Below, in pieces: positions 1 to 36,730 of a stretch of 36,730 bases of DNA. The position numbers and the translations under genes were made by a program. Every line of letters starts with the position of its first letter. The stretch's first letter is position 1. The stretch is from positions 1 to 36,730 of the forward strand of contig JANYAY010000126.1 in the NCBI GenBank assembly GCA_025361065.1, given 5' to 3'. The notes under the pieces were generated by a model, which was not told the origin of the DNA, did no database searches, and saw only the letters and a list, made by a program, of their open reading frames with translations. This DNA is from Deltaproteobacteria bacterium (GTDB taxonomy: Bacteria; Desulfobacterota; Syntrophia; Syntrophales; Smithellaceae).

Positions 1-19
1 GATAAATTGCCATTTCGTG

Positions 20-139
20 TCCTCCGCTGGCGGAGGTGTCACGAGGTGACGGAGGTGGACCAAGGAGTGCCAATGTGTAACTTATTAATATTACAGCCAC
101 TTAAAAAACATCCACCCCCTTGCCCCCGCCAGCGGGGGA
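20..139. repeat. GC-rich inverted repeat pair
   Basis: The left arm (20-59) contains CCTCCGCTGGCGGAGG, itself a palindrome-like hairpin, and ends GGAGGTGGA. The right arm (111-139) reads TCCACCCCCT then CCCCCGCCAGCGGGGG, an approximate reverse complement of the left arm. The arms enclose about 50 bases with no gene. This is the architecture of a short non-coding dispersed element. Its family is not known to me and no other full copy is visible in the window. Confidence 0.5.
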
Positions 140-170
140 CAATACGAATAGACTGCAATCAGCATCTGTC

Positions 171-309
171 AATTGCGACACAGTCTCGAAAGTCGGGAAC
201 CAGAACATTTGATTAAAATACTGGATTCCCCCGTATCGAGTACGGGGCAGGCTCTTCGTCGCGCTTCGCTTGCCCGGAATGACCAAAAAGTAATTACGAC
301 ACAGTCTCG
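171..309. repeat. Dispersed element bounded by direct repeats
   Basis: AATTGCGACACAGTCTCG (171-188) recurs as AATTACGACACAGTCTCG (292-309). Between them lies a core with CTGGATTCC, CGCTTCGCTTGC and CCGGAATGAC. The same core is found at 29570-29604 and, reversed, at 26076-26110, and the outer GACTCAGTCTC / GAGACTGTGTC motif bounds the copy at 29490-29630. These are copies of one dispersed non-coding family, here with both ends in direct orientation. Confidence 0.6.
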
Positions 310-435
310 CAGGCCGGGGTCGTCGGCTTCCTCAACGCATGTACAACGCGTGACCTCGAGTAACCTTCAGGTTATCAGGTTATCCGCCTGCGGAGCCTCC
401 TCCTTGCCACAACTGGCGCAGGATAGTTCAACTTA

Positions 436-467
436 CCAATTTCGCCACGCTTCGCTTTCGAAATTGG
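436..467. repeat. Perfect 9-bp stem hairpin
   Basis: CCAATTTCG (436-444) and CGAAATTGG (459-467) are perfect reverse complements around a 14-base loop, CCACGCTTCGCTTT. A nearby GCCGCGTTATC (480-490) also occurs at 11656-11666, close to CCAATT (11621) and AATTGG (11674). The two places may therefore hold degraded copies of one repeat. No terminator-like T run follows. Confidence 0.45.
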
Positions 468-666
468 AGTTTCACTGCCGCCGCGTTATCTTTTGAACGC
501 AACTTGGTATTAACACGAAATACCCGGTGAAGAAAATTCAAATATCTTGATTTAATGATGTATTTTATCTTTTTATTTTTTATGGAATGAAGTAGGATTG
601 CACGAAATTTTGTAAAATACCCGGCAGGTATATTAATTGTTCGCCATGAAAGAATAAAAGGTTAAC

Positions 667-1470
667 ATGTACAGTCAGGACACAGTATCATTATCTTCAA
701 AATTTGACGATTTATCCGAGAAAAATGCAGAGCTATTTTCAAGAATCAATTATCCCTCAATAGAGGGAATACGTGAACTGTTGGACATTCAGTGTAAAAT
801 TGCGGCTAAGTTTGTTGGCTGGTGGATTGCCCCTGGTATGCCCTTCAGAAAGGGGCATCGTGAGTTAACGCCTTTAATGTTTTCTTTATTTCATAGAAAT
901 TTTTTCCATGTTTTCTCAGCAATGAAATTAACTCTATCAGGATTCTATGAATCAGCACGCCCTCTCCTGCGCTGCACATTTGAATCTTTAATGATCTCAA
1001 AATTCTGTCACATTTGTGAAAACGACCACGTAATGAAAAAATGGGATTCTGGACAAACAGTTTACTTTGCAAATTCAATACTAAAAAAGATTGAATCTCC
1101 GGACACAAAACCATTCTATGAATTTTGGGCCTTAATATGTGAGCATTCTCATGCAACAAAAAATTCTATGCAAGATTCAATAGATCTCAAAAGCAAAGAC
1201 GAACAAAATAATGTTAAAGCAAATCTAGTCATGCTAAATATTCTCCTCGAGTGCAACTACCATTTACTTAACACGCATCTAATTACAAAAGAGCTTGCTT
1301 ATATGGATAAGTTTTACTCGACTGGCTTCGAACCTAAGCTCAGAGATTATGATACGCCAGAATTAAAAAAAAGAGCGCATATTCAATTCAAAAAAAACAG
1401 AGCGTTTTTAAGCCCGGAATCAATTAAATTAATAGCGGCATACAAGCGCCAATGGATTATAAAAAAATAA
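667..1470 (+). CDS. Hypothetical protein, 267 aa, AT-rich orphan
   Basis: I do not recognise the family with confidence. The protein is predicted to be soluble and largely helical, with no signal peptide and no clear transmembrane segment. A conserved-looking core is 'SARPLLRCTFESLMISKFCH' at about residues 96-115, followed by 'FYEFWALICEHSHATKN' near 150-166. An Arg/Glu helix followed by a His-containing helix is seen in several uncharacterised helical families, but that is only a resemblance. The start ATG has a weak AAAGG (657-661) upstream. Codon use is much more AT-rich than the efflux genes downstream, suggesting transfer from another source. It stands alone on the plus strand between repeats and the efflux promoter. 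Confidence 0.6.
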   Translation: MYSQDTVSLSSKFDDLSEKNAELFSRINYPSIEGIRELLDIQCKIAAKFVGWWIAPGMPFRKGHRELTPLMFSLFHRNFFHVFSAMKLTLSGFYESARPLLRCTFESLMISKFCHICENDHVMKKWDSGQTVYFANSILKKIESPDTKPFYEFWALICEHSHATKNSMQDSIDLKSKDEQNNVKANLVMLNILLECNYHLLNTHLITKELAYMDKFYSTGFEPKLRDYDTPELKKRAHIQFKKNRAFLSPESIKLIAAYKRQWIIKK

Positions 1471-1601
1471 GCGAATTGATTTTTGATTATGATGAGGCTG
1501 GAGATATTGCAGGTGAAAGCGAGCGTCCAGTCGCGTCTCATTTTGTTTTTTTAAAAAGTACGCTGGAACCGGATGAACCTGGTTTTTCCAGTGTGGTATA
1601 A
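1452..1601 (+). CDS. Possible 49-aa small ORF overlapping the orphan gene
   Basis: An ATG at 1452 opens a frame overlapping the last 19 bases of the preceding gene and running to TAA at 1599-1601. The peptide is acidic and has no membrane segment, beginning MDYKKISELIFDYDEAGD and ending EPDEPGFSSVV. There is no good ribosome-binding site; translation would depend on coupling with the upstream gene. Its stop overlaps the TATAAT of the efflux promoter. It could be a real small protein, a remnant of a longer gene, or chance. I favour remnant or chance. Confidence 0.25.
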   Translation: MDYKKISELIFDYDEAGDIAGESERPVASHFVFLKSTLEPDEPGFSSVV

Positions 1602-1602
1602 T
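1563..1602 (+). promoter_or_regulatory. Extended -10 promoter of the RND operon, with inverted repeat
   Basis: TGGTATAAT at 1594-1602 is a perfect TGn extended -10 box with consensus TATAAT. The -35 region (TGAACC, 1574-1579) is poor, as is usual for extended -10 promoters. An imperfect inverted repeat, CTGGAA (1563-1568) and TTCCAG (1586-1591), covers the -35 region and could be an operator. Predicted transcription starts about 1609, leaving a leader of about 56 bases before the adaptor gene. Confidence 0.55.
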
Positions 1603-1664
1603 GCAGGAATCGTTGTCGCGCTATAAGACAGACGGCAGAAAAATACTTATTAAAGGAATAAAAA

Positions 1665-2717
1665 ATGAGAACAAGAACGATTGCCGCCCTCGCTTTGATA
1701 GTATTCCTGGTGGTAGTGACGGTAATGTTGATGAACAACAAGACCAAAAGCGAAGCCAAGACAAAGATCCAGAGCATCACAGCCATACCCGTTACCATAG
1801 CGACGGTCCGCCTGGAAAAAATAGGCAGCCAGCTGTCCCTGGTCGGCACTATCATGGCAAACAACGATGCCGCTGTCGTTTCGGAGACACAGGGGCGGGT
1901 GACGAAGATCTTTGCCGGCATCGGTGACTACAGGGCCGCAGGATCACCCATCGTCCAGGTCGATGACGAGCTCAAGCACGCCAATTTCATCACCGCCGAA
2001 GTCAACTATCAGAATGCCAAACGCAACCTGGAGCGGATGGAAAACCTCCATGCCAAGAATAGCATTTCCACTGTCCAGCTCGACCAGGCCCAGCTGGCCT
2101 GCAAAATGGCCGATTCGCAACTCGTCGTCGCCCGCCGTACCTATACAGACACGACGATCAAATCCCCCATCTCCGGCGTTATCACGGCACGCCTTGTGGA
2201 TAAAGGTTCCATGGTCCAGCCGGGGGCCGTAATCGCTAATGTCGTCGATATATCAAAAATGAAAGTCCGCTTGAGTGTAAGTGAACTCGACGCCTTTCGG
2301 CTCCGGATCAATGACGAGGTGTCCGTAACGACGGAGGTTTACCCCGGTGTCGTCTACAAAGGCCGGATTACCTCGATTAGCGACAAGGCCGATCAGCTCC
2401 ACACCTATCCGGTGGAGATCAGTCTGCCCAACAATTCCAAACATCCCCTGAAGGCCGGGATGTTCGGCCGCATCGCCTTTCGCGGCTTCGATGACAAGGA
2501 GGCGATGGTTATTCCCCGGGAGTCCATCCTGGGCAGCATAAAGAGCCCCCAGGTCTATGTCGTCGAAAACGGTACGGCAAGGCTCCGCGAGATCACTACC
2601 GGTTCGGAGATCGGAACGAATATCCAGGTCCTGGCAGGGTTGCAGGCGGGGGAAAACGTTGTCGTGACGGGGCACAACAACCTCAAAGACAGATTTGCCG
2701 TCAGTATCGTAAAATAG
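1665..2717 (+). CDS. RND efflux periplasmic adaptor subunit
   Basis: This is a membrane-fusion protein of the HlyD/AcrA type, linking an inner-membrane RND pump to an outer-membrane channel. It starts with a hydrophobic anchor (residues about 6-24, after MRTRT), which may be retained or cleaved. A first lipoyl half follows ('VVSETQGRVTKI', about 71-82), then a helical hairpin ('NYQNAKRNLERMENLHAK' and 'QLDQAQLACKMADSQ'), the second lipoyl half ('TIKSPISGVITARLVDKGSMV') and a beta-barrel and membrane-proximal region ending 'GHNNLKDRFAVSIVK'. At 350 aa it is typical of the family. AAAGGA (1652-1657) is a good ribosome site. It sits 16 bases before the pump gene. Substrate unknown. Confidence 0.9.
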   Translation: MRTRTIAALALIVFLVVVTVMLMNNKTKSEAKTKIQSITAIPVTIATVRLEKIGSQLSLVGTIMANNDAAVVSETQGRVTKIFAGIGDYRAAGSPIVQVDDELKHANFITAEVNYQNAKRNLERMENLHAKNSISTVQLDQAQLACKMADSQLVVARRTYTDTTIKSPISGVITARLVDKGSMVQPGAVIANVVDISKMKVRLSVSELDAFRLRINDEVSVTTEVYPGVVYKGRITSISDKADQLHTYPVEISLPNNSKHPLKAGMFGRIAFRGFDDKEAMVIPRESILGSIKSPQVYVVENGTARLREITTGSEIGTNIQVLAGLQAGENVVVTGHNNLKDRFAVSIVK

Positions 2718-2733
2718 GCGGGAGGATGAATAT

Positions 2734-5700
2734 ATGACTCTGACCGAATTATCCATCAAGCGACCGACCCTGGTCGTTGTGATTTTTTCCGTCCTGACCG
2801 TCCTGGGACTGTTCAGCTATTTCCAGCTCCGCTATGAGCTCCTGCCCAAGCTCGCCCCGCCGGTGGTTACGGTTAACACCTTCTATCCGGGGGCTTCACC
2901 CAGCGAGGTCGAAGAGTCCGTGACGAAGGTCATCGAGGACGCCGTTTCCGGCCTGGACAAGGTCGTGACGGTCCACGCCTTTTCCAGTGAGGGCATGTCG
3001 ATGGTCGTTGTCGAGTTCACCCAGGCCGTCAATCCCGACGACGCCGTCCAGGAGGCCCAGCGTAAGATCAACGAGGCCGTCCATCGTTTGCCCGACGACA
3101 GCAAGCGGCCCACGGTCTCGAAACTGGCCTTTGACGACATCCCCGTCCTGCGCCTGGGCGTAACCAGCAACAAGCCCTCCAAAGAATTTTACCAGTTCAT
3201 CAAAGACCACATTCAGCCGCGTATTGCCAAGACGACGGGTGTCGGGCAGATCGTCCTTTTAGGCGGCGATGAGCGGGAGATCAAGGTCAACATCGATTCG
3301 CAAAAACTACGTGCCTTCGGCCTGTCGCTCATTCAGGTGACGCAGATCATCAAGAGCTCCAGTCTTGAGTTTCCCACGGGCAACATCAAGGACAAGGACG
3401 GGCAGTTCGTCGTCAAGATCGCCGGAAAGATCGGTTCCATCGATGATCTGCGTAAACTGGTTATCGCCAGGACACGCGGCGGCGGCGAGATTAAACTCGG
3501 CGATATTGCGGAGGTCGTGGACGGGCAGAAGGAATACACCACGATCAACCGGATCAACGGCAAGCCCGCCATAGGCATCAATGTCTACAAGCAGGGCGAT
3601 GCCAATACGGTGGATGTCAGCCGCCTCGTCCGGGAAGAACTCGCGGCGATGGAAAAGGACTATGGACGGTTCAACGTCAAGTTCGATGTTGCCCAGGATG
3701 GCTCGCGTTTTACCCTTGATTCGGCCCAAGCCGTCAAGAAAGACCTGATGCTGGCTATTATCCTCGTCGCGCTGGTCATGCTCGTTTTCCTCCACAGCAT
3801 CCGGAACTCCCTGATCGTCATGATCTCTATTCCGACCTCGCTGGTTTCCATCTTCATCGGGATGTATCTTTTTAACTTTTCCCTGAACCTGATGACCCTC
3901 CTCGCCATGTCCCTGGTTATCGGGATTCTCGTCGACGATTCCATAGTCGTCCTGGAGAACATCTACAAGCACCTCGAAAAGGGGAAAGACCAGCGCACCG
4001 CCGCCTTGGTGGGCCGGAATGAAATCGGCTTTGCCGCCCTGTCGATAACCCTCGTCGATGTCGTCGTCTTCCTCCCCCTTTCCCTCGTAACCGGGACGAT
4101 CGGCAACATCCTCCGCAGTTTTGCCATGGTCATCGTGATCTCCACGCTACTGTCGCTTTTTGTCTGCTTCACGATCACGCCCCTTCTGGCCTCACGTTTT
4201 ACCCGCTATGAGGAACTGACGAAGGGCACACTGCTGGGGAGATTCGGCCTTTGGTTCGAGGCGCTTTTCGACCGGATTACGGAGAAGTATCTGAAGGTAC
4301 TTGTCTGGAGTCTCCGCAACAGAGGTAAGGTTGCCCTCGCTGTCCTGACGATGCTTGTGGCCTCCCTGTCCCTGGTTCCCCTGGGATTCATCGGGTCGGA
4401 GTTTGTGCCGCAGCCGGACCGGGGGGAACTGTCCGTTGTTGTCCAGTTGCCGTCCTCATCGACGCTACAGAACACGAACTACGTCACCCAGCAGGTGGAA
4501 AAGATTATCTCCGGGATTCCCGAGGTCCAGAAGGTCTTCACGATTGTCGGGTCGGCGACGGACGGCGCCATCGGGGTGACGAACAGTTATGTCTCCGAAC
4601 TGAACGTGGTCCTTGTTCCTTTGAAGGAGAGGGAGCGCTCGAGCGAGACCATCGGGCAGGTCATCAAGGAGCAGGTGCGGAATATCCCCGGTGTCAAGGT
4701 TTACATCAATCCCATAAGCATCCTCGGCTCCGCCAATATGACGCCGATCCAGATCAGCGTCAGCGGGACATCACTTGCTGATGTCCGCCTGGCCGCCAAT
4801 AAAATCAAGGACATCCTGGAGACGATTCCCGGTACAGCCGATGTTCGCCTGTCATCCGATGATAACAAGCCGGAGATCCGGGTCGATATCGACCGCCAGA
4901 AAATGGCCGCCTACGGACTGACAATCGCCGAAGTCGGGGCGACGCTTCGGACAGCGCTGCACGGCGACGACTCGACGAAATTACGGGACGGCACAACGGA
5001 TTACAATATTCGCGTCCTTCTCGATGAAAAGGACCGCAATAGAACTGCGGACCTGGGAAACCTGATCTTCACAAATCTCCGGGGAGAGCAGATAGAGCTG
5101 AAGCAGTTTGCCCGTATCATGAGCACAACGGGGCCGAGCAATCTTGAACGACGTGACCGCAACAACGCCCTGATCGTGAAGTCTCAGGCCATTGGCCGGC
5201 CGAGCGGAACGATCGCCGAGGAATTTGAGGAAAAGATCGCCAAGATCAAGCTGCCTGCGGGGATCAAATTCGGCTATGTCGGCGAGTTGGAGGAAAAGGG
5301 CAAGTCCTTCCATACTCTGGGAATGGCTGGACTGGCGGCATTCCTGTTCGTCTACCTGATCATGGTTGCCCTCTACGACTCCTACTTCTATCCCTTTATC
5401 GTCCTGTTTTCCCTGCCCGTGGCCCTCGTCGGGGCATTGCTGGCTCTGGCCCTGACGATGAATTCCATCAACATCTTCACTCTGCTGGCCATGATCATGC
5501 TCATGGGTCTCGTGGCCAAAAATGCCATCCTCCTTGTCGACAGGACCAACCAGATGAAGAAGGAACGGGGATTGGGTACGACGCAAGCCCTGCTCGAAGC
5601 CGGTCAATCGCGCCTGCGGCCTATCGTCATGACGACGGTCTCGATGGTGTGCGGGATGATCCCCATGGCCTTGACCAGCGGCGCCGGCGCCGAATGGAAA

Positions 5701-5895
5701 GAAGGGCTGGCCTGGACTCTCATCGGGGGGCTGTCCAGTTCGATGTTCTTTACCTTGGTTTTGATTCCCGTCGTTTATCTCACCGTGGAGCGTTGGTTGG
5801 AGGCGATTTCCGCTCTTGTGAGGAAAGCCTGCGGAATGAAAGCCGACAGCGCCCCTCCGGCGGCTGCGGAGAATGTCGAGGAGGAAACGACCTGA
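2734..5895 (+). CDS. RND efflux pump, HAE1/AcrB-like permease
   Basis: This is an inner-membrane proton-driven exporter of the AcrB/MexB superfamily, acting as a trimer with the adaptor encoded just upstream. At 1053 aa it matches the family length. It opens with TLTELSIKRPTLVVVIF (TM1), followed by porter domains, then TM2-TM6. The proton-relay aspartates are seen in 'GILVDDSIVVLEN' (D401, D402) and the matching lysine in 'GLVAKNAILLVD' (K929), so the pump should be active. The second periplasmic half begins after 'GFIGSEFVPQPDRGEL'. The gene is clearly GC-richer than its AT-rich left neighbour. No outer-membrane TolC gene or TetR repressor is in the window, so these must be elsewhere. Substrate cannot be predicted. 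Confidence 0.93.
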   Translation: MTLTELSIKRPTLVVVIFSVLTVLGLFSYFQLRYELLPKLAPPVVTVNTFYPGASPSEVEESVTKVIEDAVSGLDKVVTVHAFSSEGMSMVVVEFTQAVNPDDAVQEAQRKINEAVHRLPDDSKRPTVSKLAFDDIPVLRLGVTSNKPSKEFYQFIKDHIQPRIAKTTGVGQIVLLGGDEREIKVNIDSQKLRAFGLSLIQVTQIIKSSSLEFPTGNIKDKDGQFVVKIAGKIGSIDDLRKLVIARTRGGGEIKLGDIAEVVDGQKEYTTINRINGKPAIGINVYKQGDANTVDVSRLVREELAAMEKDYGRFNVKFDVAQDGSRFTLDSAQAVKKDLMLAIILVALVMLVFLHSIRNSLIVMISIPTSLVSIFIGMYLFNFSLNLMTLLAMSLVIGILVDDSIVVLENIYKHLEKGKDQRTAALVGRNEIGFAALSITLVDVVVFLPLSLVTGTIGNILRSFAMVIVISTLLSLFVCFTITPLLASRFTRYEELTKGTLLGRFGLWFEALFDRITEKYLKVLVWSLRNRGKVALAVLTMLVASLSLVPLGFIGSEFVPQPDRGELSVVVQLPSSSTLQNTNYVTQQVEKIISGIPEVQKVFTIVGSATDGAIGVTNSYVSELNVVLVPLKERERSSETIGQVIKEQVRNIPGVKVYINPISILGSANMTPIQISVSGTSLADVRLAANKIKDILETIPGTADVRLSSDDNKPEIRVDIDRQKMAAYGLTIAEVGATLRTALHGDDSTKLRDGTTDYNIRVLLDEKDRNRTADLGNLIFTNLRGEQIELKQFARIMSTTGPSNLERRDRNNALIVKSQAIGRPSGTIAEEFEEKIAKIKLPAGIKFGYVGELEEKGKSFHTLGMAGLAAFLFVYLIMVALYDSYFYPFIVLFSLPVALVGALLALALTMNSINIFTLLAMIMLMGLVAKNAILLVDRTNQMKKERGLGTTQALLEAGQSRLRPIVMTTVSMVCGMIPMALTSGAGAEWKEGLAWTLIGGLSSSMFFTLVLIPVVYLTVERWLEAISALVRKACGMKADSAPPAAAENVEEETT

Positions 5896-6013
5896 TACGG
5901 TTGAAGGCGTCCTTTCTGATGAAAGTTTACAGATAAACGGCAGTAGATGCAGTTAATAACCGAGGCAAGAATTTACAAGACACCGCCTGGCAAGAATGAG
6001 TCTGAGCAAGCCG

Positions 6014-6589
6014 TTATTGTTCTGCTTCGACAGCCGCCCTTGCACCCCGGATGATTCTTTTCAGCTGCTCCCAATCAATATCATTGTTCAGGCAGTCATA
6101 CCGTGCCGTCAGGATGAACTGGGGAATCACTTTATCTTGTTTCAGTTGAACACCTTTCGTGTTGATCGGTGTGGACCGGATGCCTTTTTCGATTTCGAAA
6201 CCGCAGGCCGCCCCGACGGCAGCTCTGATCGTTTTTCTCTGCACAAGCCGTTTTGTGAATCCTGTGCTGGGTGTGATGTAGAATTGCCACCCCTGCTCTT
6301 CGGCAAGGACGCGGATTTCGCCACAACCGCATTTTTTGCATTTGGTGCAAAGAATTCCCTCCTCTTTGGAAAAACGGGCCGGGCATTTATCGCCGATCAG
6401 GCAATGGGGGAGGATTACCGCCTTTTGGGCAGCAGGAACACTGTCAAATTTCTCCCGATAATAGGTATTGGTAATGGAGGAAAGATCATAGCGAATTCCC
6501 AGCCGCTCAAGATATGAGCGCAGCGGAAAGAAAAGAACAGCGGAAATGATTTTAAGTCTGCTGCAACCCTGTGTCATATTTAATCTCAT
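6014..6589 (-). CDS. DUF116 family cysteine-rich protein
   Basis: A 191-aa protein of the uncharacterised DUF116 type. After an amphipathic N-terminal region it shows 'VILPHCLIGDKCPA' (C63, C69), then a tight cluster 'CTKCKKCGCGEI' (C81, C84, C87, C89), a later 'AAVGAACGFEIEKG' (C129) and C166. The cysteines suggest an iron-sulfur or zinc site; this is inference. The start overlaps the end of the HAD gene as ATGA (6586-6589), so it is probably translationally coupled and the last gene of the gatCAB-mtnA run. The N-terminus could alternatively begin at Met5. Function is not known. Confidence 0.75.
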   Translation of the reverse strand: MRLNMTQGCSRLKIISAVLFFPLRSYLERLGIRYDLSSITNTYYREKFDSVPAAQKAVILPHCLIGDKCPARFSKEEGILCTKCKKCGCGEIRVLAEEQGWQFYITPSTGFTKRLVQRKTIRAAVGAACGFEIEKGIRSTPINTKGVQLKQDKVIPQFILTARYDCLNNDIDWEQLKRIIRGARAAVEAEQ

Positions 6590-7203
6590 TGTTTTAACTG
6601 CAATAACTCTTTCGGCTGATCAAAGAGATAATCCGGCCCGGCCTGCGCCATTTTTTCTTTACTGTGCCAGCCCCAGGTGACACCGACAGTTTTTACTCCG
6701 GCGGCCCGGCCTTCCCGAATATCGCCGGTTGTATCACCAATGTAATAAATGTCTTCGGTTGCAATTTGATATTTGCCGGCTGCATAATGTATCTTATCTT
6801 TTTTGCTGAGCAGAAAATCCGAACCGAGCACTTCCTGAAAATAACCGTGAAATTTAAATTGTTGCAGTGCCGTCTGAATAGTTTGAGAATCATTGGAAGA
6901 GATCACCAGCAGAATATTATCTTTCTGCAATTCTTCAACCACGGCTATCATGGCCGCAACCGGCTGCATCCCATTGTAATCCACCTGAGCCAGCAGGCCG
7001 CTGGAAACTTCCCTAAATTCCTTTAAATCCACGCCTCTTTTGGTCAGGGATTCGTAAAAGTTTCCCTCAAATAATTCCAGGAATTCTTCCCGACCTCTTG
7101 TCAGCGGCTTGTTGATTCTGGAAAGAGAGAGACTAACCGCCTTTTCATAGATATCCATTGACTCCACCAACACACCATCAAAATCAAAAAGAAATAATTT
7201 CAT
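6586..7203 (-). CDS. HAD-superfamily phosphatase (phosphoglycolate phosphatase-like)
   Basis: A 205-aa haloacid dehalogenase hydrolase. Motif I is 'FLFDFDGVLVES' with nucleophile D7 and acid/base D9. Motif II is 'LLVISSNDS', and the final aspartates are in 'IYYIGDTTGDIREG'. A helical cap lies between motifs I and II, as in Gph/PGMB-like subfamily I enzymes. A longer frame exists to 7230, but I chose 7203 because motif I starts there and its ATG forms an ATGA overlap (7200-7203) with the mtnA stop. The substrate is unknown. Proximity to mtnA could hint at sugar-phosphate or methionine salvage, or simple damage repair, but nothing in the sequence decides this. Confidence 0.85.
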   Translation of the reverse strand: MKLFLFDFDGVLVESMDIYEKAVSLSLSRINKPLTRGREEFLELFEGNFYESLTKRGVDLKEFREVSSGLLAQVDYNGMQPVAAMIAVVEELQKDNILLVISSNDSQTIQTALQQFKFHGYFQEVLGSDFLLSKKDKIHYAAGKYQIATEDIYYIGDTTGDIREGRAAGVKTVGVTWGWHSKEKMAQAGPDYLFDQPKELLQLKQ

Positions 7204-8252
7204 CGGGCGAATTGACCCTTCATAAGACATCGGATAGATTGAAGATAAGGTTTTTGGAGAATTCCCTTTTCCGTAATGATGGCGGATAAAAATTTCGCCG
7301 GTGTAATGTCAAAAGCCGGATTATAAACCTTCATGCCGGCAGGCGCCGTTTGTACTTTCCGGAAGGAAGTAACTTCTGTGCCGGATCTCTCCTCAATCGG
7401 TATAGCTGTGCCCGTTTTCAAAGCAGTGTCTATTGTGGAAAGAGGCGCTGCAACATAAAAAGGAATGTTATGCGCCCGGGCCAGCACTGCTAAAGAATAG
7501 GTGCCGATTTTATTGGCAATATCCCCATTGGCGGTAATCCGGTCGGCGCCGACAATAATCTTGTCGATCTTGCCTTGCTGCATGAGAAACCCCGCCATAT
7601 TGTCCGTAATCAAGGTGGCGGGAATTTTTTCCTTTTTCAGTTCCCATGCGGTGAGGCGCGCTCCCTGCAGGACAGGTCTCGTCTCGTCCACATAAACATG
7701 TATTTTTTTGCCTTGCTCATGCGCCGCCCGCAAAACGCCGAGTGCCGTCCCGTAACCTGCCGTCGCCAGCGCACCCGCGTTGCAGTGGGTCAGAATATTA
7801 TCGCCGTCGGCAATAAGCGCGCTGCCGTTTTTTCCCATCTGCCGGTTATTGGCAATATCTTCAGCGCAAATACTTTGCGCTTCAGCGACTAATTCCTGAA
7901 CTAATTTTTTTTGGCCGGAACCTATTGAGTCAGCCAGACATTTTCGCATGCGTTCGAGTGCCCAGAAAAGATTGCGTGCCGTCGGACGCGCCTGCGCGAT
8001 TTCATCACAAATTTTATTAAATTTTTGGCGGAACAATTCCTGCGGCAATACCGGTAATGCCGTTGCGCCCAGTGCCGCCGCCATAGCAGCGGCCACCCCG
8101 ATGGCCGGGGCACCCCGGACAGTTAAATCCTTGATGGCGGAAATCACTTCTTGATAACGGTGGCAGGTAATGTAGACCTCAGCCAGCGGCAGCGCATTTT
8201 GATCAATCAGAACAACGGTATTGTTTTTCCAGATAACCGTCCTAATCATCAT
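7200..8252 (-). CDS. mtnA: S-methyl-5-thioribose-1-phosphate isomerase
   Basis: MtnA interconverts methylthioribose-1-phosphate and methylthioribulose-1-phosphate in methionine salvage. It belongs to the eIF2B-alpha-like fold. Visible signatures are '[12 protein letters not shown]' (about 45-56), the catalytic Cys in '[20 protein letters not shown]' (C157) and the catalytic Asp in '[19 protein letters not shown]' (D237). The length of 350 aa is typical. The start overlaps the gatB stop (ATGA, 8249-8252); the second Met is equally possible. No mtnP, mtnK or later salvage genes are in the window. The protein may therefore serve a short shunt or act on a related 5-deoxy-sugar phosphate, a known ambiguity in this family. 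Confidence 0.93.
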
Positions 8253-9679
8253 CCGGCCAGCATCTTCTTGAGCAATTCATTAACGATTTGCGGATTGGCC
8301 TTGCCTTGCGTGGCTTTCATCACCTGACCGACGAAAAAGCCGAAAAGTTTATCTTTGCCGCCGCGGTAATCCCCCAGCTGATTGGGGTTGGCAGCCATTA
8401 TTGCTGAAATTGTTTTCAGAAGTTCACCTTCATCGGTGATCTGCACCATGCCCTTTTCGGCAATGATCGCCTTGGGGGCACTGCCGGTTTTATACATTTT
8501 CTCGACGATGTCTTTAGCCATTTTGCCGCTGATGGTACCGTCTTCGATGAGGCTGATCATTTCCGCTAAGCTTGCCGCCGTTATCGGGCAATTGCGAATG
8601 TCGCGCTTTTCTTCGTTTAAGAATCTTAAGACATCGCCCATCACCCAGTTACTGGCTGCTTTGGGGCTGCGGCAAAGACGGACGACTTCTTCATAATAAT
8701 TGGACAGCGCTTTATCGGCGGTGAGCACTCCGGCATCATAAGCCGGAATCTGATAATCTTTAACAAATCTTTCCCGTTTGGCCAGCGGCAGCTCGGGAAG
8801 TTCTTTGCGGATTGCCTCTATCCAGGCGTCATCCACTATAATCGGCACTAAATCAGGATCAGGGAAATAACGGTAATCATGAGCCTCTTCCTTGCTGCGC
8901 ATGGAATTGGTCACCCCCTGTGCGTCATCCCAGAGGCGTGTTTCCTGCACAATATTTCCGCCGTTTTCCACAATATATTGCTGGCGCTTGACTTCATATT
9001 CCAGCGCGCGCTGCACATTGCGAAAGGAATTCATGTTTTTCAGTTCGGAACGTGTTCCGAATTCCTTTTGTCCTACAGGCCTGATCGAAACATTGGCATC
9101 ACAGCGAAAAGATCCTTCTTCCATGTTGCCGTCGCAAATTTCCAGATAAACCAGAATTTCGTGCAGGCGCTTCAAATAATCGGCTGCTTCTTCCGGCGAG
9201 CGCATGTCCGGCTCGCTGACTATTTCAATGAGAGGCACACCGGCGCGGTTCAAATCCACATAACTGACGGGATTGTGTTCATCGTGCATCAGCTTGCCGG
9301 CATCTTCCTCCATATGAATCCGGGTAATACCGATTTTCTTTTGTGCTCCGTCTACTTCCAGAAAAACATACCCGTGCTCCGACAGAGGATAAGCATATTG
9401 TGATATCTGATAACCTTTGGGCAGATCGGGGTAAAAATAATTTTTCCGCGCAAAGCTGCAGGATTTATTAATGATACAATTTGTGGCCAGAGACATCTTC
9501 ATGGCGAACTCGACAACCTTCTTATTTAATACCGGCAGCACACCGGGCATACCGAGGCATACCGGACAGGCATGGCTGTTGGGAGCTCCGCCGAATTTAG
9601 TCGAGCAATTGCAGAATATTTTCGTATTCGTTAAAAGTTGGGCATGGACTTCCAGACCGATTACTGTTTCAAACTCCAT
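8249..9679 (-). CDS. gatB: Asp-tRNA(Asn)/Glu-tRNA(Gln) amidotransferase subunit B
   Basis: GatB binds the mischarged tRNA and phosphorylates the acyl group, making Gln-tRNA(Gln) and/or Asn-tRNA(Asn) with GatA-supplied ammonia. The N-terminus '[13 protein letters not shown]' (H12) and the zinc-binding cysteines in 'CNCSTKFGG' and 'CPVCLGMPG' (C23, C25, C38, C41) are present. The catalytic core includes '[20 protein letters not shown]', and the YqeY-like tail ends '[16 protein letters not shown]'. At 476 aa it is full length. Its ATG overlaps the gatA stop by one base (TAATG at 9677-9681 on the minus strand). It is third in the gatC-gatA-gatB order. Confidence 0.97.
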
Positions 9680-11136
9680 TATAATTGCGGCCTCCTTTTT
9701 TCGATATTAGCGTTCTTTTCATAGGCAGAGGCTATTTGAATAAGCTTTCCTTCTTCAAAATGTCCGGCTAAAAACTGCATTCCCACAGGCAAACCGGCAG
9801 CGGTAAAACCGCAGGGCACCGATATCCCGGGAATTCCCGCAAGATTGGAAGAGATGGTGAAAAGATCGGAAAGATACATCTGCAAGGGGTTATCGGTCTT
9901 CTCACCAATCTTAAACGCCGGCGTTGGTGTTGTCGGCGTAAGAATTACATCGCATTTTTTCAATGCTTCGGCAAAATCATGTTTGATCAAGGCGCGTACC
10001 TGCGATGCTTTTTTATAATAAGCATCATAATACCCGGAGGACAAAGCATAAGTGCCAATCATTATTCTTCTTTTTACTTCAGTACCGAATCCCTGCGTCC
10101 GGGTTTTCTTGTACATGTCCAGTAAATCCCGGGCTTCCGAAGTGCGATATCCGTATTTCACACCGTCATAGCGCGCCAGGTTGGAGCTCGCTTCCGCCGG
10201 AGCGATAATATAATAAACGGCCAGACAATATTCCGTATGCGGTAAAGAGATATCCACACACTGGCCGCCGCATTTTTCAATTACCGCAATAGCTTTTTTT
10301 ATCGCGGCGGCAACTTCGGGATCAATGCCTTCAATAAAATATTCTTTAGGAATACCTATTTTCCAGCCTGCAATGCCTTTGCCTACGAATTGCCTATAAT
10401 CAGGAACTTCCGTCTGCACCGATGTGGATTCGCGCGGGTCGTAACCGGCTAAAACATTCATCATAATGGCACAATCTTCGACATCTTTGGTGAAAGGGCC
10501 GATTTGATCCAGTGAGGAGGCAAAAGCAATCAACCCGAAACGCGATACGCGGCCATACGTCGGTTTTAAGCCGACAACCCCGCAAAGTGCCGCCGGCTGA
10601 CGGATCGAACCGCCGGTATCGGAGCCGATGGAAGCTATGCATTCATCAGCCGCCACCGCTGTTGCCGAGCCGCCGCTGGAACCGCCGGGAATTCTTGTGA
10701 GATCCCATGGATTGCGCGTAACCCCGAAACAGGATGTTTCCGTGGAAGATCCCATGGCAAATTCGTCCATATTGGCCTTACCGACAAAAACAGCCCCAGC
10801 GTCTCGCAGTTTTTCCACAACAGTCGCATCATAAGGCGGCACAAAATTGTGCAAAATATGTGAGCCGCAGGTGGTGGTAATACTTTTTGTGCATACTATA
10901 TCTTTCAGGGCGACGGGAATGCCGGTTAGAGGTTTGATATCGCCTTTTTTAATATCTTCGTCTGCTTTTTTTGCTGCAGCCAGCGCTTCATCTTTCATCA
11001 GTCGAATATACGAGTGCACTCGCTCTTCGACAACATCAATCCTGTTAAAAACGGACTCGATAACCTGCGTTGCTGATGTTTGACCGTTTTTTATTTTTTC
11101 CTGCAATTCATGAATGGTTAACTGGTTTAACTCCAT
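9679..11136 (-). CDS. gatA: Asp-tRNA(Asn)/Glu-tRNA(Gln) amidotransferase subunit A
   Basis: GatA is the amidase that hydrolyses glutamine to supply ammonia to GatB. The Ser-cisSer-Lys triad is visible as K78 ('VALKDIVC'), S153 ('[12 protein letters not shown]') and S177 ('[13 protein letters not shown]'). An upstream in-frame Met at 11193 exists, but that extension would be encoded by a GC-rich hairpin repeat (11156-11183). The ATG at 11134-11136 has a GAAGGA ribosome site and the expected '[15 protein letters not shown]' N-terminus, giving 485 aa. The gene follows gatC after 69 bases that contain the hairpin. Confidence 0.97.
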
Positions 11137-11155
11137 ATCTTCCTTCTTTCCTGTA

Positions 11156-11183
11156 GTAGGGGCTGTTCGCGAACCGCCCCTAC
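11156..11183. repeat. REP-like hairpin between gatC and gatA
   Basis: GTAGGGGC (11156-11163) pairs perfectly with GCCCCTAC (11176-11183) around a palindromic TTCGCGAA core. The structure is a compact repetitive extragenic palindrome. Lying inside the operon, it could stabilise the gatC 3' end or tune gatC-gatA stoichiometry. It is not followed by a T run, so it is unlikely to terminate transcription. Confidence 0.6.
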
Positions 11184-11205
11184 CAAATGACAATTGGTAA
11201 ATATA

Positions 11206-11490
11206 TTATTCAATTACCTTGGGGACACGGAAAAATTCGCCGCGTCCATCCGGAGCGTTGGCCAGTGATTTTTCCGTGCCGAGGGAATCGACAATCCTGT
11301 CTTCACGAAACGCATTAGTCACGGCAATCGCATGACTCATCGGCTCCACACCTGTCGTATCCAGCTCGTTTAGTTTATCAATATAAAGCAGAATATCATT
11401 CAACTGTGAGGTAAATTTATCCTTCTGCGCATCATCAATTTCGAGGCGCGCCAGATGCGCTACATATTCAACTTCCTGTTTGCTGATCAT
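11206..11490 (-). CDS. gatC: Asp-tRNA(Asn)/Glu-tRNA(Gln) amidotransferase subunit C
   Basis: A 94-aa GatC that wraps around and stabilises the GatA-GatB complex. It shows the usual 'MISKQEVEYVAHLARLEI' N-terminus, a helical 'QLNDILLYIDKLNELDT' and the C-terminal 'FREDRIVDSL' and 'APDGRGEFFRVPKVIE' that lines the GatA surface. A GAAGGAGAA ribosome site lies just upstream. It heads the gatCAB genes. The upstream gap toward the deacetylase gene contains a repeat but no clear terminator. Confidence 0.95.
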   Translation of the reverse strand: MISKQEVEYVAHLARLEIDDAQKDKFTSQLNDILLYIDKLNELDTTGVEPMSHAIAVTNAFREDRIVDSLGTEKSLANAPDGRGEFFRVPKVIE

Positions 11491-11687
11491 CAGTAATTCT
11501 CCTTCTTAGGGGCCGTTACGAAATAACCATTAAAATTACATTCTGTAATAATTCGGTTACGGCCCCTTATGCCGTTTTCAGTATTTGCTTGGCCACGTTA
11601 TTTTTACTAAACGGCTCATACCAATTCCATTTCCTACGCTGCCTTTATTGGCTTCGCCGCGTTATCATCATTAAATTGGCAATGATA
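11491..11687. repeat. Intergenic repeat region with GGGGCCGTTA inverted pair
   Basis: AGGGGCCGT (11508-11516) faces ACGGCCCCT (11559-11567) about 40 bases apart, an inverted pair that can fold. The same ends, followed by ATGCCG, bound the insert at 35804-35909. A second structure follows: CCAATT (11621-11626) and AATTGG (11674-11679), with ATCATT/AATGAT inside it. No gene is seen. These are most likely dispersed non-coding repeats. Confidence 0.5.
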
Positions 11688-12743
11688 TTAACCGAGCTTC
11701 CAGAACGGGGCGATTGTCCTGGCCACACGACTGATTATAAGGTTTATTTCGTCATCGGCATTACGCTCGGAAGCCGCAAGCTGCTCCTCTGAGTAATGAG
11801 TTTCATCTCGCATCTCTTCCAAAACAGCTTTCACTGACTTTGTCAATCCCTGAACATGATAGCCGCCTTCCAGCGCAGCCACAAACCGCCCCTGGCAACA
11901 GCTATCAGCGATATTCAGCAAAATGCGGGCCAGCGCCGTAAATCCCTGCGGCGTCACGCGCATGCTGCCCAGTGGATCCTGATAATAAATGTCAAAGCCC
12001 GCTGACAGCAGCACTAATTCCGGCTTAAACTCGAGAGCTACCGGTTCGAGTATTCTGCGGAATATTTTAATATATTCACTGTCTCCGGCGCCGCCGCCCA
12101 ATGGGACATTAACGGTGTAACCTTTACCTTCACCTTGGCCAATTTCATCCATGCCGCCGGTTCCCGGGTAATATGGATACTGGTGAGTAGAAAAATACAA
12201 GACCCGCGGGTCATTGTAAAAACTATGCTGCGTGCCATTGCCGTGGTGCAAATCCCAATCCACAACGAGGATCCTTTGCATGTTGTGTTTTAAAAGGGCA
12301 TGCATCGCCCCGATAGCAACATTATTAAAAATGCAGAAACCGGCGGCGGCATCATGTTCGGCATGATGGCCGGGCGGGCGGACAAAAGCAAAAGCATTAT
12401 CCACATCACCGGTAATAACATTATTGATGGCGTTGCAGACACCACCTACCGCCAGCTTGGCTGTCCGATATGTTTCCGGGCTGGTGACTGTGTCCGGATC
12501 AAGCATAAAACAGTCCTGGCCGGCAGTGCCGGCAATATAATCAATGTAAGAGGGAGAATGAATGGCCGCAATCTCTTCATGAGTGGCTTCCCGTGGTTCA
12601 ATTTCCGTAAACTTCCAGGACATGCCGGGATTATCCAGCATTTCATAAATTGCCGCCAGCCGCTCGGGGCTTTCCGGATGGGCAAAACCGGCAGAATGCT
12701 TCAAATAACGACTGTCTTTGACGATGCCTGTTTTCCTGGACAC
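11688..12743 (-). CDS. Histone deacetylase-family amidohydrolase (AcuC/HDAC-like)
   Basis: A 351-aa zinc-dependent deacetylase of the arginase/HDAC fold. The active site is complete: 'RPPGHHAEHDAAAGFCIFNN' with the His pair 126-127, 'VDWDLHHGNGTQHSFY' with zinc ligands D164 and H166, 'LLSAGFDIYYQDPLG' with D251, and 'LEGGYHVQGL' with Tyr295 in the catalytic position. Bacterial members act on acetyl-lysine, acetylpolyamines or acetoin-related targets; the sequence does not decide. The start is GTG (12741-12743) with AGAGGG six bases upstream; a second GGAGG lies farther out. It runs in the same direction as gatCAB, though the repeat-filled gap leaves co-transcription uncertain. Confidence 0.9.
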   Translation of the reverse strand: MSRKTGIVKDSRYLKHSAGFAHPESPERLAAIYEMLDNPGMSWKFTEIEPREATHEEIAAIHSPSYIDYIAGTAGQDCFMLDPDTVTSPETYRTAKLAVGGVCNAINNVITGDVDNAFAFVRPPGHHAEHDAAAGFCIFNNVAIGAMHALLKHNMQRILVVDWDLHHGNGTQHSFYNDPRVLYFSTHQYPYYPGTGGMDEIGQGEGKGYTVNVPLGGGAGDSEYIKIFRRILEPVALEFKPELVLLSAGFDIYYQDPLGSMRVTPQGFTALARILLNIADSCCQGRFVAALEGGYHVQGLTKSVKAVLEEMRDETHYSEEQLAASERNADDEINLIISRVARTIAPFWKLG

Positions 12744-13148
12744 AAGCCACCCTCTTTTGAGTTTTTTCCTCCAAAAACTATCGCTGATTTATCACAAATG
12801 ACTCTAAAGAGCAAAATATGATTAATTCAGTTTCTGCGAAGTCGGGGAAATATTTTCCCCTGGAATGATTTATTCTTATTTCGCTCACTTCTCCGGCATT
12901 TTAATCAGCAATCGATAATATATTGATTCTTGTCCAACGAAATATAGCCATACTTCCTGTATTTTTATTGACTTATATTAAGTATTCTCTTTCGATAATA
13001 AAAGATTTGTGTTACATCCTCCCGCGTTTACCGGGTATTGAGCAGAGCTCATAACGTCCATTACCGTTGTGACGGATGATAAAAAATGACATCGATGGCA
13101 GGCGCATCGACTAAATAAAAATAATTCAGGAAAAAGGAGGTAGTTTAG
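12744..13148. other. Intergenic region between divergent genes
   Basis: About 405 AT-rich bases separate the deacetylase gene (minus) from the acyl-CoA dehydrogenase gene (plus), so promoters for both should lie here. TTGACT at 12968-12973 followed by GATAAT at 12994-12999 is suggestive, but the 20-base spacing is too long to call. CCGTTGTGACGG near 13064-13075 is a small inverted repeat that might be an operator. A strong AAGGAGGT ribosome site (13135-13142) precedes the dehydrogenase ATG. Confidence 0.4.
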
Positions 13149-14993
13149 ATGGCAAGTTTGATTTTAGATGAAAGGGATCAAAAATTTATTCTTTATGAGC
13201 TGCTGAATGTAGCTAATATCTGCAAGGCAACTGAATATGCCGATTTTTCAGAAGACATGTTCAACATGATTCTCAATGAAGCACAGAAGTTCGCCACGGA
13301 AGAGATCTTTCCCACCCTGACTGCAGCGGACAAGGAAGGTTGCCGGCTGGAAAACGGACAGGTTATTGTCCCCGAGGTTTTCCGCAGACCCTATAAGCTC
13401 TTCTGCGAAGGTGGCTGGATGGGGATGAGCAAATCGCCGGAGGTTGGTGGACAGGGACTTCCTATCATTATTTCGACCGCCGCCAAAGATTGGTTCATGC
13501 ATAATTTTGCCTTTGTTGCTTTTCCCGGTCTGACTGAAGGAGCTTCACACCTCATTGAAGCCGTCGGCACGGAAGCGCAGAAGAAAAAATATATGGAGAG
13601 GATGAATACCGGCGAATGGAGCGGAACGATGTGCCTGACGGAGCCCTCGGCCGGTTCGGACGTCGGCGCTCTCAAGACGAAAGCCATCCGGCAGCCGGAC
13701 GGCACATTCAAGATCCAGGGCACGAAGCTGTTCATCACTTCCGGTGACCATGATTTGGTTTCCAATATTATCCATCCCGTTCTGGCCCGCATCGAAGGCG
13801 ACCCTGCCGGCACCGGCGGCATCTCTATTTTCCTCGTTCCCAAATATCTGGTCAATGAAGACGGAAGCCTCGGAAAGAGGAACGATTTTACGATTGACAG
13901 CATAGAACACAAGATGGGCCTTCACGGGAGCTCAACCTGCCTGATCAATTTCGGCGACAATAATGAGTGCTACGCCGAACTTCTGGGAGAAGAACGTCAG
14001 GGGCTGAAAGTCATGTTCCTGATGATGAACGAGGCCCGTATCGGTGTGGGACTCCAGGGACTGGCCAGCGGTTCCATCGCCTATATGCATGCCGTTCAGT
14101 ATGCCAAAGACCGGCTGCAAGGGTCGTCCCTCCTTGAGATGAAGAACCCGGACGCGCCCCGCGTCCCGATCATTTCACACCCTGATGTCCGCCGAATGCT
14201 TTTATGGATGAAAGCACAGGTCGAAGGCATGCGGGCGCTCATGTACTATACCGCGTATTGCGTCGATCTCGCAGAAACAGCAACTGATGAAGCGCAGAAG
14301 GACAAATATCACGGCATCCTCGAGATTTTGACGCCCATCTGCAAAGCCTATTGTTCGGACATCGGCTTCAAGGTAACCGAGCAGGCCATTCAGGTTTACG
14401 GCGGTTACGGCTTTTGCGCCGAGTATCCCGTAGAGCAGTTCATGCGCGATGAAAAGATTGCCTCTCTGTATGAAGGCACCAACGGAATTCAGGCCCTCGA
14501 CCTTGTCGGACGCAAGCTCGGCATGAAGAAAGGTTTGTACTTCATGAATCTTCTCGGAGAAATGGGAGCTACGGTAGCCCTTTACAAAGACAATCCTGCT
14601 TTGAAGGACATGGCGGCAGAAGTCCAAAACGGCATTAATGCTCTGGCCGATCTGGCCATGTACTTCGCTTCCTGCGGGAAGAGCGGTAAGTTCATGGTGC
14701 CGGTGGGAAACGCCTATCCCTTCCTGATGATGATGGGGAAGGTTGTTCTGGCCTGGCTGCTCCTCTGGGAGGCCGGCGTGGCCAAGGGAAAATTGGATGC
14801 CCTCTGCACCGATCCCTTAAAACTTGCGGAACTTGTCAAATCCGACAAGGATGCGGCATTCTATGCCGGGAAGGTCACGGCTGCCAAGTATTTTATCTTC
14901 CACATCCTTCCGGAAATTGACGCCGTTGTCAAAGCCATTAAGAGTGACGATCTGTCCATAATGGAGATCGCCGACGAGAGTTTTGTTTCCTAA
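13149..14993 (+). CDS. Acyl-CoA dehydrogenase (long form with C-terminal extension)
   Basis: A flavoprotein that forms the alpha-beta double bond of acyl-CoA thioesters and passes electrons to ETF. At 614 aa it is longer than the 380-aa classical enzymes and belongs to the long FadE/DmdC-like class. The N-terminal helical domain is followed by the FAD/substrate motif 'MCLTEPSAGSDVGALKT' (161-177), 'GTKLFITSGDHD', the 'ARIGVGLQGLASGSIAYMHAVQYAKDR' region and 'VYGGYGFCAEYPVEQFMRDEKI'. The catalytic base is expected at E442 in 'LYEGTNGIQALDL'. The roughly 150 residues after about 460 form the extra C-terminal helical domain. The gene has a consensus AGGAGG site and stands alone. It could serve fatty-acid or aromatic-acid oxidation in a syntroph; the substrate is unknown. 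Confidence 0.9.
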   Translation: MASLILDERDQKFILYELLNVANICKATEYADFSEDMFNMILNEAQKFATEEIFPTLTAADKEGCRLENGQVIVPEVFRRPYKLFCEGGWMGMSKSPEVGGQGLPIIISTAAKDWFMHNFAFVAFPGLTEGASHLIEAVGTEAQKKKYMERMNTGEWSGTMCLTEPSAGSDVGALKTKAIRQPDGTFKIQGTKLFITSGDHDLVSNIIHPVLARIEGDPAGTGGISIFLVPKYLVNEDGSLGKRNDFTIDSIEHKMGLHGSSTCLINFGDNNECYAELLGEERQGLKVMFLMMNEARIGVGLQGLASGSIAYMHAVQYAKDRLQGSSLLEMKNPDAPRVPIISHPDVRRMLLWMKAQVEGMRALMYYTAYCVDLAETATDEAQKDKYHGILEILTPICKAYCSDIGFKVTEQAIQVYGGYGFCAEYPVEQFMRDEKIASLYEGTNGIQALDLVGRKLGMKKGLYFMNLLGEMGATVALYKDNPALKDMAAEVQNGINALADLAMYFASCGKSGKFMVPVGNAYPFLMMMGKVVLAWLLLWEAGVAKGKLDALCTDPLKLAELVKSDKDAAFYAGKVTAAKYFIFHILPEIDAVVKAIKSDDLSIMEIADESFVS

Positions 14994-15003
14994 AAACATT
15001 ACA

Positions 15004-15042
15004 CCTCACCCTTCTTTCCAGTATTCGGAACGAAGGGTGAGG
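15004..15042 (+). terminator. Hairpin after acyl-CoA dehydrogenase gene
   Basis: CCTCACCCTTC (15004-15014) and GAAGGGTGAGG (15032-15042) form a perfect 11-bp stem with a 17-base loop, starting 11 bases after the stop codon. It is followed by CTTCTTCC rather than a pure T run, so termination is likely but not certain. Confidence 0.6.
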
Positions 15043-15164
15043 CTTCTTCCTCGAGCAAATAATTCTCCCGAAAGCACTTTTTTTAGGCCAACACCTTCCT
15101 TAGGATTGTTCCCTTAACAGCAATAAACCCTATTCGGGCAGACATTTTATCTATTTAAAAACTA

Positions 15165-15192
15165 TTGACAAAAGCATGTATCGAAATATATG
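15165..15192 (+). promoter_or_regulatory. Candidate sigma-70 promoter of tatA
   Basis: A consensus -35 TTGACA (15165-15170) is followed after 16 bases by TATATG (15187-15192). A start near 15199 would leave about 28 bases before the tatA ATG, containing AGGAG (15212-15216). Confidence 0.5.
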
Positions 15193-15226
15193 GTAATTAT
15201 TCAAATTTTTCAGGAGTCTATATTTT

Positions 15227-15499
15227 ATGTTTGGTATCGGGTATCAGGAGTTAATCATAATCGCTGTCATTGCGTTGCTTATTGTCGGTCCGAAAAAATT
15301 GCCCGATCTGGCCAAAACTATAGGCAAGGGATTCAGTGAATTCCGTAAGGCTACCGACGGAATCACCGATGATCTGAAACAAAGTATGCAAAGCGATGAC
15401 AAGCCCAAAGATGAAGGTTTAAAGGATTCGCATTTATTAAAAACTGAACAGGAAGAACCTAAACCAGTTGCGCCGGATGAGACTGGTAAGAAATCATAA
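15227..15499 (+). CDS. tatA: Twin-arginine translocase pore subunit, TatA/TatE type
   Basis: A 90-aa single-span protein that oligomerises into the passage for folded proteins carrying twin-arginine signals. The pattern is classic: short N-terminal 'MFGIGYQ', a hydrophobic helix 'ELIIIAVIALLIVGPKKLPDLAK' (about 8-30) with the GPKKLP hinge, an amphipathic helix 'GKGFSEFRKATDGITDDL', and a charged disordered tail. It could be TatA or TatB by sequence; only one such gene lies next to tatC here, so it may serve both roles. AGGAG lies 10 bases upstream of the ATG. Confidence 0.93.
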   Translation: MFGIGYQELIIIAVIALLIVGPKKLPDLAKTIGKGFSEFRKATDGITDDLKQSMQSDDKPKDEGLKDSHLLKTEQEEPKPVAPDETGKKS

Positions 15500-15554
15500 C
15501 CTTTCAAAAATATCTGTCCGCTATCCCAATAAGAGCTAATTAAAACAGGTAGTT

Positions 15555-16340
15555 ATGGAAAACACTGAAGATACTGAAGACATTGAAAACGAAAAAATGT
15601 CCCTGACTGACCATTTAATCGAATTACGCAAAAGGCTTACCCGTTCGCTTATAGCCGTCGGCATAGTTTTTTTTGCCTGCTACTATTTTAAGGAATGGAT
15701 TTTCGCCATTGTCACCCGACCTTTAACCGACGCCTTACCGAAAAACAGCTATCTGATATATACAGGTCTGACTGAAGCTTTTTTTGTTTACATGAAATTA
15801 GCTTTTTTTGCGTCCATAATCATTACCAGCCCTTTCATTCTCTATCAAATATGGAAATTCATTGCGCCCGGCTTGATGCCTAATGAAAAAAAATATGTTG
15901 TTCCCTTTGTGGTGTCTTCTTCCCTGCTTTTTGTCGGCGGAATCCTGTTCGGTTACTTTGTTGCCTTGCCGCCGGCGTTTGAATTTTTTGTCAGCTTCAA
16001 CAACAGATATCTGCAGGCGATGATTTCCTTTAGTGATTACCTTTCTCTCTTTGTAACCTTTTTACTGGGGTTTGGTTTATCGTTTGAATTACCCGTCTTT
16101 ATGTTTTTCCTCGCTAAACTGGGGATAGTCAATTCAAAAATGTTATCCAAACAAAGACGTTACGCTTTTTTAGTCATCTTTATTGCCGCCGCGATTTTGA
16201 CACCTTCTCCCGATGCTTTGAGCCAGATATTAATGGCGATACCTTTGATGTTTCTATATGAAATAAGTATATTTGTGGCCAAATTTGTCGAAAAGAAAAA
16301 AATTACTGCCGCAAATAAAGAAGAAGAATTGGTAAAGTAA
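15555..16340 (+). CDS. tatC: Twin-arginine translocase receptor subunit TatC
   Basis: A six-span inner-membrane protein that recognises twin-arginine signal peptides. The signature 'MSLTDHLIELRKRL' sits just before TM1. Other features are the loop 'FIAPGLMPNEKKYV', the 'GFGLSFELPVFMFFLAKLGIV' region and 'RRYAFLVIFIAAAILTPSPDALSQILMAIPLM'. At 261 aa it has typical length. I kept the ATG at 15555, which adds an acidic 14-residue lead, because a weak AGGT site precedes it and none precedes Met15. Its TAA overlaps the next gene's ATG by one base (TAATG, 16338-16342), indicating coupling to the penicillin-binding protein gene. Confidence 0.95.
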   Translation: MENTEDTEDIENEKMSLTDHLIELRKRLTRSLIAVGIVFFACYYFKEWIFAIVTRPLTDALPKNSYLIYTGLTEAFFVYMKLAFFASIIITSPFILYQIWKFIAPGLMPNEKKYVVPFVVSSSLLFVGGILFGYFVALPPAFEFFVSFNNRYLQAMISFSDYLSLFVTFLLGFGLSFELPVFMFFLAKLGIVNSKMLSKQRRYAFLVIFIAAAILTPSPDALSQILMAIPLMFLYEISIFVAKFVEKKKITAANKEEELVK

Positions 16341-18370
16341 TGTCTTTACGCCGGAAAGAAACGACAGCGAAAGGGGGAAAAAAGAAGTCGTCCAAGCGTA
16401 CTTTTTTTGCTCTGGGTTTACTTGTACTTGCTTTATTCATTACCGTGACCGGAGCTGTCGTCTATTATATCCTGACGATGGATTTACCCGGAATCGACGC
16501 CCTGAAGGATTACCGCCCCAGTATTGCCTCACGCGTATACGATGACAACAACGAATTAATCGATGAATTTTATCTGGAAGACAGAAAAGTAGTTAAGATT
16601 AATGATATACCCAAGATCATTCCCTCGGCCTTCATTGCCGCCGAAGATTCCCGTTTCTATCAACACCGGGGCTTTGATATTCAGAGCATTTCCCGCGCCG
16701 TGCTCAAGAATTTCGAAGCAGGACATATCGTTCAGGGCGCCAGCACCATAACACAGCAAGTCGCCAAGATGATGTATCTTTCGCCCGAAAAAAAATATCT
16801 GCGCAAAGTCAAGGAAGCCATCCTTGCTTACAAAATCGACAAATATCTGACTAAAGAGGAAATTCTCAATCTGTATTTGAATCAGATTTATTTGGGACAT
16901 GGCACATATGGAATTGAATCGGCGGCACTCGGATACTTTGGTAAAAGTGCCCACGCCCTGACTTTGCCGGAGGCAGCGCTGCTGGCAGGCCTGCCCAAGG
17001 CACCGAGCACATATTCTCCCTTTCTTCACTATGAAAAAGCAAAGCAGCGGCAGATTTACGTTCTGACGCGCATGATGGAAGAAGGTTACATTGCGGAAGC
17101 CGAGATGAAACAGGCCATTGCTGCTCCTTTGAAACTGCGTTCGATAAAACCAAAAGACAAAGTTGCCGCCTATTTCATAGAACATGTCCGCCGTTACGTG
17201 CAGGAAAAATATGGTGCGGATGTCCTTTATAAAGAAGGGCTCTCTATTTATACAACCCTGAATTTATCCGCACAAAGAGATGCCCGTGATGCCGTGGAAA
17301 AAGGTTTGGCGGAATTGGAAGACCGGGAAAAACATGAACGCGGGCTTGCGCAAGGCGCACTGTATTCTATGGATGTGCATACGGGCGCTATCCGGGCCAT
17401 GGTCGGCGGCCGCGATTTTAGTAAGAGCGAATTTAACCGCGCGACGCAATCACGCCGGCAACCGGGATCCGCTTTCAAGCCTTTAATTTATACGGCGGCC
17501 TTTGATAAAGGCATGAATCCTTCAACGCGTTTTGTCGATTCTCCGATCGTTTTTGAGGATGTATCGAGAGAAGACGGTCTCTGGAAACCGAAAAATTTTG
17601 ACGAAAAATTCTTGGGGCCCATAACAATGAGAACGGCCCTGGTGCAATCCCGCAATGTTGTAACGATCAAAATTTTGCAGGACATCGGAATCGATTACGC
17701 GGCTTCCTATGCCATGAATATGGGAATAACCTCTCAGCTCACCAGAAACTTATCCCTGGCCTTGGGAACTTCCGGAGTAACGCTGCAGGAACTGGTACGC
17801 GCTTACGGGGTATTAGCCAATGGAGGCAAAAAAGTTACACCCTATTTCATCAAAAAAATTGTCGATCGCACCGGTAATGTATTTGAAGAAACCAAAATTC
17901 AATCAGAACAAGTTATTGATTCCCGCATCGCATTCATGACAACTTATGTCATGCAGGATGTTGTGGAAAGCGGTACAGGCCGTCGGGTCAAAAGTATCGG
18001 CCGCCCGATTGCCGGGAAAACCGGAACAACAAACGATGTCCGCGATGCCTGGTTTATCGGTTTTACTCCGTCGATAATTACCGGAGTATGGGTTGGTTTT
18101 GACCAGGAGATCTCTTTGGGTAAGCAAGAGGTAGGCGGGCGGGCGGCGGCGCCCATATGGCTTTACTTCATGGAAAAATTTTTGCAGAACACCCCGGTAG
18201 AAACGTTTCCCGCGCCGGAAGGAATTGTTTTTGTTAAGGTTGATCAAAAAACCGGCGCACGGGTTAAAGGAACAGACAAAGGAACCATTTATGAATCCTT
18301 CCTGGAAAGTGCCCAGCCCGGCGAAAAAACCGACGACATAACAGAAGAAAAGGAAGATTTATTCCGGTAA
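16340..18370 (+). CDS. mrcA: Class A penicillin-binding protein 1A (glycosyltransferase/transpeptidase)
   Basis: A bifunctional peptidoglycan synthase of the inner membrane. A basic N-terminus and one membrane span (about 21-44) lead into the GT51 glycosyltransferase domain, with catalytic E102 in 'FIAAEDSRFYQHRGFD' and 'QGASTITQQVAKMMYLSPEKK'. The transpeptidase domain has the SxxK nucleophile S377-K380 ('RQPGSAFKPLIY'), S437-R438-N439 and the KTG box at 560-562 ('GKTGTTNDVRDAWFIG'). At 676 aa it is on the short side for PBP1A, with a compact C-terminus. It overlaps tatC by one base. A cell-wall synthase coupled to tatAC fits export of wall amidases, but that link is inference. Confidence 0.94.
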   Translation: MSLRRKETTAKGGKKKSSKRTFFALGLLVLALFITVTGAVVYYILTMDLPGIDALKDYRPSIASRVYDDNNELIDEFYLEDRKVVKINDIPKIIPSAFIAAEDSRFYQHRGFDIQSISRAVLKNFEAGHIVQGASTITQQVAKMMYLSPEKKYLRKVKEAILAYKIDKYLTKEEILNLYLNQIYLGHGTYGIESAALGYFGKSAHALTLPEAALLAGLPKAPSTYSPFLHYEKAKQRQIYVLTRMMEEGYIAEAEMKQAIAAPLKLRSIKPKDKVAAYFIEHVRRYVQEKYGADVLYKEGLSIYTTLNLSAQRDARDAVEKGLAELEDREKHERGLAQGALYSMDVHTGAIRAMVGGRDFSKSEFNRATQSRRQPGSAFKPLIYTAAFDKGMNPSTRFVDSPIVFEDVSREDGLWKPKNFDEKFLGPITMRTALVQSRNVVTIKILQDIGIDYAASYAMNMGITSQLTRNLSLALGTSGVTLQELVRAYGVLANGGKKVTPYFIKKIVDRTGNVFEETKIQSEQVIDSRIAFMTTYVMQDVVESGTGRRVKSIGRPIAGKTGTTNDVRDAWFIGFTPSIITGVWVGFDQEISLGKQEVGGRAAAPIWLYFMEKFLQNTPVETFPAPEGIVFVKVDQKTGARVKGTDKGTIYESFLESAQPGEKTDDITEEKEDLFR

Positions 18371-18650
18371 CAGTAATTCTAGCGGGACAATGTTCATCCG
18401 GTTCCTGCATACTTTTTGATTTTTGCACAGGCAAGCACCATTAAACAAAGAAGGATGCTATACTTGACAGCAAAAACCCAAAAGTGACTATACCATTTCA
18501 AAGTCACTTAAAGAAAAAACTGCCATCAGCCAGGGCCGGAAATGCAAGATTGTCGTTGGTTAGAGGTGCATTAGTAATTGGGCGCTGTTGTTCCTGATTT
18601 GGGTTTGGGACAAATGATTTTCTGTTCATTACCATTCGTAATGCAGCAGA
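18371..18650. other. Intergenic region between convergent genes, with inverted repeat and promoter-like box
   Basis: No gene is supported. TTGACA at 18464-18469 is followed by TATACC (18489-18494), though the 19-base spacing is long. A perfect 8-bp inverted repeat, AAGTGACT (18482-18489) and AGTCACTT (18502-18509), overlaps that -10-like box. It looks like a regulated promoter, but nothing convincing lies downstream on the plus strand. No standard terminator is seen after the PBP gene. Confidence 0.4.
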
Positions 18651-21600
18651 TTACCGTTTTAGTTCATCCCGGATGGCAACACCGATCTTTTCCAGCACAT
18701 ACGGCTTCCGGACGTATGCACCGGCTCCCAGTTTATGAGCCTTCTTCACTCGATCGGTTTCCGAAAAACCGCTGACCAGAATAGCCTTCTGCTGCGGGTT
18801 GATTTTGAGAACTCTTTGGTAGGTTTCGAGTCCATCAATCCCCGGCGCCATGATCATATCCAAAACAAGAATATCGGCCTTGTTTTCCCTGAGGTATTCC
18901 ACCGCTGCTTCCCCGCTGGATACGGTATTAACCTCATACCCCAGCTTTTTTAGTAATCCGGAGGCGACATCGCGCTGTTCGGCAATGTCATCAACGACCA
19001 ATACTGATTCCCCATTGCCCAGGTATCTTTCAATAGGAACTTTCTGCTGCGGTGTGAGCAGCTCCTCCCGTGTCACCGGGAAGTAAAGTGTAAAGGTGGT
19101 TCCCTCTCCGACTTCAGTTTGCACATCAATATATCCATTGTGATCTTTTATTGTTCCCCAGACAATCGCCAATCCCAATCCGGTCCCGCTCCGGCCCATG
19201 GTCTTCTTCGTATAAAACGGTTCAAATATCTTCTCTCTGTGCTCACCGGGGATACCCATGCCTGTATCGGATACAGTCAGAATGATGTAATCACCTTCCT
19301 TAATCTCGTCATAGCCTCTGATGGGTTTTTCCAGATAGCGATTCTGAGTCCGGATCATCACTTCTCCCGCTCCGGAGATAGATTCCGCCGCATTGGACAC
19401 CAGATTCATCAACGTCTTTTCCAGATGCATCGGGGAGCCTTTAATGTTCAACAGCTCCTCCTGGCACTCCGTCCGGAATGTCACGCGGGGATTAAAGTCC
19501 TTCATCTTCTCAAACACCGGGGTCTTGAGAAAATCTGCAACAACTTTGTTCAGATTGATAACATCTGATACCGACACACCCCGCCTGGCCAAGGTGAGAA
19601 GGTCCTGAATAATTGCGGCGCCCTTCTCTGTAGACTGAAAAATCTTTTCCGCGTGACCACGGGCGCGCTGCCCCTCGGGAATCTCCATCAGCAACAGTTC
19701 CGAGTAACCGCTGAGTACCCCCAGCACATTGTTCAGATCATGCGCTACTCCGCCGGCCAGTTGTCCGAGAGCCTCCATCTTTTCTGCACGATTCAGACGC
19801 TCTTCCAGGCTTCGCTTTTCTTCTTCCGCCTGCTTGCGCTCAGTAATATCCCGGGAAAGACCCCTAAATCCGATCGGCTTGCCTTCCGTGTCCCTGATCA
19901 GAGACACTGAATCTTCATGAAAGCCTTTCGTCCCATTTTTTCTGATAATTTCAATATCAAATCCCTTAATTGGTTTACCTGTAAGATAAACCTGTCCGAA
20001 GAGTTGATATGTTTTTCTGGCACTTGCTTCATCTTGAAACTGCCGGTTATTCATGCCGATCAATTCATCTCTGGAATATCCAATAATTTTGCACTCCGCA
20101 TCATTAACGAAAGTAAAATTGCCGGCAAGGTCAACTTCAAAATAGCCGTCTTCCATTTGCTCAATGATTGTGCGATGTTTTTCCTCGCTCTTGCGCAACG
20201 CCTCTTCGGCTTGCTTGCGCTCGGTAATTTCTCGATAGATGGACTGGTATGTGCCATCGGGCATCATTTTGCTGCGCATTTCAACTTGCACTTCAGTGAG
20301 GTCGGGACGAAGAATTGTACGCTCATTCACGACGACTTCGCCTTTTTGCAGCAAGTCAAAACTAAGAGGATTTTCCCGGAGACTATCCGGCTTAAATAAA
20401 ATATCGCTGATATGTTTCCCCATCATTTGTTCCCGCCTCAGGCCGGCCAGCGTGCACATGAAATCGTTAGCGTCAATAATGATAGCCTCTGGAGAACCTA
20501 AAAGTATCCCGTCTACAGCCAGATCGACAAGTCCGCGATACCGTCCCTCACTTTCCCGCAGAGCCTCATCCGTTCGCTTACGCTCAGTTATGTCAATTAC
20601 CTGAATAATGACTTTTGTTTTGCCCAATGAACCGAGGTATAAGGCACTACGCACCTCCCCAGTACGTTTTCGGCCATTTTTTTGCACAAACAAAAACTCA
20701 TATTGCGTTGGGACATCCTCCCCGAGTTGACGACGCCGGTTTCTTTCGGCTACCAATAATTTGCTTTCTTCGGCCAGCAGAAAAGTTAAATTCTTGCCAA
20801 GGATCTCCTGCTTTTCATAGCCAGCAATGTTACAGAACTCTTCATTTACATAGGTATACTGGAATACGTCATCGATGATGGCAATGCCGACAAGGGATCT
20901 TTCGACCACGGAACGGAATTTTTCCTCGCTTTCCCGCAGCGCTTCCTCTACCTGCCTGCGGTCGGTGATATTTCGGGCCACTGCCTGAAATCCCGTTACC
21001 TGGCCGTCCTCGACAATTAACTGGGTATTTTGCCCAATCCAGAACTTATGGCCCTTTTTCGATAGAAGCGGATATTCTAAATATGTATTTTGAATCCTCT
21101 TAACGAACTGTCGCCCGAAGAACCTGATGGTTTCATCACGCATATCCTTTCGGATAAAGGATGAATAATGCTTCCCAATCACATCCTCTTCTTTATATCC
21201 GAGATGATTGAGCGCGGGCTGATTTACGAAGGTAAAGTATCCAGCGTCGTCCGTCCTGAACACAATATCATTTGCATTTTCCACCAATGTCCGATAACTG
21301 ACTTCACTCTTCCGCAGTTTTTCCTCAGTTCGCTTATGCTCGGTTATGTCAAACTCAATTCCATCCCAGCAGATGGAGCCCCCTTCTATTAATCTCGGCG
21401 TTGATACCAGGGTGGACCATCTTATTCTTCCTGAGGGATCCTTTACCCGCACATCCAGCTCGAAAGTCGAAAATGTTTTCAAGGCCTCATTTTCAGCTTT
21501 TATCAGTAATTCGCTATCTTCTTCATGAACATTGCCGCAGATTAGAGCGGGGTCAGCAATACCTTCTTCGGGCGATATCCCATGCAATTGTCTGGCTGAA

Positions 21601-22202
21601 TTGCTTAAATAGGTGAATTTTTTCGTGCCATCGCGCTTCATGACAACCTGATAGATCATCGCTGACGGGAGATTATTGCTGATGGATTTAAGGCGGGATT
21701 CGCTCTCCCGCAGCGCATCCTCCGCCCGCTTGCGGTTAGTAATATCTTTGGAGGAACAGAGCGCAGAGGCTATTCCCCCTTGCGAGTCTTTAATCGGCGT
21801 AATCGTCGTTATGTAATAGCGGTCCCCGTCGGCCCGCGGGACACGCACCTCAATGACCTTCTCCTTCCCTGTGCGCAAAACCTGGCTCAGCGCAGCAAAG
21901 CGCTTGTCCGCCTCCTCCTGGGGAAAGACATCCCAAATAAGCTTACCAATTATGTCCTGGACCGGTTTGCCGACTCCCTCGGCGAAGGCTCTGTTGACGT
22001 ACCTGTATTGCCCTTCCGGACTGAAGGAGAAGATGGGATCGGGTGATTCTGAAAGAAGCATCCGGAGCTTCTCTTCACTTTCCTGCAGCCCATTATTCAC
22101 TAGTTTCAGCGTTGCTTCCGATATTTCCAGTTCCTGGATTCTCTGCTTTAAGAAGTCGTTTTCTTTGAGAAGCTCCTTATTTGTTCTGGATGGTTCACGC
22201 AT
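18651..22202 (-). CDS. Soluble hybrid histidine kinase with six PAS domains and a receiver
   Basis: An 1183-aa sensor kinase with no transmembrane segment. A coiled-coil start (about 8-45) is followed by six PAS units, at roughly 45-160, 168-292, 300-420, 427-547, 553-667 and 675-795. Each is closed by a 'DITERKQAEEALRESE'-type linker. The dimerisation domain has the phosphate-accepting His821 ('GGVAHDLNNVLG'). The ATPase domain shows 'NLVSNAAES', 'VSDTGMGIP' and 'GTGLGLAIVWG'. The receiver has acidic D1071/D1072, phospho-site D1115 ('ILVLDMIMAPGIDG') and K1166. The start has AAAGGAG upstream. With no output gene next to it, phosphotransfer to a distant protein is likely. The PAS ligands (haem, flavin or small molecules) cannot be told from sequence. 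Confidence 0.93.
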   Translation of the reverse strand: MREPSRTNKELLKENDFLKQRIQELEISEATLKLVNNGLQESEEKLRMLLSESPDPIFSFSPEGQYRYVNRAFAEGVGKPVQDIIGKLIWDVFPQEEADKRFAALSQVLRTGKEKVIEVRVPRADGDRYYITTITPIKDSQGGIASALCSSKDITNRKRAEDALRESESRLKSISNNLPSAMIYQVVMKRDGTKKFTYLSNSARQLHGISPEEGIADPALICGNVHEEDSELLIKAENEALKTFSTFELDVRVKDPSGRIRWSTLVSTPRLIEGGSICWDGIEFDITEHKRTEEKLRKSEVSYRTLVENANDIVFRTDDAGYFTFVNQPALNHLGYKEEDVIGKHYSSFIRKDMRDETIRFFGRQFVKRIQNTYLEYPLLSKKGHKFWIGQNTQLIVEDGQVTGFQAVARNITDRRQVEEALRESEEKFRSVVERSLVGIAIIDDVFQYTYVNEEFCNIAGYEKQEILGKNLTFLLAEESKLLVAERNRRRQLGEDVPTQYEFLFVQKNGRKRTGEVRSALYLGSLGKTKVIIQVIDITERKRTDEALRESEGRYRGLVDLAVDGILLGSPEAIIIDANDFMCTLAGLRREQMMGKHISDILFKPDSLRENPLSFDLLQKGEVVVNERTILRPDLTEVQVEMRSKMMPDGTYQSIYREITERKQAEEALRKSEEKHRTIIEQMEDGYFEVDLAGNFTFVNDAECKIIGYSRDELIGMNNRQFQDEASARKTYQLFGQVYLTGKPIKGFDIEIIRKNGTKGFHEDSVSLIRDTEGKPIGFRGLSRDITERKQAEEEKRSLEERLNRAEKMEALGQLAGGVAHDLNNVLGVLSGYSELLLMEIPEGQRARGHAEKIFQSTEKGAAIIQDLLTLARRGVSVSDVINLNKVVADFLKTPVFEKMKDFNPRVTFRTECQEELLNIKGSPMHLEKTLMNLVSNAAESISGAGEVMIRTQNRYLEKPIRGYDEIKEGDYIILTVSDTGMGIPGEHREKIFEPFYTKKTMGRSGTGLGLAIVWGTIKDHNGYIDVQTEVGEGTTFTLYFPVTREELLTPQQKVPIERYLGNGESVLVVDDIAEQRDVASGLLKKLGYEVNTVSSGEAAVEYLRENKADILVLDMIMAPGIDGLETYQRVLKINPQQKAILVSGFSETDRVKKAHKLGAGAYVRKPYVLEKIGVAIRDELKR

Positions 22203-22340
22203 CTGAAACTCCTTTTTCGATATAACCGGTGGATATTGGAAATTAAACGGATAATGTTTTCCGAGTAAATATACCCTTTTGAAAGCTACTGGATGCCCTT
22301 TGAGTTGTCAAATAGAAATTACGGCATGTTAGAAAGTGTC

Positions 22341-22369
22341 TTGACAAATAGTTTTTTTTCCGTTAATAG
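22341..22369 (+). promoter_or_regulatory. Promoter of the ilv operon
   Basis: Consensus -35 TTGACA (22341-22346) is followed after 17 bases by TAATAG (22364-22369). Transcription from about 22376 would give a leader of about 290 bases before ilvB, holding the leader peptide and the attenuator. On the opposite strand TTGACA (22306-22311, minus) may belong to the kinase gene, but no good -10 is seen for it. Confidence 0.6.
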
Positions 22370-22405
22370 AAAAAGCAAGATTAGCAAATAGATGGGACAT
22401 GAAAT

Positions 22406-22510
22406 ATGTATCTTAAAGATTTGGTTGGCGGCAAGAGCCTGATTATCAGCAACGTAAGGGTACTCGTAGTAGTACTCGGGGGTCTGCCGCTCCGTATCTT
22501 TAAGAAATAG
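22406..22510 (+). CDS. ilv leader peptide, 34 aa, rich in Leu/Ile/Val
   Basis: ATG at 22406 with GGGA (22394-22397) eight bases upstream opens a 34-codon frame ending at TAG (22508-22510). Sixteen of 34 residues are branched-chain (7 Leu, 6 Val, 3 Ile). The run of control codons is GTA AGG GTA CTC GTA GTA GTA CTC (22454-22477), reading VRVLVVVL; an LII cluster lies earlier. This is what is expected of an attenuation leader peptide such as ilvL or ivbL: scarcity of charged tRNA stalls the ribosome and changes downstream folding. It has no function as a protein. It is followed by tandem hairpins and ilvB, which supports the call. Confidence 0.8.
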   Translation: MYLKDLVGGKSLIISNVRVLVVVLGGLPLRIFKK

Positions 22511-22609
22511 AATTAAAGATACAAGCCGCGGGCCCCTAAAACCCGCGGCTTTGTTATTTCGGAAACAAAGCCGCCTTTTCGCAAGAAGAGAAGCGGCTTT
22601 TTTGTTTTT
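22494..22609 (+). promoter_or_regulatory. Transcription attenuator of ilvBNC (alternative hairpins)
   Basis: Four helices can be drawn. GTATCTTTAA (22494-22503) pairs with TTAAAGATAC (22513-22522), with the leader stop codon in the loop. AAGCCGCGGG (22523-22532) pairs with CCCGCGGCTT (22542-22551). AAAGCCGC (22567-22574) pairs with GCGGCTTT (22593-22600), followed by TTTGTTTTT, a strong intrinsic terminator. The alternative GCGGCTTTGTT (22545-22555) with AACAAAGCCGC (22564-22574) is a perfect 11-bp match that destroys both the second and the terminator helix. The 1:2, 2:3, 3:4 arrangement is that of an amino-acid attenuator. Confidence 0.8.
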
Positions 22610-22666
22610 CAGGCTCTCTTAAAAAAGCATCATAAGAATAAACATTTGTTTTGGAGGTAGTAAAAA

Positions 22667-24370
22667 ATGAAGTTGAAAGGTTCACAAATCCTGCTGAAAA
22701 TGCTGGAACTCGAAAAAGTAGATATTATTTTCGGATATCCGGGTGGCACCGTCCTTGATATTTATGACCAGCTCTATAAAAGCAAATTAAAACATATTTT
22801 AGTTCGTCATGAACAAGGTGCGGTTCACGCGGCCGACGGGTACGCTCGTGCCACCGGAAAAGTAGGAGTGTGTCTTGTTACTTCCGGTCCCGGTGCCACA
22901 AATACTGTGACCGGCATAGCAACGGCCAACATGGATTCTATACCTCTCGTTGTTTTTACCGGGCAGGTTCCCACAACCTTAATCGGCAATGACGCTTTTC
23001 AGGAATGCGACATCACCGGAATAACACGCCCCTGCACCAAACATAATTTTCTTGTCCGTAATATCGAAGAATTGGCTGCAACAATCAAAGAAGCTTTCCA
23101 TATTGCCCGCACGGGACGGCCCGGCCCCGTCTTAGTGGATTTGCCGAAGAATGTAATGGCTGCGGAAATTGATTTTGATCCCGCCACTATCCAGATCAGG
23201 AATCATGAGACTATCCATAAACCGGCTCCAAAAAAGATGGCTCAGGTTTATGAAATGCTTTCCCACGCTAAAAGACCATTAATCATGACCGGCGGCGGCG
23301 TCATTCTGGGCAAGGCCTCGTCCGAGCTCACCGAGTTGAGCAGAAAATATCAAATCCCGGTCACCGGTACCTTAATGGGTATCGGTTCCTTTCCGGGAAC
23401 AGATCCACTCTGGCTGGGCATGTTAGGCATGCATGGAACATATTACGCCAATATGGCCGTGAGCCACTGCGATTTATTGATCGCCGTGGGGGTGCGTTTT
23501 GATGACCGGGTAACCGGCACAATTGAAACTTTTGCCGCTAACGCCCAAATTGTGCAAATTGATATCGACCCTTCCTCCATTAACAAAAATGTCGTTGTTG
23601 ATTTGCCGATTATCGGCGCAACGAAGACTACCCTGCAAGATATGCTCAAATTTTTAGCCGAGCATAATTATATGCAGCAGGCAGCAGAGCGCAAGGAATG
23701 GCTGGAACAAATTGCCGGATGGAAAGAGCAGGTTCCCTTAACCTATTGCCAAAACGGCAAGGTAATTAAACCGCAACAGGTCATTGAAACACTCCATAAA
23801 GTAACTAAAGGCGATGTCATTATAACAACCGAAGTCGGCCAGAATCAGATGTGGACTGCGCAATTTTTCCCTTTCGATCTGCCCAATACATTTATTACCT
23901 CCGGCGGATTGGGTACAATGGGTTATGGACTGCCGGCCGCCATCGGGGTGAAGTGCGCCTTTCCCGACAAACAGGTGGTGGATATTGCCGGTGACGGCAG
24001 TATTCAGATGAATATCCAGGAATTAGCCACGGCTGCGCAATATAATATTAATGTAAAAATAGTGCTTTTGAACAACGGTTATCTGGGGATGGTGCGTCAA
24101 TGGCAGGAATTATTCTATGAAAAGCGCTATTCCCACACCGACATGACTTACGCACCCGATTTTGTAAAATTGGCGGAGGCTTTTGGTATCGTCGGTTTGC
24201 GCGCTACAAAACCGGAAGAAATAGAACCAACATTGATAAAGGGTCTTGCTCTGAATAAACCGGTATTGATGGATTTCCGTGTTTCGCGTGACGAATGTGT
24301 TTATCCAATGGTGGGACCGGGTTCATCCATCAGTGAAATGAAATTGGGTACGAGGGAAATGATTAATTAA
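22667..24370 (+). CDS. ilvB: Acetolactate synthase large (catalytic) subunit
   Basis: This TPP enzyme condenses two pyruvates to acetolactate, or pyruvate with 2-oxobutyrate, the first common step of valine, leucine and isoleucine synthesis. Visible features: N-terminal 'IIFGYPGGTVLDIYDQLY', catalytic E49 ('VRHEQGAVHAADGYARATG'), 'VTSGPGATNTVTGIATA', the FAD region around 'GVRFDDRVTGT', and the TPP/Mg motif 'DIAGDGSIQMN' to 'LLNNGYLGM' (about 440-474). At 567 aa it is full length. GGAGGT precedes the ATG. It is the first structural gene after the attenuator and forms a holoenzyme with the ilvN product encoded 28 bases downstream. Confidence 0.96.
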   Translation: MKLKGSQILLKMLELEKVDIIFGYPGGTVLDIYDQLYKSKLKHILVRHEQGAVHAADGYARATGKVGVCLVTSGPGATNTVTGIATANMDSIPLVVFTGQVPTTLIGNDAFQECDITGITRPCTKHNFLVRNIEELAATIKEAFHIARTGRPGPVLVDLPKNVMAAEIDFDPATIQIRNHETIHKPAPKKMAQVYEMLSHAKRPLIMTGGGVILGKASSELTELSRKYQIPVTGTLMGIGSFPGTDPLWLGMLGMHGTYYANMAVSHCDLLIAVGVRFDDRVTGTIETFAANAQIVQIDIDPSSINKNVVVDLPIIGATKTTLQDMLKFLAEHNYMQQAAERKEWLEQIAGWKEQVPLTYCQNGKVIKPQQVIETLHKVTKGDVIITTEVGQNQMWTAQFFPFDLPNTFITSGGLGTMGYGLPAAIGVKCAFPDKQVVDIAGDGSIQMNIQELATAAQYNINVKIVLLNNGYLGMVRQWQELFYEKRYSHTDMTYAPDFVKLAEAFGIVGLRATKPEEIEPTLIKGLALNKPVLMDFRVSRDECVYPMVGPGSSISEMKLGTREMIN

Positions 24371-24398
24371 TTCCAAGATAAAGAAAGGATAAAGAAAG

Positions 24399-24884
24399 AT
24401 GGAAAAAAAAGAGCATATAATTTCAATTCTCGTGCATAACAAGCCGGATGTGCTGGCCAGGATCGCGGGGGCATTGGGTGGCAAAGGATACAACATCGAA
24501 AGCCTGTCTGTTAACACAACGACTTCCTATGAAATATCCAAAATCGTGATGACATCCGTCGGCAATCAGGCCACTATCACCAGGATTGAAAATCAATTGC
24601 GCAGGATTGTCGATGTCATTGCAGTAGATGATTTAACCAATGTTGAGTCCATTCACCGTGAACTTATTTTAGTCAAGCTAATCTTGACGGCAGACTCCAA
24701 AGCCAAAATAGAAAAAGCAATTGACACATACAAATGGAAAGTAATAGTGTCCGCTGATACCTATATAATTCTGGAAATAACCGGTGATAAACCGCAAATT
24801 GATTTTGCCTTAGCCCGCCTGGAGCCGATGGGCATCGCCGATATAACCAGAACAGGTATTGTAGCATTGGCATTAGAAAACTAG
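24399..24884 (+). CDS. ilvN: Acetolactate synthase small (regulatory) subunit
   Basis: A 161-aa regulatory subunit, the length of E. coli IlvH. The N-terminal ACT domain (about 6-75) shows 'HIISILVHNKPDVLARIAG' and 'KGYNIESLSVNTT'; the C-terminal domain starts near 'HRELILVKLILTAD'. It activates IlvB and normally binds valine at the ACT interface. The position usually held by Gly (G14 in E. coli IlvH) is Asp17 here (codon GAT in CAT AAC AAG CCG GAT). Replacement of that Gly by Asp in the E. coli protein is known to give valine resistance, so feedback may be weak. AAAGGA serves as ribosome site. Confidence 0.95.
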   Translation: MEKKEHIISILVHNKPDVLARIAGALGGKGYNIESLSVNTTTSYEISKIVMTSVGNQATITRIENQLRRIVDVIAVDDLTNVESIHRELILVKLILTADSKAKIEKAIDTYKWKVIVSADTYIILEITGDKPQIDFALARLEPMGIADITRTGIVALALEN

Positions 24885-24931
24885 TATTAAGAACTGATCA
24901 ATTTTATTCACACAATTAAGGGGGATTTTTT

Positions 24932-25990
24932 ATGGCACAAATTAACTTTGGTGGTACTTTAGAAGATGTTATTACGGCAGATGAGTTTTCCATTAAAAAA
25001 GCTCAGGAAGTTTTAAAAAATGAAGTGATTGCGATAATTGGTTATGGTGTTCAAGGCCCGGCACAGGCTTTTAACATGAAAGATAATGGTATTAATGTCA
25101 TTATTGGCCAGGCCGAGGAAGATAAACCCTACTGGGATAAAGCCGTTGCCGATGGCTGGGTTCCCGGAAAAAATCTTTTCCCGATAGAAGAAGCGGTAAA
25201 GCGCGGGACGATTATTCAATATCTGGTTTCCGATGCCGCCCAGATGATGCTCTGGCCCAAGGTTAAGGCCAATTTAAAAAAAGGTGATGCCCTTTATTTC
25301 TCCCATGGCTTCTCTATTGTCTATAAAGAACAGACCGGTGTCATTCCCCCTGATTTTGTGGACGTAATTATGGTGGCGCCGAAAGGTTCAGGCACCAGCG
25401 TGCGGCGGAATTTCCTGGATGGCAGCGGCATTAACTCCAGCATTGCCGTACATCAGGATGCCACCGGCCGGGCCATGGAAAGAACACTTGCTCTGGGAAT
25501 TGCGATCGGTTCGGGATTCCTTTTCCCGACTACTTTCCAGATGGAAGTATACAGCGACTTGACCGGTGAGCGCGGCGTTCTAATGGGTGCTCTGGCCGGC
25601 ATGATGGAGGCACAATACAATGAATTGCGCAAACACGGCCACACTCCCAGTGAAGCTTTCAACGAAACCGTGGAAGAGCTGACACAAAGCCTCATTCGTT
25701 TAGTCGGTGAAAATGGCATGGATTGGATGTACGCCAATTGCTCTACGACGGCGCAAAGAGGCGCTCTGGACTGGCGGCATAAATTCCGCAAAGCCGTAGA
25801 ACCGGTATTTGCCGAACTTTACGATGCTGTAGCCACAGGCAAAGAAACGGAAATCGTGCTGAGAGTGAACAGCGCGGCGGACTATAAAGTGAAGCTCGAT
25901 GCCGAGCTCAAAGAAATGCGGGATTCCGAAATGTGGCAGGCAGGTATGGCGGTGCGCGCGTTGAGACCGGAAAAAAGGACAAAGAAATAA
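24932..25990 (+). CDS. ilvC: Ketol-acid reductoisomerase, short class with acidic cofactor loop
   Basis: Converts acetolactate to dihydroxyisovalerate with NAD(P)H and Mg. At 352 aa it is class I (single knotted domain). The Rossmann motif is 'AIIGYGVQGPAQAFNMKD' (35-51). The loop after beta-2, which sets cofactor choice, reads 'GQAEEDKPYWDKA' (59-71); related 'GYGVQG' enzymes usually have basic and Ser residues there. 'FSHGFSIVYKEQTG' and 'DLTGERGVLMGALAGMMEAQYN' carry catalytic and metal ligands. AAGGGGG precedes the ATG. It follows ilvN by 47 bases and is probably last in the attenuated transcript, since a terminator hairpin follows. Confidence 0.95.
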   Translation: MAQINFGGTLEDVITADEFSIKKAQEVLKNEVIAIIGYGVQGPAQAFNMKDNGINVIIGQAEEDKPYWDKAVADGWVPGKNLFPIEEAVKRGTIIQYLVSDAAQMMLWPKVKANLKKGDALYFSHGFSIVYKEQTGVIPPDFVDVIMVAPKGSGTSVRRNFLDGSGINSSIAVHQDATGRAMERTLALGIAIGSGFLFPTTFQMEVYSDLTGERGVLMGALAGMMEAQYNELRKHGHTPSEAFNETVEELTQSLIRLVGENGMDWMYANCSTTAQRGALDWRHKFRKAVEPVFAELYDAVATGKETEIVLRVNSAADYKVKLDAELKEMRDSEMWQAGMAVRALRPEKRTKK

Positions 25991-26000
25991 GCAAATATTA

Positions 26001-26028
26001 AAAATGCCCCGGCCCTCCGGGGCATTTT
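26001..26028 (+). terminator. Intrinsic terminator after ilvC
   Basis: AAAATGCCCCGG (26001-26012) and CCGGGGCATTTT (26017-26028) form a perfect 12-bp stem with a CCCT loop, starting 10 bases after the ilvC stop. With A and T tracts on both sides it can act in both directions. It separates ilvBNC from ilvD. Confidence 0.75.
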
Positions 26029-26075
26029 GCTGTTAATGGTGGCAAACTCGTGAAAAGTCGAAATACCATAAAACT

Positions 26076-26156
26076 GTCATTCCGTGCAAGCGAAGCGCGA
26101 CACGGAATCCAGTAATGTCAGTAATTTCTAGATACCGGCCTACGCCGGTATGACGA
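26076..26156. repeat. Dispersed repeat copy between ilvC and ilvD
   Basis: GTCATTCCGTGCAAGCGAAG (26076-26095) followed by GCGACACGGAATCCAG is the reverse complement of the core at 29571-29605. It continues with a second part, ATACCGGCCTACGCCGGTAT (26132-26151), a near-palindrome. A copy of this family also lies at 171-309. No coding potential. Confidence 0.6.
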
Positions 26157-26234
26157 CTTTTTATTAGGCTTTCAATTGTAATTGATACTTTTTTGATTAA
26201 TCCATTTCTGTAAAATAATTAGGGAGAAAAAAAT

Positions 26235-27896
26235 ATGAGAAGCGATCTCATGAAGAAGGGGTTGGAAAGAGCGCCGCATCGTTCGCTCTTTAAGGCCATG
26301 GGTTATACCGATGAAGAAATTGCCCGGCCGTTAATCGGTGTCGTCAATTCCGCCAATGAAATAATTCCCGGGCATATCCATCTGGATTTAATTACGCAGG
26401 ATGTGAAAGCAGGAATTCGCATGTCCGGTGGAACACCGGTGGAATTTCCGGTTATCGGCGTATGTGACGGCATTGCGATGGGTCATGCCGGCATGAAATA
26501 TTCGCTGGCCAGCCGCGAATTGATTGCCGACTCCATTGAAATTATGGCCAGCGCGCATCCTTTCGACGCTCTGGTTTTTATTCCCAACTGCGACAAAATC
26601 ATCCCCGGAATGCTCATGGCGGCAATGCGCTTGAATATTCCGGCAATTTTTATCAGCGGCGGGCCCATGCTCGCCGGAAAAATGGCCGGAAAGGCCGTTG
26701 ACCTGATCAGCGTTTTTGAAGGCGTGGGAGCGGTCAAGGCTAAGCGTATGACCCAAAATGAATTAAAACAACTCGAAGATTGCGCCTGTCCCGGGTGTGG
26801 TTCCTGCTCCGGCATGTATACGGCCAACTCCATGAATTGCGTGACTGAAGCATTGGGACTGGGTCTTCCCGGTAATGGCACGATTCCCGCGGTTCAGGCG
26901 GCCCGCCATCGCTTGGCCAAATATGCCGGTATGAAAATTATGGAGCTCTATAAGAAGAATATCAAGCCGCGCGATATCGCCACGCTGGCCGCTTTTCAAA
27001 ATGCGATTGCTGTCGATATGGCACTGGGCTGCTCGACCAACACCGTTTTACATATTCCGGCCATTGCCCACGAAGCGGGCATCAAACTGGATTTGAACCT
27101 TTTTAACAAAATCAGTGAGAAGACACCGAACCTCTGCAAATTAAGTCCGGCCGGACCTCATCATATTGAAGATCTCGATACCGCGGGCGGCATTCAGGCT
27201 GTCATGAAGGTTATTAACACTATTGGCGTTATTAATAAGAAAGCACTGACCGTAACCGGTAAAACTGTTGAAGCCAATTTAAAAATCGCCCGTGTTTTGG
27301 ACGACAAAGTTATCCGTCCCTTGAATAATCCCTATTCGCCGCAGGGCGGCATAGCCGTTTTGCGCGGTAACCTGGCGCCGGACGGAGCGGTGGTCAAACA
27401 ATCGGCCGTCGCCGCCGCCATGCAGGTAAACGAAGGCCGCGCTAGGGTTTTTGAATGTGAAGACGATGCCATTGCGGCAATTCTGGGCGGGAAAATTAAG
27501 ACCGGTGATGTCGTAGTCATTCGTTATGAAGGGCCGAAAGGTGGCCCGGGCATGCGGGAAATGCTCGGACCAACATCAGCCATAGTCGGCATGGGTTTGG
27601 ATAAAACCGTTGCGCTTCTGACTGACGGCCGTTTCAGCGGCGGCACACAGGGCGCGGCCATCGGCCATATTTCACCGGAAGCGGCCGAAGGTGGACCTAT
27701 TGCTTTAGTACAGGAAGGCGACATCATTACCATTAATATTCCCGCAAAAACTCTTAATTTACAAGTAAGCGACAAGGAACTGGAAAAACGCCGCAAGTCC
27801 TTGAAGCCGTTCAAACCGTCGATTACCAGCGGTTACCTGGCACGCTACGCCAAGCTTGTCACTTCCGCGTCTACGGGGGCGATTTTCCGGGATTGA
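26235..27896 (+). CDS. ilvD: Dihydroxy-acid dehydratase
   Basis: Removes water from dihydroxyisovalerate or dihydroxymethylvalerate to give the 2-oxo acids, using an iron-sulfur cluster. Probable cluster cysteines are C77 ('[11 protein letters not shown]'), C119 ('[11 protein letters not shown]') and C191 ('[17 protein letters not shown]'). The segment 'EIIPGHIHL' has Gly where [2Fe-2S] dehydratases have a Cys in a PCN motif, resembling the oxygen-sensitive [4Fe-4S] E. coli type and fitting an anaerobe. The C-terminal signature '[27 protein letters not shown]' is present. At 553 aa it is full length. AGGGAG lies upstream. It is cut off from ilvC by a terminator and a repeat, so it may have its own promoter. 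Confidence 0.96.
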
Positions 27897-27927
27897 ATCT
27901 GCAATCAGATAAGGAGGTAAGGATAAT

Positions 27928-28722
27928 ATGTTGGAAATTAAAGATGCTGTAGCGGTTATTACCGGCGGTGGTGGTGGTATCGGCCTCGAAATGGCCAAAT
28001 ACTGGGTGCAAAATGGCGGCAAAGTAGTCATTGTCGATATAGCGGCCAAATTTCTGGAAGGAGCAGAAAGGGAACTCAAAGACATGGGCGGCGATGTTCT
28101 CTCTGTGGTTTGTAATGTAACCAGTGAAGATGACTGCGCAAAAATGGCCGATGCGGCCATAGCCCGCTTTGGCAAAATTAATCTGGTTGCTCCCTTTGCC
28201 GGAATCATTAAAGACGGCATGATGCTTTCTCCCGACAAGGAAACAGGAAAAGTCACCAGGAAAATGTCTTTGGATCAGTTCAAATCCGTCATTGATATAA
28301 ATTTAATCGGCGTTTTTCTTACTGTCCGTGAATGCGCCGAGCGTATGATTAATAATAACTGTCAGGGTCTTATTTGCCTTATCTCCTCGACGGGGTCACT
28401 GGGAACCGCCGGCCAGATCAACTATTCTTCAACAAAAGCAGCCATGTCGGTTATGCCTAAAGTCATTACCGCGGAATTTTTCCGGCGCGGCATGGCGGGT
28501 AAAATCCGTTGCGTAGCCGTAGCCCCGGGTTATGTCGGAACAGCAATGGTTAAAGGAATGGATCAAAAAGCGCTGGAAAAGATAGTATCCGATGTTCCCA
28601 TTGGCCGGCTGATCGAACCTGCGGAAGTAGCTTCCCTGGTCGGTGAACTCTACCGCAATGAAGCCTTGGCCGGAGAGGTTTATTTTATTCACGGCGGCTT
28701 GCGGCTGGGTTCCAAAGGCTAA
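27928..28722 (+). CDS. Short-chain dehydrogenase/reductase (SDR)
   Basis: A 264-aa classical SDR with NAD(P)-binding 'VITGGGGGIGLEMAKYW' (10-26) and Asp37 at the end of beta-2 ('VVIVDIAAKF'), which favours NAD(H). The usual NAG is 'FAG' (90-92). Catalytic residues are N125 ('IDINLIGVF'), S154 ('LISSTGSLG'), Y166 and K170 ('NYSSTKAAM'). Family members act on hydroxyacyl-CoA, hydroxyacyl-ACP or small alcohols; the substrate is not clear. A strong AAGGAGG site precedes the ATG, 31 bases after ilvD, so the two are probably co-transcribed, though a role in branched-chain synthesis is not implied by the family. Confidence 0.88.
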   Translation: MLEIKDAVAVITGGGGGIGLEMAKYWVQNGGKVVIVDIAAKFLEGAERELKDMGGDVLSVVCNVTSEDDCAKMADAAIARFGKINLVAPFAGIIKDGMMLSPDKETGKVTRKMSLDQFKSVIDINLIGVFLTVRECAERMINNNCQGLICLISSTGSLGTAGQINYSSTKAAMSVMPKVITAEFFRRGMAGKIRCVAVAPGYVGTAMVKGMDQKALEKIVSDVPIGRLIEPAEVASLVGELYRNEALAGEVYFIHGGLRLGSKG

Positions 28723-28777
28723 AGCAGAGCATTTCCGTAGAATATTATCATATCGATAAATCGCATAAAGCTAAAAT

Positions 28778-28810
28778 AAACGGGGTAACAGGTTTGCTGT
28801 TATCCCGTTT
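28778..28810. terminator. Bidirectional terminator-like hairpin
   Basis: AAACGGGGTAACAG (28778-28791) pairs with CTGTTATCCCGTTT (28797-28810), 14 pairs with one G-U and a 5-base loop. It stands between the SDR gene (plus) and the GNAT gene (minus), which converge, and has A and T tracts at both ends. It probably ends transcription from both sides. Confidence 0.65.
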
Positions 28811-28882
28811 ATGCTTGCCTTAACTTAAAGCTTATTGCCGGAAAGAAATCCACCACAAATCCCTGTCAACCGGGTACATTTG

Positions 28883-29368
28883 TCATTTTGGCCGGCCTAC
28901 CAAAACGACTGATGTTGCTATCTGCCGGTCGGGAATATGCCAATATTTTTTGAGCAAGCGGTTTTTCTCCTCCGGGGAAACGAGGCGATACCCGTTTTTC
29001 TCGTAAAAAGTAACTGCCCAGACCGCATCAGCCCAGGTGCCGATCAGAATTTGCTTTTGCGTCATCGTTTCCAGATATTTCAACAACAGCGAGCCCGTAC
29101 CGCGATTTCTCAGATTGGTTCGGACATAAGCATGGCGGATGAGTGTCACATCTTCCTTGTCCTGCGTTCCCATTACACCGGTTAACCGGCCATTTTCCTC
29201 AAACCCCCAGAAGCACACACCGGAAGCAATCTCCTGCTGCAATTGCTCTTGCGGCATATAAGGCTCATGCCATCTGTCTTCCGGAATCACTCCTTTATAG
29301 GCTTGCGCCGCATCATTGATGATTTCCATAATCGCGGCATAATCTTGCTCATTGCATCGGCGCATCAT
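28883..29368 (-). CDS. GNAT-family N-acetyltransferase
   Basis: A small acetyl-CoA-dependent acetyltransferase, 161 aa from Met at 29368. The acetyl-CoA loop is in 'YVRTNLRNRGTGSLLLKYLET'; the later 'LIGTWADAVWAVTFYEKNGYRLV' is the usual end of the fold. A longer frame reaches 29404, but AGAGAGA lies just before the ATG ATG at 29363-29368 and the conserved fold starts 'MRRCNEQDYAAIMEIIND'. The substrate is unknown. It stands apart from the MFS gene, with a repeat element between. Confidence 0.85.
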   Translation of the reverse strand: MMRRCNEQDYAAIMEIINDAAQAYKGVIPEDRWHEPYMPQEQLQQEIASGVCFWGFEENGRLTGVMGTQDKEDVTLIRHAYVRTNLRNRGTGSLLLKYLETMTQKQILIGTWADAVWAVTFYEKNGYRLVSPEEKNRLLKKYWHIPDRQIATSVVLVGRPK

Positions 29369-29489
29369 AATTCTCTCTTTTCTAGGTAAGTGTAGTGTCT
29401 CCATGAAACCTTGTCCTATCGACCGGCGGGATATATCTTGTATCTTCAGACGATCATTAAGATTTCTCGTGGAGTATAATCTGGTGCAT

Positions 29490-29630
29490 GAGACTGTGTC
29501 ACAATACAGATAAAGCCATCACCACCGTCATGCCGGTGAAAACCGGCATCCAGAACTTACTGAAAATACTGGATTCCGTGTCGCGCTACGCTTGCGCGGA
29601 ATGACGAAATGTTAATTGCGACTCAGTCTC
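29490..29630. repeat. 141-bp MITE-like element with 16-bp terminal inverted repeats
   Basis: The ends GAGACTGTGTCACAAT (29490-29505) and ATTGCGACTCAGTCTC (29615-29630) are inverted repeats matching at 14 of 16 positions. Inside are CATGCCGGTGAAAACCGGCATC, an arm-loop-arm hairpin, given here as CATGCCGGT/ACCGGCAT, and the core CTGGATTCCGTG...CGCGGAATGAC shared with 171-309 and 26076-26110. The element has no ORF. It would need a transposase supplied in trans, or be a non-mobile repeat. Confidence 0.6.
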
Positions 29631-29677
29631 GCATGCCGGACTTCGAAATGAACATTTTGTTATAGATATCATAATTT

Positions 29678-31054
29678 CTATTTATGAACTTTCCCCCGTG
29701 CCAGGGAAGCAAGAATTCCGGCACAGCAAAGGATGCCCAGGAAGAAAAAAATAATTTGCATGCTCTTCAGAAGAAGGGGATTGCCGGCCTCGGCGAGCGG
29801 TTGATTTCCTAAAAGCACAGCGAAAACCAGCATGGTGATGCCCATACTGAACATTTGGCCCACCAGCCGCATTGTCGATAATGTTGCGGAAGCTATCCCG
29901 TAATATTTATTTTCGACAGAGCTCATTGTGGCATTGACATTAGGCGAAGAAAAAAGGGCAAAACCAACGCCAAGGACGAGCAGACAAAACACAATGTAAT
30001 GGATGCTGGTATCAGCGTGGATGAACATCAGTGGAATCAGGCCCAGTACGTTCAACGCCATGCCCATGGAGGCAATGATCCGCGGTTCAAAACGGTCCGA
30101 GAGCCTTCCGGCAAGAGGTGAAAACAACGCCTGCACCGCCGGTTCGGCGATCAATATTATGCCTGTCTGCGAAGGAGTCAAAGCTTTTATATGCTGCAGG
30201 TAGAGGCTCAATAGAAAAGTTACCGCAAACGTCGCACAATAGTTGATCAAAGCCGCCAGATTGGAAAAGGCAAAAACTTTATTGTCCCGAAAAAGCCGCA
30301 TGTCCAGCAAAGGATAAGGGTTTCTCAGTTGCTGCCGGATAAAAAAGACCAGGCAAACAATGCCCAGGCCGATCAGCCCGCCAGCTTGCAACTCCGGCAG
30401 TAAAGAAAAACCATACATGATAGCAAAAAGCGCCACGGCATAAAGTAAGGATCCGGTGAAATCAAAGCCTTCACCTGTAGCTCCTTTCCATTCTTCTTTA
30501 ACCATGAACACAATGAGGAGGATCACGCCAATTCCCAGAAAAGATGTAAAAAGGAAAATGTATCTCCAGCCCAGGTGTTCAGTCAGCAGACCGCCGATAA
30601 AAGGGCCAATGGTTAATCCGATATAAACGGCTGCTATGTTGATACCCAATATCTTCCCTCGTTCCTGGGGAGGATAGGCGGAAATCAACATTGCGGTGCC
30701 GGTGCTGAAGATCATTGCACCGCCGATACCCTGGATCACCCGGAGAAGGATAAGAAATGTTGCTGTCGGTGAAAAGCCGCAAATAAATGAGGAAACGGTA
30801 AAAATAACGGCGCCGCTGAGAAATATCTTTTTGCGGCCGTAAATATCGGCCAACCTCCCCAAAGGTACAAGGGTAATTGCCGCGGCCAGAATAAAGGATG
30901 ATGCCACCCAGCTCAAAGTAAGCGCAGTCATCGCCAGATCCCGGGCCATAACCGGCAGGGCAACATTAACGCCGGAGCCCATAAAAGGTGTTAAAAATGA
31001 GCTCAGGGTAGTAGCGATAAGAAGGATATAGAGTTGTTTTTTGTCTGCCGTCAT
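29678..31054 (-). CDS. MFS exporter, DHA2 (14-TM drug:H+ antiporter) type
   Basis: A 458-aa polytopic inner-membrane transporter of the EmrB/QacA class. The first loop carries 'PLGRLADIYGRKKIFLSG' (motif A). The drug-antiporter motif C is seen as 'YIGLTIGPFIGGLLTEHLGWRYIF'. About 14 hydrophobic stretches can be counted, ending 'AGILASLARGKVHK'. The typical substrate would be a hydrophobic drug or metabolite; none is suggested by the context. The gene starts 24 bases after the ThyX stop on the same strand, so the two may be co-transcribed. Its ribosome site is weak. Confidence 0.88.
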   Translation of the reverse strand: MTADKKQLYILLIATTLSSFLTPFMGSGVNVALPVMARDLAMTALTLSWVASSFILAAAITLVPLGRLADIYGRKKIFLSGAVIFTVSSFICGFSPTATFLILLRVIQGIGGAMIFSTGTAMLISAYPPQERGKILGINIAAVYIGLTIGPFIGGLLTEHLGWRYIFLFTSFLGIGVILLIVFMVKEEWKGATGEGFDFTGSLLYAVALFAIMYGFSLLPELQAGGLIGLGIVCLVFFIRQQLRNPYPLLDMRLFRDNKVFAFSNLAALINYCATFAVTFLLSLYLQHIKALTPSQTGIILIAEPAVQALFSPLAGRLSDRFEPRIIASMGMALNVLGLIPLMFIHADTSIHYIVFCLLVLGVGFALFSSPNVNATMSSVENKYYGIASATLSTMRLVGQMFSMGITMLVFAVLLGNQPLAEAGNPLLLKSMQIIFFFLGILCCAGILASLARGKVHK

Positions 31055-31078
31055 GCAATCACGTTTTACTAAATCCGG

Positions 31079-32548
31079 TCAAATATGCGGGAAGGTTTTT
31101 TTGTACAGGGCAGTAAAACTATCTTTGCCGCACGCCAGCATTAGTGTCAGCGGCATGATTTTTTTTGCGGCTTGCAGCATTTCATCGGAAAGCTTGCGGA
31201 TATCCCATTGGGCGTGTTCATCTGATCGCAGACGGGCCAGATGATAAAGCTCCCGGGCATTGACTTTCATCAATACTCTCTTACGGTGTGCATTGGTCAG
31301 GATATAGGGGGCGGCAAGCGGCGCCTTTCCCCGAATTTGTTCATAGGCGTCTTGTGTCCGGCGCATAATTTCCAGAAATTGCTTTTTCTGTCCGATTGCG
31401 CAAACGGCCGGGGGAATCGTAACTCCTAAACCGGGATCATAATCCTGAGCGATAATAGTCGCCATTCTGTGTCTTTTTAATTGGGCAAAACAACTGGCGC
31501 TCATTACCAGCTCAAATTGCAGATCAATATTTTCCAGCTCCCGCAACGCGGCATCATGCGCCTGAATATGTTCAAAGGTTGTTTTAAACAATGCTTTCTT
31601 TTCTCTCGGGGTGAGCCCGGCAGCCAGATCCAGGCATTGCTCATGATTGAAACCGGATGCAGAAAAAAGCAGAGCGGCGGCGGCTCTGATATCGGCATCC
31701 GGCGTCACAAAAGATATTTTTACGGCAGGAGATTTCTGAACACCGGCTTTGGGAGGATATTTTTTCGCCAGGGCGGCTGCCTGCATGCACAAATTAAATC
31801 TCGTGAGCCGATCGTAATCAGTAGCTTGAGTATAACGAATAAGCGATGGGGCAATGTCTTTGGTGGCCGCATATAATTTATTGCTGTACTCCTGCGCTTC
31901 CACCAGCTGTAATGCCGCGAACCTGCGCAGCATCAGTTCCAGATTACGGGCATTAATGGTCATCCCTAATTGGGTCTCGGTGGCGAGCGCTATGGCATAA
32001 CGGGCATCTTCCTTGGCCCAGCCTTCCAGCAATGATTTGTTGGCGGGATTTTCCGCCAGAACCTGATTCTCCGCAAATACATGTGGACGAAGCTTTGCGT
32101 AGAGTTCGCGATAATAATCATTTTGCATGCCTACGGTATCGGTAAACAGCTCCTTCAGGCCTGCCTGCATTATTTCTTCCGGAATAACAAAATCTTTATT
32201 GAATAGAACATAGCGCTGCGATTTTTCCGTATAGGAGCATAAACGAAATTTCTCAATTTCTTCGATTATCAATCGGGAGGCGCCAATCACATCAATATTA
32301 AAGACGGCGTGTTCCGCAACCGAACTGTGTCCCATGTCAAAGACAATGTTGCGATTGGATTTACGGGCTTTCTCGACCTCGGCGCGGGCATCGGAACGCA
32401 GTTCGTTAACCGGCTTCGGGCTGCGGCTGATGCGGGCATAGGCGGCGGAAATGGTCTCCGGTGTAAGATCCTGCGTCGATGCACACTTGTCGCGGAGTTC
32501 TTTGATCAGATCGTAATCTAAATTGTAACCGGCAAGAAGAATATTCAT
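31079..32548 (-). CDS. thyX: Double-length flavin-dependent thymidylate synthase (tandem ThyX)
   Basis: ThyX makes dTMP from dUMP with methylene-THF and FAD. Ordinary enzymes are about 220-250 aa; this one is 489 aa and contains two ThyX-like halves. The N-half has 'FDMGHSSVAEHAVFNIDV' (70-87), 'KFRLCSYTEKSQRY' (100-113) and 'TINARNLELMLRRF' with a following 'VEAQEYS'. The C-half has 'FEHIQAHDAAL', 'LKRHRMATIIAQDYDPG' (357-373), and 'VNARELYHLARLR' with 'HAQWDIR' (429-451). The usual RHRxxSxNExSxRY signature is split: SxxxxSxRY survives in the first half, RHR in the second. Divergent double-length ThyX proteins exist in a few lineages. No ThyA or other folate gene is nearby. Activity is likely, not proven. 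Confidence 0.85.
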   Translation of the reverse strand: MNILLAGYNLDYDLIKELRDKCASTQDLTPETISAAYARISRSPKPVNELRSDARAEVEKARKSNRNIVFDMGHSSVAEHAVFNIDVIGASRLIIEEIEKFRLCSYTEKSQRYVLFNKDFVIPEEIMQAGLKELFTDTVGMQNDYYRELYAKLRPHVFAENQVLAENPANKSLLEGWAKEDARYAIALATETQLGMTINARNLELMLRRFAALQLVEAQEYSNKLYAATKDIAPSLIRYTQATDYDRLTRFNLCMQAAALAKKYPPKAGVQKSPAVKISFVTPDADIRAAAALLFSASGFNHEQCLDLAAGLTPREKKALFKTTFEHIQAHDAALRELENIDLQFELVMSASCFAQLKRHRMATIIAQDYDPGLGVTIPPAVCAIGQKKQFLEIMRRTQDAYEQIRGKAPLAAPYILTNAHRKRVLMKVNARELYHLARLRSDEHAQWDIRKLSDEMLQAAKKIMPLTLMLACGKDSFTALYKKTFPHI

Positions 32549-32586
32549 AAGTAATTTTGCACCCGTGTTTTCCCTAAATTGCTAAT

Positions 32587-32660
32587 TTAATGCATCCGGT
32601 AAGAGTAATCAGCGCGTGCCAGCTCCATCCGTTTGTCCGTATCCGAGGCACTTAAATACT
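32587..32660 (-). pseudogene. Possible 3' remnant of a gene beside the toxin-antitoxin pair
   Basis: Reading the minus strand after the antitoxin stop, one frame gives 'KEYLSASDTDKRMELARAD' followed by YSYRMH and TAA (32587-32589). This stretch is GC-richer than the antitoxin gene and has a normal-looking amino acid mix, while the frame does not continue as a gene upstream. It may be the tail of a gene interrupted by insertion of the toxin-antitoxin pair. The match to any family is not known; chance is possible because it is only about 25 codons. Confidence 0.25.
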
Positions 32661-32870
32661 CTTTAATATTTCCTCTGCTGAATGAAAACTTACTTTTTGG
32701 GCTAATTCTTTTCTTTCAAATTTTTCAATCTCATTTCTATCAACGATATTTTCATACATTTCAAAAAGTGACCTTTTCAGTAACTTTGATCTATCTTCTT
32801 CATAATAATCTACTAATTTTTTTATCACTTTTTCTTCTTGCGCATTCAACCTAATTGATATTACTCCCAT
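32652..32870 (-). CDS. Antitoxin, ribbon-helix-helix type (RelB/DUF6290-like)
   Basis: A 72-aa protein beginning 'MGVISIRLNAQEEKVIKKLV', the beta-strand-helix pattern of a ribbon-helix-helix DNA-binding domain. An acidic/basic helical tail ('NIVDRNEIEKFERKELAQK') should wrap the toxin. It is encoded second, and its ATG overlaps the toxin stop by 10 bases. The toxin's own last codons supply GAGG as the ribosome site, so translation is coupled. It is expected to bind and neutralise the toxin and to repress the shared promoter. The gene is strikingly AT-rich against its neighbours. Confidence 0.8.
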   Translation of the reverse strand: MGVISIRLNAQEEKVIKKLVDYYEEDRSKLLKRSLFEMYENIVDRNEIEKFERKELAQKVSFHSAEEILKSI

Positions 32871-33130
32871 TGTTTATATACCTCTTCTCTTTTTGCTATA
32901 CTTATTACAAAATAATCTTCATTTTCAACATAGAATATTGCCCGATATTTATTCTTCCTTAACCTGTAATAAGCTCTTTTTTCCGTTGATTTTAGCCTTT
33001 TTATATCAAATAAATTCATATCTTTTGTCTTTTCCAGGGCAATAAATGCATGATGAAATAGTTCAAAGATTTGCCCGGACAATTTGCCTTTTTTTATACT
33101 CCTGAGCACTTCATTTTCATATTTTATCAT
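32861..33130 (-). CDS. Toxin, RelE/ParE superfamily
   Basis: An 89-aa small basic protein. The fold pattern fits RelE/ParE: helices at the N-terminus ('EVLRSIKKGKLSGQIFELFHHAFIALE'), then 'DIKRLKSTEKRAYYRLRKNKYRAIFYVENEDYFVISIAKREEVY', with the beta-sheet and the Arg/Lys-rich strand typical of mRNA interferases. The toxin gene comes first, the reverse of relBE and like higBA. The ATG directly follows the -10 box, so the mRNA is predicted to be leaderless. Whether it cuts ribosome-bound mRNA or poisons gyrase cannot be told from the sequence. Confidence 0.8.
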   Translation of the reverse strand: MIKYENEVLRSIKKGKLSGQIFELFHHAFIALEKTKDMNLFDIKRLKSTEKRAYYRLRKNKYRAIFYVENEDYFVISIAKREEVYKQWE

Positions 33131-33136
33131 GTTTAC

Positions 33137-33164
33137 ATTGTATCACTTTTTGTTACTTTGACAA
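33137..33164 (-). promoter_or_regulatory. Promoter of the toxin-antitoxin pair
   Basis: On the minus strand TTGTCA (33159-33164) and TACAAT (33137-33142) are separated by 16 bases, five of six matches to consensus in each box. The toxin ATG (33128-33130) starts six bases after the -10 box, so transcription would start at or next to the A of the ATG, producing an mRNA with no 5' leader. Confidence 0.65.
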
Positions 33165-33212
33165 GTTTATTGTTTGCAGAAAAGATCAGTTAAAAGGTGA
33201 TGATTTACGGTG

Positions 33213-33297
33213 CACTATTGATAGTGGAGGTGTATCTTAACTGATGATGCCTCGCTATCGTAAGGAAGATTTTGTGGAAAGAGCCATAATTTTATAG
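33213..33297 (+). other. Palindrome, ribosome site and 17-codon ORF: possible truncated gene start
   Basis: CACTATTGATAGTG (33213-33226) is a perfect 6+6 palindrome. It overlaps GGAGG (33225-33229), which is followed by ATG ATG at 33244-33249. The frame reads 'MMPRYRKEDFVERAIIL' and stops at TAG (33295-33297), inside the end of the murI frame. The start resembles the first residues of some small regulators, but it is far too short to be one. It may be the beginning of a gene lost by deletion, with the palindrome as its old operator. Very tentative. Confidence 0.25.
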
Positions 33298-34098
33298 CCT
33301 GACCAGCTCCACCTGGCCTAAAGTGCGGCCCAGAAAGCGTTCCCCGATTGTTTGAAAACGGTAGGGCACGTCGCTGACGCAAAACAGATATTTAGGCGGC
33401 TGCTGATTGGGATTTCCTAAATTGAGTTGGTTGAGTAAATCGCCCGTTGCATCGGCCATGGCCTCTGCCGAATCGATAAGATTTATTTTTGGTCCGACAA
33501 TCTCCTGCAATAATGCTTTCAAAAGCGGATAATGAGTGCAGCCCAAAACCAACGTATCAATTTGCTCAGCCAGCACCGGTTTTAAATATTCCTGGGCGAT
33601 GAGCCGGGTTGCGGGATGATCGAACCAGCCTTCTTCGACCAGAGGCACAAAAAGCGGGCAGGCCTGAGAATAGATTTTTGCTTCCTTATCCAGCAGATGA
33701 ATCGCCCGGGCGTAGGCATTACTGTTAATTGTTGCCGGAGTGCCGATAACACCAATGGATTTAGTTGCGGTTTCCGCCGCGGCATTGCGGGCGCTGGCTT
33801 CGATGACTTCCAGCACCGGCACGGGAGATAAATCTTTGATGGCCGAATAAGCCACAGCAGCCATCGTATTACAGGCAACGACCAGCAGCTTGACATCTTT
33901 TTGCAGGAGAAATTCGGTGATTTGCGTGGCATAACGACTGATGGTTTCCACCGACTTAATGCCGTAGGGCACCCGCGCGGTATCGCCAAAATATATGATG
34001 TTTTCAAAAGGCAGGCGTTCCATCAGGGCACGCACGACCGTCAGTCCGCCAATGCCCGAATCAAATACACCGATCGCCTGATTGTTTTTTATATCCAC
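33292..34098 (-). CDS. murI: Glutamate racemase
   Basis: Makes D-glutamate for peptidoglycan. The cofactor-independent two-cysteine mechanism is seen as C76 ('LLVVACNTMAAVAY') and C187 ('TLVLGCTHYPLL'). 'AIGVFDSGIGGLTVVRAL' (9-25), 'IIYFGDTARVPYG' and 'VPLVEEGWFDHPAT' are also typical. At 268 aa it has the usual length. It is the last gene of the minus-strand run that includes the kinase/phosphatase/FHA genes, but a 148-bp repeat element lies between it and the FHA gene, so joint transcription is uncertain. No strong ribosome-binding site can be identified. Confidence 0.96.
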   Translation of the reverse strand: MDIKNNQAIGVFDSGIGGLTVVRALMERLPFENIIYFGDTARVPYGIKSVETISRYATQITEFLLQKDVKLLVVACNTMAAVAYSAIKDLSPVPVLEVIEASARNAAAETATKSIGVIGTPATINSNAYARAIHLLDKEAKIYSQACPLFVPLVEEGWFDHPATRLIAQEYLKPVLAEQIDTLVLGCTHYPLLKALLQEIVGPKINLIDSAEAMADATGDLLNQLNLGNPNQQPPKYLFCVSDVPYRFQTIGERFLGRTLGQVELVRL

Positions 34099-34139
34099 GA
34101 ATATTTAACTCATAAAAAGATGAAAAATTAAACTTTTTA

Positions 34140-34287
34140 GACGGCCTCGTAAAAAGCTCCAGAGGCAAGGCACGCAAATCACGAGGAGTGAGGCGTACTT
34201 TCAGCGTACGCCGCAATAAGCCTGCCCCGGCGAAGGCCGGGGAGAGATGCAGCGTAACGCAGCATATGGACTTTTTACGTGGCCGTC
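34140..34287. mobile_element. 148-bp MITE-like element with 17-bp terminal inverted repeats
   Basis: GACGGCCTCGTAAAAAG (34140-34156) and CTTTTTACGTGGCCGTC (34271-34287) are inverted with 16 of 17 matches. Inside are CCCCGGC/GCCGGGG and GCGTAC/GTACGC hairpins, and no ORF. The right end overlaps the stop codon of the FHA gene. No clear target-site duplication is visible. The size and ends are those of a miniature inverted-repeat element mobilised in trans. Confidence 0.65.
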
Positions 34288-34993
34288 ACTCTTTAATATA
34301 AAACTGCAGCTTGAGATTGCTTACTTCCACAATATCCCCGTCTTTCAGATCATAACGGCGGTCTATTACTTTGCCGTTAATCTTTAAATCTTTACCGCCG
34401 GACGGGGTGATGAAATAACCTTCTTTGCGGCGGTTAACCAGAGCTGCCAATTTGGGGGCGAAAAAACCCTTCAGCTTAATTGCGGAACCATCTTCTTTAC
34501 CGATCGCAGAAACTCTTTCTTTGAGTTCATATTCTCTCTGATTCGTCGCCGTCGATCCTTCAATGACCAGAAAACCACCCAGCTGCTCCGGAATGTTTTT
34601 ATCGGCGGCAGTGATGATTTTCTTTTGATCATCGGGAGCGATAACCATTGTTTCATCCATCGAGCGGCCGCGCACGGAAAAATTCTTTTTATCTACTTCC
34701 CTTTTTTTATCGGTAAAGACCTGAATTGTATGCACGCCGATTAAAATCACATCGTCATCAAAAAGCTCCGTCTTGGACACCTTCTGGCTATTTACATAAG
34801 TGCCGTTCAGACTGCTTAAATCTTCCAGCACCACCTCATTGCCTTCCACCTTAATCCGGGCATGGTGGCCGGATACTGCCTGATTATCAATAACGATATC
34901 GTTGTCCGGCTTTCGGCCGATAGTCGTCAATTCTTTCTCCAGCACAATTTCCTGGACGACAGCTTCTTTGTATTTAAGTAGGATCTTTGCCAT
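34286..34993 (-). CDS. FHA-domain protein with a second FHA-like domain
   Basis: A 235-aa cytoplasmic phosphothreonine-binding protein. The first FHA domain (about 1-95) has all key residues: 'TTIGRKPDNDIVID' (R27), 'AVSGHHARI' (S41, H44) and 'SSLNGTYVN' (N63, G64). A linker follows with 'SMDETMVIAP' (111-120), a Thr (T115) resembling the phospho-site of GarA-like proteins. The second domain (about 140-235) is FHA-like ('VSAIGKEDGSAIKL', 'LKINGKVI', 'LKDGDIVEV') but lacks the Ser-x-x-His, so it probably does not bind phospho-Thr. Its ATG is 3 bases after the phosphatase stop. The adjacent Ser/Thr kinase is the likely partner. The TGA stop lies in the terminal repeat of the neighbouring element. 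Confidence 0.88.
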   Translation of the reverse strand: MAKILLKYKEAVVQEIVLEKELTTIGRKPDNDIVIDNQAVSGHHARIKVEGNEVVLEDLSSLNGTYVNSQKVSKTELFDDDVILIGVHTIQVFTDKKREVDKKNFSVRGRSMDETMVIAPDDQKKIITAADKNIPEQLGGFLVIEGSTATNQREYELKERVSAIGKEDGSAIKLKGFFAPKLAALVNRRKEGYFITPSGGKDLKINGKVIDRRYDLKDGDIVEVSNLKLQFYIKE

Positions 34994-34996
34994 GTG

Positions 34997-35791
34997 TCAC
35001 CTCCGGAAAAATTCCATCAATTTAAACAAAGCCGAATACCATTTTTTCTTCTTAATATAACCGATAACCACTGTGATATTGTCCCTGCCGCCTCGTTCAT
35101 TGGCTGCATTAATCAGGGCATCACCCGCGGCAACCGGGTCGCCGGCTGCCGAAATGATTTCCAGCATCGCCTCGTCACTGAGCATAGTATTAAGGCCGTC
35201 GCTGCACAAGAACAAAATATCATCATCGAACATGGTAAGCTCATCCAGATCCGCTTCCATATCCGCACTGATCCCCAGGGCTTTCGTGAGAATATTCCTC
35301 ATTTCCGATTTAGCCGCTTCTTCGCGGGTGATTATATCACGTTTTACCTGTTCATTAACCATTGAATGATCATCGGTTAACTGGTCAATATTATCGGCCC
35401 GAATCAGGTAGGCGCGGCTGTCGCCAATATGGGCGATGCTTAATTTATTCCCCGTCAGGAGAACAGCCACAATTGTGGTGCCCATACCCTTTAACTGCGG
35501 TGAACTTTGTGCCGCTTCATAAACAGCCTGATTGGCCAGGCGGATTGCACAGCAAAGCTTATTGGTGGCGTCCGAATAAGCAGGATTGACGGCACCTACC
35601 AACTTTTGCGGCCCCTGAAAGTAATCCCGGATAACATTAACCACCAATTTACTGGCTACCTCGCCGGATGCATGACCGCCCATACCATCGGCAACGACGA
35701 GCAAACCCAGTTTTTCATCCAAATAAAAATTATCTTCGTTATTGGCTCGAACTAAACCCTGATCGGTTTTACCGCCGGCGGTTAAATTCAA
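34997..35791 (-). CDS. PP2C-family serine/threonine phosphatase
   Basis: A 264-aa soluble PPM/PP2C phosphatase that should reverse the phosphorylation made by the neighbouring kinase. The metal-binding residues are intact: 'GLVRANNEDNFYLD' (E19, D20), 'VVADGMGGHASGEVA' (D35, G36), 'IGDSRAYLIR' (D124), 'LFLCSDGLNTML' (D198) and 'GGRDNITVVIG' (D237). The length matches bacterial PrpC/Stp proteins. The tail is basic and hydrophobic ('KKKKWYSALFKLMEFFRR'), perhaps membrane-seeking. It is followed after 3 bases by the FHA gene and preceded by the kinase gene, with a repeat-containing gap of 135 bases. Confidence 0.94.
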   Translation of the reverse strand: MNLTAGGKTDQGLVRANNEDNFYLDEKLGLLVVADGMGGHASGEVASKLVVNVIRDYFQGPQKLVGAVNPAYSDATNKLCCAIRLANQAVYEAAQSSPQLKGMGTTIVAVLLTGNKLSIAHIGDSRAYLIRADNIDQLTDDHSMVNEQVKRDIITREEAAKSEMRNILTKALGISADMEADLDELTMFDDDILFLCSDGLNTMLSDEAMLEIISAAGDPVAAGDALINAANERGGRDNITVVIGYIKKKKWYSALFKLMEFFRR

Positions 35792-35803
35792 TTAAGCCTC
35801 CTT

Positions 35804-35909
35804 AGGGGCCGTTATCAAACGGCAACCCATGCGGGTTGCGAGACCATTACATTACAAACCATTTCGTTACAGCTCCTTATGCCATTTGCTAACGGCTTAC
35901 GGCCCCTTA
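35804..35909. repeat. Inverted-repeat insert between kinase and phosphatase genes
   Basis: AGGGGCCGTTA (35804-35814) faces TTACGGCCCCTTA (35897-35909). The same ends bound a shorter insert at 11508-11569, and both are followed by TATGCCG. Internal bases differ, including an extra GCAACCCATGCGGGTTGC hairpin here (35822-35839). It is non-coding and possibly a dispersed repeat; it does not end in a T run. Confidence 0.5.
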
Positions 35910-35926
35910 TGCCGGTTACGATATTA

Positions 35927-36730
35927 CTATGTTACAGTGTCGCTGGACAACGGCTTAGTCAGGCAAGCAAGCAAATCATCAACTAATAATTTACCGGTTT
36001 GATAACGGGCTTCAACTTCTTTGGCCAGAAGCTTTTCGACGATCGGAACCAATTTCTCCGGAATATCGGGAGAGAGTTCTTTAATCGATGCAGGCGCCGT
36101 TGATGTTATATTGTACATAAGCGTCGTGATGCTCTCTCCGTTAAAAGGCTTTTCTCCGGCAATAAGCTCATATAGGACGACACCCAGCGAAAATAAATCA
36201 GAACGGCCGTCCACTTTTTTGCCGGCTATTTGTTCCGGCGACATATAACTGGGAGTACCCAGGATAACTCCGGTTTGTGTTTTGGATGAGGACATGACGC
36301 GGGCAATGCCAAAATCCGCCACCTTGACCTCACGATTGTTCAAGATCATAATATTGGCCGGTTTGATATCACGATGAACGATGCCATTGACATGAGCATA
36401 GTCCAGCGCCGCAGCGACACAAGAGACAACACGTATCAGTTCTTCTGTCGGCAGGAGGTTTTCTTTCCGGCAATATTTGCTAAGATCTGATCCGTCCAGC
36501 AGTTCCATAGCCATATAGGCAATTTCATAATCCTCACCGACATCGAAAATAGTGACGATATTAGGATGTGATAATTTGCCGGCAGCTTCTGCTTCCCGGA
36601 AAAATCTTTTTTTCACTTCATCGAGTTGTTCGGAATCGATTTCTTCATATCTTAAAGTTTTGATGGCCACTTCGCGGTTAATCCGCGGGTCTTTGCCCAG
36701 GAACACCGTGCCCATTGCACCGCGGCCCAA
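35927..36730 (-). CDS. Ser/Thr protein kinase, partial (5' end outside window)
   Basis: The catalytic domain of a Hanks-type kinase, 267 codons to the stop; the N-terminus is beyond the right edge, since the first visible residues are the glycine loop 'GRGAMGTVFLG'. Key residues in visible numbering: ATP lysine K24 ('VAIKTLR'), Glu49, catalytic D121 ('VHRDIKPANIMI'), D139 of DFG ('VADFGIARV'), activation-loop Thr at 151, 153 and 159 ('TQTGVILGTPSYMSPEQIAG'). The protein ends soon after the kinase fold ('TKPLSSDTVT'), with no transmembrane or PASTA extension, so it is cytoplasmic at least at the C-terminus. It heads the phosphatase/FHA pair. Confidence 0.93.
   Translation of the reverse strand: MGRGAMGTVFLGKDPRINREVAIKTLRYEEIDSEQLDEVKKRFFREAEAAGKLSHPNIVTIFDVGEDYEIAYMAMELLDGSDLSKYCRKENLLPTEELIRVVSCVAAALDYAHVNGIVHRDIKPANIMILNNREVKVADFGIARVMSSSKTQTGVILGTPSYMSPEQIAGKKVDGRSDLFSLGVVLYELIAGEKPFNGESITTLMYNITSTAPASIKELSPDIPEKLVPIVEKLLAKEVEARYQTGKLLVDDLLACLTKPLSSDTVT

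Follow-up and report, generated by a model that had tools for sequence, protein, structure and literature searches.

Leader-peptide attenuators are classically known from the enterobacterial trp and ilvGMEDA operons, are explained by the Yanofsky model, and have been studied best in enterobacteria. The surveys of Lopatovskaya (2010) and Seliverstov (2005) are said to predict the same class of regulation in many bacteria. The accessible literature text places such attenuators in Proteobacteria, Actinobacteria and some Firmicutes (PMC2965389) and describes a leader, terminator, antiterminator and anti-antiterminator for the ilvBNC operon of Corynebacterium (PMC11857589; PMC10272879). The Corynebacterium system (ilvB-II) resembles the leader reported here in its operon, its I/L/V-rich leader ORF and its terminator and antiterminator, and has three hairpins and an anti-antiterminator (PMC10272879, PMC11857589). 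It differs in having, in the available part of its description, one terminator, and is reported only in Corynebacterium (103 representatives; PMC10272879). The ilvB-OMG motif (41 representatives in various phyla) and the Leptospira ilvB motif (seven representatives), compared here by description, also lie 5' of ilvB, with predicted leader ORFs that encode many branched-chain amino acids and Thr residues (excerpted in PMC10272879). The trpB motif RF04312 of Firmicutes and Fusobacteria is a riboswitch candidate that likewise precedes amino-acid genes and, as far as its partial description goes, has two hairpins with the terminator second (PMC11109978). Its model scores 21.7 bits on our sequence, below the gathering score of 59, and none of 20 relatives reaches that score.

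We analyzed a leader from the Smithella family (Syntrophales, Desulfobacterota) that has, by sequence and predicted fold, the tested sequence and structure features of the Yanofsky-type class. No Rfam 15 family matched at its gathering score in the window (the whole 36,730-nt stretch of DNA analyzed) or in 40 other loci; 14 sub-threshold matches obtained on the leader at a relaxed E-value were judged to be chance. Our literature search, which left most subscription journals outside its reach, found no report of tandem terminators combined with attenuation and a leader peptide. Among the titles listed on attenuation in Deltaproteobacteria, Desulfovibrio, Geobacter and Desulfobacterota, none reports these leaders. 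Attenuators of this kind are already known; the two-terminator arrangement and its spread across pathways and phylum look new.

The ilvBNC leader and its RNA segments

The source genome is a 3.95-Mb draft. In the window, a divergent intergenic region separates a minus-strand gene (18651-22202), which from its sequence we read as PAS-domain and histidine-kinase-like, from three plus-strand genes. These are ilvB (acetolactate synthase large subunit, 22667-24370; TIGR00118, 842.7 bits), ilvN (small subunit, 24399-24884; TIGR00119, 134.4 bits) and ilvC (ketol-acid reductoisomerase, 24932-25990; TIGR00465, 307.3 bits). The gap between ilvC and ilvD (25999-26235) holds an intrinsic-terminator-like hairpin and inverted-repeat elements, and no leader ORF was seen there by eye; ilvD may be transcribed separately from ilvC. 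A putative promoter (22341-22369, plus strand) pairs TTGACA at 22341-22346 with a weak -10 element, TAATAG, at 22364-22369 across a 17-nt spacer. The initial annotation had reported this promoter, and its upstream element holds up: 58 of 59 leaders carry TTGAC within 130 nt 5' of their start, compared with a mean of 5.4 and a maximum of 12 of 59 in shuffles. Those 59 were drawn from 65 leaders, six being omitted because they have no leader by the rule or less than 100 nt upstream. The -10 element fares less well, as TAATAG matches TATAAT at just three of six positions, no systematic -10 occurrence was found among the same leaders, and the TTGACA/TAATAG pair is absent from the list returned by a promoter scan of the window.

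The predicted leader peptide, MYLKDLVGGKSLIISNVRVLVVVLGGLPLRIFKK, is encoded on the plus strand at 22406-22510 by 34 codons, 16 of them for Leu, Ile or Val, and is supported by its ORF and by conservation in relatives. Its control codons, Val-Arg-Val-Leu-Val-Val-Val-Leu, occupy 22454-22477 and have the same support. We number the RNA segments, all on the plus strand, from 0 to 5. Segment 0, the 5' part of the leader (22407-22437), pairs with the tail (about 22478-22509) in the ribosome-free fold. Segment 1 is the leader tail GGGGGUCUGC (22478-22487), whose partner, identified by pairing and by a swap test and for the tail also by folding, is the segment 2 arm GCGGGCCCCU (22528-22537). This arm overlaps the 5' arm of the first hairpin. 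Within helix 1:2, folding and covariation support an inner stem (22494-22522) between GUAUCUUU at 22494-22501 and AAAGAUAC at 22515-22522, whose loop contains the stop codon of the leader (22508-22510).

Two putative terminators follow, each supported by folding, a U tract and conservation. T1 (2:3, 22523-22559) is a 10-bp stem, 22523-22532/22542-22551, with the U tract UUUGUUAUUU; T2 (4:5, 22567-22606) is an 8-bp stem, 22567-22574/22593-22600, with its own U tract. Between them lies helix 3:4 (22545-22574), indicated by pairing and folding, with 11 bp at 22545-22555/22564-22574. The leader ORF, its control run, the stem around the stop codon and the three overlapping hairpins had all been located correctly in the initial annotation, and the three helices (10, 11 and 8 bp) are perfectly paired in the window sequence. 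The middle match, which had been said to exclude the terminator, excludes both T1 and T2. The initial annotation had missed three parts: the arm formed by the tail, the masking arm in the leader's 5' part, and the U tract that follows the first hairpin. At least seven T in 10 nt follow the T1 stem in 60 of 65 leaders and the T2 stem in all 65, against a background of 3.5%; the first hairpin is therefore probably a terminator itself, and by sequence both intrinsic terminators stand ahead of the first structural gene. The fold energy of the region is exceptional (z of -4.8 for 22376-22666 and -6.65 for 22491-22606, with none of 200 shuffles as good in either case).

As in enterobacterial attenuators, there is a leader ORF with control codons, followed by protector, antiterminator and terminator segments, and the system would be off without translation. 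Helices 0:1, 1:2 and 2:3 of the window correspond to the enterobacterial 1:2, 2:3 and 3:4, and 1:2 overlaps 2:3 so that the two are mutually exclusive, as expected of an antiterminator. In the family leaders these three helices probably constitute a classical four-segment attenuator to which segments 4 and 5 are an addition. The window differs from the enterobacterial systems in placing the antiterminator arm in the translated tail, and in having a second terminator that can pair, through its 5' arm, with the 3' arm of the first once this is freed.

Conservation and covariation in related leaders

A gene for ilvB was found in 110 of 119 genomes, including that of the window, and in 49 of 51 genomes of the Smithella family. 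We collected 90 upstream regions of up to 700 nt, window included, with lower-ranked matches and second paralogues covered in part. The succession of tail and arms 2, 3, 4 and 5 is present in 65 of the 90 regions of the order and in 48 of 49 in the Smithella family. ORFs of 12-60 amino acids with at least eight I/L/V in 12 residues occur in 76 of 90 regions and in 21 of 450 dinucleotide shuffles. In the family, a leader ORF with at least seven I/L/V in 12 accompanies 46 of the 48 pattern-bearing regions; one exception (L115) has six of 12 and the other (L120) has no start by the rule. Across these 46 leaders, V, L or I make up 354 of the 414 residues in the nine codons ahead of the tail. Relatives typically have leaders that read MFLKDL...VLVLVVVVLTGSAALYL if they belong to the Smithella family and ...VVVVVVVVQAGTAARTF if they belong to another. 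Conservation of the tail RNA extends to leaders with a different reading frame: 43 leaders share one frame (mostly Gly-Ser-Ala-Ala), and three, including the window, use another. It thus seems that the peptide tail is conserved as a consequence of the RNA. The single examined family region without the arms (L119, 5' of ilvB on contig C44 of genome G027) has an upstream sequence that looks repeat-like, and a cut leader copy with its leader intact (L204) lies at the end of another contig of that genome, so rearrangement or misassembly is possible.

Compact I/V-rich leaders of a different type precede ilvB in other Syntrophales families and in some Desulfobacterales. These leaders have a single terminator (AAACCGUUACC), and its 5' arm is bound directly by the tail together with the stop codon (such as UGAUGGUUU). 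The pairing beats at least 190 of 200 shuffles in 21 of 26 such leaders and falls short in five (set: L039, L137, L139, L142, L146, L150, L153-L155, L157-L162, L164, L165, L167-L169, L171, L044, L050, L060, L067, L072). For class-A leaders, we considered and dropped a direct pairing of the tail with the last terminator, as in these simpler leaders, because the tail and arm 4 have the same sense.

The pairings were assessed in an alignment of 37 ilvB leaders (A3) and another of 43 non-ilvB sequences (A4). Aligning relatives, as the initial annotation had proposed, bore out the conservation of the leader ORF (46 of 49 family regions) and of the L/I/V codons, and gave a divided answer on helix 1:2 and, in A3, on helix 3:4: positive by doubly changed cells, unexceptional by counts of pairs and pair types, which are less prone to relatedness. 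In A3, helix 1:2 with the inner stem shows standard pairs in 85.5% of cells (94.3% for 1:2 alone) and 23 doubly changed cells against 10.0 in shuffles (0/500), 22 of which fall in the inner stem. Counts of pairs (7 against 5.3; 69/500) and types (20 against 19.1; 201/500) are unexceptional. In A4, helix 1:2 has 31 doubly changed cells against 16.5 in shuffles (0/500), with the excess absent in pairs (217/500) and types (401/500). T1 and T2 are nearly invariant among ilvB leaders, and in A4 they covary by both measures counted, with 64 doubly changed cells against 21.5 and nine pairs against 4.4 (both 0/500). Helix 3:4 is 90.3% paired in A3 and has 17 doubly changed cells against 9.4 (0/500), with unexceptional pairs (273/500) and types (91/500). 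This signal comes mainly from one clade difference: 32 of 48 family members have G-C where 12 of 17 others have U-A. Covariation of 3:4 is absent in A4 and also inside the Smithella family, where 37 of 48 members are paired against 34.8 in shuffles (270/2000).

The swap test, applied to 106 of 114 candidate loci in five groups, shows coevolution of tail and arm 2 at the level of computed pairing. Group means for a tail with its own arm 2 range from -24.3 to -28.3 kcal/mol, and those for a tail with the arms of other groups from -17.2 to -25.5 kcal/mol, 17 of the 20 being -21.0 or weaker. Swapping arm 2 within a group leaves binding nearly equal to that of the own arm in four of the five groups, the aromatic group excepted. 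The own tail beats at least 95 of 100 tail shuffles at 94 of the 106 loci.

Ribosome position and the predicted fold

We consider it quite likely that the leader controls ilvBNC through ribosome-mediated transcription attenuation, with charged tRNA for Val (and Leu/Ile) as the sensed signal. As a kind of regulation, this is what the initial annotation had claimed, and it agrees with the conservation of leader and hairpins, the coevolution and the match of codons to pathway; the mechanism given there was incomplete. In the mechanism that we propose, segment 0 would pair with segment 1 if there is no translation, so that T1 and T2 form and transcription stops. A ribosome stalled in the Val/Leu run would keep segment 0 off segment 1, which would be left free to pair with segment 2 and thereby block T1. 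The freed 3' arm of T1 (segment 3) would then take the 5' arm of T2 (segment 4), and RNA polymerase would read through. A ribosome that reaches the stop codon would cover the tail region, allowing T1 and T2 to form and transcription to end. We are less certain of the relay by which the second terminator would be undone through the freed 3' arm of the first. The direct support for our proposal consists of the sequences, their conservation, the coevolution of tail and arm 2, the covariation of T1 and T2 in non-ilvB relatives and the correspondence of codons to genes. From these we infer translation, stalling, timing, termination at each site, and selection on 3:4 as opposed to its being a by-product.

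Folding the leader with and without a ribosome, a check suggested in the initial annotation, had a mixed outcome: ribosome position chooses the fold when only downstream RNA may pair, and makes no difference when pairing around the ribosome is allowed. In the downstream-RNA model, only RNA from 13 nt past the first base of the A-site codon can pair. With A-site codons 17-21 of the window, 1:2 has a probability of 0.99, 3:4 of 0.93-0.97, T1 of 0-0.01 and T2 of 0.01; with codons 22-35, T1 rises to 0.89-0.95 and T2 to 0.75-0.88. As target structures on 22467-22606, the read-through form (1:2, inner stem, 3:4) has -40.7 kcal/mol and the terminated form (inner stem, T1, T2) -35.6 kcal/mol. When the RNA is cut at the T1 U tract, T1 stays at 0.73-0.97 at the stall and the states are not separated. 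When upstream leader RNA is allowed to pair around the ribosome, termination is predicted at every codon with no effect of position. This model was set aside because helix 0:1 would enclose the ribosome in a loop of about 40 nt; its result remains one that counts against a simple reading, and it led to the idea of a no-translation state.

Without a ribosome, the outcome predicted for the window varies with the chosen RNA ends. On 22406-22606, segment 0 pairs with the tail and the mean probabilities are 0.92 for T1 and 0.87 for T2 (strongest pairs 1.00 and 0.99); on 22376-22666, T1 has 0.63, 1:2 has 0.31, and the minimum-free-energy fold is the read-through structure. When leaders are folded from their start, 50 of 62 give T1 a probability above 0.5 (37 of 46 in the family, 13 of 16 others), these 62 being the 65 less three without a leader by the rule. 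For binding to the tail, segment 0 outperforms 95% of its shuffles in 44 of 46 leaders of the family and in six of 14 others, so it is probably a protector segment in the family.

The downstream-RNA model was also applied to the same 62 leaders with the ribosome at different positions. Mean P(T1) rises from 0.31 with the ribosome in the run to 0.96 with it at the stop, with a shift above 0.2 in 57 leaders and a reversal in none. P(3:4), with arm 5 not yet made, is 0.93 in the run and 0.22 at the stop (57 as expected, none reversed), and P(T2) is 0.63 and 0.87 (29 as expected, two reversed). Among 42 non-ilvB relatives, those of 49 with a scorable leader and two stems, the numbers expected and reversed between stall and stop are 34 and 0 for 3:4, 8 and 0 for T1, and 2 and 1 for T2. 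The weak separation of T1 and T2 in these aromatic and transport relatives implies that folding in order of synthesis is needed. Equilibrium folding in this model thus supports the direction of the switch but, in most of these relatives, not full read-through, so synthesis order would have to hold 1:2 and 3:4. In the window, the tail lies 5' of a ribosome at the stop codon, and masking would therefore be less direct than in relatives with shorter leaders.

Some of these results would suit a plain four-segment attenuator (0:1, 1:2 and 2:3 as T1) in which T2 is a mere back-up and 3:4 a by-product of similar tandem terminators. We regard this as possible, though rather unlikely. T2 left undefeated would end the read-through transcript, and a stalled ribosome favors 3:4 in 57 of the 62 leaders and in 34 of the 42 relatives, without a reversal. 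The clade difference is also relevant: the U tract of T1 is broken in 32 of 48 Smithella relatives by a G opposite a C in arm 4, where 12 of 17 members of other families have U-A. Such a G should weaken both terminators and helps only 3:4. A back-up role would agree with the absence of covariation of 3:4 in the non-ilvB set and within the family, with the persistence of T2 at equilibrium in most of the 42 relatives even when the ribosome is stalled, and with the leaders of leuA and two binding-protein genes in the genome of the window, which by eye have a single terminator. It is highly improbable that the switch is a chain of three hairpins without a tail arm, as the initial annotation had it. 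The usual footprint never reaches segment 2 from the leader: with 12 nt protected past the A-site codon, a ribosome that is stalled or at the stop codon (22508) ends short of 22523, so the same chain would form both ways and the choice would be unset, even though its three helices exist. The tail arm exists as well and prefers its own arm 2 over most foreign ones, and the link from ribosome to hairpins is likely the pairing of 22478-22487 with 22528-22537.

We give equally little credence to a riboswitch or protein-binding leader in which the ORF is incidental. The RNA structure is strong and conserved, and of similar motifs, in the available part of PMC10272879, ilvB-OMG was first classed among RNAs of unknown function and ilvB among weak riboswitch candidates. 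Here, however, the codon run varies with the downstream gene on a constant RNA chassis, and the searched loci match no Rfam family at its gathering score. Slightly less credible still is a leader peptide that acts in trans, or leader translation that serves coupling alone, without attenuation. A trans role has been reported for a trp leader peptide (excerpt of PMC7298713). The six control codons of 46 leaders, in contrast, differ pairwise by 1008 synonymous changes, 1155 changes from one of I, L or V to another and 569 others (the pairs being non-independent), and the tail RNA is kept while its frame varies (43 and three leaders). Both observations suggest that what matters is the RNA and the identity of the codons, not the sequence of the peptide.

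The same chassis before other genes

Within the order, a covariance model of T1 and T2 built from 37 ilvB leaders (R1) gave matches at E <= 0.01 in 145 of 155 genomes, 127 of which have a best E below 1e-12. Across the phylum, at E <= 0.001, 86 of 395 genomes matched, many weakly. Seven of the matches opened (L197, L205-L209, L212) show a leader of the window type before a second, ilvB-like paralogue, about 45% identical, in several families of the order; the two may have moved as a unit or have been retained together. The weaker matches opened (49 loci) are leaders of other genes, apart from a few without a clear leader. The control run, V/L/I before ilvB, changes with the gene in these relatives: Trp runs precede trpE, Phe/Tyr runs precede DAHP and ADH synthase genes, and a Leu run precedes leuA. 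Leaders with Phe runs of the FFFSFFSFF type mostly precede periplasmic binding proteins (L219, L220, L222, L231, L234, L217), an assignment for which Pfam was applied to L220 alone. These leaders predict Phe-controlled transporters.

A second model (R2) was built from 43 of the 49 loci, with columns that begin no earlier than where the control run ends, although the last Phe codon stays in the Phe rows. It matched 153 of 155 genomes of the order (E <= 1e-5) and 165 of 395 of the phylum (E <= 1e-6); these are matches, with leaders checked for some. We sampled 40 further R2 matches outside the order, their flanks unseen at the time of choice. A leader ORF with at least five of seven F/Y/W, or three of seven W, was present in 37 of the 40, 12 with a Trp run and 25 with Phe/Tyr only; single-base shuffles give F/Y/W and W runs at 0.002 and 0.001 per locus. 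The 39 readable downstream genes comprise, for the trp type, anthranilate synthase (8), anthranilate phosphoribosyltransferase-type (3) and TrpB-like PLP enzyme (3), and otherwise DAHP synthase (10), DeoC-family aldolase (13) and class I/II aminotransferase (2). The DeoC-family aldolase is taken for ADH synthase, as a similar protein (L253) matches TIGR01949. In the 36 cases with both run and gene, trp genes follow 11 of 12 Trp-run leaders and none of 24 Phe/Tyr-run leaders (Fisher p = 2e-8). Trp-type genes follow even the three sampled matches without a run (L335, L349, L353).

Several such leaders occur in the genome of the window itself. A DAHP synthase leader (C126:6277) reads ...SFYGYWFYTYF... 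and has two terminators, a leuA leader (C180:14272) reads ...LLPGLSLLSLL... and has one, and the leader of a TrpB-like gene (C80:30209) reads ...NNNWWWQALTVCP in a frame of our own reading. Of two binding-protein leaders, one (C55:104007) has a Phe run, its gene being assigned by resemblance to L220 with no NCBIfam match at 1e-30, and the other (C20:20985) has both a Tyr-run and an Ile-rich frame. A weak match (C76:12958, L267; E 0.02) has an ELLLCLLLLVL ORF and a terminator before a 2-oxoacid oxidoreductase gamma gene, possibly placing keto acid chemistry under the same control. No convincing leader was seen among the other weak matches examined in this genome.

On balance, we lean slightly towards one modular Desulfobacterota chassis, consisting of a ribosome-sensing tail, T1, and a T2 slaved to it through the released 3' arm. 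This chassis would have been re-coded repeatedly (Val/Leu/Ile, Leu, Trp, Phe/Tyr) for branched-chain, aromatic and transport genes, and the ilvBNC leader would be one of about six or seven in its genome, some of them with a single terminator. The initial annotation had placed the novelty in the organism type; the novelty is wider, as the chassis also stands ahead of genes for Trp, Phe/Tyr and Leu. A single RNA design that matches no Rfam family precedes branched-chain, aromatic and transport genes in hosts for which draft genomes are the main source of knowledge. From the design one can predict what these hosts sense, and it points to many leader peptides. It offers a natural series in which the sensing codons vary on a constant switch, and raises the question of whether one antiterminator can defeat two successive terminators.

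Elsewhere in the window, the minus strand at 31079-32548 encodes a 489-aa protein in which two stretches match the FAD-dependent thymidylate synthase ThyX, perhaps as a result of tandem duplication.
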